Assembly: GCF_006381105.1 (NCBI RefSeq)
Contig: NZ_VDET01000016.1
Span: 1-64,000 of the forward strand
Length of the DNA stretch: 64,000 nucleotides
From: Flavicella sediminum
GTDB taxonomy: Bacteria > Bacteroidota > Bacteroidia > Flavobacteriales > Flavobacteriaceae
Direction of reading: 5' to 3'
In this document: positions 1 to 64,000 of the stretch, piece after piece
Layout of the letters: every line of letters begins with the position of its first letter
Position numbering within the stretch: position 1 is the first letter of the stretch
Notes under the pieces: generated by a model
The model's input: the letters and a program-made list of their open reading frames with translations, nothing else
The model's database searches: none
Told to the model about the DNA's origin: nothing
Program-made: the position numbers and the translations under genes

Positions 1-92
1 AATCTGGAACTCCTGCTCAATTGATGGAAAAATACGGATTAAACGATAAAGCAATTGTTGCTGCTGTTCAAAAAGTAATTGCAAGAAAATAA
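1..92 (+). CDS. Transketolase C-terminal subunit, 3' end (partial)
   Basis: Only the last 29 codons are present; the reading frame starts at base 3 and stops at 90-92. The peptide contains GTPAQLMEKYGLN followed by an Ala/Val-rich helix ending in ARK, which resembles the C-terminus of the split or complete transketolases common in Bacteroidota (pentose phosphate pathway, TPP-dependent ketol transfer). The match rests on a short tail from memory, so the identity is probable rather than certain. The next gene starts 34 bases downstream. Confidence 0.6.
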   Translation, partial: SGTPAQLMEKYGLNDKAIVAAVQKVIARK

Positions 93-96
93 TTTT

Positions 97-104
97 TATA
101 TTTA
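97..104 (+). promoter_or_regulatory. Candidate -7 box upstream of the PorT-like gene
   Basis: TATATTTA lies 22 bases before the ATG of the outer-membrane protein gene and differs from the Bacteroidota TAnnTTTG consensus only in its last base. No convincing -33 TTG is present at the right distance, so this is weak. Confidence 0.3.
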
Positions 105-126
105 CCGAAACTAAAATTAATTTATT

Positions 127-819
127 ATGAAAAAAATAATTTTTTCGATTGCACTAGCTGTTGCAGCAATCCAATTTACCAACGCACAAATTAGCTTTGG
201 TGTTAAAGGAGGTATGAATATTGATTTAAACAGTGAAGCTTCTAAATATGTTGAAGTTCCTTCTGGTTTTTCTTTAAATACAGAAAAAAGTAGCGGTTAC
301 AATTTTGGAGCATGGTTACGCGTAAAAGTGCCTGTGGTTGGTTTGTATGTACGCCCTGAAATAAACTATACAAGTTTATCTACAGATTACAGCATTGGAT
401 ACCCAGAATTCACCTACCAAGGAAATACAATTCCTGAAGGAGTTGCGAACTCTTCGTATGAAATCAATAAAATTGATGTGCCAGTTTTATTAGGACTTAA
501 ATTTTTAAAATTCGGAAATATATTTCTTGGACCTAACTTCCAATATTTATTAAAGTCGAAAGCAACAAATTCTATTGCTGCTATTAGCTACAGTGAAACT
601 GACGATACAATCGATCAAGAAATTTCTGTAGGTGCCGTTATCGGTGTTGGTGTTGAAGTATGGAAATTAGGACTTGATGTTCGTTTTGAAACAGGCTTTA
701 ACTATCCGAAAGAAAACTTAAGTGGTTTGTCTGACGAAGAAGCTATCCTTGCTATTGGTGAAGCTTTGGGAAGTCAAAAACCAAATCAAATTATTATTGG
801 ACTTTCTTATAAGTTCTAA
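127..819 (+). CDS. PorT-like outer-membrane beta-barrel protein
   Basis: This 230-residue protein has a classical Sec signal peptide (KKIIFSIALAVAAIQF, cleavage probably after NAQ) followed by alternating hydrophobic/polar strands typical of the small eight-stranded barrels of the PorT/OMP_b-brl_2 group. It starts the mature region with a glycine-rich SFGVKGGMN strand and ends in a phenylalanine (GLSYKF), the C-terminal aromatic residue expected of BAM substrates. It is probably located in the outer membrane; no enzymatic function can be read from it. It appears to be a single-gene unit ended by a strong hairpin at 833-873. The family is diverse, so PorT-like describes the fold only, not the type IX secretion component. 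Confidence 0.75.
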   Translation: MKKIIFSIALAVAAIQFTNAQISFGVKGGMNIDLNSEASKYVEVPSGFSLNTEKSSGYNFGAWLRVKVPVVGLYVRPEINYTSLSTDYSIGYPEFTYQGNTIPEGVANSSYEINKIDVPVLLGLKFLKFGNIFLGPNFQYLLKSKATNSIAAISYSETDDTIDQEISVGAVIGVGVEVWKLGLDVRFETGFNYPKENLSGLSDEEAILAIGEALGSQKPNQIIIGLSYKF

Positions 820-832
820 GAATAAATAATCT

Positions 833-873
833 CAAAAAAAAGCTATCAATTTAAATTGATAGCTTTTTTTTTG
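833..873. terminator. Bidirectional rho-independent terminator
   Basis: A perfect inverted repeat (AAGCTATCAATTT / AAATTGATAGCTT) is flanked by an A-run on the left and a T-run on the right. It lies between two convergent genes, the barrel gene (+) and the CDVCSCG protein (-), and can serve both. Confidence 0.9.
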
Positions 874-886
874 CTTTTAACTAAGC

Positions 887-1801
887 TTAAAATCGCCAAT
901 AAGTATACAGTGAAACTCCTTGTTGAAAATGAACTTCCTTCTCTATCAAATTCTGTTTTAAAGGAAGCTGAGAATTGATACCTATAATCATTTTTTCAGT
1001 TTGAAATTGCAAACCGATAGTTGCATTGCTCATAAATCCTGAGGTACGCTCATCTTTTATATTGTATTGTTCTGTAGCCGCAAAAGAATCATAATTAATG
1101 CCTGCCAAAGGCGCCAAAATAAAGCGGTCATTCAAAGAAAAGGCATAAGAAACTCCCAAATTTAATTGGGTTTGATTTCCGAATTTAAAAGTTGCTTCAT
1201 TTTTATTCTTTACAAAATAAACAGCACCAAAATTCAAAGAAAAATCTTTGATAGTATATTCATATTGTACCGGAAATATAACATCCCAACTTCCTGTTCC
1301 CAATTGTGTAGCCGAAGTATTATTAGCCGAAGTGCTATTTTCATTAAACCTACCTGTAGGCATTTTTAAGCCTGCTCCTATTCTTAATTTATGTGCACTT
1401 TCATTTGCTAAAACACTGTACAAGCCATATACACTCATATCTCCCAAACCACTATTGTCAATCGCTTCATGACTAGAATTTCTTCTATAATTAAATCGAT
1501 ACGGCACCATGGCATTTATCCGTATGCGTTCTGAAATTTGGTATTGTCCGGTTATAGCGATTGAATTGATATAATCATTCCCTTCAGGACTATTGGTACT
1601 AATTCCTTCCTTAAACACAAAATGCATATAATTGTAAGATAGTCCGAGAAAACTACCACTAATTCCATTGGCAAAACTACTACTGCTTGAAGAGCCACAA
1701 CTGCATACATCGCAGGCAAATATTTGGTTACTTGTAAATAACACAAGTAAAAGTAGTGCGCACTTATTCTGAAAAACGGCTGTCGTTGATAAACGTTTCA
1801 T
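887..1801 (-). CDS. MbnP-associated outer-membrane protein with N-terminal CDVCSCG motif
   Basis: This 304-residue protein has a hydrophobic signal segment (residues 14-29). The mature region starts at or near a cysteine cluster, CDVCSCG, followed by a serine tract and a long beta-strand region ending in WRF, as in outer-membrane barrels. It is the last gene of the three-gene MbnP-MbnH unit and its ATG lies 38 bases inside the end of the MbnH gene, which suggests translational coupling. The Cys-x2-Cys-x-Cys cap could bind copper or be lipidated; neither is proven. The strand pattern resembles the transporter-annotated barrels that often accompany MbnP in Bacteroidota. The exact substrate is unknown; copper handling is inferred from the neighbours only. 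Confidence 0.65.
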   Translation of the reverse strand: MKRLSTTAVFQNKCALLLLVLFTSNQIFACDVCSCGSSSSSSFANGISGSFLGLSYNYMHFVFKEGISTNSPEGNDYINSIAITGQYQISERIRINAMVPYRFNYRRNSSHEAIDNSGLGDMSVYGLYSVLANESAHKLRIGAGLKMPTGRFNENSTSANNTSATQLGTGSWDVIFPVQYEYTIKDFSLNFGAVYFVKNKNEATFKFGNQTQLNLGVSYAFSLNDRFILAPLAGINYDSFAATEQYNIKDERTSGFMSNATIGLQFQTEKMIIGINSQLPLKQNLIEKEVHFQQGVSLYTYWRF

Positions 1802-2831
1802 CTGTTAATGATTTTAAAAAATATTTTAATTCTGTTTTATCTGTTTCCGACAATGGTATTCCTAAGACTTCGCCATTTTTTAAAGTAGGGTCCAAGGTTG
1901 CCATTTCTACAACTCCCGAATTGTAGTGCTCAAAAACCGCATCTAAATCAGCCAATCTACCATCATGCATATAAGGATAAGTAATCCATACATTTCGCAA
2001 ACTAGGCACTTTAAACTTGTAATAATCGCTGCTGTTTACACCATTATCTTCATCATTCACTCTACCTCTTCCCAATTCATCGGGAAACTTAGAATTGACC
2101 CCCAAACCATTATTCCTAAAACTTTGATCGGTAAACAATTCTCCGGCATGACAACTGGCACATTTTTCGTTAAACACTGCCAATCCTTTTTTTTCTTCTT
2201 CGGAATAGGGAACTTCCATTGCTTCTCCTCGTACATATTGATCGTAACGAGAATTTGAAGAAACCAGCGCATTCATAAATTGTGACAAAGCTTGCGTTAA
2301 GGTTCTTAAGTTTACAATATGACTTTCCGAATCTGTTTTTACAAAACTTTTCTTGAAATCAGAAACATAACTGGCATCTGCTTGTAATTTTCCCAAAACA
2401 TTGCTCACTGTTTCTTTCATTTCCAAAGGAGACTCTATAGGAACTAAAGGCTGTAAGTCTAAATGACGAATTGCACCATCCCAGGTAAAATCATTCATAA
2501 AAGCCAAATTCTGAATAGGCTGTGTATTCCTTGTTCCTTCGGTACCACCAACACCCGCACTTAAATCGTGACCGTGATGTGTAAATGCTTGTGCTTGGTT
2601 GTGACAAAAACCGCAAGAAATGCTATTATCCGCAGATAGTCGTCCTTCATAAAATAATCGTTTGCCTAATTCAAATTTTTCTTGGGTAAATTCATTCACA
2701 GAAAAATCGTAGGTAGGTTCAGGAAAATTTATGGGTTTTTCAAATTTAATATAGGAGCCTTCTATACCTTCATTCACACAGGAAGAAACTATAGAAAGGC
2801 CTATACTAAGCATTATAAGTTGCTTGAACAT
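1764..2831 (-). CDS. MbnH-like di-heme cytochrome c peroxidase family lipoprotein
   Basis: This 355-residue protein has a lipobox with the lipidated Cys at residue 18 (VSSC), so it is probably a membrane-anchored periplasmic lipoprotein. Two CxxCH heme c sites are visible, CGFCH (73-77) and CASCH (224-228), in the spacing of the MauG/CcpA bacterial di-heme peroxidase fold. A later PYMHDGR stretch is at the usual place for the axial ligand region. In Methylosinus, MbnH partners MbnP and oxidises one of its tryptophans to kynurenine, creating a copper site. Here the gene follows the MbnP gene by 3 bases, which strongly supports the MbnH rather than the peroxide-detoxifying CcpA role. Substrate specificity is inferred from that pairing. 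Confidence 0.85.
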   Translation of the reverse strand: MFKQLIMLSIGLSIVSSCVNEGIEGSYIKFEKPINFPEPTYDFSVNEFTQEKFELGKRLFYEGRLSADNSISCGFCHNQAQAFTHHGHDLSAGVGGTEGTRNTQPIQNLAFMNDFTWDGAIRHLDLQPLVPIESPLEMKETVSNVLGKLQADASYVSDFKKSFVKTDSESHIVNLRTLTQALSQFMNALVSSNSRYDQYVRGEAMEVPYSEEEKKGLAVFNEKCASCHAGELFTDQSFRNNGLGVNSKFPDELGRGRVNDEDNGVNSSDYYKFKVPSLRNVWITYPYMHDGRLADLDAVFEHYNSGVVEMATLDPTLKNGEVLGIPLSETDKTELKYFLKSLTDETFINDSRFSE

Positions 2832-2834
2832 AAT

Positions 2835-3752
2835 TTAATGATCGTGTTCTGTAGTTTCCTCATTCGGATTTGCTGAACCGCATCCCTCATTTTCAGGTAT
2901 ATCAAAAACTGCTGTAGTACCGTGTATATGATCTACAGAAAACATCGTAGCTACATTCGTTGCTACTTTTGGAGATTTATGTGCATCTATAATGATATTA
3001 CCTTCCGAAATATCAATCAGGTTTGTACTGTTAAAAATATTGGCAACGTCTATCTTTAAATGTACTTTCGGAGACGTATTGTCACTTACCAAAATGTCAG
3101 CATCGTTGCTAAAAGCCAAAGTTATTAATTTGCTATTGTCTATTCTGCTTGGTGCATCCGTAACCGATTTATTCGCCGTTCCATGGCCTGTAGAACTACT
3201 CCCATGACTTCCATTATGCACTTTAAAAGTATTGGCTGCATTACCAGCATAAGAGCCTTCATACTTTAAAAATTGATAGCCAGATGTCCAACCCCAATTC
3301 ATTCCAAATTCATTGGCTGCAACCAACATATCTCCTTGTGCTTCTGTCCCTAATTCAAAAACTTCTTCGCTAACTCCGTATCTAAACGAAATTTTGTTGT
3401 ACGTTCCATCAGGTATTCCTGTTAAATATTTATAGTCTGTCGCTTCACAAGAGGCATCTATTATATGAAAACTTTCCTGAGTTGGCACTGTATAGTCAGC
3501 AGTTCCATTACTTCCGTAAAAAGTAATATCTGTAATCATGTATTTTAAAGCGGTAATATTTAATACACCGTTGTTTGCGCTTGTATAATCGTGATTTAAA
3601 TTAAAGTCATGATCGCTGAAAACATTTTCAAACTGAATATAAGCATCCACTTTGTTTTCAGACACCTGCTCATCTGCATCATCATTATCGTTACAAGAAA
3701 TTAAGTTTAGGGCAGCAAAAGCTGCTAAAAGGTAAAATTTAAAATTTTTCAT
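2835..3752 (-). CDS. MbnP family copper-binding lipoprotein
   Basis: This 305-residue secreted lipoprotein has a lipobox Cys at residue 20 (LISC) followed by an Asp/Asn/Glu-rich linker. The body matches the MbnP domain: a strand region with ALKYMITDITFY, the segment IPDGTYNKISFRYGV, and the signature around MNWGWTSGYQFLKYEG (151-166). In characterised MbnP a tryptophan is converted to kynurenine by MbnH; W153 and W155 are the obvious candidates here. A histidine-rich loop (residues 179-191, HNGSHG...TGHG) and an EHDH tail add further potential metal ligands. It heads the operon MbnP-MbnH-barrel. The role is probably periplasmic copper binding; which tryptophan is modified is inference. Confidence 0.85.
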   Translation of the reverse strand: MKNFKFYLLAAFAALNLISCNDNDDADEQVSENKVDAYIQFENVFSDHDFNLNHDYTSANNGVLNITALKYMITDITFYGSNGTADYTVPTQESFHIIDASCEATDYKYLTGIPDGTYNKISFRYGVSEEVFELGTEAQGDMLVAANEFGMNWGWTSGYQFLKYEGSYAGNAANTFKVHNGSHGSSSTGHGTANKSVTDAPSRIDNSKLITLAFSNDADILVSDNTSPKVHLKIDVANIFNSTNLIDISEGNIIIDAHKSPKVATNVATMFSVDHIHGTTAVFDIPENEGCGSANPNEETTEHDH

Positions 3753-3786
3753 TTTTATGTTGTGTAATTTTTAATATAAAATAGAG

Positions 3787-3800
3787 GGTTATGCATAGCC
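3787..3800. promoter_or_regulatory. Near-palindrome upstream of the MbnP operon
   Basis: GGTTATGCATAGCC is a 14-base inverted repeat with one G-T mismatch pair, centred on a perfect TATGCATA. It lies 35-48 bases before the MbnP start codon, where an operator could overlap a promoter. No regulator gene lies nearby, and a single copy gives little statistical support. Confidence 0.25.
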
Positions 3801-3857
3801 ATTACTTAAAATGAATATGTATAAAACAGGCGTTTTTATTGCCTTTTCAATTAAAAA

Positions 3858-4235
3858 TTAAACAATAGGAGGTTTGTCAACCCTAGCACTAACTAAGTAA
3901 TTATAAGTGCCTGCATACTCCTTATAAGAATCGAGAACCTCTATAAAGTTCAATGGCTTATAAGTATCTGTAATTTCATAATAATACACCGGAAAGAAAG
4001 CAATGACACTGACCGAAGTTGCATCTTGATTATCTGTATTTTCAGATAAAACACTTAGTTCTTTTGCTAAATGGCATTTACCATTACATTGCAATTCGGG
4101 TTTGTCTTTATTAACACAATACTTCTCTATAATTTCACTTAAATGAGTTTCATAGTACATCAAATAGCCCGCAAAATATGCCGGCCTAACAGAAAGAACT
4201 GTCAATAAAATTATGACTATAAATTTTTTAAACAT
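3858..4235 (-). CDS. Small membrane protein with C-x10-C-x3-C motif (unrecognised family)
   Basis: This 125-residue protein begins with one hydrophobic segment (residues 4-25) and continues with a short extracytoplasmic domain. The conspicuous part is EKYCVNKDKPELQCNGKCHL (residues 37-56), giving three cysteines and a histidine in a compact arrangement, and the protein ends in KPPIV. I recall similar short Bacteroidota proteins with a CNGKC core but no assigned function. It sits between hisIE (29 bases upstream) and the MbnP operon (105 bases downstream), all on the same strand with no terminator visible between them. A metal or heme delivery role with MbnP/MbnH is possible but rests on position and cysteines alone. 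Confidence 0.6.
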   Translation of the reverse strand: MFKKFIVIILLTVLSVRPAYFAGYLMYYETHLSEIIEKYCVNKDKPELQCNGKCHLAKELSVLSENTDNQDATSVSVIAFFPVYYYEITDTYKPLNFIEVLDSYKEYAGTYNYLVSARVDKPPIV

Positions 4236-4264
4236 GAAATTTTTAAACTAACGAAGTATCGCTT

Positions 4265-4861
4265 TTATTTATGTCTTCCTTTCAATTCGTTTTCAATATC
4301 TTTTAAAGTAAAGCCTTTTGCTTGTAATAACATCAAGTAATGAAATAACAAATCTGCAGATTCATACAAGAACAATTCGTCGTTATTATCCATCGCTTCA
4401 ATCACTGTTTCTACAGCTTCTTCCCCTACTTTTTGTGCTACCTTATTGATTCCTTTAGCAAATAAACTCGCCACATACGACTTCTTTGTATCCTTGTTGG
4501 CAACCCTTTCCGTAATTACATCTTCCAAGGTAGAAAAGAAACCATAAGAAGAAACATTTTCCTCTTTCCAACAAGTATCTGCACCAGTATGACACGTTGG
4601 TCCCGCTGGGTTTACTTTGATCAATAAAGAATCATCATCACAATCATTTGCAATGCTTACCAATTCCAAAAAGTTTCCACTTTCTTCACCTTTCGTCCAC
4701 AAACGGTTTTTACTTCGACTAAAAAAAGTGACTTTACCTGTCTCCATTGTTTTGTCATAAGCATCTTGGTTCATATAGCCCAACATCAAAACATTTTTTG
4801 TTGTTGCATCTTGAATAATTGCAGGAACCAATCCGTTGTCTTTAGAAAAATCTATCTTCAT
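4265..4861 (-). CDS. hisIE: HisIE: phosphoribosyl-AMP cyclohydrolase / phosphoribosyl-ATP pyrophosphatase
   Basis: This 198-residue bifunctional enzyme carries out the second and third steps of histidine biosynthesis. The N-terminal HisI domain (about 1-110) shows LGYMNQDA, FFSRSKNRLWTKGEESGN, and the metal-binding DCDDD and CHTGADTCW motifs. The C-terminal HisE domain (about 112-198) shows KKSYVASLFAKGINKVAQKVGEEAVE and the LLFHYLMLL helix typical of the all-alpha pyrophosphatase. The HisI-HisE fusion is the usual arrangement in Bacteroidota. It is the last gene of the his operon, 60 bases after hisF. The spacer to hisF is AT-rich and lacks the AGCTAA repeats found in other his spacers. Confidence 0.95.
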   Translation of the reverse strand: MKIDFSKDNGLVPAIIQDATTKNVLMLGYMNQDAYDKTMETGKVTFFSRSKNRLWTKGEESGNFLELVSIANDCDDDSLLIKVNPAGPTCHTGADTCWKEENVSSYGFFSTLEDVITERVANKDTKKSYVASLFAKGINKVAQKVGEEAVETVIEAMDNNDELFLYESADLLFHYLMLLQAKGFTLKDIENELKGRHK

Positions 4862-4921
4862 TGTGTTTATTTTTGAAAGTGCAAATATAGGATTATCTTA
4901 TATTTATTAGCACAATTGACC

Positions 4922-5677
4922 TTATATTCTTATTGTAATTCCTTGCTTTTTCAATTCCTTTTTTAAATCTTGTATGTCAATTTCTTTGAAATGAAATACA
5001 CTAGCTGCTAATGCTGCATCTGCTTTCCCTTTGATAAAAGTATCTGCAAAATGTTGCATATTTCCAGCACCACCAGAAGCAATGATCGGAATATTTACCA
5101 ATTCCGATAAAATTTCCAAAGCTTCATTGGCAAAACCATCTTTGGTACCGTCGTGGTCCATAGACGTAAACAAGATTTCTCCTGCACCTCTTTCTTCAAC
5201 TTCTTGCGCCCATTCAAATAAATTCAGTTCAGTTGGAACTTTTCCTCCTACCAAATGTACAATCCAATCTCCATCAATTTGTTTGGCATCTATAGCCACT
5301 GTAATACATTGTGCGCCAAATTTAGCAGAAGCATCATTGATCAATTGTGGATTTTTAACTGCTGAAGAATTGATAGAAATTTTATCAGCCCCCGCATGTA
5401 GCAAGTCGTCAATATCTTCAATAGAAGAAATTCCACCCCCAACGGTAAACGGAATATCAATAGCCGCAGCCACACGCATCACCATATCATGTAAGGTTCT
5501 CCGTTTTTCTTCTGTTGCCGAAATATCTAAAAACACCAATTCATCGGCACCCGTATCAGCGTAAATTTTTGCCAATTCCACAGGATCACCAGCATCTCTT
5601 AAATCGACGAAATTTACACCTTTAACGGTTCTTCCGTCTTTTATATCCAAACAAGGAACTATTCTTTTTGTTAACAT
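4922..5677 (-). CDS. hisF: HisF: imidazole glycerol phosphate synthase, cyclase subunit
   Basis: This 251-residue TIM barrel matches the usual HisF length. It starts [20 protein letters not shown] with the catalytic Asp11, and has the second acid in [12 protein letters not shown] near residue 130. Phosphate-binding loops FTVGGGIS and IIASGGAGN are intact. HisF uses ammonia from HisH to close the imidazole ring, giving imidazole glycerol phosphate and AICAR. It follows hisA in the operon after a 65-base repeat-rich spacer. Nothing in the sequence suggests loss of function. Confidence 0.97.
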
Positions 5678-5742
5678 TATTTTTGGCTTTTGGCCATTGG
5701 CTATAGGCTTTTAGCAAAGAGCTAACTGCAAATAGCTAAAAG
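5678..5742. repeat. Repeat-rich hisA-hisF spacer (AGCTAA/TTAGC family)
   Basis: The spacer is made almost entirely of variants of the words GGCTTTTGGC, GGCTTTTAGC, GAGCTAAC and TAGCTAAAAGCTAA. TTTTAGC and GCTAAAA can pair to form a hairpin in the his mRNA. Related words recur in the hisH-hisA, hisB-hisH and hisC-hisB spacers, but not in the other intergenic regions I read. Confidence 0.7.
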
Positions 5743-6468
5743 CTAATTTTTAATTATATAGTTTTCTAATTGTTTCAAACTGATTTTATTTTCATAAATC
5801 GCTTTTCCCACAATAGTACCTTCACAGCCTAAAGCAGCTAATTTTGGTAGCTCATCAAAAGTTGAAATACCACCACTGGCAATTAATTTAACGCCTGGTA
5901 GTTGCTTCAACATTTTTTCATACAAGTCGAAAGAAGGACCTTCTAGCATTCCATCTTTGGCAATATCTGTACAAATAACATAAGAAACACCATCCTTCAT
6001 ATAGGCTTGTACAAAAGGAATCAAATCTTCATCCGATTCTTCTAACCAACCACTAATCGCAATTTTTTCGTTGTTTGCATCAGCACCCAAAATAATTTTA
6101 TCCGCACCAAATTTTGTCAGCCAACTTTTAAAAACTTCAGGATTTTTAACCGCTATACTTCCACCTGTAATTTGTCCTGCTCCAGATTCAAAAGCAATAC
6201 GTAAATCTTCATCTGTTTTCAATCCACCCCCAAAATCAATTTTTAAACTTGTTTTTGTGGCAATTTCTTCCAGTACTTTATGATTGACAATATGACTTGC
6301 TTTAGCACCGTCTAAATCTACTAAATGTAAATGTTCTATTCCGTGTGCTTCATATTGCTTCGCCATTTCTAGAGGATGTTCTCCATAAATTTTTTTCGTG
6401 TTGTAATCTCCTTTTGAAAGACGTACACATTTTCCGTCTATGATATCTATTGCTGGTATTATTCTCAT
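5743..6468 (-). CDS. hisA: HisA: ProFAR isomerase
   Basis: This enzyme isomerises ProFAR to PRFAR by an Amadori rearrangement on a TIM barrel. I chose the ATG at 6468 ([20 protein letters not shown], 241 residues) because it gives the usual HisA length and places catalytic Asp8 in AIDI; an in-frame ATG 33 bases upstream lies in the repeat-rich spacer. Further motifs are [18 protein letters not shown] and LIASGGIS. The second catalytic acid is probably the Asp of CTDIAKDGM. It sits between hisH and hisF on the same strand. Confidence 0.96.
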
Positions 6469-6538
6469 TTTTTTAGCTATTCGCGATTGGCCTTTAAGCA
6501 ATTAGCAAACAGCTAAAAGAAAATAACCAAAGGCTTAT
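6469..6538. repeat. Repeat-rich hisH-hisA spacer
   Basis: The spacer contains TTTAGCT and AGCTAAA, and GGCCTTT and AAAGGC, which are inverted with respect to each other and can fold into an imperfect hairpin. The words match those in the neighbouring his spacers (TTAGCAAACAGCTAAAAG) more than any flanking coding sequence. Confidence 0.65.
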
Positions 6539-7120
6539 TTATAATTCTAGAAAATTCTTTAAAATATGTGTTCCTGTTTTACTGCTTTTTTCAGGGTGAA
6601 ACTGGGTTCCATAAAAATTATCTTTTTGCAAAGCTGTAGCGTATTTTAAACCATAGGTTGTTGTAGCGATTGCTTCTTTACAAAGCGGTGCATAAAAACT
6701 ATGAACCAAATACACAAATTCGTTTTCATTCACTCCAGAAAACAAAGCCGATTTCAAATCAGCAATTTGATTCCATCCTATTTGAGGAACTTTTACCTCA
6801 TTGTCGAAACGAAGGACATCAACATCAAAAATACTCAGACCTGTTGTATTTCCTTCGGCACTAGAATGACACATTAACTGCATGCCCAAACAAATTCCTA
6901 AAACGGGTTGTTTCAAAGAAGGTATTAGTGTATCTAACCCAGATTCCTTCAACATTTTCATGGCACTACTTGCCTCTCCAACACCAGGGAAAATTACTTT
7001 ATCGGCTGCTTTTATTTCTTCAATATCATTACTTAAAACAGCTTCATGTCCTAACCTTTGCACTGCAAATTTTATAGATTGAATATTTCCTGCTCCGTAA
7101 TTTATTATAACTATTTTCAT
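6539..7120 (-). CDS. hisH: HisH: imidazole glycerol phosphate synthase, glutaminase subunit
   Basis: This 193-residue class I glutamine amidotransferase supplies ammonia to HisF. The nucleophile elbow GICLGMQLM carries the catalytic Cys near residue 76. The His-Glu pair lies in TQFHPEKSSKTG near the C-terminus. The N-terminus IINYGAGNIQSI and FPGVGEAS loop are standard. Its length matches the family. It lies between hisB and hisA with repeat-rich spacers on both sides. Confidence 0.96.
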   Translation of the reverse strand: MKIVIINYGAGNIQSIKFAVQRLGHEAVLSNDIEEIKAADKVIFPGVGEASSAMKMLKESGLDTLIPSLKQPVLGICLGMQLMCHSSAEGNTTGLSIFDVDVLRFDNEVKVPQIGWNQIADLKSALFSGVNENEFVYLVHSFYAPLCKEAIATTTYGLKYATALQKDNFYGTQFHPEKSSKTGTHILKNFLEL

Positions 7121-7192
7121 TTTTTACTAGTTATTAGCTTTTTGCCTTTTGCTACTAGCTAACAGCTAACATCCAAAAGCCATAAGCTAGTT
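7121..7192. repeat. Repeat-rich hisB-hisH spacer
   Basis: The spacer carries CTAGTTATTAGC, TTTTGCTACTAGC, and the direct copies TAGCTAACAGCTAAC, followed by CCAAAAGCCATAAGCTAG. The two ends are imperfectly inverted and could close a hairpin of most of the spacer. The word TTTTGCTACTAGC is nearly identical to the tandem unit in the hisC-hisB spacer. Confidence 0.7.
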
Positions 7193-8332
7193 TTATAACA
7201 CTCCCTTTGTACTTGGTAAAAACATTTTATTAGCATCGCGTTTTACAGCCATTTTCATTGCTTTTGCAAATGCTTTAAAAATTCCTTCAATTTTATGATG
7301 TTCATTGACGCCTTCCGCCTTAATATTTAAATTACACTTGGCACCATCGGTAAAAGATTTGAATAAGTGGAAAAACATTTCAGTTGGCATATCACCAATC
7401 ATTTCACGTTTGAATTCCGCATCCCATTCTATCCAAGGTCTCCCTCCAAAATCTACCGCTGCTTGCGCCAAACAATCATCCATTGGCAAACAGAAGCCGT
7501 AACGTTCAATTCCCAATTTATTCCCAAGAGTTTTGCTAAATAATTCCCCTAAGGCAATCATGGTATCTTCAATTGTATGGTGTTCATCAACCTCTAAATC
7601 TCCGTCCACTTTTACCGTTAAATCCATAGAACCATGACGTCCTATCTGATCCAACATATGATCAAAAAATTTCACTCCTGTAGAAATATCATTTTGACCC
7701 GAACCATCTAAATTTAATTTGATATAAATTTTAGTTTCATTGGTATTACGAGTAATTTCAGCTGTACGAGATTCTAGTTTTAAAAACTCATAAATAGCTT
7801 TCCATTCTGTAGTTTCGATAGCAATTACGTCGTCCAATTCGGCTCTTTTCACAGACAATTCCTCATCTGCCAAACCATCCACATTGTTAATGTAAATACC
7901 TTTTGCACCAAGATTTTTTGCCAATTCAATATCCGTCAAACGATCTCCAATCACAAAAGAATTTTCTAAATCGTAAGCTTCAGAATTGATGTATTTTGTT
8001 AGCAAACCTGTTCTAGGTTTACGTGTAGGTGCATTTTCGTGAGGAAAGGTTTTATCAATTGCTATATCAGAAAACACAACACCTTCATTTTTAAAAGCTT
8101 CAATCACCTTATTTTGAGCAGGCCAAAAAGTTTCTTCAGGAAAAGAATCCGTACCCAAACCATCTTGGTTGGTAACCATCACCAATTCATAGTCCAATTC
8201 AGCAGCAATTTTACCCATGTATTGAAATACTTTTGGATAAAATTCTAATTTCTCAAGACTATCCAATTGATAATCTATAGGAGGTTCAATGGCTAATGTT
8301 CCATCTCTATCTATAAAAAGTACTTTCTTCAT
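7193..8332 (-). CDS. hisB: HisB: bifunctional histidinol-phosphatase / imidazoleglycerol-phosphate dehydratase
   Basis: This 379-residue fusion covers two steps of histidine synthesis. The N-terminal HAD phosphatase (about 1-165) starts [13 protein letters not shown] with the catalytic DxD and has the later [17 protein letters not shown] motif. The C-terminal dehydratase (about 185-379) shows the manganese-binding [21 protein letters not shown] and [12 protein letters not shown] motifs, plus DFGGRPW. The same fusion occurs in enterobacteria and many Bacteroidota. It is flanked by hisC upstream and hisH downstream. Both halves look intact. Confidence 0.96.
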
Positions 8333-8340
8333 TTTTTTAT

Positions 8341-8368
8341 GCTTTTGGCTACTAGCTTTTGGCTACTA
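8341..8368. repeat. Tandem 14-bp repeat in the hisC-hisB spacer
   Basis: GCTTTTGGCTACTA occurs twice head to tail (8341-8354 and 8355-8368), followed by GCAT. It is the cleanest example of the word family found in the other his spacers and fills most of the 44-base gap between hisC and hisB. Confidence 0.85.
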
Positions 8369-8376
8369 GCATAATT

Positions 8377-9417
8377 CTAAATCGTCTTTAACGCTTCTAT
8401 CAATTTTTCATTCTCTATGGAAGTCCCTACCGTTAATCTTAGGGTATTTTCACACAAAGCTTGTGTCGTTCTGTTTCTAATTACGATTCCTTTTTCTAAT
8501 AACTGATTGTAGCGTTTATTGGCATCATCAACTTTTACCAAAACAAAGTTTGAATCAGATGGGTAAATTTTAGAAATATAATTTACCGTTTGCAAGGCTG
8601 CGATCAATTTGGTTCTTTCTGCTAAAATATTTTCAATTTCAACTTGAACTTCATCAAATGCTAACAAACGCTGTTTTGCTCTTTGTTGTGTTAATTCATT
8701 GACATTGTAAGGAGGCTTAATTCTGTTTAAAACTTCTATAATTTCAACAGATGCATAACAAATCCCCAAACGAATACCTGCCATACCAAATGCTTTTGAC
8801 AAGGTTTGCGTAATGATTAAATTTGGGTATTTCACTAAATTTCTCAACCAACTTTCTTTTGCAGAAAAATCAACATAGGCTTCATCAATAACAACAATTC
8901 CGTGAAAGCCTTCTACAATTGCTTTTATTTTTTCTTCTGAAAAAGCATTTCCTGAAGGGTTGTTTGGAGAACACAAAAATAAAATTTTTGAATGTGCATC
9001 TGCAACGGCTAATGTTTCTTCTACTCGAATATCAAAATCTTCAGATAATAATACTTCTTTGGTCGCTATGTTATTTAAGCCTGACAAGACATTGTACATT
9101 CCGTAGGTAGGTGGCAAAAAGATAACATTGTCTTCTTTAGGCTCACAAAAAGCTCTAAAAATTAAATCTAAAACTTCATCGCTACCATTTCCTAATAAAA
9201 TTTGGTTGGTCGGAATACCTTTTAAATTGCTCAACAAATCTTTGACACTTTGTTGTCTTGGATCTGGGTAACGATTGACGCCATTTTGAAATGGATTTTC
9301 ATTAGCATCTAAGAAAACCATATCTGCCGTAGCCTCTTCAAACTCATCACGAGCAGAAGAATACGCTTTCAACTTGGCGATATTTTCTCTTACTATTTTT
9401 TGTATATCAAATGACAT
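8377..9417 (-). CDS. hisC: HisC: histidinol-phosphate aminotransferase
   Basis: This 346-residue PLP enzyme of fold type I transaminates imidazole acetol phosphate with glutamate. Visible motifs are FLDANENPF and NRYPDPRQ at the N-terminus, GNGSDEVLDLI, FLCSPNNPSGN, IDEAYVDF, and the Schiff-base lysine in TQTLSKAFGMAGIRLG. Length and motif order are standard. It follows hisD by 13 bases and precedes hisB in the operon. Confidence 0.95.
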   Translation of the reverse strand: MSFDIQKIVRENIAKLKAYSSARDEFEEATADMVFLDANENPFQNGVNRYPDPRQQSVKDLLSNLKGIPTNQILLGNGSDEVLDLIFRAFCEPKEDNVIFLPPTYGMYNVLSGLNNIATKEVLLSEDFDIRVEETLAVADAHSKILFLCSPNNPSGNAFSEEKIKAIVEGFHGIVVIDEAYVDFSAKESWLRNLVKYPNLIITQTLSKAFGMAGIRLGICYASVEIIEVLNRIKPPYNVNELTQQRAKQRLLAFDEVQVEIENILAERTKLIAALQTVNYISKIYPSDSNFVLVKVDDANKRYNQLLEKGIVIRNRTTQALCENTLRLTVGTSIENEKLIEALKTI

Positions 9418-9430
9418 TTTTGTCTTGATT

Positions 9431-10717
9431 TTAATTTTCTAAATTTTTCAAACGTAAAGTCACTGCATTTTTATGAGCTTCTAAACCTTCCGCTTCCGCC
9501 ATCAATTCAATGGCAGGTCCAATAAATTGAATTCCTTCTTCTGATATTTTTTGAAAGGTAATCTTCTTTGTAAAGGCATCCATATTTACACCGCTATACA
9601 TACGTGCATAGGCGTTTGTAGGTAAAGTATGGTTGGTTCCTGACGCATAATCACCAGCGCTTTCTGGCGTATACGGTCCTATAAAAACAGACCCCGCACT
9701 CATAATTCTATCCAAGTACAAGTCTTCATTGACAACATTTAAAATTAAATGCTCAGGAGCATAGTCATTGATAAAGTCAATTTGATCTTTTAAGTTTTCA
9801 ATTAAAATAAACTGAGAATTTTCTATAGCGCTTGTCGCCATTTCCTTCCTTGGCAATACTTCCAACTGAGCAGCTACTTCTTTCTGAATAGCTTCTAAAG
9901 ATTCCACCGTATTTGCCAAACAAATTACCTGACTATCATGACCGTGTTCTGCTTGCGATAACAAATCAGAAGCGACAAATTCTGGCAAAGCCAATTGATC
10001 TGCAACTACCATTAATTCTGAAGGACCTGCAGGCATATCAATAGCCACCCCCTGTGTTAAAGCAAACTGTTTTGCCCCTGTTACAAACTGGTTACCAGGT
10101 CCAAATATTTTATAAACACTAGGTACAGATTCCGTTCCATATGTCATGGCCGCAATGGCCTGCACCCCACCTAATTTAAAAATAGTGGTAACACCGACCA
10201 ATTGAGCAGCATACAAAATTGCTGGGTTTATTGTACCGTCAGCACTTGGAGGTGTGCACAAAATAATTTCTTTACACCCTGCTAGTTTCGCCGGAATTCC
10301 CAACATTAATATGGTTGAAAACAAAGGAGCTGTCCCCCCCGGAATATACAAACCTACTTTTTCAATAGGCCGCATTTCCTGCCAACATTCTACTCCCGGA
10401 CTTGTTTTTACAACTTTTTTAGAAATAAATTGAGAAGCATGAAAAATTTTGATATTCTCTTTGGCCAAATCCATGGCAGCTTTCAAATCTTCAGAAACCT
10501 GAGCCACCCCTTTTAGGGTTTCTTCTTCAGTTACTTGCAAATTTTGAAGCTTGACTTTATCAAATTTCAAGGTATACTCTTTCAAAGCTTGATCTCCGTT
10601 CATTTGAACGTTTTCAAAAACTTCTGAAATAATTTTCCCTAAATCAGCTGCTTTTTTTGCGGGTCTTTGTGTTAAAGATGCCCAATTTTCTCTTGCAGGA
10701 TTTTTTACTATTTCCAT
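9431..10717 (-). CDS. hisD: HisD: histidinol dehydrogenase
   Basis: This 428-residue zinc enzyme oxidises histidinol to histidine with two NAD+. The sequence has the expected GLYIPGGTAPLFSTILM loop, FGPGNQFVTGAKQ, DMPAGPSELMVVAD, SQAEHGHDSQVI (zinc and substrate histidines) and NDYAPEHLIL, with the C-terminal HTLPTNAYARMYSGV segment. Length matches the family. It is the second structural gene, separated from hisG by 76 bases of word-repeat spacer. Confidence 0.97.
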   Translation of the reverse strand: MEIVKNPARENWASLTQRPAKKAADLGKIISEVFENVQMNGDQALKEYTLKFDKVKLQNLQVTEEETLKGVAQVSEDLKAAMDLAKENIKIFHASQFISKKVVKTSPGVECWQEMRPIEKVGLYIPGGTAPLFSTILMLGIPAKLAGCKEIILCTPPSADGTINPAILYAAQLVGVTTIFKLGGVQAIAAMTYGTESVPSVYKIFGPGNQFVTGAKQFALTQGVAIDMPAGPSELMVVADQLALPEFVASDLLSQAEHGHDSQVICLANTVESLEAIQKEVAAQLEVLPRKEMATSAIENSQFILIENLKDQIDFINDYAPEHLILNVVNEDLYLDRIMSAGSVFIGPYTPESAGDYASGTNHTLPTNAYARMYSGVNMDAFTKKITFQKISEEGIQFIGPAIELMAEAEGLEAHKNAVTLRLKNLEN

Positions 10718-10793
10718 TTCAAATCAGTATTAAGTAGTAAGCCTTAAGTATTGAGTACTTTATACTCTATACTAATTACTTGTTACTCATTTA
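10718..10793. repeat. AGTA/TACT-rich hisG-hisD spacer
   Basis: The spacer is composed of overlapping words such as AGTATTAAGTAGTAA, TTAAGTATTGAGTACTT, TATACTCTATACTAA and TTACTTGTTACTCA. The AGTA words and TACT words are inverted to each other, allowing a hairpin. It is a different word family from the AGCTAA spacers further down the same operon. Confidence 0.6.
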
Positions 10794-11654
10794 TTATAAA
10801 ACCATTTTTTCAATAGGCACAACTAAAATTCCTTCTGCTCCTCTAGCCTTCAATTCTTCAATAATGTCCCAAAACTTACTTTTTCCTAAAACAACCGTAT
10901 GAATTGAGCTCCATCCTTTTTCTGCCAATGGCAAAACGGTAGGACTTCTCATTCCTGGTAATATATCGATAATTGATTCAACCTTGTCGTTTGGTGCGTT
11001 TAACAAAATATATTTAGAATTTTGTCCTCTTAAAACGGATTGAATTCTAAATTGAATGGTATCTAAAATAGCTTTTTTGTCAGCAGACAAATTAGGACCC
11101 GCCGTTAAAACAGCTTCACTAACCGACATTTGAACAGCTTCTTTTAAACCATTTTTAAACAAGGTACTTCCACTAGAAACGATGTCACAAATAGCATCTG
11201 CCAAACCAATATTCGGAGCAATTTCTACAGAACCATTGATAATGTGAAGCTCTGCGGTAATTCCTTGTTCTTTTAAATATTTTTCTACCGTATTTGGGTA
11301 CGACGTTGCAATACGTTTTCCGTTAAGATCTTGAATACCTGTGTACTCAAATTCTTTTGGTACGGCTAAAGAAACGCGACATTTAGAAAATCCTAAACGC
11401 TCAATAATTTCTAATTCTTCTCCTTTTTCAACCAAAGTATTTTCTCCAAGAATGGCAACATCTACAACTCCATCTCTTAAATATTGAGGAATGTCTCCGT
11501 TTCTTAAATACAATACTTCCACTGGAAAGTTACGAGCTGAAGCCTTTAATTGGTCTTTACCATTGTCGATTGATATTCCACAATCTTTTAATAATTTCAA
11601 GGAATCTTCGTTTAATCTTCCTGATTTCTGAATGGCGATTTTTAATTTTGTCAT
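10794..11654 (-). CDS. hisG: HisG: ATP phosphoribosyltransferase, long form
   Basis: HisG commits PRPP and ATP to histidine synthesis. I place the start at 11654 (MTKLKIAIQKSGRL, 286 residues), the normal N-terminus; a longer in-frame version would begin inside the attenuator hairpin and is unlikely. The catalytic domain includes LRNGDIPQYLRDGVVDVAILG and the PRPP loop CDIVSSGSTLFKNGL. The C-terminal part (about 215-286), with LPGMRSPTVLPLA and the VVPIEKMVL end, is the regulatory HisG_C domain, so this is the long, feedback-inhibited form that needs no HisZ. It is the first structural gene behind the His leader. Confidence 0.95.
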   Translation of the reverse strand: MTKLKIAIQKSGRLNEDSLKLLKDCGISIDNGKDQLKASARNFPVEVLYLRNGDIPQYLRDGVVDVAILGENTLVEKGEELEIIERLGFSKCRVSLAVPKEFEYTGIQDLNGKRIATSYPNTVEKYLKEQGITAELHIINGSVEIAPNIGLADAICDIVSSGSTLFKNGLKEAVQMSVSEAVLTAGPNLSADKKAILDTIQFRIQSVLRGQNSKYILLNAPNDKVESIIDILPGMRSPTVLPLAEKGWSSIHTVVLGKSKFWDIIEELKARGAEGILVVPIEKMVL

Positions 11655-11702
11655 TTTGTTTTTAATTGTGTTTAAGCAATTGTAAATGATTTGATTTATA
11701 CG

Positions 11703-11737
11703 AAAAAAACCCATTTGAATTGCTCAAACGGGTTTTT
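11703..11737 (-). terminator. his attenuator terminator
   Basis: On the minus strand a stem formed by AAACCCGTTTGA and TCAAATGGGTTT with a five-base loop is followed by a run of seven U. It lies between the leader peptide stop and hisG, about 49 bases before the hisG ATG. The 5' arm GTTTGAG (11723-11729) is complementary to CTCAAAC (11787-11793) inside the leader ORF, just after the His codons, which provides an antiterminator alternative. Confidence 0.88.
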
Positions 11738-11749
11738 GAAAATATGTTT

Positions 11750-11814
11750 ATAAATTACATAACATTCCTAGCTCGATTGATCACAAGTTTGAGAATGATG
11801 ATGATGTAATTTAT
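11750..11814 (-). promoter_or_regulatory. Leader inverted repeat (attenuator regions 1 and 2)
   Basis: Plus-strand 11750-11760 (ATAAATTACAT) and 11804-11814 (ATGTAATTTAT) are a perfect 11-base inverted repeat. One arm covers the leader codons just before and including the first His codon; the other lies 7 bases after the leader stop. A ribosome paused at the His codons would cover one arm, so the pairing can respond to translation. Confidence 0.7.
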
Positions 11815-11824
11815 TTGTATACAT
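11768..11824 (-). CDS. hisL: Histidine operon leader peptide, four consecutive His codons
   Basis: An 18-codon ORF upstream of hisG reads MYTNKLHHHHSQTCDQSS and ends in TAG. Four CAT codons in a row (11795-11806) in so short an ORF, placed between a TAnnTTTG promoter and a rho-independent terminator in front of the his genes, is the classical arrangement of transcription attenuation by a leader peptide. Low charged tRNA-His would stall the ribosome at the run and favour the antiterminator. The peptide itself probably has no other function. It is too short to be found by length-based gene callers. Confidence 0.9.
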   Translation of the reverse strand: MYTNKLHHHHSQTCDQSS

Positions 11825-11843
11825 GTCTATTTATTTAACGTCG

Positions 11844-11875
11844 CAAATATAGTAATTTTATTAAAAATAGTGCAA
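11844..11875 (-). promoter_or_regulatory. his operon promoter
   Basis: On the minus strand TATATTTG (11844-11851) matches the Bacteroidota -7 consensus TAnnTTTG, with TTG (11873-11875) 21 bases further upstream as the -33 element. Transcription would begin near 11837, about a dozen bases before the leader ATG at 11824. Confidence 0.7.
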
Positions 11876-11928
11876 GTCCTTTTTTGTTTTTTTAAGGATT
11901 TTTTTTCTTCCTTAAAATACCTATTTCT

Positions 11929-11962
11929 AAAAAAAGCGGTTTCTTTCAAAACCGCTTTTTTA
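11929..11962 (-). terminator. Terminator of the propeller-cupredoxin gene
   Basis: AAAAAGCGGTTT and AAACCGCTTTTT form a strong stem with a short loop, flanked by A and T runs. It lies 19 bases after the stop of the 650-residue gene and separates that operon from the his leader. Confidence 0.88.
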
Positions 11963-11980
11963 TTTTAATTCTGGAATAAA

Positions 11981-13933
11981 TTATTTAACAATTAATTTAG
12001 CTCTCATACTTGCATGCCCTGGAAAAGAACACAATACCCAATAGGTTCCCGGTTTTTCAGGAGCTTTAAAGAAAATTCTTTCTGAAGTTTCTGGTCCAAC
12101 AATTCCTGTATGATACAAAACCAAATCTGTATCTGGCACATAATTCAAGTCGGCACCATCCAATCCTAACTCCAGCGCCATATTTCCTACTTTATCTGCT
12201 GTAGATTTTCCGGGTTTTGTAATAACTAAATTATGCAACATATCGTCATTATTATTCAAGGTTAACTGAATTTTTTCTCCTTTATTCACCACCAATTCTT
12301 TAAAATCAAATTTCAAACCTGGAACCGTTCCTACAGAAATTTCTCTGTCGTATTTCCCGTTCCAATCGGTAGGCATTTTAGTAACACGTTTTGGTTGCAC
12401 TATTTTTTTGTTCGACTTTTTCATTTTCATCGACATTGATTTCAATTTCCCTCCCGGTACTTCATTCAAAGTATAATAACCGGTATCATGCAACAAGGAT
12501 TCTCCTGACTTAGCTTTGACACCCGCAGCAGTCAACTGATGAATAAACCCTAATTTCATTCCGTGCACAGTTAATTTAGCAGAAAGCCCGTCTTTAGCAA
12601 CTTCTACTTTATGAATCATGGCTTTTTCTTGATCTACAATTGGACTGCCATAAGTAACATGGTAGGTATAATTGAAAGTTGCCATTTTATAGGACGCTGG
12701 ATCCGAAGCTGTTTTTTGATCTACAGGTTTTGTAAACTCAACTATAAATCCATCATTTTGCGCCTTAATTGCTTTAAGTTCAAAAGGTGTTTTTCCGGTC
12801 CAAACCAAACGCTGTAAACCAAAATCTTTACCTCCCGAAGATCTCCATCCTCTTGCGGTCATACCAACAAACATACTATGATCACTACCCCAAATCATTC
12901 TTAATATTCCTGAAGAAAAACCTTCTCTAAAAGGAAAGGAAGCTCCTTGATACACACCATTAATTTTCTCCATAAAAACACGCATAATTTTGCTATGTCC
13001 TTGATCACCAACAAAAATTTGGTTTTCAAAAGGTCCGAATTTAGCACCTGTTGTGTCGTACAACATATCAGAAGTAGAAATTCCCAAAATAGTATGAGGA
13101 AACCAGATAGCGGGTGCCTTTAATTCAGGAATTTTTTTCGCGTACTCATATAAACTCAGCCCAGAAAATTCTTCAATATCTGAAGGTTTTAATTTTAAAG
13201 GTGACTTCAGATCATCCGTCCATTTTAAACCCGATGGATGTCCTGCAAAATCTCCTTCTTCTAAATGAGTCATTCTACCAGAACCAACCCAGTCTCCTTG
13301 GTTTTCCGTATAAAAAATAGCTCCTTCCGGACTCACAGCATAACCGGCTGGAGAACGCAAACCTGTTGCAATTGGAAACATTTCGCCTTGAGGTGTAATT
13401 TTCAACAACCAACCTCTCCATTTTGCCAAACTTTTACCCCCACCTTTCCAAGATAGATTTAAGTTTACATACATATCACCATTTTTGTCCAGCTTAGGTC
13501 CGTAAGAATATTCATGGTAATTTCCCGACAAAGGCCAAGAATAAATTGTTTTGTACAAATCTGCTTCCCCATCATTATTCGTATCTTCAAGTCTTGTCAG
13601 CTCCCCTCGTTGCGACAAATAGAATCCATTGTCCTTATAAGCCAAACCTAACGCCTCATGCATTCCATATGCAAATCTATTATAAACAGGTTTTTGACTG
13701 TACGGTTTGTCAATCAGCCAAACTTCACCTCTTCTTGTAGAAACCCCTAATTTATCTTTATCTGTTAGCGCCAATCCACCGACTTCCAAAACCACTCCTT
13801 TAGGAATAGGCACATCAATAATTTTATAAAATTCTGATTCTTTTTTTGAAATAGCGGTATTTTTCTGTGCAAATCCCATTTGATTTATCAATAAAATACA
13901 CAGTACTGCAATTGTTCTATTTATACTTTTCAT
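11981..13933 (-). CDS. Secreted beta-propeller protein with C-terminal type 1 copper (cupredoxin) domain
   Basis: This 650-residue protein has a Sec signal peptide (residues 1-22, ending GFAQ). Residues 30 to about 390 form a propeller of the sorbosone/glucose-dehydrogenase type (GLALTDKDKLGVSTRRGEVW, RLEDTNNDGEAD, ATGLRSPAGYAVSPEGAIFYTENQGDWVG, VGDQGHSKIMRV). After an Ig-like and lysine-rich linker, the last 110 residues form a cupredoxin with NDDMLHNLV and a C-terminal CSFPGHASM, giving the ligand set His, Cys635, His640 and Met643 of a blue copper site. The copper domain may act as an electron acceptor for a propeller-bound oxidation, which is inference. It lies 15 bases after the DUF1080 lipoprotein gene, probably in one operon. 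Confidence 0.8.
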   Translation of the reverse strand: MKSINRTIAVLCILLINQMGFAQKNTAISKKESEFYKIIDVPIPKGVVLEVGGLALTDKDKLGVSTRRGEVWLIDKPYSQKPVYNRFAYGMHEALGLAYKDNGFYLSQRGELTRLEDTNNDGEADLYKTIYSWPLSGNYHEYSYGPKLDKNGDMYVNLNLSWKGGGKSLAKWRGWLLKITPQGEMFPIATGLRSPAGYAVSPEGAIFYTENQGDWVGSGRMTHLEEGDFAGHPSGLKWTDDLKSPLKLKPSDIEEFSGLSLYEYAKKIPELKAPAIWFPHTILGISTSDMLYDTTGAKFGPFENQIFVGDQGHSKIMRVFMEKINGVYQGASFPFREGFSSGILRMIWGSDHSMFVGMTARGWRSSGGKDFGLQRLVWTGKTPFELKAIKAQNDGFIVEFTKPVDQKTASDPASYKMATFNYTYHVTYGSPIVDQEKAMIHKVEVAKDGLSAKLTVHGMKLGFIHQLTAAGVKAKSGESLLHDTGYYTLNEVPGGKLKSMSMKMKKSNKKIVQPKRVTKMPTDWNGKYDREISVGTVPGLKFDFKELVVNKGEKIQLTLNNNDDMLHNLVITKPGKSTADKVGNMALELGLDGADLNYVPDTDLVLYHTGIVGPETSERIFFKAPEKPGTYWVLCSFPGHASMRAKLIVK

Positions 13934-13948
13934 GTCTTTCTTTTTAGT

Positions 13949-15844
13949 TTACCAAATGATGCTATACGTGATTTTTTGAATTCCCGCTGGTATGTTAACG
14001 ATCAACTCTTGCAAACCACCTTGTGTACGAATGATTGGTTTTAAATTTTCATTCCCTGAAAAATCAATAAAAAAGCTCTCGTTATTGATCAAATAACTTC
14101 CATCAGGCAGTAGCGTTATTTTTTCTCCAGCGCCTAATTTATGCCACACATCTTCCGTTGAGTTTATGCCAACAGTACGCACAAATCCTCTAGACTCCGT
14201 TGGGCAAGAAAAACGATTTGTAAAAGTAGCACCGTTCAATTCATTGGTGAATTCAGGATTTCCATTTGCATCTAAAGCATATCCTTTTTGAACAAAATTC
14301 ATTGCATCAGTCACTTTAGAAGGCCAAGCAGCTTTTTCATTTTCTAAATATGCGAAATCTAAAGTACCATGCATCAATACCAAAGCACCTTCTGGAACGC
14401 CTAATTGATGCTCTCCTCTCGAATGCCACATATGTGTTGCATTTAAGAAACCTCCACTCCAAACTTGCAATAAAGAACCCGTTTCCAAATCATAAGAATA
14501 ATTTAATTTATTTGGCAATCCCACAGAAATACAATGGGTTCTTTTAGTTTCTTTATGATTTAAAAAACTACGTTGAACCACTGTTTTATTTGTAGGTTCA
14601 ACCACTAAAAAACGCATTGTTTTTTTCTTTTTAGCTTTTGTTTCTTCTTTGTATTGAACAGAAAAACGTTGCATCTTAGGCCCTTCAACAAACAATTCAA
14701 AACCTCTTTTCCAAGAAACATTCTTATTATAAATTAAAGTATAAGGCAAAGTTCCAGCTGTTAAATTAGCCTTTGAATAAACAACATTGTCCATTTTAGA
14801 ATTTCCGTTCACATTTAAAATAGTATCTTTTCCGATGACCAAAGTAGTACCGCCATTCACTGCCAAATCAAACAAATAATTACCCGATGTTGGAATCACT
14901 AAATTTCCAGAATACTTGATTATTTTTTGATCGTTGTGAGCGACAATCTCCGTTGGTAAAATATAATCCACTTCTTTTTCTTCAATAGCTGGCTTTTTAA
15001 GCAAGGCAGTTACTTTGTTATCCCTTTTAGGATTGTCATATACCTTGGCTGTACTTTTAGAAACCTGAATTCTTTGCGTGTCGTATACTTTATACTTGAT
15101 ATTTTTTAAAGCCACAGGTCCATGATCTCCTTGAATCATTAAAGGCCCTAAAGCTTTTTCGTCTGCAAATTTAGCCGCTCGTGTTGGTCCAGTAACTTCT
15201 ACCCATTGATGAATCAATACCCCATTCAATCGGACTTCTTCAAACCATGCATTTTCAGTTTTATTTCCTTCGGCATCAAACTTTGGTGCATGAAAAATAA
15301 TTTTAAAATGCTGCCATAAACCTGGCGCTTTCGCTGCATTTTCGTCTGCCGCATGACCTTCATAGCCTTGTTTTCCTTTTTCTTTGGTTTTATCCCAGCG
15401 CTGGTATATTCCACCCATATCACTGTACTTTATTTTCTTTGCCGCCCAACTATCAAATAACTGTACTTCATAGCGACCTTGAAAGTAAATACCTGAATTC
15501 GATTTTACAGGCATCATCACATCCAATTCAATTTCAATATCACCATGCTGAAATTTAGACACTAAATGCCCTCTTTTTTTTGCACCGGGTATATTGACCA
15601 AAACTCCTGTTCCTTTTTCACCTACAATTGTTTTTTCTTTAGACCTGTCTACATACGCGTCTCCGCAAATAGTCCAATTTCCTGTCACTGGAGCAAAAGC
15701 CCTCATATCTTTCAAATCGATATGGGTAAACGGTAATGTAGTTTGTTTTTTACTTTTCGCTTTTTTTTCTTGACTTGGCTTTGTTTCACCACCACAAGAA
15801 AATAGCACTGTGCTTATTAAAAACACAAAGAACTTATTTTTCAT
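13949..15844 (-). CDS. DUF1080 (3-keto-glycoside hydrolase/lyase family) lipoprotein with PA14-like region
   Basis: This 631-residue protein has a lipobox Cys at residue 17 (LFSC) and a Lys/Gln-rich linker. Residues 50-260 match the DUF1080 concanavalin-like fold (GDAYVDRSKEKTIVGEKGTGVLVN, SNSGIYFQGRYEVQLFDSW, GGIYQRW, GLWQHFKIIFHAPKFD, GPLMIQGDHGPVALKNI). Residues 290-400 resemble a PA14-like carbohydrate-binding module (YSGNLVIPTSGNYLFDLAVNGG). The C-terminal 220 residues are a beta-rich domain I do not recognise. DUF1080 proteins act on 3-keto sugars or related glycosides; the substrate here is unknown. It is co-directional with the propeller-cupredoxin gene, 15 bases apart, so an oxidation-plus-cleavage partnership is plausible. 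Confidence 0.75.
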   Translation of the reverse strand: MKNKFFVFLISTVLFSCGGETKPSQEKKAKSKKQTTLPFTHIDLKDMRAFAPVTGNWTICGDAYVDRSKEKTIVGEKGTGVLVNIPGAKKRGHLVSKFQHGDIEIELDVMMPVKSNSGIYFQGRYEVQLFDSWAAKKIKYSDMGGIYQRWDKTKEKGKQGYEGHAADENAAKAPGLWQHFKIIFHAPKFDAEGNKTENAWFEEVRLNGVLIHQWVEVTGPTRAAKFADEKALGPLMIQGDHGPVALKNIKYKVYDTQRIQVSKSTAKVYDNPKRDNKVTALLKKPAIEEKEVDYILPTEIVAHNDQKIIKYSGNLVIPTSGNYLFDLAVNGGTTLVIGKDTILNVNGNSKMDNVVYSKANLTAGTLPYTLIYNKNVSWKRGFELFVEGPKMQRFSVQYKEETKAKKKKTMRFLVVEPTNKTVVQRSFLNHKETKRTHCISVGLPNKLNYSYDLETGSLLQVWSGGFLNATHMWHSRGEHQLGVPEGALVLMHGTLDFAYLENEKAAWPSKVTDAMNFVQKGYALDANGNPEFTNELNGATFTNRFSCPTESRGFVRTVGINSTEDVWHKLGAGEKITLLPDGSYLINNESFFIDFSGNENLKPIIRTQGGLQELIVNIPAGIQKITYSIIW

Positions 15845-15880
15845 ATACTTATAGATTTAGTTTTAATTTTTAGTTCAAGA

Positions 15881-15888
15881 CAAATGTA
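15881..15888 (-). promoter_or_regulatory. Candidate -7 box for the DUF1080/propeller operon
   Basis: TACATTTG on the minus strand matches TAnnTTTG, 36 bases before the ATG at 15844. No -33 TTG at canonical spacing was seen. Confidence 0.45.
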
Positions 15889-15981
15889 TGCGCAATTAAC
15901 AAGAGTAAATAACTCATATGTTTCTTTTTATCAAACAACTGGCTTATTTTACAAATATTCATGGATTAAAACTAGTCAATT

Positions 15982-16026
15982 AAAAAAAACGCAGCATTTA
16001 ATAAAATTCTATTAAATACTGCGTTT
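15982..16026 (-). terminator. Sulfatase terminator
   Basis: A long inverted repeat (AACGCAGCATTTAATA / TATTAAATACTGCGTT, one U-G pair on the minus strand) is followed by a U-run in the minus direction. It lies about 100 bases after the sulfatase stop and separates sulfatase from the DUF1080 unit. Confidence 0.85.
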
Positions 16027-16123
16027 TTTACAACTATTTTATAACTTGTAGTTGCGATACAATTTCAATAAATTTTTCAACCTACAAAAACCAACATGCC
16101 AACTATACAATTCTTAAAACATG

Positions 16124-17701
16124 TTAATCTTTGGTGACCATACTTCCCCACCAATTATTTTTAGGATCAAAATCATCTTCTAAGAAACGCATTCTTTGTT
16201 TCTCCAAAGATTTTATCAATCTTTTATTTTTAGCCGTTCTAATTTTCACTGCTACTTTTTCATCATACAATTCATCTTTCTTTGGAAAATTAGCTCCTAC
16301 ACTTTTTAACCAATTCATTAAATTTGCATGAAGCTCTTTTGTTTTTTCAGGACGCGCAGCTGCTATATTATTTTGTTCTGATTCATCCTCTTTTAAATTG
16401 TACAATTCATTGGAATCACTTTCGTAATAATGAATCAACTTCCAATCACCTAAACGAACAATAGAAGAAGGCTCTCCTCCTTGATTTCCATAATGAGGAT
16501 AATGCCAATACAACGGACGCTCTTCTAAAGTCTTTCCTTCTAAAATAGGTTTTAAACTAACACCATCTATATGTGCTTCAGGTTTTAAATCCGCCCCTAC
16601 CAAATCTAAAATAGTCGGATAAAAGTCGGTACCCATTACAGGGAAATTATTTTTAGTTGCCTTATGCTGCAACCAAGGAACATTGATAAAAAAAGGCTCT
16701 CTAATTCCGCCTTCCCATTGATATCCTTTCCCGCCTCTTAAGGGTAGATTTGACGTAGAAAAAGCATCTCCGGAAGCAACTCCTCCATTATCTGAAGTAA
16801 ACACAACAATGGTGTTTTTATCCAAACCTAATTCTTTTAATGAATTTAAAACACGACCCACAGCTGCATCCATATCATCAACTAAACCAGCATAAATAGG
16901 ATTGTCTTGCACCTCTCTAATAGGTAAAACACGTTCTTGACGGTACCCTTTTTCTGCCACACCATTTGCCTTTGCTTTTTGTTGGTATTTACTCCACTTA
17001 TCTTTTGACGTTTGAATAGGTCCGTGAACCGCGTAAAAAGAAAGATAGGCAAAAAACGGTTTGTCTAAATTTGCTTTCATAAAATCAACCGTTTCATTAG
17101 CCAATCTCATAGAAAGATTTTCTCCGTCTACTTTGTTTTTTAATTTAGGATTTCCAAAAGGTGAAAAATAGCCACCTGGAGGACTTCCACGATGATGACC
17201 TCCTTTGTTTACATCGAACCCATGATCTTCTGGATACGAACCTTCATCACCTAAATGCCATTTACCTGCAAAAAAAGTAGCATAGCCTTGTTCTTTCATT
17301 GCTTCCGGCAAGGTTACATCTTCCAATGCTAAATTACGTTTGTACTCTGCTGGCAACAATTTATCATAACGTTTGCGTTCTCTCCATTCTTCACCTGCTT
17401 TTGCCCCAATCCAATCGGTAATACCATGTCGGGCCGTAAACTGACCATTCATAATACTAGCTCTTGATGGACTACACACGCGACAAGCAGCATAACCTTG
17501 AGTAAACACCATACTTTGATTTGCCAAAGCATCAATATTTGGAGTTTCGTAAAACTTACTACCTGAAAAGCTCGTGTCATTTGCCCCGTAGTCATCTACC
17601 AAAATAAAAACTACATTGGGCTTTTTCGCTGTTTCTTTTTTTTCTGTTGTACATGATAACGCACAAAAAAACAAACCTAAAATCGATATAAATATCCTCA
17701 T
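16124..17701 (-). CDS. S1-type sulfatase lipoprotein
   Basis: This 525-residue protein has a lipobox Cys at residue 17 (CALSC), so it is probably anchored in the cell envelope. The formylglycine signature CSPSR is at 76-80; Cys76 would be oxidised to the catalytic aldehyde by a formylglycine-generating or anaerobic maturase not present in the window. Metal-binding motifs NVVFILVDDYGAND, GKWHLG and VFTSDNGG are intact, so it should be an active sulfate ester hydrolase of the arylsulfatase A superfamily. Substrate cannot be read; the family acts mostly on sulfated carbohydrates. It has its own terminator, so linkage to the downstream sugar-related operon is only positional. Confidence 0.9.
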   Translation of the reverse strand: MRIFISILGLFFCALSCTTEKKETAKKPNVVFILVDDYGANDTSFSGSKFYETPNIDALANQSMVFTQGYAACRVCSPSRASIMNGQFTARHGITDWIGAKAGEEWRERKRYDKLLPAEYKRNLALEDVTLPEAMKEQGYATFFAGKWHLGDEGSYPEDHGFDVNKGGHHRGSPPGGYFSPFGNPKLKNKVDGENLSMRLANETVDFMKANLDKPFFAYLSFYAVHGPIQTSKDKWSKYQQKAKANGVAEKGYRQERVLPIREVQDNPIYAGLVDDMDAAVGRVLNSLKELGLDKNTIVVFTSDNGGVASGDAFSTSNLPLRGGKGYQWEGGIREPFFINVPWLQHKATKNNFPVMGTDFYPTILDLVGADLKPEAHIDGVSLKPILEGKTLEERPLYWHYPHYGNQGGEPSSIVRLGDWKLIHYYESDSNELYNLKEDESEQNNIAAARPEKTKELHANLMNWLKSVGANFPKKDELYDEKVAVKIRTAKNKRLIKSLEKQRMRFLEDDFDPKNNWWGSMVTKD

Positions 17702-17815
17702 AATTCGATGGAAATAAATTAATTAAATTACTAGAAGATGATTCCTTTTTTCTAAAAAAACAATCCATTTTCTAAGGGACTGCAAAATAGAAATAAAAGC
17801 TTAAAATAAATGTAT

Positions 17816-18391
17816 TTAGAACACTTTAAATTCTGTAACTTCTTCCACAGCTCCAATTTCCATATTTTCTAGCTGTACATTTCCAACTCTAACTCTTACC
17901 AACCTAAGAGTAGGGAAACCAACTGCAGCAGTCATTTTTCGGACTTGCCGAAATTTCCCTTCATTTATTGTTATAGACACCCAGCTCGTTTTTCCATGCC
18001 GGTCGTCTCTAATTTTTTTTGAACGTTCTGAAAATTCAGGTGCTTCTAATAATATTTTAGCTGAACATGGTTTGGTAACATAGCGTTTTCCTTCAAAACC
18101 AATTTCTACACCGCTTTCTAATTCCGCAACTGCTTCAGTAGTAATTTCACCATTTAATTGTACATAATATTCTTTAGACACTTTGCTGCTACAAATAGTA
18201 TCGCTCAATTTCCCATCAGTTGTCAAAAATAAAAGCCCTTCCGATTTGGCGTCTAATCTACCCACAGCCATTGTTCCCTCAGGAAATTGATGCAGTTCGC
18301 CCAACAAACGTTTTTTGCGTGTTTTGTTATTTACAAATTGAGAAATAAAACCAAAAGGTTTATGTATGATAAAATGGCGGTGTTTTTCCAT
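17816..18391 (-). CDS. RluE/RsuA-family rRNA pseudouridine synthase
   Basis: This 191-residue protein lacks an S4 domain and has the catalytic GRLDAKSEGLLFLTTDG motif with the nucleophilic Asp, then SKEYYVQLNG and INEGKFRQVRKMTAAVG near the C-terminus, as in the RluE branch that modifies 23S rRNA. I chose ATG at 18391 (MEKHRHFIIHKPFG) since this is the family-typical beginning; an in-frame ATG 15 bases upstream lies within the terminator hairpin of the preceding gene. The start codon directly abuts the U-run of that terminator (18392-18398), which is unusual and means expression may depend on read-through or an internal promoter. Confidence 0.88.
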   Translation of the reverse strand: MEKHRHFIIHKPFGFISQFVNNKTRKKRLLGELHQFPEGTMAVGRLDAKSEGLLFLTTDGKLSDTICSSKVSKEYYVQLNGEITTEAVAELESGVEIGFEGKRYVTKPCSAKILLEAPEFSERSKKIRDDRHGKTSWVSITINEGKFRQVRKMTAAVGFPTLRLVRVRVGNVQLENMEIGAVEEVTEFKVF

Positions 18392-18421
18392 AAAAAAAGC
18401 ATCCATAAAATATGGATGCTG
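18392..18421 (-). terminator. Terminator of the DUF349 gene, abutting the next start codon
   Basis: AGCATCCATA and TATGGATGCT form a 10-bp stem with a short loop, followed by seven U on the minus strand. The base after the U-run is the A of the ATG of the pseudouridine synthase. Its 3' arm also contains the alternative in-frame ATG. Confidence 0.85.
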
Positions 18422-18442
18422 TGTATTTAAAAGTTGAAACGC

Positions 18443-20359
18443 TTAAACAGCTAAGCTTCTAATATAGGTCAATTTACTTTTCCAAAGATTCAATTCTTTA
18501 GATTGCTCTTTGATGGAATTTCTAACATTGATTACCAAAGGATTCGTTTCGTCTGCATTGGCAATAAAACTAATATTATTGTCTAATTGCTGAATACCTT
18601 TAGAGACTTCGTCAATTTTTTTACGCAGAAAAGTGACTTCGCTATCCAATTTTCTTGTGTTATTGGCTGCTACCAAAGCATCAATAGATAATTTATATTT
18701 CAACAAAGCCAACTCATCTCCTTCAATGGATAATTGCTTAAACAGTTTTTCTATAACTGCATTGAACTCATTGTCAATTCCTTTTTCTTTTCTAGGAACT
18801 CTTCCTATATTTTTCCAAGTTTCAATATAAGCTTTCACTTCTTCAAGCTTGATATTTTCATTTCCAATTACCGCATTTAACTGAGACAAAAATTCTTTTT
18901 TTGTTGCCAAAGCTTCAATTTCTTCATTCGATCCAGTGTCTTGAATTTTATGAATTCTGTCAAAATAATGATTACAAGCGTCTTTAAACTGTTTCCAAAT
19001 TTTATCAGAAAATTTTCTAGGCACATGACCAATTTTTCTCCATTCTGCCTGAATACGTTTCATTTCTTGGGTAGCTGTTGCATACTCTTCACTATCTTTT
19101 AAAGATTCTGCCAACTCCACCAAAGCTAATTTTTTCTCTAAATTCGTTTGCTGTTCTTTATTCAACTCTTTGTAAAAAACATTCTTATTATGGTTGAATT
19201 TTTTTGTAGCAGCTTTTAATTGATCCCAAATAATTTGACTTTTATTTCTAGGGACTTTTCCTATTTTGAAGAATTCCTCTCTTTTGGCTTCAAAAATCTT
19301 AATACTTTTTTGCCAATCAGAATGTGTTTTATTTGCTGAAACGTCAAAAGCTTCTAAACTTTGAATAACCGCTAATTTTAATTGAATATTCTCATCATAT
19401 TTTGCTTTTTGTCCTTCGTAAAAAGCATCTCTTTTATCATGAATAATTTTTGTTGCGGCACTAAATTTTTGCCAAACCTCTTCTCTAAATTCTCTTGAAA
19501 CAGGTCCAATATCCTCTTTCCATAATTTATGAAGTTCTTGCAACTCTTTAAAAGCTTTCCCCACATCATCAAGCTTTGTTAAGGCTTCAGCTTTTTCAAC
19601 AATTTTTATTTTTTCTTCAAGATTGTGTTTAAAATCTAATTCTCTCAAATCGTTATTCAAATGCAATAAATCGTAAAAACGCTCTACATGGTGGTGGTAA
19701 TTACGCCAGGTATTGTTGTATTTAGTTCTAGGAACAGGGCCAATTGCTTTCCAACGATCTTGCAAGGTCTTAAACTCCTTATACATTGTCGTAGAATCAG
19801 CCTTTTCAATCAAGTCTTTCAACTCATCAATGACTTCAATTCTTTTGTTTAAATTTTCTTTTAAACGTGAATCTAAATCGGAATAATGCTTTTTCCTTTT
19901 ATTTTTATATTCCGCAATCAAGTCGTTAAACGAAGTTTTTATAGGACTTGCATAATGAAAATCGATAGACTCTCCACCTTCCGCAAGAAAAGCTGCCTTT
20001 TTTTCGGCTAATAAAACGCCAAATTTTGCATCAAAGACTTTCTTTAAAGACTCCACATTGCTTTTTATGGCTTGTACTTTTTGGTCTTTTAACAAAGCAC
20101 CTAATTCGGCAACAAGTTCTTCAAGACTCATAGATTGAAAATCCTTTTCTGGCACTGTTTCTTTATCTTCAGAGTCTTCTGAATCTGCAGCCACCTTATC
20201 TTCAATGGCTTCCACTACTTTTGCTGTAGCTTCTTTTTCTATTGCTTCTGAAACTTCAGCCGCATTTTCAACTTTATTTTCGCTAGTGCTATCAGCGGTA
20301 TTTTCAATTGGTGTTACTTCTTTGGGTTCTTGAGAATTTTCATTCGAATTGTCTAACAT
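18443..20359 (-). CDS. DUF349 repeat protein, five domains
   Basis: This 638-residue protein has an acidic, low-complexity N-terminus (residues 1-80, Glu/Asp/Ala-rich) followed by five helical DUF349 repeats. Each repeat carries a variant of W-x-x-I-G-x-V-P-R: WKAIGPVPR, WKEDIGPVSR, FFKIGKVPR, WRKIGHVPR and WKNIGRVPR. The remainder is predicted coiled coil, with no signal peptide, so it is probably cytoplasmic. The family is common in Bacteroidota and Actinobacteria and has no firm biochemical role. It appears to be transcribed as its own unit ended by the hairpin at 18392-18421. Confidence 0.9.
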   Translation of the reverse strand: MLDNSNENSQEPKEVTPIENTADSTSENKVENAAEVSEAIEKEATAKVVEAIEDKVAADSEDSEDKETVPEKDFQSMSLEELVAELGALLKDQKVQAIKSNVESLKKVFDAKFGVLLAEKKAAFLAEGGESIDFHYASPIKTSFNDLIAEYKNKRKKHYSDLDSRLKENLNKRIEVIDELKDLIEKADSTTMYKEFKTLQDRWKAIGPVPRTKYNNTWRNYHHHVERFYDLLHLNNDLRELDFKHNLEEKIKIVEKAEALTKLDDVGKAFKELQELHKLWKEDIGPVSREFREEVWQKFSAATKIIHDKRDAFYEGQKAKYDENIQLKLAVIQSLEAFDVSANKTHSDWQKSIKIFEAKREEFFKIGKVPRNKSQIIWDQLKAATKKFNHNKNVFYKELNKEQQTNLEKKLALVELAESLKDSEEYATATQEMKRIQAEWRKIGHVPRKFSDKIWKQFKDACNHYFDRIHKIQDTGSNEEIEALATKKEFLSQLNAVIGNENIKLEEVKAYIETWKNIGRVPRKEKGIDNEFNAVIEKLFKQLSIEGDELALLKYKLSIDALVAANNTRKLDSEVTFLRKKIDEVSKGIQQLDNNISFIANADETNPLVINVRNSIKEQSKELNLWKSKLTYIRSLAV

Positions 20360-20490
20360 CTTGCTGTGTTTAAAGTTCCTTTATTATGAGATTCTAAATA
20401 TACTGATAGCTAGTGAAACAGCAAAATTTATAAGAACAAATAGCAAGTTCCTTCCTTTTATATTTTTAAGTGTCTCTACACACCTTAAAA

Positions 20491-20531
20491 CAAAAAAAAT
20501 CCATCAATCATTTACGATTGTGGATTTTTAG
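20491..20531 (-). terminator. Terminator of the DUF368-DUF368-aroE operon
   Basis: AAATCCATCAATC and GATTGTGGATTT form a stem with one bulge, followed by a U-run on the minus strand, 18 bases after the aroE stop. Confidence 0.75.
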
Positions 20532-20548
20532 TCGTGTTCAAATTTAGC

Positions 20549-21304
20549 TTATTCTTCTGAGTTCCAAATTTCCCAAGATTTTTCCGCTTGCAATTCAAGC
20601 ATTTCGTATCCGTTTTTTATAGCAGCTCCTTTTTCTTTTCCTTTTCGTAAAAAAGTAGTTTCATCTGGATTGTAAATCAAATCGAATAGCAAATGATTTT
20701 CTGACAAAAACTCGTAAGGTATGCTTGGACATAAATGAATATCAGGAGAGGTTCCAATAGGAGAACAGTTTACAATGATATGTGTTTCAGAAATAATTTT
20801 TTCATTCAAGCTTTCATAAGAAATTTGCTGCGCATCTTTAGGAACTCTTGAAACAAAAACATACTCTATATTCATTTTTTTAAAAGCATAGGCCACGGCC
20901 TTAGAAGCTCCACCCGTTCCTAAAATCAAGGCTTTTTTATGTATGGGTTTGATAAAAGGTTTTATAGAATTAGAAAAACCATAAACATCGGTATTGAAAC
21001 CTTTGCGTTTGCCATCTTTATCTATTTTAATGGTATTAATGGCTCCTATATTTGCGGCATCTTCGTCAATTTCATCCAAATAAGCAGCTACCATTTCTTT
21101 GTAAGGAATGGTAACATTTAACCCCACTAAATTTTCTTTATGTTCTTTAAAAATCGGTGCAAATTCTTGAATTTCTTGTAAATCAAAATTGCGATAATTG
21201 CAATCTGTTAATTGTAATTGATCAAATTTTTCTGCAAAATAATTTCTTGAAAATGAATAGGCTATATTTTTCCCTACCAATCCAAACACTCTTTTGTAAC
21301 TCAT
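20549..21304 (-). CDS. aroE: AroE: shikimate dehydrogenase
   Basis: This enzyme reduces 3-dehydroshikimate with NADPH. The start at 21304 (MSYKRVFGLVGKNIAYSFSR, 251 residues) gives the normal N-terminus; the longer in-frame version would overlap the upstream transporter gene by 79 bases. Shikimate-binding SFSR, the catalytic Lys of NVTIPYKE, the catalytic Asp of GFNTDVYGF, and the nucleotide loop LGTGGASKAVAYAF are visible, as are NCSPIGTSP and NGYEMLELQAEKSW. It lies 5 bases after the second DUF368 gene, so it is probably co-transcribed. The length is slightly below typical (about 270), as in other Bacteroidota AroE. Confidence 0.93.
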   Translation of the reverse strand: MSYKRVFGLVGKNIAYSFSRNYFAEKFDQLQLTDCNYRNFDLQEIQEFAPIFKEHKENLVGLNVTIPYKEMVAAYLDEIDEDAANIGAINTIKIDKDGKRKGFNTDVYGFSNSIKPFIKPIHKKALILGTGGASKAVAYAFKKMNIEYVFVSRVPKDAQQISYESLNEKIISETHIIVNCSPIGTSPDIHLCPSIPYEFLSENHLLFDLIYNPDETTFLRKGKEKGAAIKNGYEMLELQAEKSWEIWNSEE

Positions 21305-21309
21305 GTTAA

Positions 21310-22317
21310 CTAATTTCTTTTTTGTTCGTAATAATCTAAACTTAAAACTATGGCTATTCCTAACAACACAAAAGCAAGAGCACTCCATGTTGCTGTGTCT
21401 TGCAAATTAGGCAAAAACCGTTCGTAATTTTCTAAAATCGGATTTTGCTGCTGATCCAGTACCTGTATGCCATTTATCGTTTTGTATATTTTTTCCTTCC
21501 ATGGCCAAACCACGCCTAATGAACCCGCTATAAAACCAATAATTAAGGCGTTGATAATGGCATTCCATCTTTTTAAAACATAACCCAAAATATGTGAAAT
21601 GGTGACCAAACCTACAAAAGACCCCATGAAAAAAGTGATCGCTATTTTCAGATATTTTCGATGAAAGCTATCCGATAAAATTTCAAAGTTCCCCATGATC
21701 ACGTTTCTGGTCACATCAAAAACTACATTGACAGAGTCTACTAGCAGCAAAACATAATTTCCTAAAAGCATTAATAAGAAAGACCCCGATAATCCAGGTA
21801 AAGTCATGCCACTTACCCCTATAATTCCGCATAAAAACACAAACCAAAGATTGCTATTTTCTTGAGCGGGAGGCATAAAACTTAGCGCACACCCAATCAA
21901 GGCTCCTATTAATACAACAAAGCTATTATTCAAACTCCACGATTCGTACTTTTTACCGATGTAATACACAGAACCTATAATCATTCCAAAAAAGGTACTC
22001 CACACATACATTTCGTAATTGGTCAATAAAAAATCTAATAGAATAGAAATACTGAAATAACTAAACAGACTTCCTCCCATTACCAAAAACAAAAAAGATA
22101 GGTTTAAATATTCATAGAGGCTTTTATACCTTCTACCTAAAATTAATTTAAACGCTTTGCTATTTATTTTTTGAAAAGTATAAATTAATTCTTCATAAAA
22201 CCCTAACACAAATGCCACCGCTCCACCAGAAACCCCAGGAACTTTATTTGCAGTTCCCATAGCTAAGCCTTTTAAAAAAAGTAACAGCTTGTCACTGTAA
22301 GTTCTTTCTGATGCCAT
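21310..22317 (-). CDS. DUF368 (PopT-type) polyprenyl-phosphate transporter, copy 2
   Basis: This 335-residue integral membrane protein has about eight to ten hydrophobic segments and the family signatures GLAMGTANKVPGVSGGAVAFVLGFYEELI near the N-terminus and GVSGMTLPGLSGSFLLMLLG in the middle, the two pseudo-repeat halves of DUF368. Members have been linked to recycling of undecaprenyl phosphate across the cytoplasmic membrane for cell-wall and surface-polymer synthesis. It differs clearly from its neighbour (22349-23278), for example NKVPGVSGGA against DVVPGVSGGT, so this is an old duplication. Operon order is copy 1, copy 2, aroE. Confidence 0.85.
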   Translation of the reverse strand: MASERTYSDKLLLFLKGLAMGTANKVPGVSGGAVAFVLGFYEELIYTFQKINSKAFKLILGRRYKSLYEYLNLSFLFLVMGGSLFSYFSISILLDFLLTNYEMYVWSTFFGMIIGSVYYIGKKYESWSLNNSFVVLIGALIGCALSFMPPAQENSNLWFVFLCGIIGVSGMTLPGLSGSFLLMLLGNYVLLLVDSVNVVFDVTRNVIMGNFEILSDSFHRKYLKIAITFFMGSFVGLVTISHILGYVLKRWNAIINALIIGFIAGSLGVVWPWKEKIYKTINGIQVLDQQQNPILENYERFLPNLQDTATWSALAFVLLGIAIVLSLDYYEQKRN

Positions 22318-22348
22318 TTGTTGTTATTTAGAAATTCATGCGAACTAT

Positions 22349-23278
22349 TTACTGCTGAGCTTTAAGAGTTTGAATTTTCTCTAGTCCTAAAATAATTAAG
22401 TACCCCAAAATTGCAAAAACTATAGCGTATATCAATTGCGGATCTTCATTAAAACTAGAAGGACTGATACTTTTTTGCAACAATGGAACCTCTTCTCCAT
22501 GAGAATTTGTTCGCCAAGATAATGTTTCTTTCCAAGGCCAAATTTTATTTAAAGAACCAATAATAAAACCTGTTAAACCCGCCAAGGTTAAATTTTTATA
22601 ATTAGAAAACAACCACTTCAATACTTTTGAAAAACTTAACAAACCAACAACAATTCCGGCTCCGATGATGGCTATTTTTTGTAAATCTCTATTGTGAATG
22701 GCATCTAAAATAATTTTATAAGAACCCAATAAAACTAAAATAAAGGAACCCGATATACCCGGTAAAATCATGGCACAGATTGCCAAAGCACCTGAAATAA
22801 ATAAAAATAAAGGAGAAGCTTCATCCGATACCAAAGGTTCAATAATCGTAATATAATAAGCAATTACAGCACCAATTAACATGATTGTAACGGTTAGCAC
22901 ATTCCATTTGCTAATTTGTTTTCCTATAAAAATAACACTGGCCAAAACCAATCCAAAAAAGAAAGACCACAATAAAATAGGTTGATTTTCTAATAAGAAA
23001 GAAATTCCTTTGGCTAAGGAAACCACACTAACCGCAATTCCTGCTAATAAGGTTGCTAAAAAATTACCGTTTACCGATTCCCAAACCGCCTTAATACCTT
23101 TTTCTTTTAACAGTTTTAAGGTGCCAAAATTAATGCTACTGATACTTCCAAGTAATTCTTCATAAATACCTGATATAAAAGCAATGGTACCTCCAGAAAC
23201 ACCTGGAACTACATCTGCAGCACCCATGGCCATTCCTTTAAAAAAAATAAAAATATAGTCTTTGATAGATCTGTTCAT
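22349..23278 (-). CDS. DUF368 (PopT-type) polyprenyl-phosphate transporter, copy 1
   Basis: This 309-residue multi-pass membrane protein has the canonical GMAMGAADVVPGVSGGTIAFISGIYEELL and AICAMILPGISGSFILVLLG signatures. It should carry lipid carrier (undecaprenyl phosphate) across the inner membrane, as shown for DUF368/PopT proteins. It is the first gene of a three-gene unit with a second DUF368 protein (31-base gap) and aroE. A -7 box lies 19 bases before the ATG. The canonical DVVPGVSGGT motif suggests this copy keeps the ancestral function. Confidence 0.87.
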   Translation of the reverse strand: MNRSIKDYIFIFFKGMAMGAADVVPGVSGGTIAFISGIYEELLGSISSINFGTLKLLKEKGIKAVWESVNGNFLATLLAGIAVSVVSLAKGISFLLENQPILLWSFFFGLVLASVIFIGKQISKWNVLTVTIMLIGAVIAYYITIIEPLVSDEASPLFLFISGALAICAMILPGISGSFILVLLGSYKIILDAIHNRDLQKIAIIGAGIVVGLLSFSKVLKWLFSNYKNLTLAGLTGFIIGSLNKIWPWKETLSWRTNSHGEEVPLLQKSISPSSFNEDPQLIYAIVFAILGYLIILGLEKIQTLKAQQ

Positions 23279-23296
23279 TTGTCAAGAAGATTTTGA

Positions 23297-23304
23297 CAAA
23301 TATA
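23297..23304 (-). promoter_or_regulatory. Candidate -7 box of the DUF368-aroE operon
   Basis: TATATTTG on the minus strand fits TAnnTTTG exactly, 18 bases before the ATG at 23278. A TTTG sits further upstream at slightly long spacing. A GTCAA/TTGAC inverted pair lies between box and start codon. Confidence 0.5.
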
Positions 23305-23396
23305 CTTTTTATTTGGAGATATTACTTCGCAAATTACCGTCAAGAAATAAATTAACAAACAACTATTTTACTTGGCAAACAATATGCTGTTTCAAC

Positions 23397-24770
23397 TTAC
23401 TTAACACTGGGAAAGTTTTCAATAATTTCTATTACTTCGTCCATTTTAAACAAACCAGCATACAGCTCTTTTATAACTGTATGAAATTCAAAATCCAAAG
23501 CCAAAGCATTTTTTAAATGCAACAAACCTTCCTCCTGCTTATCCATATGCAACAACAATCCAAAAAATCTATATTCAATTTCTGCGGTTTCTTTGTAAAA
23601 GTTTTTTGCTTGTACCAAAGAAGCTAGCGCTTCTTCAAAATGACCAATAAAATATTGAATATCTACCAAGGCTACCCAAATTTCTAAAGACTTATCGTCC
23701 AAACTCAAACATTTTTTAAACGCATTTATGGCCTCTTCAAAAAAGCTTAATTTCAAATTAATTTCACCGTACTTCCTCCAGTACATTGGGTTAAATTCAT
23801 CTATAGAAAGTACCTTCTTCATATAATATAAGGACTTTGAAAAATCTTCTTTTTGAAAATAAACTTCTGTCAGTGCCAACCAAGCCTTGTCTAACAAAGG
23901 GTCTTCATTTGTTGCTTTTTTATAAAACTCAACTGCTTTAGAAAACATATTTAAGTTCAAATAGCACTCGCCAACTCGCAAATAAACATACGCCGTAGGA
24001 TCATCCAATTCTACCGTTACCATATAGTTTTCTATCGCCTCACCATAACGTTCTAATTCCTCTAAAGTTTTTGCTTTTTCAATATAACCTCCAATAAAAC
24101 TTTCATCAATAATTACGGCATAATCAAAAGCTGTCAATGCTTCTTCATAATTTTTTAACACCATATATTGACGGCCTAGCTGGTGCCAAGCTATTTCGCA
24201 ATAAGGGTTTTTATCGATATACGATTTTAAGAAAACAATGGCTTCGGCGTGTTTTTCATCCATATCAAAACAATACACCACATTGTATAAAGAAGAATAA
24301 TCTTCAAAATCGACTTCCAAACATTTGGCAAAATTCAACCGAGCATCTTCAAAGTTATCTAAAAACAAATATTCCATCGCTAACAATGAAGTCACATCTG
24401 CAATATCATCTGTATAATCAAGCGCAATTTTTAAGGATTCAATCGCCTCCTTGTGCTTGTCTTCCTTTGAAAAAACAGCTGCTTTTTGAATATAAACTTC
24501 TTCATTTGTAGGCTCAAGAGCTTGCAATTCATTCAGAAGTTTTTTTGCTTCCACAATTTTATCTTCAAAAATATACAATTCTGCCTTCAACAATCTAAGA
24601 AGTACAGAACTAGGATGTTGTTCTAAACCTAATTTCACTGCTTTTTTAGCCAACGAATGTCGACCATTATCAATGTAATGATGTATAATTTCCTCAAATT
24701 CAGATGAGTCGAAAAAATACACCTTATCGGTCTTCAACATTGATTCAAATTTCGACAAAGACATACCCAT
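23397..24770 (-). CDS. Tetratricopeptide repeat protein
   Basis: This 457-residue protein consists almost entirely of about a dozen TPR units, recognised by recurring patterns such as EIAWHQLGRQYMVLKNYEEALTAF, YLRVGECYLNLNMFSKAVEFY and YWRKYGEINLKLSFFEEAINAF. No signal peptide or membrane segment is present, so it is probably a cytoplasmic scaffold. The partner cannot be inferred from the neighbours (DUF368 downstream, pyrR divergently upstream). It is a conserved type in Flavobacteriia without known function. Confidence 0.85.
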   Translation of the reverse strand: MGMSLSKFESMLKTDKVYFFDSSEFEEIIHHYIDNGRHSLAKKAVKLGLEQHPSSVLLRLLKAELYIFEDKIVEAKKLLNELQALEPTNEEVYIQKAAVFSKEDKHKEAIESLKIALDYTDDIADVTSLLAMEYLFLDNFEDARLNFAKCLEVDFEDYSSLYNVVYCFDMDEKHAEAIVFLKSYIDKNPYCEIAWHQLGRQYMVLKNYEEALTAFDYAVIIDESFIGGYIEKAKTLEELERYGEAIENYMVTVELDDPTAYVYLRVGECYLNLNMFSKAVEFYKKATNEDPLLDKAWLALTEVYFQKEDFSKSLYYMKKVLSIDEFNPMYWRKYGEINLKLSFFEEAINAFKKCLSLDDKSLEIWVALVDIQYFIGHFEEALASLVQAKNFYKETAEIEYRFFGLLLHMDKQEEGLLHLKNALALDFEFHTVIKELYAGLFKMDEVIEIIENFPSVK

Positions 24771-24878
24771 AAAATTTACATTTTAGTGAAAAAACTAACA
24801 AAATAAAAATACAACAAGCCTAGCTAATATAAAGAAAATATAGAATTTCTTTTTAACAATTTAATTAACAGAAATACC

Positions 24879-24886
24879 TATATTTG
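24879..24886 (+). promoter_or_regulatory. Candidate -7 box of the pyrR-pyrB operon
   Basis: TATATTTG matches the TAnnTTTG consensus and lies 30 bases before the pyrR ATG at 24917. It overlaps a possible upstream TTG start codon, which argues for the downstream ATG as the true start. No clear -33 TTG. Confidence 0.5.
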
Positions 24887-24916
24887 TTATCCAAAAAACA
24901 AGCTTTGGCAATTATT

Positions 24917-25459
24917 ATGAGTAACAAAATTTTACTAAACTCTAAAGAAATTGAAATCATCTTACACCGATTGGCTTGCCAGCTAATTGAAAATCATGGC
25001 GATTTTTCGAACACCGTACTTATTGGAATTCAACCAAGAGGAACCTATTTAGCAAAAAGACTTGCCGGCCTATTAAAAGAAGAATATCAAGTTGACAATG
25101 TGCCTTTAGGCTTGTTAGATATTACCTTTTTTAGAGATGATTTTAGAAGAAGAGACGCTCCTTTAGAAGCAAACACGTCGCATATTGATTTTCTAATTGA
25201 AGATAAAAAAGTGGTCATTATAGATGACGTTTTATATTCAGGCAGAAGTATCAATGCTGCCTTAACGGCAATGCAATCCTATGGTAGACCTAGGCATATA
25301 GAACTTCTTGTATTGATTGACAGAAGATTTAGCAGACATTTACCGATACAACCCGATTATAGAGGAAGACAAGTAGATGTAATTAACAATGAACGAGTAG
25401 CCGTTTTATGGAAAGAAAACGATGGAAAGGATACGGTTTATTTAACAACGAATAAGTAA
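24917..25459 (+). CDS. pyrR: PyrR: pyrimidine operon regulator / uracil phosphoribosyltransferase
   Basis: This 180-residue type I phosphoribosyltransferase has the PRPP loop VVIIDDVLYSGRSINAAL, the N-terminal IGIQPRGTYLAKRL flexible-loop region and LLDITFFRDDFRRRD, and ends in a typical GRQVDVINNERVAVLW segment. In Gram-positive bacteria PyrR binds pyr mRNA to attenuate transcription; in Bacteroidota it is less studied, and I see no pyr-type anti-terminator in the short 5' region, so the regulatory role is uncertain. It is translated just ahead of pyrB (4-base gap), consistent with an operon. Confidence 0.92.
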   Translation: MSNKILLNSKEIEIILHRLACQLIENHGDFSNTVLIGIQPRGTYLAKRLAGLLKEEYQVDNVPLGLLDITFFRDDFRRRDAPLEANTSHIDFLIEDKKVVIIDDVLYSGRSINAALTAMQSYGRPRHIELLVLIDRRFSRHLPIQPDYRGRQVDVINNERVAVLWKENDGKDTVYLTTNK

Positions 25460-25463
25460 AAAA

Positions 25464-26393
25464 ATGAAGTCATTAAGTGTCAACAACCTACTAGGAATAA
25501 AGCATTTAAATCAAGATGATTTATCGCTAATTTTTGAGACAGCAGATCATTTTAAAGAGATTATAAATCGACCAATAAAAAAGGTACCTTCTTTAAGAGA
25601 TATTACCATCGCTAATTTATTTTTTGAAAATAGCACCCGGACAAAATTATCTTTTGAATTGGCTGAAAAACGATTGTCGGCAGATATTATTAATTTTTCT
25701 GCAGCACAATCTTCAGTAAAAAAAGGAGAAACTTTAATTGACACCGTAAACAACATTTTATCTATGAAAGTAGATATTGTTGTAATGCGCCATCCCAATG
25801 TAGGGGCAGCTGTTTTTTTATCGAAACATGTCAATGCTAAAATTATCAATGCGGGCGATGGCACACACGAACACCCTACACAAGCCCTGTTAGATTCTTA
25901 TTCTATTAGAGAAAAATTAGGAGATGTTGGCGGCAAAAAAGTGGTAATTATAGGAGATATTTTACATTCTAGAGTTGCCTTATCCAATATATTCGCTTTA
26001 AAAACGCAAGGTGCTGAAGTAAAAGTTTGTGGACCTACGACTTTAATTCCCAAACATATTGAAAGCTTAGGGGTTACTGTAGAAACCGATCTAAGAAAAG
26101 CCTTAGAATGGTGTGATGTTGCCAATGTATTAAGAGTGCAGCACGAACGAATGGATATTAAATATTTCCCTTCTACTAGAGAATACACCCAGCTTTTTGG
26201 AATAAACAAAGAAATTTTAAATTCCTTGAATAAAGAAATTATTGTGATGCACCCGGGTCCTATTAACCGTGGAGTTGAAATAACAAGTGATGTAGCCGAT
26301 TCTGATCAATCCATCATTTTAAATCAGGTAGAAAACGGTGTGGCTGTGCGAATGGCTTGTATTTATTTATTAGCACAACAAATAAAACGATAA
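25464..26393 (+). CDS. pyrB: PyrB: aspartate carbamoyltransferase catalytic subunit
   Basis: This 309-residue enzyme condenses carbamoyl phosphate and aspartate, the first committed step of pyrimidine synthesis. The carbamoyl-phosphate site FFENSTRTKLSFELAEKRL, the SSVKKGETL loop, the HPTQALLDSYSI motif and the HPGPINRGVEI aspartate loop are all present. No pyrI regulatory subunit gene follows, so the enzyme is likely of the unregulated trimeric class paired with PyrR. Length is standard. Confidence 0.96.
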   Translation: MKSLSVNNLLGIKHLNQDDLSLIFETADHFKEIINRPIKKVPSLRDITIANLFFENSTRTKLSFELAEKRLSADIINFSAAQSSVKKGETLIDTVNNILSMKVDIVVMRHPNVGAAVFLSKHVNAKIINAGDGTHEHPTQALLDSYSIREKLGDVGGKKVVIIGDILHSRVALSNIFALKTQGAEVKVCGPTTLIPKHIESLGVTVETDLRKALEWCDVANVLRVQHERMDIKYFPSTREYTQLFGINKEILNSLNKEIIVMHPGPINRGVEITSDVADSDQSIILNQVENGVAVRMACIYLLAQQIKR

Positions 26394-26440
26394 ACCTTTT
26401 TTACTTTTATATACCAATCTTCAATTTTTAATACCCATTT

Positions 26441-26779
26441 ATGAAATACGCTAAAAAAGAAACCTATACTATTGTTACACCCACTGAAACTTCTTTTTCA
26501 GCATTCTTTGAAGCCCTTACAAAAGAACTTGAAACATTAAAAAAAGACCATCTTTTTATTGATTTTTTAAATTCATTTTCAGTTTCTATTGAAGAGTTGG
26601 AAGGTTTTTCAGAAATATCTGCCACGCATAAAGAGCAAGGTTTTTCATTTGTAATTGTAGCTGAAGGAATTGATATAGATGCACTAGAAGATGAAACTTT
26701 AAGTATTGTCCCTACTTTAGGTGAAGCTGAAGACACTTTAGAAATGGACAATATAGAAAGAGATTTATTAGGTTTGTAA
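26441..26779 (+). CDS. Small conserved protein upstream of rnz (possible STAS-like fold)
   Basis: This 112-residue acidic cytoplasmic protein has no signal peptide. Its pattern (KKETYTIVTPTE at the start, LKKDHLFIDFLNSF, HKEQGFSFVIVAEGIDIDAL, IVPTLGEAEDTLEMDNIERDLLGL) alternates strands and helices in a way that recalls STAS/anti-anti-sigma domains. The ending VPTLGEAEDTLEMDNIERDL resembles small proteins I remember beside ribonuclease Z in Flavobacteriia. It lies between pyrB (47 bases) and rnz (52 bases) on the same strand. No function can be stated. Confidence 0.6.
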   Translation: MKYAKKETYTIVTPTETSFSAFFEALTKELETLKKDHLFIDFLNSFSVSIEELEGFSEISATHKEQGFSFVIVAEGIDIDALEDETLSIVPTLGEAEDTLEMDNIERDLLGL

Positions 26780-26831
26780 TTGCAATTCTGATTTCTTAGT
26801 TTCGCTTTATAATCATTTAACAAAAAATACT

Positions 26832-27749
26832 ATGAGCATCAAATTAACCATATTGGGTTGTCATTCTGCAACCCCAAGAATAGATGCTCACCCAACCTCA
26901 CAGTATTTAGAAATAAACGAACGTCATTTTTTAATTGATTGCGGAGAAGGTACACAAACCTTACTTCGCAAACATAAAATTCAATTCGCTAAAATCCGAC
27001 ATATTTTTATTTCGCATTTACATGGCGATCATTTTTATGGACTGATTGGCTTGATTTCTACTTTTGGTTTGCTGAATAGAGAACACGACTTGCATGTTTA
27101 CGGACCAAAAGGCATTAAAGAAATTATTGTATTGCAATTAAAAATTGCCAAATCATGGACCAATTTTAAATTGATTTTTCATGAGTTAGAAGGCACTGAA
27201 AGTCAGTTAATTTTTGAAGACAAAAAGGTAGAGGTACATACCATCCCACTAAATCATCGAATTTACACAAACGGTTATTTATTTAAGGAAAAAGTTGGCG
27301 AGCGAAAATTAAATATGGATGCCATTCAACAAAATTCAGCCATTGAAATTTGCGATTACCACAATTTAAAAAAGGGAAAAGATTTCACTGATGAAAATGG
27401 AACTATCATTCCTAACAAACGACTGACTTTTGATCCGACTAAAAATTATTCCTATGCTTTTTGTAGCGATACGGCTTACAAGCCAGATATTGTGCCTATC
27501 ATTAAAAATGTAGACCTATTATACCACGAAGCTACTTTTTTAGAAGATCGCAAAGATTTAACGGAACGAACCAAACACAGTACTGCAAAGGAAGCTGCAG
27601 CCATTGCCAAAGAAGCTGCAGTTAAACACCTAATCATCGGTCACTATTCATCGAGGTACAAAGATTTAAATAAATTTAAAGAAGAAGCAAGCACAGTATT
27701 CACACCCGTTTCCTTGGCAGCATCAGGAAAAATATTTGAGCTAAAATAA
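26832..27749 (+). CDS. rnz: Ribonuclease Z
   Basis: This 305-residue metallo-beta-lactamase fold endonuclease removes 3' trailers from tRNA precursors. The zinc motif HLHGDH is at about 61-66, with the N-terminal LGCHSATPRIDAHPTSQ and the IDCGEGTQTLLRK strand. The exosite-type insertion and the C-terminal FCSDTAYKPDIV, LLYHEATFLED, HSTAKEAA and IIGHYSSRY motifs follow the RNase Z order. Length matches bacterial RNase Z. It is the third or fourth gene of a co-directional run starting at pyrR. Confidence 0.95.
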   Translation: MSIKLTILGCHSATPRIDAHPTSQYLEINERHFLIDCGEGTQTLLRKHKIQFAKIRHIFISHLHGDHFYGLIGLISTFGLLNREHDLHVYGPKGIKEIIVLQLKIAKSWTNFKLIFHELEGTESQLIFEDKKVEVHTIPLNHRIYTNGYLFKEKVGERKLNMDAIQQNSAIEICDYHNLKKGKDFTDENGTIIPNKRLTFDPTKNYSYAFCSDTAYKPDIVPIIKNVDLLYHEATFLEDRKDLTERTKHSTAKEAAAIAKEAAVKHLIIGHYSSRYKDLNKFKEEASTVFTPVSLAASGKIFELK

Positions 27750-27809
27750 ACAACTCGTTTACCTCATGAACTTACAGCGCTTCTAAAGTTTAAACAACAA
27801 ATTAAAGCT

Positions 27810-29234
27810 ATGTCAAATCTTATCATTTTGTTTATTTCTGCCCTTATAAGTTTAGCACTTGGATTCGTTTTGGGTAAAAAAATAGCCAAATTAACCGCTG
27901 AAAAAGACCAAGCTTCTCTTCAAGAAAAACACAATTTATTACTTCAACAAATCAACGACTATAAAACTACTGTTGAAAAAGAAAAAGAACATACAGATCA
28001 AATTATTTCCAAACTCCAAGAAGAAATTCAATTAGCGGCACTTAACGAAAAAGAAAGCTTAGAACACCTAAGACAAGCTAAAGAACTGGATTTAGATGCG
28101 CTTCGAAAAAAGAATACTGAGCTTACAGTTAGAACGACAACACTGCAAGCCCAATTAAAAAACACCGAAGAAAAGTTAGCAGACAACAAACAAGAAATTG
28201 AAAAAATTCAAGAAACATTCACCAAAGAATTTGAAATTTTAGCCAACAAAATACTGGACGAGAAGTCGAGAAAATTTAAAGAGCAAAATAGAGAAAGCAT
28301 TGGAGATATTTTAAATCCATTAAAGGAAAAAATAAAAGATTTCGAGAAAAAAGTAGAAGACACCAACAAAGAAAGTATTGTACGAAATTCCGCATTAAAA
28401 CAGCAAATTGAAGGCTTAGAGAAATTAAATTTAAAAATGAGTCAAGAAGCAATAAACTTGACTAAAGCCTTAAAAGGTGATAGCAAAACCCAAGGAAACT
28501 GGGGAGAATTAATTTTAGAACGTGTGCTAGAAAAGTCTGGATTAGAAAAAGGAAGAGAATACGATTTAGAAAAAAGCTTCGCTACAGAAGAAGAAGGAAA
28601 AACAAGATTGCGTCCAGATGTCATTATCAATTTACCAGACAATAGAAAAATGGTTGTGGATTCAAAAGTATCTTTAACAGCCTACGAACAGTATGTAAAC
28701 ACCGATGACGAAACTGAAAAAGCCAACTTTTTAAAGGAACATACCAATTCCTTAAAAAGGCATGTAGACCAATTAAGCGCAAAAAAATACGAAGATTTAC
28801 ACCAAATAGCATCCCCAGATTTTGTTCTGTTATTTATTCCGATAGAACCCGCATTTGCAGTAGCCTTAGAAAACGACAATGAATTGTACAACAAAGCCTT
28901 TGCTAAAAACATTGTGATTGTTACACCAACTACCCTATTAGCTACCTTACGTACTATTGACAGTATGTGGCAAAATGAAAAACAACAAAAAAATGCCATT
29001 GAAATTTCTCGTCAGGCCGGTGCCTTGTATGATAAATTTGAAGGTTTGTTAAAAGATTTGATCAAAGTCGGTAACCGACTTAAAGACACAAAAACTGAAT
29101 ACGACGGCGCTATGAACAAATTAACAACTGGTAGAGGGAATTTGATTACCAGTGTAGAAAAAATAAAAAAACTAGGAGCCAAAGCAAAAAAAACATTGCC
29201 TTCTGCTTTGATAGAAAGGGCTGAAGAAGAATAA
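27810..29234 (+). CDS. rmuC: RmuC-family DNA recombination protein
   Basis: This 474-residue protein has one N-terminal transmembrane helix (residues 3-22, LIILFISALISLALGFVLG), a long coiled coil (about 35-160) and the RmuC nuclease-like core with GDSKTQGNWGELILERVLEKSGLEKG, RPDVIINLPDNRKMVVDSK and YVNTDDETEKANFLKEHTNSLKRHV. RmuC limits inversions between inverted repeats in E. coli; the fold resembles PD-(D/E)XK nucleases. It follows rnz and precedes the DUF2490 gene by 21 bases. Confidence 0.93.
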   Translation: MSNLIILFISALISLALGFVLGKKIAKLTAEKDQASLQEKHNLLLQQINDYKTTVEKEKEHTDQIISKLQEEIQLAALNEKESLEHLRQAKELDLDALRKKNTELTVRTTTLQAQLKNTEEKLADNKQEIEKIQETFTKEFEILANKILDEKSRKFKEQNRESIGDILNPLKEKIKDFEKKVEDTNKESIVRNSALKQQIEGLEKLNLKMSQEAINLTKALKGDSKTQGNWGELILERVLEKSGLEKGREYDLEKSFATEEEGKTRLRPDVIINLPDNRKMVVDSKVSLTAYEQYVNTDDETEKANFLKEHTNSLKRHVDQLSAKKYEDLHQIASPDFVLLFIPIEPAFAVALENDNELYNKAFAKNIVIVTPTTLLATLRTIDSMWQNEKQQKNAIEISRQAGALYDKFEGLLKDLIKVGNRLKDTKTEYDGAMNKLTTGRGNLITSVEKIKKLGAKAKKTLPSALIERAEEE

Positions 29235-29255
29235 TCAACATTAAAAAATTAAAAT

Positions 29256-29963
29256 TTGTCAGTAAACATTAAATTCACCGTACTCAACCTCCTCTTGTTA
29301 GGCAGCATTGCATTAAAAGCTCAAAACAAAGAAATAAGTTATACCAACCAACAGTGGTCACAATATTACAGCAGTATAAAAGTATCTGAAAAATGGTCTG
29401 TTATTAGTGATTTGGCTTTCCGTTGGCGAGCTAATTTTGCCAACAAAAATCAATTTGTTCTTCGTAGTGGAATGGGCTATCAAATAAACCCTAATGTATT
29501 AATTTCTCCAGGAATTGCTTATGTAGGTTATTATAGCAATGACCAGTTAAATCGTTTAGAAATTAGACCTCATCAAGATGTAATTATAAAACACAAATAC
29601 AATTTCTTAAAAACGGCACATAGATTTCGATTTGAAGAACGTTTTGTTCATAACAAAGACAACAATTCAGATAGTTTTGTTTTTCGCTTACGCTACCGAA
29701 TCATGCTCAACTTCCCCCTAATAAAAAACAAATTGAGTTTGAACCTAGGAGATGAAATTTTTGCAAACATTGGAAATGACATCGTATACAATGTTTTTAG
29801 CAAAAATAGATTGATCACTGGTTTCAGCTATACCGCTAATGAACATATATCTGTAACAATGAATTACAACAATCAGTTTGGTGCTAAAAACGCACCAGGT
29901 ATTTACCAACAAGATCAAATTGTTTGGCTAGGCATAAAACACAAAATAGACTTGACAAAATAA
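29256..29963 (+). CDS. DUF2490 outer-membrane protein, TTG start
   Basis: This 235-residue protein has a signal peptide (NIKFTVLNLLLLGSIALKAQ) and a beta-rich body of the DUF2490 family (QQWSQYYSSIKVSEKWSVISDLAFRW, RSGMGYQINPNVLISPGIAY, FRLRYRIMLNFPL). It is predicted to form an outer-membrane barrel of unknown role. The only start compatible with the signal peptide is TTG at 29256, because an in-frame stop lies at 29250-29252 and the next ATG would delete the signal. It follows rmuC by 21 bases and ends before a bidirectional terminator. Confidence 0.75.
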   Translation: MSVNIKFTVLNLLLLGSIALKAQNKEISYTNQQWSQYYSSIKVSEKWSVISDLAFRWRANFANKNQFVLRSGMGYQINPNVLISPGIAYVGYYSNDQLNRLEIRPHQDVIIKHKYNFLKTAHRFRFEERFVHNKDNNSDSFVFRLRYRIMLNFPLIKNKLSLNLGDEIFANIGNDIVYNVFSKNRLITGFSYTANEHISVTMNYNNQFGAKNAPGIYQQDQIVWLGIKHKIDLTK

Positions 29964-29980
29964 GCCTTATATAAAAGCAT

Positions 29981-30014
29981 AAAAAAACCGTTCCAAAATT
30001 GGAACGGTTTTTTT
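29981..30014. terminator. Bidirectional terminator between DUF2490 and typA
   Basis: AAAAAAACCGTTCCAA and TTGGAACGGTTTTTTT form a perfect stem with flanking A and T runs, between convergent genes. Confidence 0.92.
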
Positions 30015-30035
30015 ATTCAATATATTCTAAGAAAA

Positions 30036-31805
30036 TTAGGCCTTGAAAGTAATCTTACGCATACGTAAGCTTTCTGGAGTAACCTCTAAATATTCATCAT
30101 TTCTAATGTATTCCATGTTTTCTTCTAAAGAGAAGTCTACTTTTGGAGCAATTTTCATAGCGTCATCTGTACCAGATTTACGCATGTTTGTCAATTGCTT
30201 TCCTTTGATCAAGTTTACTGACATTTCATCAGACTTATTGTTTTCACCAATTACTTGACCTACATAGATTTCTTGATTTACATCGATAAAGAATTTACCT
30301 CTATCTTGTAAACGGTTCAATGCATAAGCCGTTGCTTTACCAGCAGCAGCAGAAACAATTGCTCCTTTTTCCTCTTCATTGAAATCACCTTTGTAAGGTC
30401 CGTATTCACTGAATCTATGGTTTACAATTGCTTGACCAGCAGTTGCTGTTAAAATTTTATTACGCAATCCAATCAATCCACGAGATGGGATAGAGAATTC
30501 TAAATGTTGTAAATCTCCTTTAGGTTCCATAATCATTAAGTCTCCTTTACGCAAAGAAACCAAGTTTACAGCTTTAGAAGCAACATCTTCAGGTACATCA
30601 ATAGACAATGTTTCCATTGGTTCATGTTTCTTACCATCAATCATTTTAATGATTACTTGAGGACGACCTACTTGTAATTCATATCCTTCACGACGCATTG
30701 TTTCAATCAATACAGATAAATGCAACACACCACGTCCGAATACATTAAATTTGTCTTCAGAATCCGTAGTTTCAACTCTTAAAGCCAAATTCTTTTCTAA
30801 TTCTTTGAACAAACGATCACGTAAATGACGAGAAGTTACAAATTTACCTTCTTTACCAAAGAAAGGAGAATTGTTAATTGTAAACAACATACTCATGGTA
30901 GGTTGGTCAATTTCAGTTCTTGGTAATGCTTCAGGGTTTTCTAAATCTGCAATGGTATCACCAATTTCAAATCCTTCAATACCTGTAATTGCACAAATAT
31001 CACCACAACGTACTTTTTCTACTTGGACTTTACCCATCCCTTCAAATACGTGTAATTCTTTAATTCTAACTTTTTTAGTTGAGCCATCAGCTTTACATAG
31101 CATGTAATCTTTAGCTACTTCTAAATCTCCACGGAAAATACGTCCAATAGCAATTCTTCCTGTAAAGGCAGAAAAATCTAATGAAGTAATTTGCATTTGA
31201 GGAGTTCCTTCATTGTAAGGAGATTCTGGAATAGATTCCAAAACAGCATCTAATAAAGGTACAATATTGTCAGTTTGATTTTTCCAATCTGTACTCATCC
31301 AGTTATTTTTAGCTGAACCGTAAACAGTTGTAAAATCCAATTGCTCTTCAGTCGCTTCTAAAGCAAACATCAAGTCAAATACTTTTTCGTGAACGATATC
31401 TGGAGTACAGTTTTCTTTATCTACTTTGTTAACAACAACAATGGGTGTTAAACCAAGCTCTAAAGCTTTTCCTAATACAAAACGAGTTTGTGGCATAGGT
31501 CCTTCAAAGGCATCTACCAACAATAAAACTCCATCTGCCATTTTCAATACACGCTCAACCTCACCACCAAAATCGGCATGGCCAGGAGTATCAATCACAT
31601 TGATTTTTGTTCCTTTGTATTGAACAGAAACGTTTTTAGAAAGAATCGTAATTCCTCTTTCACGTTCCAAGTCATTGTTATCTAACAAAAGATCTGTTCT
31701 TTCTTTTCTTTCGTCCAATACTTTTGCTTGGTCGATTATTTTATCAACCAAAGTAGTTTTACCGTGATCGACATGGGCTATAATAGCGATATTTCTAATT
31801 TGCAT
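30036..31805 (-). CDS. typA: TypA/BipA ribosome-associated GTPase
   Basis: This 589-residue translational GTPase has G1 AHVDHGKTT (10-18), the switch I region RGITI, G3 [10 protein letters not shown] and G4 NKVDKE. The EF-G-like C-terminal half carries [31 protein letters not shown]-like [10 protein letters not shown], and [17 protein letters not shown], diagnostic for TypA. It binds the ribosome and helps assembly or translation under stress and cold. It stands alone between a terminator and a TAnnTTTG promoter box. All nucleotide-binding motifs are intact. Confidence 0.97.
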
Positions 31806-31823
31806 ACAAGAATTTTAAGATTG

Positions 31824-31831
31824 CAAAAGTA
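31824..31831 (-). promoter_or_regulatory. Candidate -7 box for typA
   Basis: TACTTTTG on the minus strand fits TAnnTTTG, 18 bases before the typA ATG at 31805. Confidence 0.5.
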
Positions 31832-32029
31832 CTATTTATAATTGATAATAAAACAGTACTAGGAGTTAATTTATTGTGATATCTTTATTTAGCTATTAAC
31901 TGAGTTTATAATTAAGAAGTTTTTCACCTTAATTTAAGGTCAACTTTCTATTATTTTCCCGTCATTACTGAGAGTAAAATTTATTTGTTAATATAAAAAA
32001 TTATATATTTACTGTTAAAAATCGCCCCA

Positions 32030-33715
32030 ATGACCAATGTTTCAAAGTTTTCTCCTAGAAGAATTAAAATTGTTTATACCCTTTCTATACTAACTGCAAT
32101 CATTTCAGCTATCTGGGCTGCTTTAGCGTATTTTTTAGAAATTCACAAATTGGGTATTTTTATTGCCGTTATCGCTGTCGTTTTTCTGGTAACGGCTATT
32201 ATTTCTAAAAAGGGACATATTACCTTAGCCCGTTTTTTATACATGATTGCCTTTATTGTTAGTGTTTCGCTAACCTCCTCTTTTATTGGTAAAGCGGGTA
32301 GTGTGGAGTTTATTTTAATGTTTGCATTGGGTTTGCCTTTTTTAATGTTTTCTTATAGAACAGAAAAAGCTATGATTTTTTCATTTTCTGCAATTACGGC
32401 ATTTTTTTGGTTTCTACTTTACCTAACCGATTTCAATTTATACACCAACACACAAATGGATCCTGCTTTGGCAGGAGGGATTGTTTATCCTGTTTCTATT
32501 GGAACCACTATCCTTTTAGTTACTGGCCAATTGATCATATTTTCTAATTTAAATATGAGCTATTACAAAAAAATTCATGACCGTAAAGACGAAGCTATTG
32601 AAGCTTCTAATGCCAAATCACAGTTTTTAAGCACCATGAGCCATGAAATTAGAACCCCTTTAAATGCCATTATTGGTTTGTCTCATATTTTAGGAGATAG
32701 CCACCCAAAACCGGAACAGGTTGAAAATATTGAAGCGTTGAATTATTCAGGTAAAATACTTTTAAATCTATTGAACAATGTTTTGGATTACAGTAAAATG
32801 GAGTCCAACGAAATTGTGCTTGACCCCATACCCACCGATATATACTTAGCTGTTAAACAATTAAAAAAAATATACGAAGCTAGCTGCTTACGAAAAGGTA
32901 TTCATATGATTGTTGACATTGAGGAAAACTTACCAATCGTATCTTTAGACATTGTTCGTTTCAATCAGGTCATTAATAATTTAATTTCTAATGCCATCAA
33001 ATTTACAGACAATGGAAGTGTAACCTTAAAAATTAGAAAAGAAAATGAAAGCGAAGATCATTTTGAACTGGTTACTGAAATTATAGATACGGGAATTGGA
33101 CTTACAGAGGAACAACAAATCAAAATTTTTGATGCATTTACACAAGCTACAAACTCTACTACGCGCCTATATGGAGGGACTGGTTTAGGACTTTCCATTG
33201 TTAAGAAAATAATTGAAGCAATGGACTCTGAAATTAAAATTGAAAGTAAAGTTACTGTTGGTAGTACTTTTTATTTTAAAGTAAAACTATACAAAGCTAA
33301 AAAAGAAGAACTGATACAAACAGAAGAAAAAAAGGTTCATAATTTAAAAAATAAAAAATTATTATTGGTGGAAGACAACCAGATTAATGTCATGGTTGGA
33401 AAGCAAATACTAGAAAAACATGGTTTGCAAGTAGACGTTGCGGAACATGGCCAAGAAGCCGTTGACAAAGTAAAAGCCAACACCTACGACCTTGTATTAA
33501 TGGACATACAAATGCCAATTATGGATGGCTATACTGCTACAAAGGAAATCAGAAAATTTAATACCACAGTCCCTATTTTAGCTTTATCTGCTTCTGTATT
33601 TATGGAAGTAAAAAATAAAATTTTAGATAGCGGAATGAATGGCTTTATATTTAAACCATTTAATCCTGATGATTTATTAAATAAAATTGAAGAACAAATA
33701 AATGGGTCTAACTAA
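32030..33715 (+). CDS. Hybrid sensor histidine kinase/response regulator
   Basis: This 561-residue membrane protein has six predicted helices (about residues 11-172) with very short loops, then a linker and a HisKA domain with the phospho-acceptor H205 in STMSHEIRTPLN. The HATPase domain follows (N-box NQVINNLISNAIKFTDNG, DTGIGLTEEQ, GGTGLGLSIVKK), and a C-terminal receiver (LLLVEDNQINVMVG, phospho-acceptor D492 in VLMDIQMPIMDG, LALSASVF, FKPF) ends the protein. There is no output domain and no cognate regulator gene next to it, so the phosphorelay partner is elsewhere. The lack of a periplasmic loop suggests that it senses membrane state or an internal signal. Confidence 0.9.
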   Translation: MTNVSKFSPRRIKIVYTLSILTAIISAIWAALAYFLEIHKLGIFIAVIAVVFLVTAIISKKGHITLARFLYMIAFIVSVSLTSSFIGKAGSVEFILMFALGLPFLMFSYRTEKAMIFSFSAITAFFWFLLYLTDFNLYTNTQMDPALAGGIVYPVSIGTTILLVTGQLIIFSNLNMSYYKKIHDRKDEAIEASNAKSQFLSTMSHEIRTPLNAIIGLSHILGDSHPKPEQVENIEALNYSGKILLNLLNNVLDYSKMESNEIVLDPIPTDIYLAVKQLKKIYEASCLRKGIHMIVDIEENLPIVSLDIVRFNQVINNLISNAIKFTDNGSVTLKIRKENESEDHFELVTEIIDTGIGLTEEQQIKIFDAFTQATNSTTRLYGGTGLGLSIVKKIIEAMDSEIKIESKVTVGSTFYFKVKLYKAKKEELIQTEEKKVHNLKNKKLLLVEDNQINVMVGKQILEKHGLQVDVAEHGQEAVDKVKANTYDLVLMDIQMPIMDGYTATKEIRKFNTTVPILALSASVFMEVKNKILDSGMNGFIFKPFNPDDLLNKIEEQINGSN

Positions 33716-33784
33716 TCGTTATTTCGGTATTGACAATTAATTGGGAAGTGCTTTTAAAAAAAAGCTCAAAGTAGCTTCAATAAA

Positions 33785-34300
33785 TTAATTCATGCCGAAA
33801 TACTGCAAAGGATCTACTATTTCAATAGGTAATTTTCTTGCGAATTCTACACCTAATTCATCATTGCCTTCTTCTGTCCAAATTCCTGAAACAATAGCAT
33901 TGGTTAAAAATTCGTAACTAACGAGCCCAGTATATTCCTTCCCTTCTAATTCGTAACAAAAATTAAAACTGAGGGTATTATTAAACAAAACGCCAAAACC
34001 TATTTGCACATCACCTCCTTCCAAAAACCAACTGGCTTGGAATTTATTTTCACTATAGGCAATAGATAAAATTCCGGCATAGCCACTTGTTGAATTTTCA
34101 CTATTTGCACCTACAATTTGATAATGACCTACAATTTCAGAAATACGTATGCTAGGAAATAGTGCAGTGCTAGTATCTACAACTTCTCTTCGTAAATTTA
34201 TTTCTTCAATAAATTGAACTGCATTTTTATCTTTCTTAGAGATTCTATTGCGAAGAATGGCAACCGATTTTTCTAACCAACGACTTAGCTTAGCATTCAT
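33785..34300 (-). CDS. Conserved hypothetical beta-rich protein
   Basis: The start at 34300 (MNAKLSRWLEKSVAIL, 171 residues) lies one base after the phosphoesterase stop; a TTG-initiated version seven residues longer would overlap that gene. After a short helical N-terminus, residues 60-165 repeat a pattern of the type GHYQIVGANS, YAGILSIAYSENKFQASWFLEGG, GFGVLFNNTLSFNFCYE, YTGLVSYEF and GIWTEEG. This W-x-G/strand alternation resembles small beta-barrel proteins often annotated as fibronectin-binding-like or avidin-like. No signal peptide is evident. Probably co-transcribed with the metallophosphoesterase. Function unknown. Confidence 0.55.
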   Translation of the reverse strand: MNAKLSRWLEKSVAILRNRISKKDKNAVQFIEEINLRREVVDTSTALFPSIRISEIVGHYQIVGANSENSTSGYAGILSIAYSENKFQASWFLEGGDVQIGFGVLFNNTLSFNFCYELEGKEYTGLVSYEFLTNAIVSGIWTEEGNDELGVEFARKLPIEIVDPLQYFGMN

Positions 34301-34301
34301 A

Positions 34302-35534
34302 TTAAGTGTTCTGTAATTCAATTACCGTAATCTCAGGCCACATCCCTACTCTACCCGGAAAACCAAGGAAACCAAATCCTTTATTTACATATAAATATTG
34401 TTTGGCTTCTTTGTACAAACCAGACCATCTGGCATATCTAAATTTTGCAGGACTCCATTTAAAACCAGGTATGTCTATTCCAAATTGCATACCGTGTGTA
34501 TGCCCCGCCAATGTTAAGTCGATATGGGTTTTATGTGGAATTGTTTTTAAATCCCAATGTGTTGGGTCATGCGATAATAATATTTTAAAAGCATCATTCT
34601 CTACACCTTGCAGTGCTTTGTCCAAATCTCCTTTTTGCTTAAATCCTTTCCCCCAATTTTCTACACCTAAAACAGTAATTTCATCGGTGCCTTTTTTTAT
34701 TTTTATATGCTCATTTTTAAGCAATTCAAAATTCATTTCTTTATGATACACATCCATCAAATCTGCATTTTCTTTTTTTGCTTCATCTGAGTCCCATCTA
34801 TTATAATCGCTATAATCATGGTTTCCTAAAATAGAATATACTTTGGGCTGAATGGATTTAAAAGTATCAATAAAGGGAAGTACTTCACGAGAATCTCCAT
34901 TAACCAAGTCGCCTGTAAAAAAAACCACATCGGCATTTTGCTCATTGATCAAATCGACCCCTTTTTGCACATCAGAAACACTATCAAAACTTCCGGAATG
35001 AATATCTGAAATTTGCACCAATTTAAAACCATGAAACGCTTTTGGCAAATTTGGAAAATTCAGTACCAGCTTTTTTACTTTATAATTGTATTTCCCTTTG
35101 GTAATTCCATACAACATAGATGCAAACGGAATACTAGCCACTCCCAAACCTAATTTTATGATAAATTTTCTACGTTCGTTAAAATCGGTTGCCGGTGTAT
35201 AGCCCATCATTTTAGAAACCAACTGAAATAGATAATTTACAACTCTAATTACATCATCAAAAACTAAAAAAACAAAAAACAGCAGTTTAAAAATAATAAA
35301 GGAAAAAGCCACTCCTATCCATAAATTTCGAGAAAGTGTTGCATTTAAAGCGCGTTCTTGAAAATATTGAATCATAATATAAAAGCCAATATAGGATACT
35401 ACGGCTAAAATTGCATAACCAACCAATACGGATACTTGAAATTTATTTTTTGCAAATACAGATCGTAAACCAAAAAACAGGTACGTATCTAACACTACTA
35501 AAACACCAATAATAACTAAAAGTCTTGTCAACAT
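34302..35534 (-). CDS. Membrane-anchored metallophosphoesterase
   Basis: This 410-residue protein has about four N-terminal membrane helices (residues 3-125) and a calcineurin-like phosphoesterase domain (about 150-405) with the metal ligands in QISDIHSGSFD, FFTGDLVNGD, ILGNHDYSD, LLSHDPTHWD and LAGHTHGMQFG. This architecture resembles the YkuE/YaeI group, some members of which cleave UDP-2,3-diacylglucosamine or phospholipids, but the substrate cannot be read here. It lies 111 bases downstream of the transglutaminase gene on the same strand with no terminator between. Confidence 0.85.
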   Translation of the reverse strand: MLTRLLVIIGVLVVLDTYLFFGLRSVFAKNKFQVSVLVGYAILAVVSYIGFYIMIQYFQERALNATLSRNLWIGVAFSFIIFKLLFFVFLVFDDVIRVVNYLFQLVSKMMGYTPATDFNERRKFIIKLGLGVASIPFASMLYGITKGKYNYKVKKLVLNFPNLPKAFHGFKLVQISDIHSGSFDSVSDVQKGVDLINEQNADVVFFTGDLVNGDSREVLPFIDTFKSIQPKVYSILGNHDYSDYNRWDSDEAKKENADLMDVYHKEMNFELLKNEHIKIKKGTDEITVLGVENWGKGFKQKGDLDKALQGVENDAFKILLSHDPTHWDLKTIPHKTHIDLTLAGHTHGMQFGIDIPGFKWSPAKFRYARWSGLYKEAKQYLYVNKGFGFLGFPGRVGMWPEITVIELQNT

Positions 35535-35645
35535 AATTTCTAATTCGGGAAAACAAATTAACGCTAAAAAATAGACAGATTTTAAATTCCCTTCATAAAT
35601 AAATACTAATTTTCTTTTTTTTACACAACAAGCGTCATAGCAAAA

Positions 35646-36563
35646 TTATTGTTGCTGTTGTTGCTGTTGCTGACTTACATCTGGGCGGATATCAACAGAT
35701 ACTTTTAAAGTACTTAAACCACTACTATAAAGCACTCCTTTTAAAGGAGCCACATCGTAATAGTCTCGTCCCCAAGCCACAATAATATGTTGATCTTTTG
35801 GAATTTGATTGTTTGTCGGATCAAAATCTACCCAGCCAAACGTTGGAATATATACGGAAAACCATGCGTGTGAAGCATCTGTTCCTATTAATTTTTCTTT
35901 CCCCGGAGGAGGCAAAGTTTCTATATAGCCACTAATATAACGAGCCGGCAAATTTACAGATCTTAAACAAGCAATTGCAATTTGGGCAAAATCTTGACAA
36001 ACACCTTTCTTTTCTTTCATAACTTCAGAAATAGGAGTGGCTACATTTGTCACATTTGGGTTAAATTCAAAATCTTCAAAAATTCGTTGCATCAATTCAA
36101 AACTAGCTTCAAAAACCGATCTATTTGGTTGAAATGATTTTTCTGCATAGGCTTTCACCTCTGCATCAATATTCTTAATCAAAACAGATTCTAGCTGATA
36201 TTGACGCGCATCTAAAACAGCATCTTCCACCCCTTTTAACAAATCTAACGTTTCCGTTAATGTTATTTTTTTAGCCGCTAAATCTGCATCAATATTTGGC
36301 ACCTTACTAAAATCTCTATGTACTTTACTAAGCGCAACAACTTTTAATTCTTTGTGGTGTTTTTGAATTGAAAAGCGCGTAATTGTATTGCCAAAAAAAT
36401 CAGTTCTTTCTGAAAATTCAGCCGGAGTAGGTTGAATTTCTAAATCATAAGTTACCAATTCTTGACCTAAAATATTTTTGGGTTTTAAAATGGCGATATT
36501 ATGACAAAATGTAACCCCTTCCTCATACTTATAAGTAGTATCGTGTATAATTCTGTATAACAT
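35646..36563 (-). CDS. Transglutaminase-like cysteine peptidase-fold protein with polyglutamine tail
   Basis: This 305-residue cytoplasmic protein has the bacterial transglutaminase-like N-terminal domain (1 to about 85) and a transglutaminase/protease core with catalytic triad Cys189 (KKGVCQDFA), His232 (DASHAWFSV) and Asp248 (WVDFDPTNN). It ends in eight glutamines (CAA/CAG codons at 35649-35672), which other members usually lack. Its ATG overlaps the stop of the fused ATP-grasp/alpha-E gene by one base (TAATG), a tight translational coupling. In this gene association the protein is predicted to hydrolyse or transfer amide/peptide bonds of a small product made by the ATP-grasp ligase. Confidence 0.85.
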   Translation of the reverse strand: MLYRIIHDTTYKYEEGVTFCHNIAILKPKNILGQELVTYDLEIQPTPAEFSERTDFFGNTITRFSIQKHHKELKVVALSKVHRDFSKVPNIDADLAAKKITLTETLDLLKGVEDAVLDARQYQLESVLIKNIDAEVKAYAEKSFQPNRSVFEASFELMQRIFEDFEFNPNVTNVATPISEVMKEKKGVCQDFAQIAIACLRSVNLPARYISGYIETLPPPGKEKLIGTDASHAWFSVYIPTFGWVDFDPTNNQIPKDQHIIVAWGRDYYDVAPLKGVLYSSGLSTLKVSVDIRPDVSQQQQQQQQ

Positions 36564-39118
36564 TAACTTCGAATTTTTTGTTTTACCATTTGTGTTTGTT
36601 GGTAGGTATGATCGAAATATGTATTGGAAATTGCCAAACCTGTTTCGTGCAATAAATCACTTAATTTTGATAAAGTAGCATCAAAATTTTCTCTAAAAAT
36701 ATTTTCTTCATTCGTTTTTAACAACAAATCAGGATTTATAGCTTCCATAATTCCACAAACTTCAGCAATTTTTGATTGGCATTCTTCAAAACCATCAGCA
36801 GTTTGAGGAACCGGTAATTGAGACATATCTTTCTGAATTCTATTTAGTTGATAATACAAAGATTTTGCATAAGTTTTATCCAAAATTAATAAATCTACTA
36901 CATTGTCAATACTTAAATAAGACCGATAACTGTATCTATATATATTGAGACTTTCATTGCTATTTAACAAAGCCTCTAAAATTTCATAATTTAATTCATC
37001 TTCATAATTGAAAACAATCATAGAGCGAGCTTTGGCTATATTCATACTAGCCTGTTCCATTTGCAAACCAATAAAATAAAGCAACAAACCTTGGTTTACC
37101 AAAATACTTTCTTCTATCAATCCCATAAAAGCAATCAACCTAGTTATGGTTTTATCCAAAAGCTTAATTAAGTCAATTAATGTGTGGTTTTTATCGCAGT
37201 CGTAGGGTGCCCATAGTTTTTTTATGCTATCAAAAACACGCCACATATCTTTGGACCATAAATTTCTTAAGGTATAATATGAATTATTAAAACTATCCAA
37301 AGTTTGTGCTAGCGACCCAACTCTATTCACATCTAAAACTAAAGATCTTAATTCTTTTAATGGGTTTTTAAGAACTTCCTCACTTCCTTTACCTACAAAA
37401 CCAGGAAATGTAGACGTTAAATTTGTTAGTGCTTTGAATAAATAAACCAGTGTTTCTGATTCTGTTTTTCTAGAATTATAACTTTCGTTATTCATGCTGT
37501 TCAACACAGTTCTTAAATACCTAGAAGTAACCACTGCCCTACCCAAATACCTACCAGACCAAAATAAATTTTCTGCCGTATTACTAGGCAAATCATTCAT
37601 ATCAGAAATTCTTATGTTTTTAGAAACACTCCAAGTATTTTGTTGAATACTATTTTGTTTTTCATCACTAACAATCCAAAAATCTTTACTAATACCTCCA
37701 CGTTGATTAGAAACACGCAGCTCTTTTCTTTCAGAAGCAACACGAACCAATCCACCAGGCATTACGGAATACCCGTCGCCTTTAGCTACGCAAAATGTTC
37801 TACAAACAACTTTCCGAGGCTCTAATTTTCCTTTAATATAATTGGGTGCTGAAGAAAAAGAAATTTTCTCTTGAGCTACAAAACGATAGGGATTTCTTAA
37901 AATCTCTTCTTTTAATTTTTCTATTTCAGTATCATTCAAAAATTCACAAAAATAAAGGCTTTCACGATTCGATTTGTCAATTCTTTTGATCACATATTTT
38001 TTTATATTTTTTAAAACAAAACTTCTTTCTTTATCTTGTCCACACCACCAAGAAGCTATTTGAGGAAGTAGTAATTCTTCATTCAAATAATATTTACAGA
38101 TAGCACTCATAAACGGAATCAAACCTGAGTTTTCAATAATTCCACTACCAACAGGATTAATGACCGTAACATTACTATTTCTAACCACTTCTAACAAACC
38201 TGCTACTCCTAAATAAGAATCTTCTCTTAACTCTAAAGGGTCTACAAACTCGTCATCAACTCGTCTTAAAATAACATCTACTTTTTTTAGTCCATTTAAA
38301 GATTTCATCCAAACACAACCACTCCGAACAATTAAATCGTTTCCTTTTACAAGCGGATAGCCTAATAAAGTAGATAAATAAGCATGCTCAAAATAGGTCT
38401 CATTATGAGGTCCTGGAGTTAAAATGACAATGGTAGGATCTTCAACTCCTTTTGGAGCTGCATCTATTAACATTTGACTAAAGTCGTTAAAAAACTTAGA
38501 CGGCTGTTTAACGTTGATATTTTTAAATAGTTCAGAAGCAATTCTACTTGTTGTAAATCTGTTTTCTAAGGCATAGCCCATTCCTGAAGGTGCCTGAGTT
38601 CTATCATTGACCACCCACATTCTTCCATCTGGACCTCTTGATAATTCCGCAGAATAGATCATCAAGTTCTTAGGTGTGCTGTAAGCTATTTGATCACATT
38701 GTCTTAAAAAACCTCTGTGCTCATAAAATACTTCAGGGGGAACAATTTTATCCTTAATTAATTTTCGTTCTCCATAAACATCCTTCAAAATTAAATCTAA
38801 AAGCTTGGCTCTTTGTTGAATTCCTTTTTCAATAGTATCCCATTCCTTTTCATGTAAAATGAACGGAATGGCATTTAATTGCCAGGGTCTATGCAAACCA
38901 TTAGGGTCATTATATACATTATAAGTAACCCCGTTTTCAACCATCAACCAGTCAATTTCACTTTGAAGCTCTTGAAATACTTCTAATCCTATGGTTTGGA
39001 CATTTTCTAATAACTGTCCCCAGTTGCTATTTATTGCTTTATTCGATTTTAAAAGTTCATCATATCCTTTTAAATCTTCGGAATATTGTTTAAAAATTTT
39101 GTTGGAATCAACACTCAT
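36563..39118 (-). CDS. Circularly permuted ATP-grasp protein fused to alpha-E domain
   Basis: This 851-residue protein joins a circularly permuted ATP-grasp domain (about 75-490) to an alpha-helical alpha-E (DUF403) domain (about 508-840, beginning with NTAENLFWSGRYLGRAVVTSRYLR). Compared with the stand-alone paralogue at 42821-44296, its N-terminal motif is VVNDRTQAPSGMGYALENR instead of VLEDNIRCPSGVSYVVSNR, and the glycine-rich loop SGGYG is replaced by KSNRES (382-387). It may therefore use a different substrate or be a weak ATPase; I recall the DRTQAPSG form in many fused homologues, so it is a subfamily trait rather than decay. It lies between the DUF2126 gene (10-base gap) and the transglutaminase gene (1-base overlap). 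Confidence 0.85.
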   Translation of the reverse strand: MSVDSNKIFKQYSEDLKGYDELLKSNKAINSNWGQLLENVQTIGLEVFQELQSEIDWLMVENGVTYNVYNDPNGLHRPWQLNAIPFILHEKEWDTIEKGIQQRAKLLDLILKDVYGERKLIKDKIVPPEVFYEHRGFLRQCDQIAYSTPKNLMIYSAELSRGPDGRMWVVNDRTQAPSGMGYALENRFTTSRIASELFKNINVKQPSKFFNDFSQMLIDAAPKGVEDPTIVILTPGPHNETYFEHAYLSTLLGYPLVKGNDLIVRSGCVWMKSLNGLKKVDVILRRVDDEFVDPLELREDSYLGVAGLLEVVRNSNVTVINPVGSGIIENSGLIPFMSAICKYYLNEELLLPQIASWWCGQDKERSFVLKNIKKYVIKRIDKSNRESLYFCEFLNDTEIEKLKEEILRNPYRFVAQEKISFSSAPNYIKGKLEPRKVVCRTFCVAKGDGYSVMPGGLVRVASERKELRVSNQRGGISKDFWIVSDEKQNSIQQNTWSVSKNIRISDMNDLPSNTAENLFWSGRYLGRAVVTSRYLRTVLNSMNNESYNSRKTESETLVYLFKALTNLTSTFPGFVGKGSEEVLKNPLKELRSLVLDVNRVGSLAQTLDSFNNSYYTLRNLWSKDMWRVFDSIKKLWAPYDCDKNHTLIDLIKLLDKTITRLIAFMGLIEESILVNQGLLLYFIGLQMEQASMNIAKARSMIVFNYEDELNYEILEALLNSNESLNIYRYSYRSYLSIDNVVDLLILDKTYAKSLYYQLNRIQKDMSQLPVPQTADGFEECQSKIAEVCGIMEAINPDLLLKTNEENIFRENFDATLSKLSDLLHETGLAISNTYFDHTYQQTQMVKQKIRS

Positions 39119-39128
39119 TTTTGCCTTT

Positions 39129-42100
39129 CTATTTTTTACGCAAATCTAAGGTATTTGGAAACTCCGAATCTACTGGAATCGTTTTATATCTAAATTTTCT
39201 TTGACTTTTTTGTTCTTCAATAGTTCTTGTTGGTGCTGCCACCTCACTCGCTGTGATTTCTTCAATAAAATCGACATCTGTTTGCGTTTGTCCAACATCC
39301 CAAAAACGATTGATTCTTCTTGATTCTGCTTCAAAACTATTTACAGGGAAGGTTTCATAAGATCGTCCACCTGGATGTGCCACAAAATATTTACAACCAC
39401 CAATAGATTTCCGATTCCAAGTATCTACAATATCAAAAGCTAAAGGTGTATCTACCCCAATTGTTGGATGCAGTGCCGAATGTGGATCCCAAGCTTTGTA
39501 ACGAACTCCTGCTACAAATTCACCTTTTACACGAGTAGGCTGCAATTGTACTTTTACACCGTTACAAGTAAGTACATATCTTTCGCTCACAAAATTAGAA
39601 ACTTTTACTTGCAAACGCTCCAAAGAAGAATCTACATAACGAGCAGTTCCACCCCCTGTCATTTCTTCACCCAAAACATTCCAAGGCTCAATACCGGCTC
39701 TTAATTCCATATGAATATCACCAATATCTAACATTCCATGCAACGGAAATCTAAATTCAAAGAAAGGATCAAACCAATCTTCTTGAAATTTATAACCTGC
39801 TTTATTTAATTGTTGAACTATATCTCTAACATCTTCTCTTACAAAATGTTCTATTAAAAATTTATCATGCAGCTCTGTTCCCCATCTTACCAAGTTGTGT
39901 TCGTAAGGTTTTTTCCAAAACCATGCGACCAATGCTCTTACCAATAACATTTGAACCAAACTCATTTGTGGATGCGGAGGCATGTCAAAACCACGTAATT
40001 CTAATATTCCCAATCTACCTGTTGAGGAGTCTGGAGAATATAATTTATCGATACAAAATTCTGCTCTGTGTGTATTTCCTGTTAAATCCGTTAATAGATG
40101 TCTAAACAATCGGTCTGTTAACCAAAAAGGAACCTCGCCGTCTTTTGGTATTTGACTAAAGGCTATTTCCAACTCGTATAAGTTTTCCATACGGGCTTCA
40201 TCAATTCTTGGTGCCTGACTTGTAGCTCCGACAAAAGAACCAGAGAATAAATAAGTCAAACCAGGATGATGCTGCCAAAAAGTTAATAAACTACGTAGCA
40301 AACTTGGTTTACGCAACAAGGGACTATCAGAAGGTGAAATTCCACCCAGCGTTACATGGTTTCCACCACCAGTACCCGTGTGTTTCCCATCCAACATAAA
40401 TTTTTCTGTTCCTAGTCTACATTTTTTTGCTTCTTCATAAAGGCTCAGCGTATTTTCAACCAATTCACCCCAATTTTTCATAGGATGAACATTTACTTCA
40501 ATTACACCCGGATCTGGGGTGATTTTCATGGATTCTATTCTATTGTCGTGCGGAGGATTGTATCCTTCTAAAATAACTGGAATCTTTAATTCTTTAGCTG
40601 TCGCTTCAATAGAAGCAATCAAATCTAAAAATGCATCTACAGAATCTAAAGGCGGTAAAAACAAATAGAGTTTTCCGTCTCTAATTTCCGCAGAGATAGC
40701 CGTTTTTACAAAAAACTTGGGTTTATTGGTATCCAATCCGTTTGCGCAAAAATCTTTGTATCGAATATTCACCAATCGTTTAAAACTTGGCAAAGCTTTT
40801 CTTTTTTTGAATAAATCGGGTTCATATACTGGAAAAACCCCATATTCAGGTTTGGCTTGTAATGAACTCAATGGCAATCTTAATCCGACCGGAGAAGTAC
40901 CAGGCATTAAAAACATGTGTTTTCTTCTAAACACCCATTCACTTGTAAACCATTGCTCACCTGATTTATTTAAAGGTAATACATAGCCTACGGTTTTATT
41001 CGTTCCTTGTTCTAGGATTTGAGCCAAGCGCTCTCTAACTAAATCTTCGCTATTTTCTTTTGTTATATCAATATCAACAGGAATATTCCCCTCTTCCCAC
41101 AGCATATAAAATGCATCTTCATAGGTAGGAATAATATGTTCATTGGTCACATTTAAATACTTCGTCAAAGTTTCTAAAAACAACAAATCACTCCTCTCGG
41201 GAACAATTGGGTTTTCAGACAAGCAAGAAAGTAATTTCTCATTAAACCATATTTTTTTTCCGTCTTTTCTCCAGTACAACTGTATTTCCCAACGTGGTAG
41301 TGGCTCACCAGGATACCATTTTCCTTGCGCATGATGTAACATACCTCCTTTAGCAACTTTGTCCAAAAGGCGTTTTGTTAAATCGTCTGCTAATTTTCTT
41401 TTATGAGGTCCATCTGCATCGGTATTCCATTCAGGAGATTCCATATCGTCAATAGAGACAAAAGTAGGTTCTCCTCCCATGGTCAATCGTACATCTCCTT
41501 TTTCTAAATCACGTTCTACTTTGTGGCCTAATTTTTCGATGGCTTTCCACTGATCTTCGGTATATGGTTTGGTTACTCTCGGTGATTCTAAAATTCTTGT
41601 TACAGAATTTTCAAACTCAAATTCCGTTTCACATTTGTCTGTCATTCCTGTTACAGGAGCAGCACTATCATAATGTGGTGTACACGACAAAGGAATATGC
41701 CCCTCACCAGCTAACAAACCAGAGGTTGCATCAAAACCAATCCAACCTGCACCAGGCAAATAAATTTCAGCCCAAGCATGCAAATCTGTAAAATCTTCCG
41801 CAGGTCCAGAAGGCCCATCTAAGGACTCTTCATCGGCTTTTAACTGAACAATATATCCTGAAACAAAACGAGCTCCAAAACCTAAATGCCTTGCCGTTTG
41901 TACAAGTAGCCATGCATAATCTCTACAAGAACCTGTTTTACAAGCCAAACTTTCTTCTGGAGTTTGAACTCCAGGTTCCATTCGGATATTATAACTTAAA
42001 TATTCATAAATTTTTTGATTCAGATCTATTAAAAAATAAATTGTTTTTCTTGGTGAATAATCAATCGTTTTAACAAACTCCTGAATAAGCGTACTTCTAT

Positions 42101-42464
42101 CATTTATTTCTAAATAAGGATGTAGTTCTTTTTTTAATTCTTCAGAATATACAAAGGGATAGTCTTCAGCACTTTCTTCTACAAAAAAATCAAATGGATT
42201 GATTGTTTTTAAATCCGCTATTATTTCTATATCAATAGACAGTTCATTGGTTTTATCAGGAAAAACAACTCGTGCCTGATAATTTCCAAATGGATCTTGT
42301 TGCCAGTTGAAAAAATGATTTTCGGGTAGAATTTTTAAAGAATACGATTCTATTGGAGTTCTACTATGCGGAGCTGGTCTAAGTCTAAATATATGTGGTG
42401 ATAAATTGACAGAACGATCAAATTTATATTTTGTCTTATGAGAAATAACTACTTTTAAAGCCAT
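39129..42464 (-). CDS. Transglutaminase domain fused to DUF2126
   Basis: This 1111-residue protein has a bacterial transglutaminase-like N-terminal domain (1 to about 95), a transglutaminase core with Cys180 (KTGSCRDYAW), His229 (DLHAWAEIY) and Asp245 (WIGFDATSG), then DUF2126 from about residue 300 to the end. DUF2126 shows LTMGGEPTFVSIDDMESPEWN, YWRKDGKKIWFNE, GTGGGNHVTLGG and the THRAEFCIDKLYSP and RGFDMPPHPQMS segments; it has been related to glutamine-synthetase/gamma-glutamylcysteine-ligase-like amidoligases. It is the first gene of the minus-strand trio and lies opposite a second ATP-grasp/alpha-E pair. The product of the pathway is unknown. Confidence 0.88.
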   Translation of the reverse strand: MALKVVISHKTKYKFDRSVNLSPHIFRLRPAPHSRTPIESYSLKILPENHFFNWQQDPFGNYQARVVFPDKTNELSIDIEIIADLKTINPFDFFVEESAEDYPFVYSEELKKELHPYLEINDRSTLIQEFVKTIDYSPRKTIYFLIDLNQKIYEYLSYNIRMEPGVQTPEESLACKTGSCRDYAWLLVQTARHLGFGARFVSGYIVQLKADEESLDGPSGPAEDFTDLHAWAEIYLPGAGWIGFDATSGLLAGEGHIPLSCTPHYDSAAPVTGMTDKCETEFEFENSVTRILESPRVTKPYTEDQWKAIEKLGHKVERDLEKGDVRLTMGGEPTFVSIDDMESPEWNTDADGPHKRKLADDLTKRLLDKVAKGGMLHHAQGKWYPGEPLPRWEIQLYWRKDGKKIWFNEKLLSCLSENPIVPERSDLLFLETLTKYLNVTNEHIIPTYEDAFYMLWEEGNIPVDIDITKENSEDLVRERLAQILEQGTNKTVGYVLPLNKSGEQWFTSEWVFRRKHMFLMPGTSPVGLRLPLSSLQAKPEYGVFPVYEPDLFKKRKALPSFKRLVNIRYKDFCANGLDTNKPKFFVKTAISAEIRDGKLYLFLPPLDSVDAFLDLIASIEATAKELKIPVILEGYNPPHDNRIESMKITPDPGVIEVNVHPMKNWGELVENTLSLYEEAKKCRLGTEKFMLDGKHTGTGGGNHVTLGGISPSDSPLLRKPSLLRSLLTFWQHHPGLTYLFSGSFVGATSQAPRIDEARMENLYELEIAFSQIPKDGEVPFWLTDRLFRHLLTDLTGNTHRAEFCIDKLYSPDSSTGRLGILELRGFDMPPHPQMSLVQMLLVRALVAWFWKKPYEHNLVRWGTELHDKFLIEHFVREDVRDIVQQLNKAGYKFQEDWFDPFFEFRFPLHGMLDIGDIHMELRAGIEPWNVLGEEMTGGGTARYVDSSLERLQVKVSNFVSERYVLTCNGVKVQLQPTRVKGEFVAGVRYKAWDPHSALHPTIGVDTPLAFDIVDTWNRKSIGGCKYFVAHPGGRSYETFPVNSFEAESRRINRFWDVGQTQTDVDFIEEITASEVAAPTRTIEEQKSQRKFRYKTIPVDSEFPNTLDLRKK

Positions 42465-42820
42465 ATGTATATTTTAATTTTCAAACCTTATTTATAAAAA
42501 CCAATTTAGTTTAAATAATTTACTAAATTACTACAATTACTAGGACAAACCGGAAAAGTTTATTTTAAAAAAAATAGGAGATTTGTGAAACACTTTTTTA
42601 TTTCCTAAAAAAATAAACAATACCGAAAAAACAATGCTATTTTTAGACTATTATTGTAATAGCTCTTTTGTGTTTTTTTTAATAAAAGCGCAATTTCTAT
42701 AATTTTAACAATCTAAATATCACAAATAAAGCGTGTAAAAACCTGTTAAAAAACATACTTTAAACTGTAACAATATTCATGAAAATATTTACAATGTTCA
42801 ATACCTTAGCCCTATCCTAA
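42465..42820. other. Divergent intergenic region between the two ATP-grasp operons
   Basis: This 356-base AT-rich gap holds the promoters of both divergent operons. I see no gene, hairpin terminator or exact TAnnTTTG box. Features of note are GTTAAAAAACATACTTTAAACTGTAAC near 42745 on the right, and poly-A/T tracts around 42560-42620. It is a likely site for a shared regulator. Confidence 0.5.
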
Positions 42821-44296
42821 ATGAAACAGATGAGTGATTACAAAAAATTGCCAATATTTTCATCATACGAAGTAAATCCAAAATTCTATGATGAAATATT
42901 TACCCAAAACAAAGAGGTTAGGTCTATTTATGAGACATTATTTAACTTATTTAATGAGTATCAAATTGATGATTTTCAGTTGTTGAATGAAAAAGCAAAA
43001 GCTTCCTTTTTAAATCAGGGAATAACTTTCCAGGTTTATGGACAAAAAGAAGTTAAAGAACAGGTATTTCCTTTCGATTTGTTTCCTAGAATTATATCTG
43101 CAAAAGAATGGAGTCATATTGAATCTGGTGCATTGCAAAGAAGTAAGGCTTTGAATTTATTCTTAAAAGATTTGTATTCAAAAAAACAAATTATAAAAGA
43201 TGGTATTGTTCCATTGGACATGATTGTTTCTTCTGAAAATTACTTAGAACAAATGAATGGTTTGAAAGTTCCAGGTGGCATTTACAACCACATCTCGGGA
43301 ACAGATTTAATCAAACATTCAGATGGAGAATATTATGTTTTAGAAGACAATATCAGATGTCCATCTGGGGTAAGTTATGTTGTCAGCAACAGAGCTTCCT
43401 TAAAACGAAATTTATTTGGTGCCTTCAACCATTACCCAGCTTATGCTGTAGACAATTATGCTGAGAATTTATTGGCCATGATGCAGTCTGTTAAACCTTT
43501 GGGAGTAGACAACCCTACTTGTGTTGTCATTACACCTGGAATTTACAATTCTGCTTATTATGAACATTCCTATTTGGCAAAAGCAATGGGAATTGAATTG
43601 GTAGAAGGAAGAGATCTTTTTATTGAGAAAGATTTTGTGTACATGAAAACTATTTACGGCCCACAAAAAGTAGACGTTATTTATAGAAGAATTGATGATG
43701 CTTTTATTGATCCATTGGTTTTTAATCCGGACAGTTTACTAGGGGTTCCTGGTTTATTTAAGGCGTATAAAAAAGGAAATGTTTGCTTGGTAAATGCACC
43801 AGGTACAGGTGTTGCAGATGACAAGGCGATATATACCTTCATGCCAAAAATCATAAAATACTATTTGGATGAAGATCCTATTTTAAACAATGTACATACT
43901 TATCACTGTAACAACCCTAAAGAGTTAGAGTATGTGCTAAATAATATAGATAAATTAGTGATTAAACCTGTTGATGAGTCTGGTGGTTACGGAATTTCAA
44001 TTGGAAGTAAATTGACAAAAGAAGAAATAGAAGCCGTTAAAAAAGTCATTAAGGCAAGTCCTAGAAAATATATTGCACAGCCAATCATGTCCTTATCTAC
44101 CCACGCAACTTATATAGATGAAGTGGAAGCTTTTGAACCTAGACATGTAGATTTAAGAACTTTTACTTTGTTAGGAAAAAACACTGAATTTGTATTAAAA
44201 GGAGGCTTGACAAGGGTAGCATTAAAAAGAGGAAATTTAATCGTGAATTCATCGCAAGGAGGTGGGTCAAAAGATACTTGGGTATTAAAAAAATAA
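42821..44296 (+). CDS. Stand-alone circularly permuted ATP-grasp ligase
   Basis: This 491-residue protein is a single circularly permuted ATP-grasp domain (DUF404/DUF407 type). It retains the expected ATP and metal features: VLEDNIRCPSGVSYVVSNR (173-191), VVITPGIYNSAYYEHSYLAK, VDVIYRRIDDAFIDP, VNAPGTGVADDKAIYTFMP, the nucleotide lysine in LVIKPVDESGGYGISIG (379-395) and the end YIDEVEAFEPRHVDLRTF. Such enzymes are expected to form an amide (COOH-NH2 ligase) bond using ATP. It is followed after 6 bases by an alpha-E gene. The chosen ATG at 42821 is the first; a second ATG three codons later is also possible. The acceptor and amino substrates are unknown. Confidence 0.88.
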   Translation: MKQMSDYKKLPIFSSYEVNPKFYDEIFTQNKEVRSIYETLFNLFNEYQIDDFQLLNEKAKASFLNQGITFQVYGQKEVKEQVFPFDLFPRIISAKEWSHIESGALQRSKALNLFLKDLYSKKQIIKDGIVPLDMIVSSENYLEQMNGLKVPGGIYNHISGTDLIKHSDGEYYVLEDNIRCPSGVSYVVSNRASLKRNLFGAFNHYPAYAVDNYAENLLAMMQSVKPLGVDNPTCVVITPGIYNSAYYEHSYLAKAMGIELVEGRDLFIEKDFVYMKTIYGPQKVDVIYRRIDDAFIDPLVFNPDSLLGVPGLFKAYKKGNVCLVNAPGTGVADDKAIYTFMPKIIKYYLDEDPILNNVHTYHCNNPKELEYVLNNIDKLVIKPVDESGGYGISIGSKLTKEEIEAVKKVIKASPRKYIAQPIMSLSTHATYIDEVEAFEPRHVDLRTFTLLGKNTEFVLKGGLTRVALKRGNLIVNSSQGGGSKDTWVLKK

Positions 44297-44302
44297 AAAA
44301 CT

Positions 44303-45244
44303 ATGCTAGCAAGAGTTGCCAATAATTTATTCTGGATGGGAAGATACCTTGAAAGAACCGAACATATTGCACGTTTTATCAACGTGAATTATTTTTCATC
44401 TTTAGATGCCCCAAATGAAATATCTCAATCAAGACAATTCGTTTTAAAATCGATACTCTATATGGTCAACGATACCGTTATAGAAAATGACGAGGAAGTG
44501 GATGAGAAAAAAGTATTATTTGATGTTGCCTTAAACCCAGAAAATGAATTTTCAATTTTAAGTTGTTTTAAATACGCAAGAGAGAATGCAAGTAGTGCTC
44601 GGGATTTAATTTCTATTGAATTGTACGAATCCATCAACCAATTGTATTATTATATTAAAAATTACAATGTTGATTTATTTGTAAACAAAGGATTGGATGA
44701 TTTTACAGCGACCATCACCAAAGAAACAGCTTCATTAAGAGGTAAAATCAACGAGACTTTAATTTTAGATGAAACCTATGCAATTTTGACCTTGGGAATA
44801 CATTTAGAAAGAGCCAATCAAGTTATTAGAATAATCAACACAAAATATATCGATGCTAAATCATCTGAGTCAGAAATATCTGATAATTTTAACAACAGCT
44901 ACGAATGGACTACTTTATTAAAGTGTATCCAATCATTTGACATGATGAAACGTTTTTACAAAAAAGCTCCTGTAAGTGCAGACACACTAGCTTTTTCAGT
45001 ACTAAACCCTTCGTGTCCTAGATCGATCATGAATTGCTTAAACACAACTCAAAAAAACATAAAAATATTATCAGATAGAATTGATCCAAACTCTACTTCA
45101 TACCTCATTAGTAAAACTACATGCGAATATAAGTACATGTCGATTAATGAAATTGAAGGAAATTTTTCTGATTTTATTGAAGATACAATTACGAAAGTTA
45201 CGTCTATATGTGAAAGTATTGAAAAAGAGTTCTTCGATTATTAA
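44303..45244 (+). CDS. Alpha-E domain protein
   Basis: This 313-residue all-alpha protein starts with the alpha-E signature MLARVANNLFWMGRYLERTEHIARFI, closely parallel to the alpha-E half of the fused protein (NTAENLFWSGRYLGRAVVTSRYLR). The domain has no known activity; its constant link to circularly permuted ATP-grasp proteins suggests a partner or a substrate-binding helper. Here it is split from its ATP-grasp partner (6-base gap), whereas on the minus strand the two are fused. A terminator follows at 45281-45316. Confidence 0.87.
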   Translation: MLARVANNLFWMGRYLERTEHIARFINVNYFSSLDAPNEISQSRQFVLKSILYMVNDTVIENDEEVDEKKVLFDVALNPENEFSILSCFKYARENASSARDLISIELYESINQLYYYIKNYNVDLFVNKGLDDFTATITKETASLRGKINETLILDETYAILTLGIHLERANQVIRIINTKYIDAKSSESEISDNFNNSYEWTTLLKCIQSFDMMKRFYKKAPVSADTLAFSVLNPSCPRSIMNCLNTTQKNIKILSDRIDPNSTSYLISKTTCEYKYMSINEIEGNFSDFIEDTITKVTSICESIEKEFFDY

Positions 45245-45280
45245 TGGACTCCTTTCTATTTTTCACAAACTAAATCTCAC

Positions 45281-45316
45281 AAAAGGGATCGCTTTTAAAA
45301 GTGATCCTTTTTTTAT
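45281..45316 (+). terminator. Terminator of the ATP-grasp/alpha-E operon
   Basis: AAAGGGATCGCTTTT and AAAAGTGATCCTTTT form a stem with one G-T pair, followed by a T-run. It closes the plus-strand operon about 40 bases after the alpha-E stop. Confidence 0.85.
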
Positions 45317-45426
45317 GCACCATTTTCACTTCAAAAAAGCGCTTCTAAATTATTAGACAAATGAATTAGCTAGGCTATTTTAAATTAACGTATAAATATG
45401 TAATATTGCAGTTCAAAGAAAACCTC

Positions 45427-46485
45427 ATGAAATCCATACAATCTACTAGCTGTCAAGTTCATTTTCAAGAAAATGCCTACCTTCAATTAAACAATTATTT
45501 AGCAAACACTTCACATTCATTGATTTTCATTTTAGTAGATGAAAATACAAACAGAGATTGTTTGCCAAAATTGATGGGTGAAATAGCGACCAAAGCAACT
45601 ATTGAAATTATTGAAATTGAATCGGGAGAAATAAACAAAAATTTAGAAACTTGTACCGGTTTGTGGAATGCTTTGACTGAACTTGGTGCCGACAGAAAAA
45701 GTTTATTAATCAACCTTGGTGGTGGCGTAATTACGGATATGGGAGGTTTCGTAGCTTCAACCTTTAAAAGAGGGATTAGTTTTATCAATATTCCTACCAC
45801 TTTATTAAGTATGGTAGATGCTTCTGTAGGAGGAAAAACGGGCGTAGATTTAGGTGTTCTTAAAAATCAAATCGGAATATTTTCTGATCCTGAAATGGTT
45901 TTAATCGATTTGGAATATTTAAATACCGTTTCTGAAGAAGAAATTATTTCAGGTACCGCTGAAATCATCAAACATGGATTGATTTACGACCTTGATTTAT
46001 TCAATGAGGTAAGAAATAACAACCTTGAAAACGTTGCTTATTTAATTCATCGTTCTGTTGAAATAAAAAATGAAGTTGTTTTAGCCGATCAAAAAGAAAG
46101 CAGTTTACGTAAAATTTTAAATTATGGACATACCATTGGTCATGCTGTTGAATCTTATTTCTTAGAATCTGATCATAAAAAAACCTTAACACATGGGCAG
46201 GCTATTTCTTTAGGAATGGTGACAGAAGCTTATATTTCTAATAAGTTATTTGGTTTTCCAATGGCGCAAGTAGAGGACTTAAAATTGTATGTGATCAATT
46301 TATTTGGAAAAGTTCCTATTGTCACAAGTGATTATCCTGAAGTTTTTGAGTATTTAAAACATGACAAAAAAAATGTAAGCGGACAAGTTAATTTTGTATT
46401 GCTTGAAGCCATTGCAAAGTATAAAATAGACTGTAAAGTCGATTTAGATTTGGTAGAAGAGTCTATCAATTATTATTTGGCTTAA
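45427..46485 (+). CDS. aroB: AroB: 3-dehydroquinate synthase
   Basis: This enzyme converts DAHP to 3-dehydroquinate, the second step of the shikimate pathway. The ATG at 45427 (MKSIQSTSC, 352 residues) is preferred to a TTG seven codons upstream. NAD-binding INLGGGVITDMGGFVAS, the FINIPTTLLSMVDASVGGKTGVD loop, LNYGHTIGHAVE (zinc ligands) and LTHGQAISLGMV are present in the family order. It is monocistronic between two terminators. Together with aroE at 20549-21304 it shows that the shikimate genes are scattered. Confidence 0.96.
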   Translation: MKSIQSTSCQVHFQENAYLQLNNYLANTSHSLIFILVDENTNRDCLPKLMGEIATKATIEIIEIESGEINKNLETCTGLWNALTELGADRKSLLINLGGGVITDMGGFVASTFKRGISFINIPTTLLSMVDASVGGKTGVDLGVLKNQIGIFSDPEMVLIDLEYLNTVSEEEIISGTAEIIKHGLIYDLDLFNEVRNNNLENVAYLIHRSVEIKNEVVLADQKESSLRKILNYGHTIGHAVESYFLESDHKKTLTHGQAISLGMVTEAYISNKLFGFPMAQVEDLKLYVINLFGKVPIVTSDYPEVFEYLKHDKKNVSGQVNFVLLEAIAKYKIDCKVDLDLVEESINYYLA

Positions 46486-46504
46486 CATAATTAAATAATA
46501 AGCA

Positions 46505-46545
46505 CAAAAAAAGCCTTCAGAAGAAATTCTGAAGGCTTTTTTTAT
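46505..46545. terminator. Bidirectional terminator between aroB and the redox fusion gene
   Basis: AAAAAAAGCCTTCAGAA and TTCTGAAGGCTTTTTTT form a perfect stem with a short loop and runs on both sides, located between convergent stops. Confidence 0.93.
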
Positions 46546-46559
46546 TTCTACTCTTATTT

Positions 46560-47966
46560 CTATTTAAAATACTCACGTATTCCGTAACTCGCCAAAACTC
46601 CTTCACCTGTAGCTGCTGCTACCTGTGCAATGGCTCCTTCTCTACAATCTCCAGCAGCAAATATTCCTTTTACAGATGTTTGCGCCAAGCCTTTACTTGT
46701 AATAAATCCTCTAGCATCCAAATCTACAATTCCTTTAAATGATTTTGTATTTGGAATCAATCCCACAAAAATAAAAGCTCCATCTGCCGTAATTAATTCT
46801 TCTTCGCCGGTAACATTGTCCTTTACCAAAACGCCTTTAAATAATTCTTTATCGTTCTCTGCAAATTCAACTGTTGTTTTATCCAAATAAGTCGTAATAT
46901 TTTCAATACTTTCTAACTTTTGAATATAAGTCTCAGATGCTTTAAAATCTTTAGATCTGTGAATAATTTTTACAGATTTACAAAAACCTGCCAAAAAGAT
47001 ACCTTCTTCCAAGGCAGAATTCCCTCCCCCTACAACAATTACATCTTTATCTCTATAAAAAGCACCATCACAGGTTGCACAAAAGTGAATTCCTGAACCT
47101 ATTAATTTTTCTTCATTAGGTACTCCTAATTTTCTATAAGTAGATCCTGTAGACAGTACCACTGTTTTTCCAAGGAATTCATTTCCCTTTGTTTTTATAT
47201 GAAATATCTCTCCTTTTTTATCAATAGAAAGCACCTCTTCTCCTGTTTTTATAGTAGCTCCATAGGTTGTTGCTTGTTCTTCCATTCTTGCCATTAATTC
47301 AGGGCCCGAAATTGAAGTAAATCCAGGGTAATTTTCGATTTTCTCGGTCAAAAAGGCATTCCCACCAATATTCTTTTTTTCTAATATTAACGTGTCATAT
47401 CTGTCTCTTTGCGCATAGATAGAAGTTGTTAATCCAGCAGCTCCTCCACCAATAATAATGGAATCATATACTTTATGTTCTTTCTTTACATCAATCTTCA
47501 AAACCTCTTTTAAGGTTTCGTTATCCGGATTTGTAAACGGTTTACCATCAATTAGTAGTGTTGGAATAATTCGCTTTCCATTATTTATTTCCTCAACTTT
47601 ATCCGTTGCCCATTGGTGTTCATCTACATCAATGTATTGAAAATTAATATTGTTATCTGTTAAAAAACTTTTTGCTCTTCTACAATCCGGGCACCAATCA
47701 GCTCCAAATAAAGCAACCTTTGCAACCTCATTGATTCCTAAAACAGACGCCAAAACCGTATTATCGGGATTGGTATAGGATTTATCATTAAAAATAATTG
47801 TAGGAATAATTCGCTTCCCATTATTTATAGCCTCTACTCTAGCAGTTGCTTCTTTATCCAAATCGACATCCACAAATTCAAAGTCAATTTTATTTTCTTT
47901 TAAATAGGCTTTTGCTCTTAAACAATCCGGACACCAATCGGCTCCATATAATTTCAATGTGTTCAT
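46560..47966 (-). CDS. Triple fusion: glutaredoxin-glutaredoxin-thioredoxin reductase
   Basis: This 468-residue protein has two glutaredoxin/NrdH-like domains in tandem followed by a full thioredoxin reductase. The first redox domain (1-80) has GADWCPDC with Cys12/Cys15; the second (83-160) has GADWCPDC with Cys92/Cys95. They share NNGKRIIPT and TNPDN, so they arose by duplication. The reductase (from about 165) has the FAD motif IIGGGAAGL, the redox CATC (296-299) and NADPH motif VVGGGNSALEE, ending with GIFAAGDCREGAIAQVAAATGEG. NADPH electrons could pass from FAD via CATC to the fused domains. Start 47966 (MNTLKLYGADW) is the natural N-terminus; a longer in-frame version would read through upstream non-conserved sequence. 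Confidence 0.9.
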   Translation of the reverse strand: MNTLKLYGADWCPDCLRAKAYLKENKIDFEFVDVDLDKEATARVEAINNGKRIIPTIIFNDKSYTNPDNTVLASVLGINEVAKVALFGADWCPDCRRAKSFLTDNNINFQYIDVDEHQWATDKVEEINNGKRIIPTLLIDGKPFTNPDNETLKEVLKIDVKKEHKVYDSIIIGGGAAGLTTSIYAQRDRYDTLILEKKNIGGNAFLTEKIENYPGFTSISGPELMARMEEQATTYGATIKTGEEVLSIDKKGEIFHIKTKGNEFLGKTVVLSTGSTYRKLGVPNEEKLIGSGIHFCATCDGAFYRDKDVIVVGGGNSALEEGIFLAGFCKSVKIIHRSKDFKASETYIQKLESIENITTYLDKTTVEFAENDKELFKGVLVKDNVTGEEELITADGAFIFVGLIPNTKSFKGIVDLDARGFITSKGLAQTSVKGIFAAGDCREGAIAQVAAATGEGVLASYGIREYFK

Positions 47967-48067
47967 ATAAGTAATTTTTAATGATGGTGTAGTAGCAACA
48001 AGTATCCATAACTTACAAAAACAAAAAAACATTGGTCTTTCCAACTACATTTTCACTCGCTTTAAAG

Positions 48068-48075
48068 TATCTTTG
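48068..48075 (+). promoter_or_regulatory. Candidate -7 box for recQ
   Basis: TATCTTTG fits TAnnTTTG and lies 25 bases before the ATG at 48101, inside the region that would be coding if the longer in-frame start were used; this supports the downstream start. Confidence 0.45.
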
Positions 48076-48100
48076 TTACCCTAGATTTATATTTTTCTTA

Positions 48101-50218
48101 ATGGTTACAACAGCAAAACTACACAGTACTTTAAAAGAATATTTTGGATATGAAAAGTTCCGACCTCTTCAAGAAAAAATTGCAAGTTCCATTTTAAGTG
48201 GAAATGATAATTTGGTGATCATGCCTACCGGTGGAGGAAAATCTATCTGTTTTCAATTACCAGCGTTGTTATTTAAGGGAATTACTTTGGTTATTTCTCC
48301 TTTAATTGCTTTAATGAAGGATCAGGTTGATGGGTTGAACGCCAACGGAATTCCATCTGCCTATTTAAACAGCAGCCAGTCTGCTGAAGAAAATTTTGAA
48401 ATTATAAATAAACTTAAAAAAGGAGAAATAAAACTCTTGTATTTGGCTCCTGAAAGTTTGGCTATACTTGAAACTCTTTTACAAGAAATAGAAATTAGCT
48501 GTATTGCCATTGATGAAGCACATTGTATTTCCTCTTGGGGTCACGATTTTAGACCTGCTTATACGCAATTAGGTTTTCTAAAGAAACGATTGCCCAATAC
48601 ACCTATCGTAGCGCTAACAGCAACGGCAGACAAGGCCACCAGAGAAGATATTGCCAGCCAATTAAATTTAGTAAACCCAAACAAACATATTGCTTCTTTT
48701 GACAGACCAAATATTTCTTTAGAGGTTCGAGCGGCACAGGACAGAGTCAAACAAATAATCGATTTTATTCAGCAAAAACCAAACGAATCTGGAATTGTGT
48801 ATTGTTTAAGTCGAAAAGCTACAGAACAAGTAGCGAGTAGTTTGACAAAAAAAGGAATTCCTGCCAAAGCGTATCATGCTGGAATAAATCATGAAGAACG
48901 CTCTAAAATTCAAGAAGATTTTATTTACGATAAATCCCAAATAATTTGCGCCACCATTGCTTTTGGAATGGGAATTGACAAATCGAATATTCGTTGGGTG
49001 ATACATTACAATTTGCCTAAAAATTTAGAAGGGTATTACCAAGAAATTGGACGTGCCGGAAGAGATGGTTTAAAAGCGAAAACCATTTTATTTTACAGTT
49101 ATGCCGATGTCATCCAACTACAAAAATTTGCCGATAGCTCAGGAAATAAAGAAGTGCAACTTTCTAAATTAGAAAGAATGCAACAATATACCGAGGCCTT
49201 AAGTTGCCGAAGAAAAGTATTGTTAAGTTATTTTGGTGAATTGGTAGAAGAAGATTGCATGAACTGCGATGTATGTAAAAACCCACCTGCCTTTTTTGAT
49301 GGAACCATCATTGCTCAAAAAATTCTTTCAGGCATCTTCCGATTGCAAGAAAAAGAACCTTTAGGAACCCTTGTTGATTTTTTACGAGGATCTCAAAATG
49401 CCAGTATTTACGACAAAGGTTTTCAACAGCTAAAAACCTATGGGGTGGCTCGAGATATTTCTTGGAGAGACTTGCAGCAATATGTCATCCAATTAATCAA
49501 TTTGGGCTATTGTGAAATTGCTTTCCATGAAAACAATGCTTTAAAATTAACGGAGTTTTCAAAAAAAGTATTGTTCGACAAAGAAAAAGTGCGCTTAACA
49601 ACCGTAGTAGACAAACCAAGTAAAAAAGCGAAAACAACAAAAAGTAGTACTAGCGTTGCCAATAACAGTCTGTTTGAAAGGTTGCGTTTGCTTCGCTTAC
49701 AGCTAGCACAAGAAAAAGGAATTCCGGCTTATTTGGTTTTTGGAGATGCCGCCTTAAAACAAATGGAAAAAGAAAGACCGATGTCTGATGAAGATTTTCT
49801 TGCCATTGATGGTGTTGGGAAGAAAAAGTTTGAAGATTATGGTTATGTTTTTATCAAAGAAATCATTGCTTTTCAAAAAGAAAAAGTAGTCGTAAAAAAG
49901 AAGAAAAAAACCAACAAAGTAAATACAATTGAAGTCACCTACGATTTGTATAAAAAAGGATTTTCTGCAGAAGATATTGCGAATGAAAGAAAATTAAGTC
50001 TGGCAACCATTCAAAATCATTATACGAAATTGTACCAAGAAGGGTACGAAATTAACCTTCATGAATTTATTAGTAAAAAAGAGTTGGATTTAATTAAAGA
50101 AGCGAAAATAAAATTAGATAACAGCAACAGCCTAAAAGCCTATTATGACTATTTTGAAGAAGCTGTACCTTATGATATTTTAAAATTCGGACTTACCATG
50201 TTACACAAAAAAAAGTAA
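48101..50218 (+). CDS. recQ: RecQ-family DNA helicase
   Basis: This 705-residue SF2 helicase has motif I MPTGGGKSICFQ, DEAH in AIDEAHCISSWGHDFRP, the aromatic-rich loop, SAT-type LTATAD and motif VI QEIGRAGRDG. The zinc-binding RQC region shows CRRKVLLSYFGE and EDCMNCDVC. A winged-helix and HRDC domain follow (LFERLRLLRLQLAQEKGIPAYLVF to DFLAIDGVGKKKFEDYG), and the last 90 residues hold an extra helix-turn-helix module (IANERKLSLATIQNHYTKLYQEG), which many Bacteroidota RecQ proteins carry. It should unwind DNA at stalled forks. The start is at 48101 (MVTTAKLHSTLKEYFG). Confidence 0.95.
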   Translation: MVTTAKLHSTLKEYFGYEKFRPLQEKIASSILSGNDNLVIMPTGGGKSICFQLPALLFKGITLVISPLIALMKDQVDGLNANGIPSAYLNSSQSAEENFEIINKLKKGEIKLLYLAPESLAILETLLQEIEISCIAIDEAHCISSWGHDFRPAYTQLGFLKKRLPNTPIVALTATADKATREDIASQLNLVNPNKHIASFDRPNISLEVRAAQDRVKQIIDFIQQKPNESGIVYCLSRKATEQVASSLTKKGIPAKAYHAGINHEERSKIQEDFIYDKSQIICATIAFGMGIDKSNIRWVIHYNLPKNLEGYYQEIGRAGRDGLKAKTILFYSYADVIQLQKFADSSGNKEVQLSKLERMQQYTEALSCRRKVLLSYFGELVEEDCMNCDVCKNPPAFFDGTIIAQKILSGIFRLQEKEPLGTLVDFLRGSQNASIYDKGFQQLKTYGVARDISWRDLQQYVIQLINLGYCEIAFHENNALKLTEFSKKVLFDKEKVRLTTVVDKPSKKAKTTKSSTSVANNSLFERLRLLRLQLAQEKGIPAYLVFGDAALKQMEKERPMSDEDFLAIDGVGKKKFEDYGYVFIKEIIAFQKEKVVVKKKKKTNKVNTIEVTYDLYKKGFSAEDIANERKLSLATIQNHYTKLYQEGYEINLHEFISKKELDLIKEAKIKLDNSNSLKAYYDYFEEAVPYDILKFGLTMLHKKK

Positions 50219-50222
50219 CAAA

Positions 50223-51359
50223 CTACTTATCGCGTTGGGCATCTAAATCTTCGTAAATTTTCTCATAGTCGGGTAAAATAGCATCTATAGAAAATTTACG
50301 AGAATGTTCCCAAGCGTTCTTTTTAAACTGTCGCAATCGTTCTTTATCTTCCAAAATATAAAGTGCGTTTTCTGCCATTTCTTTTACATTTCCAACATCA
50401 CTTAAAAAACCGGTAACCCCCTGTACATTTACTTCTGGCAAACCACCAGAATTACTTGAAATAACAGGTGTTTTTGCGGCCATGGCCTCCAAAGCCGCCA
50501 ATCCGAAACTTTCAGTTTCTGAAGGCAATAAGAACAAATCAGAATAACACAATATTTTTTCCAACTCTACACTATTTCCTAAAAACAGCACATTGTCAAA
50601 TACCCCTAACTCTTTTGCTCTTGTTCTAGCCGCTATCAAATCTGGACCTTCACCTACTAGTAATAATTTAGAAGGTAATTTTTTCTGAACCTCATAAAAT
50701 ATTTCAATCACATCTTTGGTTCTTTTTACCGGTCTAAAATTACTGATATGCGTTAAAATACGTTCGTCTTCAGTGGCAATAGAAATACGCTGACACTCTT
50801 CATGTAAAATATCAGGATATTTTTCTAATTCAATAAAATTATAAATTACATGAATGTCTTTTTTGATTGAAAAGGAGGCCAAAGTCTGATTTTTCAAACT
50901 GTTGGAAACTGTCGTAACTGCATCCGATTGATTGATACTAAATTCCACCGCTTTTTTATAGCTTGGGTGACTTCCAACCAAAGTTATGTCCGTTCCATGT
51001 AATGTGGTAACTACTTTTACATCTATGCCTTGCTCCTTTAGCATTTGCTTGGCCATATAGGCTGCATACGCATGTGGAATGGCATAATGCACATGTAGAA
51101 TTTCTAATTTGAATTTTGTAACAATATCTACCATTTTGGAAGACAAAGCCAACTCATATGGTTGGTATTGAAACAATGGGTATTCTTGTATTTGAACCTG
51201 ATGAAAATGCAAACCTGAAGAAAGAAAATCCAATCGAACTGGCTGATTGTAGGTAATAAAATGTACTTCATGTCCTTTATGAGCCAAAGCCATTCCTAAC
51301 TCCGTTGCCACTACACCACTACCTCCAAAAGTTGGGTAACAAACAATACCTATTTTCAT
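50223..51359 (-). CDS. bshA: BshA: N-acetyl-alpha-D-glucosaminyl L-malate synthase
   Basis: This 378-residue GT4 glycosyltransferase performs the first step of bacillithiol synthesis, transferring GlcNAc from UDP-GlcNAc to L-malate. Diagnostic stretches are the start MKIGIVCYPTFGGSGVVATELG, HVHYAIPHAYAAYMAKQ, TTLHGTDITLVGSHPS, VSNSLK, ISNFRPVKRTKDVIE, LVGEGPDL and the SETESFGLAALEAMA donor motif. Its presence says the cell uses bacillithiol rather than glutathione. bshB and bshC are not in the window. It lies next to recQ, convergent, with 4 bases between stops. Confidence 0.94.
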   Translation of the reverse strand: MKIGIVCYPTFGGSGVVATELGMALAHKGHEVHFITYNQPVRLDFLSSGLHFHQVQIQEYPLFQYQPYELALSSKMVDIVTKFKLEILHVHYAIPHAYAAYMAKQMLKEQGIDVKVVTTLHGTDITLVGSHPSYKKAVEFSINQSDAVTTVSNSLKNQTLASFSIKKDIHVIYNFIELEKYPDILHEECQRISIATEDERILTHISNFRPVKRTKDVIEIFYEVQKKLPSKLLLVGEGPDLIAARTRAKELGVFDNVLFLGNSVELEKILCYSDLFLLPSETESFGLAALEAMAAKTPVISSNSGGLPEVNVQGVTGFLSDVGNVKEMAENALYILEDKERLRQFKKNAWEHSRKFSIDAILPDYEKIYEDLDAQRDK

Positions 51360-51483
51360 ATCTTAAATTCTATCAATTGTTGCAAATATCTTCTCTTTTT
51401 AACTCTAAAAACTTTTGAAATTCACTTCAAATGAATTCATAGTATCTTAGAACGAAACGCCTAAGAAATCTTACAAAGAAAAA

Positions 51484-52404
51484 TTATTTTTTGTCTTTTA
51501 ACATTTTTTTAATACCTGCTAATTCCTTTAGTTTTTCTCTAGATTCTGTTACAGGGGTTCCAAAATAAGATTTCCCTCCTTGTATGGATTTGGTTACGCC
51601 CGTTTGACCTAAGACAACGGCGCCTTTTCCAATGGTTATGCCACTTGTTGTACCTACTTGTCCCCAAATAGTTACCTCATCTTCAATAATAACACAGCCT
51701 GCAATTCCTGTTTGTGAGGCGATTAAACATTTTTCACCAATAACGGTGTCATGCCCAACATGGACTTGGTTGTCTATTTTTGTTCCTTTTTTGATCAAGG
51801 TATCCCCCGAAACCCCTTTATCAATAGTACACAAAGCACCTAAATCTACATGATCTTCTAAAACAACACGCCCACCAGAAATTAATTTATCGTAAGCCTC
51901 TGGTCTCTTTTTGTAATAAAAAGCATCCGCTCCAAGCACACAACCTGCGTGAATGGTTACATTGTTTCCAATGATACAGTTGTCATAAATAATTACATTT
52001 GGATGAATGACACAATTTGTACCAATAACCACATGATTTCCCACAAATACATTGGGCTGTAAAATAGTACCTGCACCAATTTTCGCAGTTGCGCTTATTG
52101 TTACAGAACTGGGTTGAAAAGGATTAAAATGTTGGGTTAGTTTGTTAAAATCTCGAAAAGGATCCTCTGAAATTAACAAGGCTTTTCCTTCAGGACAAGC
52201 AACTTCTTTGTTTATTAAAACAATCGTAGCAGCCGACTCTAAGGCTTTATCGTAATATTTGGGATGATCTACAAAAACAATATCACCTGGCTGTACCACA
52301 TGAATTTCATTCATTCCTAAAACAGGAAAATTTTCATCACCTACAAATTGACATTCAATAATTGAAGCAATTTTCTTTAATGTTTGTGTCTTTTGAAACT
52401 TCAT
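51484..52404 (-). CDS. Second LpxD-like UDP-3-O-acylglucosamine N-acyltransferase
   Basis: This 306-residue left-handed beta-helix protein has an LpxD-type N-terminal region (NEIHVVQPGDIVFVDHPKYYDKALESAATIVLINKEV) and hexapeptide repeats with a histidine where LpxD has its catalytic base (NQVHVGHDTVIGEK). It lacks the long C-terminal helix of LpxD and is shorter than the true lpxD gene at 55271-56305. It may acylate another sugar nucleotide or be a lipid A paralogue. Its ATG lies 20 bases after the U-run of the efp terminator, which leaves no space for a normal promoter. Confidence 0.8.
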   Translation of the reverse strand: MKFQKTQTLKKIASIIECQFVGDENFPVLGMNEIHVVQPGDIVFVDHPKYYDKALESAATIVLINKEVACPEGKALLISEDPFRDFNKLTQHFNPFQPSSVTISATAKIGAGTILQPNVFVGNHVVIGTNCVIHPNVIIYDNCIIGNNVTIHAGCVLGADAFYYKKRPEAYDKLISGGRVVLEDHVDLGALCTIDKGVSGDTLIKKGTKIDNQVHVGHDTVIGEKCLIASQTGIAGCVIIEDEVTIWGQVGTTSGITIGKGAVVLGQTGVTKSIQGGKSYFGTPVTESREKLKELAGIKKMLKDKK

Positions 52405-52423
52405 AAACCACTACTACATCGTT

Positions 52424-52464
52424 AAAAAAAGAAAGTCGAAGTATGTAAAAAAACTTCGACTTTC
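52424..52464 (-). terminator. efp terminator close to the LpxD-like start
   Basis: GAAAGTCGAAG (52431-52441) and CTTCGACTTTC (52454-52464) form a perfect stem; minus-strand transcription ends in a run of seven U (52424-52430). The next ATG follows after 19 bases. Confidence 0.9.
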
Positions 52465-52483
52465 AATAATTTTATTAGAAAAA

Positions 52484-53050
52484 CTATTCTTTGATACGTT
52501 CTTGGTACGTTCCTTTTGTAGTTTCTACTTTAATTTTATCTCCTTCATTAATAAACAAAGGTACATTTACCGTAGCACCTGTTTCAACAGTAGCAGGTTT
52601 GGTTGCATTGGTTGCTGTATTTCCTTTTACTCCAGGTTCCGTATACGTTACTTCTAAAATAACAGAAGCAGGCATATCAACCGCTAATGGCATTTCATCT
52701 TCAGATCTTACAACAACGGTTACAATTTCTCCTTCTTTCATCAAATCTGGAGCATCTAAAATTACTTTTTCCAAAGTAATTTGATTGTAATCATCAGTAT
52801 TCATAAAGTTATACATATCACCTTCTGCATACAAATATTGATATTTTCTAGTCTCAACACGAACTTCCTCAATTTTATGACCGGCAGAAAAAGTGTTATC
52901 AATTACTTTTCCACTAGTCAAACTTTTTAATTTAGTTCTAACAAAAGCAGGACCTTTTCCTGGTTTTACGTGTTGAAATTCTATTATTTTAAAAGTATCA
53001 CTATTGTACTTGATACACAATCCGTTTCTAATATCTGATGTTGATGCCAT
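52484..53050 (-). CDS. efp: Elongation factor P
   Basis: This 188-residue protein has the three-domain EF-P fold. EF-P rescues ribosomes stalled at polyproline stretches. The tip of domain I carries KPGKGPAFVRTKLKSL with Lys32 at the site that is modified in many bacteria; no known modifier gene is in the window. The domain II/III region ends in INEGDKIKVETTKGTYQERIKE. It is embedded in the lipid A operon, 39 bases after lpxA, a gene order common in Bacteroidota. Confidence 0.96.
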   Translation of the reverse strand: MASTSDIRNGLCIKYNSDTFKIIEFQHVKPGKGPAFVRTKLKSLTSGKVIDNTFSAGHKIEEVRVETRKYQYLYAEGDMYNFMNTDDYNQITLEKVILDAPDLMKEGEIVTVVVRSEDEMPLAVDMPASVILEVTYTEPGVKGNTATNATKPATVETGATVNVPLFINEGDKIKVETTKGTYQERIKE

Positions 53051-53089
53051 AATATATTTTGTATTTTTTGTATTTGTAATTGAAGGATT

Positions 53090-53875
53090 TTATTGATTTC
53101 CAGAATATCCTTTCATAATTCCTCTTTGAGAATTTCTAATAAACATGATTACTTCATCACGTTCTGGAGTAGCCTCCATCTCTGCTTCTATTTTTTCTAA
53201 AGCTTGTGAATTGTTGTAATTTTTTTGATATAAAATTCTATAGATTTCTTGAATCTCTTTTATTTTTTCAGAGTCAAATCCTCTTCTTCTTAAACCAATA
53301 GAATTAATTCCTACATACGACAAAGGTTCTTTTGCTGCTTTTGTATACGGAGGCACGTCTTTTCTAACCAAAGAACCACCAGATACCATCGCATGTTCGC
53401 CAATATGTATAAATTGATGAATCGCTGCAAGTCCACCTAACACAGCATAATCACCTACAGTTACATGCCCACCTAGCAACACTCCATTTACAATAATTGC
53501 ATTGTTACCAACAATACAATCATGCGCAATATGTGCAGCTGCCATGATCAAACAATTTTCTCCAACTACGGTTTTTCCTCTATCATTGGTTCCTCTATTA
53601 ATGGTCACACATTCTCTAATGGTTGTGTTATTACCAATAACGGTCAATGAATCTTCTCCTTCAAATTTTAAATCTTGAGGAATAGCAGAAATGACTGCTC
53701 CAGGAAAAATTCGACAATTTTCACCAATTCTAGCGCCTTCCATAATGGAAACATTAGATCCAATCCATGTACCAGAACCAATTTCAACATTTTTATGAAT
53801 GGTGGTAAAAGGTTCAATAACCACATTACGGGCTATTTTAGCTTGAGGATGTACGTATGCTAAGGGTTGATTCAT
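53090..53875 (-). CDS. lpxA: LpxA: UDP-N-acetylglucosamine O-acyltransferase
   Basis: This 261-residue trimeric left-handed beta-helix enzyme adds the first 3-hydroxyacyl chain to UDP-GlcNAc. It has the hexapeptide repeats, the catalytic histidine in MAAAHIAHDCIVGNN, the VNGVLLGGHVTVGDYAVLGGLAAIHQF motif and the C-terminal helical part beginning at VGINSIGLRRRGF. The start follows the LpxC/FabZ stop by one base, and efp follows after 39 bases. Length and motifs are standard. Confidence 0.96.
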   Translation of the reverse strand: MNQPLAYVHPQAKIARNVVIEPFTTIHKNVEIGSGTWIGSNVSIMEGARIGENCRIFPGAVISAIPQDLKFEGEDSLTVIGNNTTIRECVTINRGTNDRGKTVVGENCLIMAAAHIAHDCIVGNNAIIVNGVLLGGHVTVGDYAVLGGLAAIHQFIHIGEHAMVSGGSLVRKDVPPYTKAAKEPLSYVGINSIGLRRRGFDSEKIKEIQEIYRILYQKNYNNSQALEKIEAEMEATPERDEVIMFIRNSQRGIMKGYSGNQ

Positions 53876-53876
53876 C

Positions 53877-55268
53877 TTATTGCTTTTTTGCGATTTGTGC
53901 CATCAATGCTGCTTCTACTACTAATTTATTATTAGCGTAACCATAAGCTTGCATATGACAGATTCCCCTTCTAATTGGAGTGATTAATTCTGCTTTAAAT
54001 ATCAAAGTATCACCAGGTAATACTTTTTGTTTGAATTTCACATTGTCCATTTTCATGAAATATGTCAAATAATTTTCTGGATCTGGAACCGTACTTAACA
54101 CCAAAACTCCTCCACATTGTGCCATGGCTTCAATTTGTAATACTCCTGGCATTACTGGAGCTTCTGGGAAATGGCCTACAAAAAAAGGCTCATTCATAGA
54201 AACATTTTTCATTCCAACCACATGACTGTCCGATAATTCTAAAATTCTATCAATTAACAGAAATGGAGGTCTGTGAGGTAAAATTTCCATAATTTTATGG
54301 ATATCCATTAAAGGCGGCAAACTCAAATCGTATTGAGGTACATTGTTCCTTTTTTCTTGCTTGATAATATTTGCTAATTTCTTGGCAAATTTTGTATTGA
54401 TAGAATGCCCTGGTTTGTTTGCTATTACTTTCCCTCGAATTCGAGTTCCTACCAAAGCCAAATCTCCAATCACATCCAACAATTTATGTCGTGCTGCTTC
54501 ATTGGCCCAATGCAAAGTCAAATTATCTAAAATTCCGTTGGCTTTTACGCTAATTTCGTCTTTACCAAAGGCTGTTTTTAATTTTTCCATGGTTGATTCA
54601 GAAATCTCTTTATCAACATAAACGATGGCATTGTTTAAATCGCCACCTTTTATTAAATCATTGTCCAACAACATTTCTAACTCATGCAAAAAACTAAACG
54701 TTCTTGCATTTGAAATTTCTGCTTTAAATTCAGAAAGCGTATTCATATTGGCATTTTGTGTACCCAAAATTTGCGTACCAAAATCTACCATAGTTGTTAC
54801 CTGATATTCATCAGAAGGCATGATCATAATTTCACTCCCTGTCGACTCTTCTTTGTAAGAAATTACTTCCTTTACGATATATTCATCAATAGGTGCATCT
54901 TGCTCAACAATACCTGCATTTTCCAAAGCTTCTACAAAATATCTTGAAGACCCATCCATAATAGGAGGTTCAGCAGCATCCATTTCTAGAATTAAATTGG
55001 TAACCCCTAGTCCAACAGCTGCGGCTAATACATGCTCAGAAGTATGAATAGAAACTCCATTTTTCTCTAAATTGGTACCGCGCTGCGTATCAACTACATA
55101 TTCTGCTTTCGGCTCAATAGTAGGTTGACCTTCAAGATCAGTTCTTACAAAAGCATACCCGTAATTTACAGGCGCAGGCTTAAAAGTTAATGTTACTTCT
55201 TTACCAGTATGTAAACCGATACCAGAAAGTGTAATTTCATTTTTTATTGTCTGTTGATTCTTTTGCAT
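53877..55268 (-). CDS. LpxC/FabZ fusion: deacetylase plus 3-hydroxyacyl-ACP dehydratase
   Basis: This 463-residue bifunctional protein is typical of Bacteroidota. The N-terminal part (1 to about 305) is LpxC, the zinc deacetylase that commits lipid A synthesis: SGIGLHTGKEVTLTFKPAP, ISIHTSEHVLAA with zinc histidines, DGSSRYFVEALENAG and HKLLDVIGDLAL. The C-terminal part (about 315-463) is FabZ, with IMEILPHRPPFLLIDRI and HFPEAPVMPGVLQIEAMAQ holding the hotdog-fold active-site His and Glu. The fusion couples acyl supply and lipid A. It lies between lpxD (2-base gap) and lpxA (1-base gap). Confidence 0.96.
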   Translation of the reverse strand: MQKNQQTIKNEITLSGIGLHTGKEVTLTFKPAPVNYGYAFVRTDLEGQPTIEPKAEYVVDTQRGTNLEKNGVSIHTSEHVLAAAVGLGVTNLILEMDAAEPPIMDGSSRYFVEALENAGIVEQDAPIDEYIVKEVISYKEESTGSEIMIMPSDEYQVTTMVDFGTQILGTQNANMNTLSEFKAEISNARTFSFLHELEMLLDNDLIKGGDLNNAIVYVDKEISESTMEKLKTAFGKDEISVKANGILDNLTLHWANEAARHKLLDVIGDLALVGTRIRGKVIANKPGHSINTKFAKKLANIIKQEKRNNVPQYDLSLPPLMDIHKIMEILPHRPPFLLIDRILELSDSHVVGMKNVSMNEPFFVGHFPEAPVMPGVLQIEAMAQCGGVLVLSTVPDPENYLTYFMKMDNVKFKQKVLPGDTLIFKAELITPIRRGICHMQAYGYANNKLVVEAALMAQIAKKQ

Positions 55269-55270
55269 CT

Positions 55271-56305
55271 TTATGATTCTTTTAATGCTTTAATTTCTTT
55301 TTCTAATTGTTCTAATTTTTGAATATGACTTGGCAATTTTTTAAAATGCACATAAGATCTGTTGTACTGAGTGGCATCATAAGCAGGTGTCCCTTTGATT
55401 ACTGCATTGTCTTTGATGCTACTTGCTACTCCAGTATTCCCTTGGATTTTCACTCCATTTCCTATGCTAATATGTCCTGCAATGGCCACTTGACCACCAA
55501 TCATACAATTTTCACCAATTTTTGTTGAACCTGCTACTGCGGTAATTGCCGCTATCACGGTATTGGCTCCAACTTCTACATTGTGTGCAATTTGAACAAA
55601 ATTATCTAATTTAACTCCTTTCCCTATTTTTGTCGACCCTAAAGTAGCTCTATCAATGGCGGTATTAGCACCAATATCTACATGATCTCCAATTACGACA
55701 TTTCCTATTTGAGGAATGGCTGAATATTCTCCATTTTCATCAGGTGCAAAACCAAATCCATCTGCGCCAATAACAGCACCAGAATGTATTTTACAATTTT
55801 TACCTATCTGAGTTTCCGAATATATTTTAACTCCCGCAAATAAGGTCGTTCCTTCTCCTATTTCAACATTGTCACCAATAAAACAATTGGGATAAATTTT
55901 CACATCATCTCCCAAAACAACATTCTGACCGATATGGGAAAAAGCGCCAAGATAAACATTTGCACCGAACTTCGCAGACTCACTTTTAAAATGAGGCTCT
56001 TCAAATCCTGATTTGTTATTTTTTATTTCATTATAAAACGACAATAAAGTAGAAAATGCCTTGTAAGCATCTGGTACTTTTATCAATGTTGTTGTAATTT
56101 CTTTATCTGGGGTAAAACTTTTATTTACAATGGCTACGGAAGCATGTGTTGTGTAAATATAAGGTGTGTATTTTTCATTCGATAAAAAAGTCAAAGAACC
56201 AGGTTCTCCTTCTTCAATCTTTGAAAGCTTTGAAACTTCTTCTTCGGGGTTTCCTACGACCTCCCCTTCCAAAATTTCTGCTATTTGTATTGCTGTAAAT
56301 TTCAT
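55271..56305 (-). CDS. lpxD: LpxD: UDP-3-O-(3-hydroxyacyl)glucosamine N-acyltransferase
   Basis: This enzyme adds the second hydroxyacyl chain in lipid A synthesis. The start at 56305 (MKFTAIQIAEILEGEVVG, 344 residues) is chosen for the standard LpxD N-terminus; a longer frame would overlap the HD gene. The uridine-binding domain, hexapeptide repeats, catalytic His in FVQIAHNVEVGANT, the IGADGFGFAPDENGEY loop and the C-terminal helix (HFKKLPSHIQKLEQLEKEIK) are intact. It follows the HD hydrolase gene by 34 bases and is followed by lpxC/fabZ after 2 bases. Confidence 0.96.
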   Translation of the reverse strand: MKFTAIQIAEILEGEVVGNPEEEVSKLSKIEEGEPGSLTFLSNEKYTPYIYTTHASVAIVNKSFTPDKEITTTLIKVPDAYKAFSTLLSFYNEIKNNKSGFEEPHFKSESAKFGANVYLGAFSHIGQNVVLGDDVKIYPNCFIGDNVEIGEGTTLFAGVKIYSETQIGKNCKIHSGAVIGADGFGFAPDENGEYSAIPQIGNVVIGDHVDIGANTAIDRATLGSTKIGKGVKLDNFVQIAHNVEVGANTVIAAITAVAGSTKIGENCMIGGQVAIAGHISIGNGVKIQGNTGVASSIKDNAVIKGTPAYDATQYNRSYVHFKKLPSHIQKLEQLEKEIKALKES

Positions 56306-56339
56306 TATCTGCAAAAGTATAAAAATAATATGTATCCTG

Positions 56340-57575
56340 CTAAACCAATTTCTTTGGATAACAAACAAAATGTTTAACTACCGGATTGGTTAATGCTTGA
56401 ATATTTAGTTGATCTGAAGCCTTTCCTAAATCCAAAATACTTCCGTTTTTAAACAAAATATTAATCTTACTTTTTGAAGAATTATACGCTTGATTTTCAA
56501 CAGAATCTGTAAAAACAAAATACGGAAGCTCTTCTTCTGTATAGTTGTATAAGTTTTTATTTTCTATCTCAATCTCCTTAAACTCTTCAGAGCTAAGTTC
56601 ATTTTTCAAAAATTCAATTCGCAGCAAATCTCTATTTATAATCATTTCCGACAAAGAAGAAAGTACCCGATCTGGATAACTGATCCATTCTTTTATTGCC
56701 GAAAGCACATCATAATCATCTAAACGCGCAAAACAAGCGACCGTTTCATTGCCAAAATTTTCTTTGTTAATTTGGTTTTGTAAAAAAAACTGAAAAGCTT
56801 TACTGGCAGGCAATTTTTCGCCTCTTTTTGATAAAACATTGGCACGCTTTAATAAGTTCACCAACATTTTTTCTGCCACCACTCCTGTTTTATGCAAATA
56901 CACTTGCCAATACATCAACCTACGTCCAACAATAAATTTTTCGGCAGAATAAACACCTTTTTGCTCAAGAACCAATTCATCATTCACCACATTTAACATC
57001 ACAATCAAACGTTCTGAATTTATATTTCCTTCCGCAACACCTGTGTAAAAACTATCGCGCTTTAAATAATCCAATCGATCCATGTCCATTTGACTTGAAA
57101 CCAATTGCAGCATAAAATTACGTGGGTATTTTCCCTCAAAAATTTCAATAGCCAAACGCAACTTCCCATCAAATTGCTCATTTAATTCTCGCATATACAG
57201 TAATGAAATTTCTTCATGACTGATTCCGCTAACAATACTATGTTCCAAAGCATGAGAAAAAGGTCCGTGCCCAATATCGTGTAACAAAATGGCTATATTT
57301 AATGCTGTAGCCTCTTCATCAGAAATCTCAACTCCTTTTGCTTGCAGTGTTGCCACCGTTTTTTGCATTAAATGCATACAGCCAATGGCATGATGAAAAC
57401 GCGTGTGGTGGGCACCTGGGTATACCAAATAAGACAATCCCATTTGAGAAATCCTTCTTAAACGTTGAAAATAAGGATGTTCAATTAAATCAAAAATTAA
57501 TGCATTGGGTATTGTAATAAAACCGTAAATTGGGTCGTTTAAAATCTTTAATTTGTTCGTTTTTTTTGCGCTCAA
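56340..57575 (-). CDS. HD-domain phosphohydrolase (COG1078, dGTPase-like)
   Basis: This 411-residue cytoplasmic protein has the HD motif region FQRLRRISQMGLSYLVYPGAHHTRFHHAIGCMHLM, then ILLHDIGHGPFSHALEH with the HD doublet, and SSQMDMDRLDYLKRDSFYTG, the order of SAMHD1/dGTPase-like HD proteins. It is predicted to hydrolyse nucleotides or nucleotide-like phosphates; the substrate is not determined. It is the first gene of the lpxD-lpxC/fabZ-lpxA-efp operon, a conserved order in Flavobacteriia. A -7 box lies about 23 bases before the ATG. Confidence 0.9.
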   Translation of the reverse strand: MSAKKTNKLKILNDPIYGFITIPNALIFDLIEHPYFQRLRRISQMGLSYLVYPGAHHTRFHHAIGCMHLMQKTVATLQAKGVEISDEEATALNIAILLHDIGHGPFSHALEHSIVSGISHEEISLLYMRELNEQFDGKLRLAIEIFEGKYPRNFMLQLVSSQMDMDRLDYLKRDSFYTGVAEGNINSERLIVMLNVVNDELVLEQKGVYSAEKFIVGRRLMYWQVYLHKTGVVAEKMLVNLLKRANVLSKRGEKLPASKAFQFFLQNQINKENFGNETVACFARLDDYDVLSAIKEWISYPDRVLSSLSEMIINRDLLRIEFLKNELSSEEFKEIEIENKNLYNYTEEELPYFVFTDSVENQAYNSSKSKINILFKNGSILDLGKASDQLNIQALTNPVVKHFVCYPKKLV

Positions 57576-57597
57576 AAGAATTATTTTTAAAAAAAGA

Positions 57598-57605
57598 CAA
57601 AGATA
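57598..57605 (-). promoter_or_regulatory. Candidate -7 box of the HD-lpx operon
   Basis: TATCTTTG on the minus strand fits TAnnTTTG, 22 bases before the HD gene ATG at 57575. The -33 element is unclear. Confidence 0.5.
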
Positions 57606-57712
57606 ACAATCTAAAGTAGTTAAAGGCCCATTCGGCTTATAATATTAACTACTCAAATTCATTGCTTTTTAGAGTAAAATCCTAAACAAAGCAATACAAA
57701 GAATTATAAAAT

Positions 57713-59260
57713 ATGAAAAGCATACACATACTATGGGTAGATGATGAGATTGAATTATTAAAACCTCATATTCTATTTTTAGAAGCAAAAAATTACACTA
57801 TTTCCAAATGTACCAATGGCGCTGATGCCCTTGACTTGATCAAAGAGGAAAATTACGACGTTGTTTTTTTGGATGAAAACATGCCAGGTTTAACGGGTAT
57901 TGAAACCTTAACGGAAATAAAAAACATAAAAACCAATCTTCCTGTTATCATGATTACCAAAAGTGAGGAAGAATATATTATGGAGGAAGCCATTGGTTCT
58001 AAAATTGCGGATTACCTTATCAAACCCGTAAATCCGAATCAAATTTTATTAAGTTTAAAGAAAAACTTAGACCATTCTAGATTAATTACAGAAAAAACAA
58101 CCTCCAATTACCAACAGGAATTCAGAAAAATATCTATGGATTTGGCCATGGTAAATTCTTATGAGGAATGGATTGAAATTTACCACAAATTGATTCATTG
58201 GGAACTTGAACTTGAAAATATTGATGATACCGGTATGCTTGCCATACTTGAAAGTCAGAAACAAGAAGCCAACAGTTTGTTTTTTAAATTCATTAAAAGA
58301 AACTATGAAGATTTACTAATTGCCCATGACCGACCGGTATTTTCACACATGTTGTTTAAAGATGTGATTCTTCCTGAATTGGATACAGACAAAGGAACTT
58401 TGTTAATTGTTATTGACAACCTGCGTTACGATCAGTGGAAAGTTTTAGAACCACATCTACAACCTTTCTACAAAAAAACAAGTGAAACTCCTTTTTATAG
58501 CATACTACCTACAGCAACCCAATACGCAAGAAATGCGATATTCTCAGGATTGACGCCTTTAGAAATGGAAAAAAAACATCCTAACTATTGGAAAAACGAC
58601 ACCGATGAAGGTGGTAAAAACTTGTATGAAAATGAATTTTTAACTGCTCAAATTCAACGTTTAAAACCAGGCTTAAAACACGAATATTATAAAATAACCA
58701 CCTCCAGAGCTGCCAAAGAATTGGATGATAATTTTAATGGTTTAAAAGGAAATGATTTAACCGCTGTTGTTTACAATTTTGTAGACATGCTTTCTCATTC
58801 AAAAACCGAACTAGATGTGATTAAAGAACTGGCTGGTGATGAAAAATCGTACCGATCGTTAACCTTGAGTTGGTTTAAAAATTCGCCAATATTTAGCACC
58901 ATTCAAAAAGCACAAAAGGCCGGTATGAAATTAATTATCACCACCGATCACGGAACCATTAATAGTAAAAAGCCAACCAAAGTGATTGGTAACCGTGAAA
59001 TTAGTGACAACCTGCGCTATAAAGTAGGTAGAAGTTTGACCTTTGAAGAAAAGGATGTGTACAGCGTTCGAAACCCAAAAGATATTTTCTTACCAACACA
59101 GCACATGAACAGTTCTTTTATTTTTGCTAAGGAAGATTTGTTTTTTGCCTATCCAAACAATTACAATCACTTTGTAAAATATTACAAAAACACCTATCAA
59201 CACGGTGGAATTTCATTAGAAGAAATGATTATTCCTTGTGCTATTTTTGAACCTAAATAA
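57713..59260 (+). CDS. porX: PorX-type response regulator with PglZ domain
   Basis: This 515-residue protein has a CheY-like receiver (1-120; ILWVDDEIELL, phospho-acceptor Asp54 in VVFLDENMPGL, MITKSEEE, LIKPVNPNQ), a helical linker (130-205) and a PglZ domain of the alkaline phosphatase superfamily (about 210-515; IVIDNLRYDQWKVL, SILPTATQYARNAIFSG, NFVDMLSHSK, IITTDHGT). In Porphyromonas and Flavobacterium PorX regulates type IX secretion and has zinc-dependent phosphodiesterase activity. The kinase PorY and the T9SS core genes are not in this window. The neighbour tsaE follows after 40 bases. Confidence 0.95.
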   Translation: MKSIHILWVDDEIELLKPHILFLEAKNYTISKCTNGADALDLIKEENYDVVFLDENMPGLTGIETLTEIKNIKTNLPVIMITKSEEEYIMEEAIGSKIADYLIKPVNPNQILLSLKKNLDHSRLITEKTTSNYQQEFRKISMDLAMVNSYEEWIEIYHKLIHWELELENIDDTGMLAILESQKQEANSLFFKFIKRNYEDLLIAHDRPVFSHMLFKDVILPELDTDKGTLLIVIDNLRYDQWKVLEPHLQPFYKKTSETPFYSILPTATQYARNAIFSGLTPLEMEKKHPNYWKNDTDEGGKNLYENEFLTAQIQRLKPGLKHEYYKITTSRAAKELDDNFNGLKGNDLTAVVYNFVDMLSHSKTELDVIKELAGDEKSYRSLTLSWFKNSPIFSTIQKAQKAGMKLIITTDHGTINSKKPTKVIGNREISDNLRYKVGRSLTFEEKDVYSVRNPKDIFLPTQHMNSSFIFAKEDLFFAYPNNYNHFVKYYKNTYQHGGISLEEMIIPCAIFEPK

Positions 59261-59273
59261 AAAAGTTATTTCT

Positions 59274-59281
59274 TATTTTTG
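59274..59281 (+). promoter_or_regulatory. Candidate -7 box for tsaE
   Basis: TATTTTTG fits TAnnTTTG and lies 19 bases before the tsaE ATG at 59301. Confidence 0.4.
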
Positions 59282-59300
59282 TGCCACTATTTAAAATAAA

Positions 59301-59714
59301 ATGCAAAAAAAATATACTTTAGAACAGATCCCAGAAATTGCCAAAGAAATTATTGCAGCTTGCAATTCTAAATCGGTACTTTTTTATGCCGAAATGGGAC
59401 TAGGAAAAACAACATTGATTAAGGAATTGGTCAAACAATTGGGCATTGATGATGTTGCCAGCTCTCCAACTTTTTCATTGGTCAATGAATACTTTTCAGA
59501 AAAGAACGGTACCATTTATCATTTCGATTTTTATAGAATTGAAAAAGAAGAAGAAGCCTATGATATTGGTATCGAAGATTATTTTTACAGCGACGCCTGG
59601 TGCTTTATAGAATGGCCATCTATAATTGAAAATTTACTACCTTTAGACTGTGTCAAAATTTATTTGAGTTTAAACGAGGACAACACAAGAACCATTCGCT
59701 TGGAAAAAGCATAA
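59301..59714 (+). CDS. tsaE: TsaE: tRNA threonylcarbamoyladenosine synthesis ATPase
   Basis: This 137-residue P-loop protein has the Walker A-like AEMGLGKTTLIKELVKQLG and the SSPTFSLVNEY switch region, YHFDFYRI and FIEWPSIIENLLP, typical for TsaE (YjeE). TsaE works with TsaB and TsaD to make t6A37 in ANN-decoding tRNAs. It follows porX and precedes the alanine dehydrogenase gene, a gene order frequent in Flavobacteriia. Confidence 0.95.
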   Translation: MQKKYTLEQIPEIAKEIIAACNSKSVLFYAEMGLGKTTLIKELVKQLGIDDVASSPTFSLVNEYFSEKNGTIYHFDFYRIEKEEEAYDIGIEDYFYSDAWCFIEWPSIIENLLPLDCVKIYLSLNEDNTRTIRLEKA

Positions 59715-59750
59715 CACTCCTTGTTTTTACTCACAATTATACAACAACCT

Positions 59751-60950
59751 ATGAGTAAACATTTTTCTCCTTTTAGCTATGCGGAATTAATTCCACAAGA
59801 AGAAATGCTAGAAATAAAAAAACAAAAAGGGCAACTATTTATTGGACTTCCAAAAGAAACTTTTTTTGAAGAAAAGAGAATTTGTTTAACGCCTGATGCG
59901 GTGGCTGCCTTAACACAAAGCGGTCATAAAATAGTCATTGAAACAGGAGCTGGCGAATGCGCCAACTTTACAGACCATAATTACTCTGAAGCTGGAGCCA
60001 AAATTGCCTATCATGCCAAAGAAGTTTTTGACTGTCATATCATCTTAAAAATTGAACCCCCTACTTTTGAAGAAATTGCCTTAATCAAACCACAAAGTAT
60101 TTTGGTTTCTGCATTGCAATTAAAAACTCAAACTAAAAAGTACTTTGAAGCTTTGGCGCAAAAAAGAATTACGGCCATTGCTTTTGATTTCATCAAAGAC
60201 GATCAAGGAATTTATCCAATCGTTAAATCTTTAAGTGAAATTGCAGGTACAGCTTCCGTACTTATTGCTGCTGAATTGATGAGTACACAGAATAATGGAA
60301 ATGGTGTTTTACTTGGAAATATTAGTGGTGTTCCTCCTTGTGAAGTTGTTATTTTAGGCGCAGGAACAGTGGGCGAATTTGCTGCAAAATCGGCCTTAGG
60401 AATTGGCGCGTCTGTAAAAGTATTCGACAATTCTATTTCTAAATTAAGAAACTTACAAAATAACACCAGTGCCACCGTTTATACATCTACTTTGCAACCA
60501 AGAACTTTACAAAAGGCTTTGATGCGTTGTGATGTGGTGATTGGTGCTTTGCGTGGAACTTCTAGATCACCTGTCGTAGTCACCGAAGAAATGATACAAA
60601 ACATGAAACCCGGAGCCGTTATTGTGGATGTCAGTATCGATCGTGGTGGTTGTTTTGAAACTTCAGAAGTCACTACCCATAGCTGCCCCACCTTTGAAAA
60701 ACATGGCATTACCCATTATTGTGTGCCAAATATTCCTTCAAGATATGCCCGAACAGCAACGGTATCTATCAGTAATATATTAACACCTTTTTTATTACAT
60801 ATTGCCGATCAAGGTGGCTTTGAACATGCCTTTAGGAGTGAACGTGTTTTGCAAAGCGGGATGTATTTTTACCATGGTATTTTAACGCACAAAGCCGTTG
60901 GAGAATGGTTTGACCTTCCGTATCGGGATATCAATTTATTGATTCTTTAA
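59751..60950 (+). CDS. Alanine dehydrogenase
   Basis: This 399-residue protein starts at ATG 59751 (MSKHFSPFSYAELIPQEEM); a TTG-initiated form ten codons longer is unlikely. The N-terminal domain has LFIGLPKETFFEEKRICLTPDAVAAL, IETGAGECANFTDHNYSEAGAKI and KIEPPTFEEIA, and the NAD domain has EVVILGAGTVGEFAAKSALGIGASVKVFD followed by VVIGALRG and VDVSIDRGGCFETS. These match alanine dehydrogenase, which interconverts alanine and pyruvate plus ammonia; the roughly 35-residue N-terminal extension is usual in Bacteroidota homologues. The related transhydrogenase alpha subunit is less likely because no membrane parts follow. Confidence 0.9.
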   Translation: MSKHFSPFSYAELIPQEEMLEIKKQKGQLFIGLPKETFFEEKRICLTPDAVAALTQSGHKIVIETGAGECANFTDHNYSEAGAKIAYHAKEVFDCHIILKIEPPTFEEIALIKPQSILVSALQLKTQTKKYFEALAQKRITAIAFDFIKDDQGIYPIVKSLSEIAGTASVLIAAELMSTQNNGNGVLLGNISGVPPCEVVILGAGTVGEFAAKSALGIGASVKVFDNSISKLRNLQNNTSATVYTSTLQPRTLQKALMRCDVVIGALRGTSRSPVVVTEEMIQNMKPGAVIVDVSIDRGGCFETSEVTTHSCPTFEKHGITHYCVPNIPSRYARTATVSISNILTPFLLHIADQGGFEHAFRSERVLQSGMYFYHGILTHKAVGEWFDLPYRDINLLIL

Positions 60951-61048
60951 AAAGTTTATTGCCTTTTTAGAAGTAGCCAAAATCTTCCTGAAAAAAAATT
61001 ATTGACCGATAAAAAATGAGTACTTTTACGGCTGAAATTTTATAAGTT

Positions 61049-61432
61049 ATGAACTTAGCGAAACGAAGCTTTTACTTTTTTGGAGGTAGTATTATCGGAA
61101 TTATTATTGTTCTTTTTATTGCCAAACAAAAAAACATCCAATTTCCTTACGGACCCGATTCACGTACTTTAAAAAGTATTCGTGTAAAACCACACTATTA
61201 CTTTTCTGAACAAGCACAAAATGCCGTTGACACTTACGGATTGGATTCTATTAGAATTGCCTATTTATTAAGTGAAAGTGATGTGGACTTCTCTGAAAGC
61301 GATACAGACACAAGCAAACCTTGTCAAAAATATAAAATTAACGGTGAACTAAACGACTTAGAAGTTTCTCTTCTAGTGAAACGTTGTGACTCTTCCGCTA
61401 CTTTTGAAAAAATTACTATCAACAAAAAATAA
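61049..61432 (+). CDS. Small single-pass membrane protein (DUF4258-like, tentative)
   Basis: This 127-residue protein has one N-terminal membrane segment (residues 8-25, YFFGGSIIGIIIVLFIA) and a short extracytoplasmic part with VKPHYYFSEQAQNAVDTYGLDS, LLSESDVDFSESDTDTSKPCQKY and LEVSLLVKRCDSSATFEKI. Two cysteines could form a disulfide. The pattern (SEQAQ...Y...S.I..LL..SDVDF) resembles DUF4258, often found next to alanine dehydrogenase and galM in Flavobacteriia. It precedes galM by 5 bases, so it is probably co-transcribed. Confidence 0.6.
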   Translation: MNLAKRSFYFFGGSIIGIIIVLFIAKQKNIQFPYGPDSRTLKSIRVKPHYYFSEQAQNAVDTYGLDSIRIAYLLSESDVDFSESDTDTSKPCQKYKINGELNDLEVSLLVKRCDSSATFEKITINKK

Positions 61433-61437
61433 TTCCC

Positions 61438-62502
61438 ATGACCAAAGTTTTATTAGATGCTAAAAAATTTGAAAAAATAATTGATGGCAAACCTGTACAA
61501 TTATTCACTTTAGAAAACAGTAACGGATTGGTTTCTGAAATCACCAATTTTGGTGGACGAATTGTAAGTTTATGGGCTCCTGATAAAAATGGTAATTTTG
61601 AAGATCTTGTATTGGGTTATGATCATATTGAACGCTATGAAAATCCGCCAAGCGAAGTTTATTTAGGCGCCTTGATTGGACGTTATGGAAATAGAATTGC
61701 CAAAGGAAGATTTGAACTGAACGGAAATATCTTTTCTGGCGCTATTAATAATGGACCCAATCATTTACATGGCGGACTCAAAGGTTTTTCTCATGTAGTT
61801 TGGGATGCCAAGCAAATTAACAAACAACAACTCGAACTTCGCTACCTATCAGTTGACGGAGAAGAAGGCTATCCTGGTAATTTACAAATTACAGTTAGCT
61901 ATACCTTAACAGACGACAATGCTTTGGAATTGGAATACAAAGGCACCACAGATGCTGCAACACATGTCAATTTAACCAACCACTCTTATTTCAATTTGAA
62001 AGGAGCTGGAAATGGACCTGTAGCCGATCATTTGCTGCAATTAAATGCAGATCATTATATTCCTACCGATGAAACTGCAATTCCTTTAGGAAACTTAGAA
62101 AGTGTTGCCAATACTCCTTTTGACTTTAGAGAATTAAAATTAATAGGTGAAAATTTAAACGATGACAACAAACAATTAAAAATGGCTAGAGGTTACGACC
62201 ATACAGTTGCTTTTAATTTGGCTGACAAAAATACAAGAGCTGTTTTAGCTATTGAACCTAAATCAGGTAGAACACTAGAAGTTTTTACCAACGAACCAGG
62301 TGCACAGTTTTATACAGGAAATTGGGTGACAGGTTGTGGAACTGGAAAACAGGGAAAAATCTACCTATCGCAAGAAAGTTTTTGCATAGAAACACAGCAT
62401 TTCCCAAACAGTCCAAATCAAGAAAATTTTCCTTCTACCTTATTACAACCAGGTGAAGCATATTATTCTTTCTGTTCTTATAAATTTGGTGTGCAAGCCT
62501 AG
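61438..62502 (+). CDS. galM: Aldose 1-epimerase (galactose mutarotase)
   Basis: This 354-residue enzyme interconverts alpha and beta anomers of aldoses. The GalM motifs FGGRIVSLWAPD, VLGYDHIERYE, GALIGRYGNRIAKGRF, GPNHLHGGLKGFSHVVWD, VNLTNHSYFNLKG (catalytic His) and FTNEPGAQFYTGNW are in place, with the general base in CIETQHFPNSPNQENFPST. No signal peptide, so cytoplasmic. It is the last gene before a strong bidirectional terminator. Confidence 0.95.
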   Translation: MTKVLLDAKKFEKIIDGKPVQLFTLENSNGLVSEITNFGGRIVSLWAPDKNGNFEDLVLGYDHIERYENPPSEVYLGALIGRYGNRIAKGRFELNGNIFSGAINNGPNHLHGGLKGFSHVVWDAKQINKQQLELRYLSVDGEEGYPGNLQITVSYTLTDDNALELEYKGTTDAATHVNLTNHSYFNLKGAGNGPVADHLLQLNADHYIPTDETAIPLGNLESVANTPFDFRELKLIGENLNDDNKQLKMARGYDHTVAFNLADKNTRAVLAIEPKSGRTLEVFTNEPGAQFYTGNWVTGCGTGKQGKIYLSQESFCIETQHFPNSPNQENFPSTLLQPGEAYYSFCSYKFGVQA

Positions 62503-62578
62503 ACTTCTGCAAGTTTAGCCTACTCAAACCGACAAGCTAAGCCAACTGAAATATACAAGCTCATTCTATTAGAATGAT

Positions 62579-62617
62579 AAAAAACCGTATCCTGACTATG
62601 TCGAGGATACGGTTTTT
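62579..62617. terminator. Bidirectional terminator after galM
   Basis: AAAACCGTATCCT and AGGATACGGTTTT form a 13-bp stem with a 10-base loop and terminal A/T runs, between convergent genes. Confidence 0.92.
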
Positions 62618-62648
62618 TGTTTAGTCACTTTCTTTCTAAAAGCTACAA

Positions 62649-63545
62649 CTACTTTTCTTTCGCTTTAGAAATGACAAATACACCTATAATAACAATTAAC
62701 GTCCCAATAACCTGATTTAGCGTTAGTGTTTCACCTAAAAAAATAGTAGCTAAAATAATCGTTGAAATAGGCCCTACACTTCCTATAATAGAAAAATTAG
62801 AACTTCCAATTACTTTTATAGACTGGGACACTAAAAAGGAAGGAATTACTGTCGATAAAAATGCCATTCCCATTCCCAAATAATAAACTTCATTTGGATA
62901 ACTTTTCAATTCAAAATCATGCGTAAATAGATAATGAGCTACCACACAAACAGTAGAAACAATCATGGCATAAGACGTAAAACACAGAACGCCAAACTTA
63001 GGTATTAACCAGCCACTTCCTACTAAGTACATGGCATAGGTCAATGCACTTAAAAAGATCAAAGAAACTCCTTTATATATCAAATCACCGCTCAAATCTA
63101 CTTCTCCAGAAAAAGCAATGAGTACACCTATATAGGTAATAACTATAGCCAGAATTTGTAGTTTGGTAATTTTTGTTTTTAAAAATATACGTGATAAAAT
63201 AACCACCAAAGTAGGATAGATAAACAATACAATTCTTTCCAATCCTGCTTTGATATATTTAAGTCCTTCAAAATCGAAAAAACTTGCTAAATAATAGCCT
63301 ACAAAACCAAAAAACACCAAGGCTAGGTAATCTGTCTTTTTAATTTCATTTGCTTTTTGTGGCTTTATTTTAAAGGCAATAACCAAATATACTGGCAAGG
63401 CAAAAAGCATGCGCATTAACAATAAGGTCACTGAATCTACCTCATAATTGTAGGCCAACTTTACCATGATGGCTTTGGCAGAAAAAAGCACTACACCCAA
63501 AACGGCAAACAATACACCAATACTCTTAGAATTTATTTTTGACAT
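62649..63545 (-). CDS. EamA/DMT superfamily transporter
   Basis: This protein (298 residues from ATG 63545, MSKINSKSIGVLF) has ten hydrophobic helices arranged as two EamA repeats (GVLFAVLGVVLFSAKAIMVKLAYNY and SLIFLSALTYAMYLVGSGWLIPKFG). It belongs to the drug/metabolite transporter superfamily, whose members export amino acids, nucleotides or other small metabolites; the substrate cannot be inferred. An in-frame ATG 45 bases upstream gives no conserved extra sequence and is not preferred. Confidence 0.88.
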   Translation of the reverse strand: MSKINSKSIGVLFAVLGVVLFSAKAIMVKLAYNYEVDSVTLLLMRMLFALPVYLVIAFKIKPQKANEIKKTDYLALVFFGFVGYYLASFFDFEGLKYIKAGLERIVLFIYPTLVVILSRIFLKTKITKLQILAIVITYIGVLIAFSGEVDLSGDLIYKGVSLIFLSALTYAMYLVGSGWLIPKFGVLCFTSYAMIVSTVCVVAHYLFTHDFELKSYPNEVYYLGMGMAFLSTVIPSFLVSQSIKVIGSSNFSIIGSVGPISTIILATIFLGETLTLNQVIGTLIVIIGVFVISKAKEK

Positions 63546-63702
63546 TCTACAAAGATTGGATTTCAGTAGAAACAATACCGAAACGATCAAGACTATATAC
63601 GATGTTCAAACAAAAAACTAGCCGCCTAAACAAAACCTAAACAACTAAAAAACAAGCACTAATAGGCTATTTCGTTAAAAACACGCTACAATGAAAAGAA
63701 AA

Positions 63703-64000
63703 TTATCTTTTAGTAACATCATACACAAATTCTTTATACCCCAATTCTCCACTTTTAGAAATCGCTTCCACAACAACTTTTACTTTCCCTACCAAATCAC
63801 CATTGTAATAAGAAGTTGACGCCTTGCCCGTTTCAGGAATTTTCATGTTGGGTTCCCAATGAATTAACGATCTTTGATCTGGTTTTAGCCAATCTTCGGG
63901 CTCTAAATGAACATATTTTGGTTGGTAAAATTCTTTTTTTGAAGAAAATACAGGTAGCTCCATACTCGTAATTCCTGTAGGCTTTTTCGTTCCTCCCAAA
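63703..64000 (-). CDS. C-terminal end of a large surface protein (TonB-plug/MG2-like, partial)
   Basis: Only the last 98-99 codons lie in the window and the gene runs off the right edge. The visible part (LPVFSSKKEFYQPKYVHLEPEDWLKPDQRSLIHWEPN, then YYNGDLVGKVKVVVEAISKSGELGYKEF) resembles the C-terminus of long Bacteroidota proteins that combine carboxypeptidase-regulatory, macroglobulin-like and TonB plug domains. The call comes from this short tail and is tentative. No methionine at the left edge should be read as a start. Confidence 0.45.
   Translation of the reverse strand, partial: LGGTKKPTGITSMELPVFSSKKEFYQPKYVHLEPEDWLKPDQRSLIHWEPNMKIPETGKASTSYYNGDLVGKVKVVVEAISKSGELGYKEFVYDVTKR

Follow-up and report, generated by a model that had tools for sequence, protein, structure and literature searches.

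We identified a leader directly upstream of hisG on the minus strand of the Flavicella sediminum window (the whole stretch of 64,000 nucleotides that was analysed) that is very probably a ribosome-mediated, leader-peptide transcription attenuator of the his operon, judging from sequence conservation and modelled folding. A leader-peptide attenuator is strongly supported here by conservation, helix covariation and constrained folding, in agreement with a first-pass annotation of this DNA which had claimed translation-dependent his attenuation without a Shine-Dalgarno (SD) sequence; an SD-like sequence was present ahead of only 3 of 123 one-per-genus leaders. In addition, we detected a fifth RNA strand ahead of hisG, which almost certainly pairs under selection with the 5' arm and loop of the terminator.

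The his locus and its leader

The features of the locus, with the basis of each assignment in brackets, are:

11873-11875, minus strand: TTG of the -33 element, 21-nt spacer to TATATTTG (sequence)
11844-11851, minus strand: -7 promoter element of the Bacteroidota type, TATATTTG (sequence)
11768-11824, minus strand: leader ORF MYTNKLHHHHSQTCDQSS, 18 codons, ATG at 11824, stop TAG at 11770-11768 (sequence and conservation)
11804-11814, minus strand: strand 1, ATAAATTACAT, covering His1 and the codons ahead of it (sequence, folding, covariation)
11795-11806, minus strand: four CAT (His) codons, the putative sensing codons (sequence)
11787-11793, minus strand: CTCAAAC, the strand singled out by the first-pass annotation (complement of GTTTGAG)
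11772-11780, minus strand: strand 2, conserved predicted antiterminator arm over the last leader codons, TCAATCGAG in the window and TCARGCGAG in the family (alignment, covariation, folding)
11750-11760, minus strand: strand 1', ATGTAATTTAT, 3' of the leader stop (sequence, folding, covariation)
11724-11737, minus strand: strand 3, terminator 5' arm (folding, covariation)
11719-11723, minus strand: terminator loop GCAAT, included in the target of strand 5 (folding, loop-pairing test)
11705-11718, minus strand: strand 4, terminator 3' arm (folding, covariation)
11703-11709, minus strand: U-tract, seven T (sequence)
11670-11681, minus strand: strand 5, AATTGCTTAAAC, 15 nt upstream of the hisG ATG (complementarity, covariation)
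10794-11654, minus strand: hisG (NCBIfam; conserved start 11654)
7193-10717, minus strand: hisD, hisC and hisB (NCBIfam)
4265-7120, minus strand: rest of the his operon, with a GATase (hisH-like), two His_biosynth (hisA/hisF-like) and a PRA-CH/PRA-PH (hisIE-like) protein (domain matches)

The order on the minus strand is thus leader, terminator, hisG, hisD, hisC, hisB and then four further his-type ORFs. The longest hisG ORF (306 aa) starts at 11714, within the 3' arm of the terminator, whereas the start kept in relatives (11654) gives a protein of 286 aa; the wrong start may be picked by gene callers.

All elements named in the first-pass annotation were found again at these positions: the promoter, the 18-codon ORF with four consecutive CAT codons, the perfect 11-base inverted repeat formed by strands 1 and 1', the seven-base complement between CTCAAAC and GTTTGAG in the terminator 5' arm, and the terminator with seven U before hisG. 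Strand 5 (11681-11670) was missed, lying outside an element whose end had been placed at 11703. The leader peptide is MYTNKL-HHHH-SQTCDQSS, and its ORF is the sole ATG-initiated ORF of 10-35 codons with HHHH in the window (6 such ORFs in total were found over 40 random windows). The 1:1' helix encloses strand 2. The terminator, AAAAACCCGTTTGA-GCAAT-TCAAATGGGTTTTT (11737-11705, with seven T running to 11703), was absent from the output of a generic terminator scan and was shown by RNAfold and conservation. Folding of the element on the minus strand gave z = -4.1, with 0 of 200 shuffles as good. TATATTTG fits the TAnnTTTG motif, which we take to be the Bacteroidota -7 promoter element; this motif was present within 60 nt upstream of the leader in 46 of 123 loci, compared to 3.1 expected.

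At 11930-11961, a separate hairpin of 13 pairs, followed by a T-rich tail and scored on the plus strand, separates the his promoter from the 3' end of the cupredoxin-domain gene upstream (11981-13933) and is perhaps the terminator of that gene. Further upstream of this gene and the his operon, positions 13949-17701 code for a 3-keto-disaccharide hydrolase/PA14 protein and a sulfatase.

Conservation of the his leader

HisG was found in 131 of 159 genomes of the family and in all six genomes of the genus. The upstream regions compared came from 129 genera, from five additional congeners and from 80 named loci (214 loci in all). Some loci in the analysis represent one genome twice, e.g., L136 and L003, or L317 and L088. 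With a filter requiring a short ORF with at least 3 His in eight codons, a His-rich short ORF was detected upstream of hisG in 207 of the 214 loci, nearly all from Flavobacteriaceae. A covariance model built from 43 sequences detected the element in six of the seven loci that failed this filter (only its 3' half in L055); the model did not find it in L209, whose sequence is incomplete. In L062, L085, L106, L117 and L133, all missed by the filter, the element was present with one or two neighbouring or single His codons. Among family genomes, the model matched 92 of 100 at E <= 0.01, the weakest of these matches being at background level. Weak matches away from hisG (about 33 bits) were rejected as palindrome background because matches on the wrong strand at hisG score similarly.

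The one-per-genus set was derived from the 131 family genomes with hisG by leaving out G116 (contig edge) and the congener G001; of the resulting 129 loci, 123 passed the leader filter and 121 of these passed the terminator script, that is, had an intrinsic terminator between leader and hisG. The geometry was nearly fixed. Six codons precede the first His in 108 of 123 loci, the distance from the His run to the stop is eight codons in 100 of 123, and the median distance from the leader stop to the terminator is 33 nt (123 loci). SD-like sequences were as rare ahead of hisG (2 of 123 loci) as ahead of the leader. Comparison of the hisG upstream regions of relatives revealed conservation of both the His run and the stems. 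It is extremely improbable that the window holds a chance His-rich ORF before a simple terminator, with no attenuator: conservation, covariation and the fixed run-to-stop spacing all argue against it, as do the clues of attenuation published for amino acid operons of the family in a section of PMC9723704. The attenuator provides a mapped, family-wide model with near-fixed geometry for ribosome-sensed regulation in which the leader and hisG starts lack an SD sequence.

Among 48 further loci, a His-rich short ORF preceded hisG in 42, nine of these from the same family (three of the nine being genomes already counted). The non-family part of this set comes from other Flavobacteriales families and from other orders and classes of the phylum. 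In the latter (L348-L364), 14 of 17 loci had a His-rich short ORF before hisG, with different terminators; some His-rich ORFs outside the order may be due to chance. An unusual locus was observed in genome G031 (L407, 3122-2843, minus strand), where an intact his leader and terminator (MNNSFLHHHHILFHALAR) precede a 41-codon stub. The first part of the stub is HisG-like by eye, a HisG search gave no match in this genome, and the locus looks like a decaying his operon.

Alternative helices and the antiterminator strand

We aligned 94 of the 121 loci (distinct, with an ATG start and a length of 135-190) and scored four helices. Pairs were formed in 98.0% of cells for 3:4, 96.0% for 2:3, 89.9% for 3:5 and 73.3% for 1:1', which is the weakest supported of the four; by this measure each helix was above all 500 shuffles. 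Helices 3:4, 2:3 (4 pairs) and 1:1' each showed pairs changed on both sides. These changes are less specific for 1:1', which gave 57 in register and 59 when slid by one column; in addition, 61 of 500 shuffles reached its number of pairs with both-sided change, 22 of 500 reached that of 3:5, and in the count of further pair types 109 of 500 reached the value of 2:3. Because the structures entering these counts had been drawn up on a single row (L075), they have an advantage over slid registers, a bias avoided by the test on held-out loop bases described below.

Constrained folding suggested how these helices could be used. For nascent RNA extending to the loop, the mean probability of 2:3 pairing over 95 loci was 0.39 in the absence of a ribosome, rose to 0.92 when a ribosome was stalled on the His codons and dropped to 0.03 when the ribosome had reached the stop codon, as a his attenuator would require. 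In these models, stalled and terminating ribosomes expose different strands, although less clearly so in the window. Once strand 4 was present, p(2:3) fell below 0.01 and 3:4 won in every ribosome state; therefore, the antitermination decision must be kinetic, as is assumed for attenuator decisions in general. In the proposed mechanism, a shortage of histidine would cause the ribosome to stall on the CAT codons, covering strand 1 and leaving strand 2 free, so that 2:3 would pair before strand 4 is synthesized and RNA polymerase would read on. With ample histidine, the ribosome at the stop codon would cover strand 2, 3:4 would form and transcription would end. Without translation, 1:1' would enclose strand 2 and 3:4 would likewise form.

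The predicted antiterminator strand, on the evidence of the alignment and the folding models, is the conserved TCARGCGAG over the last leader codons and not CTCAAAC next to the His codons, to which the first-pass annotation had assigned this role. A role for CTCAAAC, directly 3' of the His codons, is suggested by its seven perfect pairs in the window, where strand 2 has a mismatch and the two duplexes with strand 3 are about equal (-5.4 kcal/mol for CTCAAAC and -5.3 kcal/mol for strand 2), and by its modelled pairing with strand 3 at 0.39 when His1 is in the A site. However, CTCAAAC is missing at its place in five congeners (L003-L007), and the duplex of strand 2 with strand 3 is the stronger one in 114 of 121 loci; its median is -7.9 kcal/mol, whereas the 12 nt directly 3' of the His run give -2.1 kcal/mol (121 loci). 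Moreover, CTCAAAC pairs with strand 3 at 0.00 when His2 to His4 are in the A site, being covered, and its pairing is back at 0.39 once the ribosome has reached the stop codon; since it is equally free with the ribosome at the stop and with His1 in the A site, it does not discriminate. Under a wider definition of the pairing, the window gave 0.29 stalled and 0.31 at the stop. Strand 2 of the window behaved as expected of an antiterminator arm: its pairing with strand 3 was 0.02 for His1 in the A site, 0.26-0.40 for His2 to His4 and 0.00 at the stop codon. We therefore consider CTCAAAC very unlikely to be the antiterminator; in the window it is probably species-specific or a chance occurrence. 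In the folding models, it would blur the switch at the stop codon in F. sediminum only, and the folding of the window thus counts against a sharp switch in this organism and not in the family.

A fifth strand ahead of hisG

In most loci, a sequence such as GATTTACTCAAAC lies ahead of hisG and is complementary to the 5' arm and loop of the terminator (GTTTGAGTAAATC). In the window, the complement of strand 5 is GTTTGAGCAATT (11729-11718), which comprises part of strand 3, the loop and one base of strand 4. For spacers of 15-90 nt (110 loci), the mean duplex energy was -9.95 kcal/mol for own spacers, -5.05 kcal/mol for shuffled spacers and -7.40 kcal/mol for spacers swapped between loci. The own duplex beat 95% of shuffles in 77 of 110 loci (33 did not), and beat 95% of swaps in only 37 of 110; swapped spacers score strongly because the CTCAAAC core is common to the loci. 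In the alignment, the paired cells of 3:5 (see above) compare with 80.8% after shuffling and 22-48% in slid registers, and its covariation score (0.242) was the highest among the four helices.

The cleanest test set the register on arm bases alone and scored the next four bases, most of which belong to the loop and are unpaired in the terminator hairpin. These held-out bases paired in 306 of 396 cells (99 of 108 loci used), compared to 199 after row shuffling (sd 9, maximum 237 of 5000) and 31-41% in slid registers. On a hisG tree of 92 loci, selected for having the 3:5 duplex, 30 branch changes at the four loop-test positions altered both sides with the pair kept. Strand 5 was present in all six loci of the genus (p at most 0.014), within which a compensating change was seen: AATT faces AATT in L002, and AACT faces AGTT in L004.

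Strand 5 was also detected in other Flavobacteriales families, at p <= 0.05 in 11 of 17 loci (five of these 11, L320, L323, L331, L332 and L333, represent one genus); 5 loci were without it, and 1 had too short a spacer. In L338, the terminator sequence is unrelated, yet strand 5 matches it save for one base. The strand in L336 appeared complementary by eye, failed the test (p 0.78) and was counted as negative. Outside Flavobacteriales, strand 5 was sought in five of the 17 loci and found in none of the 4 that were testable, the fifth having too short a spacer.

Possible roles of strand 5

Strand 5 is made after the U-tract and therefore cannot act on that termination event. Its distance to the hisG AUG is 12-17 nt in 50 of 67 loci (as counted by the program; one more if counted from the last paired base), and in the alignment consensus it lies just upstream of the A-rich stretch that precedes this AUG. 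Because of this position, and because the genes are mostly without an SD sequence, we infer a role in hisG translation, to which we would give at best an even chance. If so, strand 5 would most likely lower hisG translation when histidine is ample, serving as a second brake on leaky transcripts. In the read-through RNA it would compete for strand 3 and the terminator loop, so that the strand deciding termination would also set the openness of the hisG start. The Flavobacteriales his attenuator would then be a two-level device, in which one RNA strand, held or released by the leader ribosome, decides both transcription and, via strand 5, hisG translation. We put this forward tentatively, as a reading that falls somewhat short of an even chance; such a device would perhaps act via a loop:strand 5 pseudoknot and might, in addition, involve terminated leader RNA acting in trans.

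The folding of the read-through RNA complicates the picture: 3:5 covaries, yet it is disfavoured in nested folding, with p(3:4) of 0.94-0.96 and p(3:5) of 0.02-0.05 in all three ribosome states. Formation of 3:5 therefore needs kinetics, a pseudoknot or another partner; a pseudoknot between the loop and strand 5, co-transcriptional folding, or pairing at the time when strand 2 leaves strand 3 could be relevant.

Other roles can be considered for the same pairing. The attenuator may be a plain one, with strand 5 affecting decay or processing of the read-through mRNA by dissolving the terminator hairpin, a somewhat unlikely explanation which agrees with the synthesis of strand 5 after the U-tract and with the fact that 3:5 would replace 3:4 in the mRNA. 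The spacing data bear on it in both directions. The distance from strand 5 to the AUG (sd 7.6, middle half 14-17) has a spread little below that of the distance from the U-tract to strand 5 (sd 8.4, middle half 15-21), owing to outliers, so the latter is only slightly more variable; on the other hand, the placement of 50 of 67 strands 5 at 12-17 nt before the AUG would be unneeded for a decay element. A distinctly less probable explanation is that terminated leader RNA acts in trans as a small RNA, its loop pairing with strand 5 of hisG mRNAs and repressing them when histidine is ample. The loop matching strand 5 is exposed in the terminated RNA, covariation cannot separate cis from trans pairing, and the trp attenuator RNA of S. 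meliloti, rnTrpL, is a precedent for an attenuator RNA acting in trans. However, strand 3 is present in every read-through mRNA itself and should prevail over a copy offered in trans, and a search of the own genome for trans targets with the pattern ATTGCTYAAAC revealed no enrichment (12 occurrences compared to 9 for the reversed control pattern). Returning to a role in hisG translation, peptide-leader attenuators would, if strand 5 exerts such control, be more than transcription switches, and the covariation indicates which bases to alter for probing strand 5.

Leaders of other amino acid operons

The leader filter was reapplied with other residues upstream of trpE, pheA, ilvD and homoserine dehydrogenase genes. 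A Trp-rich leader with a terminator was found upstream of trpE in 16 of 19 loci and a Phe/Tyr-rich leader with a terminator upstream of pheA in 19 of 20, the own genome being included in both sets of positives; a branched-chain-rich leader preceded ilvD in 8 of 19 loci, the own genome not among them. The filter found no residue-rich leader at 30 homoserine dehydrogenase loci. In the own genome, the trpE leader (L231) is MKFNTKNIWWWNSLNS and the pheA leader (L257) contains TSFFFFFFYFYKRSETFCVL, each with a terminator; these sequences suggest that F. sediminum uses attenuation for several amino acids. Given the counts for trp, phe and branched-chain leaders, leader attenuation seems to be a general habit of these bacteria. 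Strand 5 was observed at p <= 0.05 in only 1 of 20 testable trp/phe leaders (L255); 33 had been tried, of which 2 were without gene or terminator and 11 had too short a spacer. One locus of another family (L226, about 102-360) carries two tandem Trp leaders with two terminators before trpE (MQKINTIWWWQSKL and MLNNKINNWWWPVLTQYAGQSCYNII).

Comparison with known systems

A conserved structured element before hisG without an Rfam match, present in other genera as well, is described for Flavobacterium psychrophilum in a section of PMC9723704, and the same section suggests leader-peptide attenuation for amino acid operons. The F. psychrophilum element occupies the same place in the same family as the one in the window; in that section it is not explicitly called an attenuator, and neither an anatomy nor strand 5 is given. 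Given the hisG element and the clues of attenuation in this source, the attenuator itself belongs to a type already known from this family and is not wholly new. It is the only source we found in the open-access literature that bears directly on his or other leader-peptide attenuators in Bacteroidota. Short ORFs reminiscent of leader peptides are mentioned for Bacteroides thetaiotaomicron in part of PMC7366714; his leader attenuation is not treated in the relevant parts of PMC4833913 and PMC1262725. We found no description of strand 5 in the open-access literature, and earlier reports may exist.

The window element resembles enterobacterial hisL (RF00514, His_leader) in having a His run in a short leader ORF, antiterminator and terminator helices that exclude each other, and a terminator before hisG. 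It differs in having four rather than seven His codons, no SD sequence, a strand 2 nested in the 1:1' hairpin, and strand 5 before hisG. The RF00514 match in the window (29.2 bits, E 0.0057) is below the gathering score of 49, which was reached in none of 20 related loci. At the gathering level, no Rfam family matched in the window, and no T-box was among the nine Rfam matches up to E 5 in 11600-11950. According to a review (PMC3896937), control of the his operon at the level of translation, after mRNA synthesis, has not been reported for E. coli or S. typhimurium. For the his 5' UTR of Corynebacterium glutamicum, the same source describes alternative hairpins proposed for his control, one of which hides the ribosome site, a likeness to the arrangement considered here. 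In contrast, this 5' UTR is described there as having no His leader ORF, and a T-box or another tRNA mechanism is proposed.

To our knowledge, no peptide-leader attenuator with a strand like strand 5 is known. In the TRAP-controlled trp leader of Bacillus subtilis, one leader acts both on termination and on translation of the first gene in the read-through RNA; that system is protein-mediated, unlike the leader peptide of the his attenuator.
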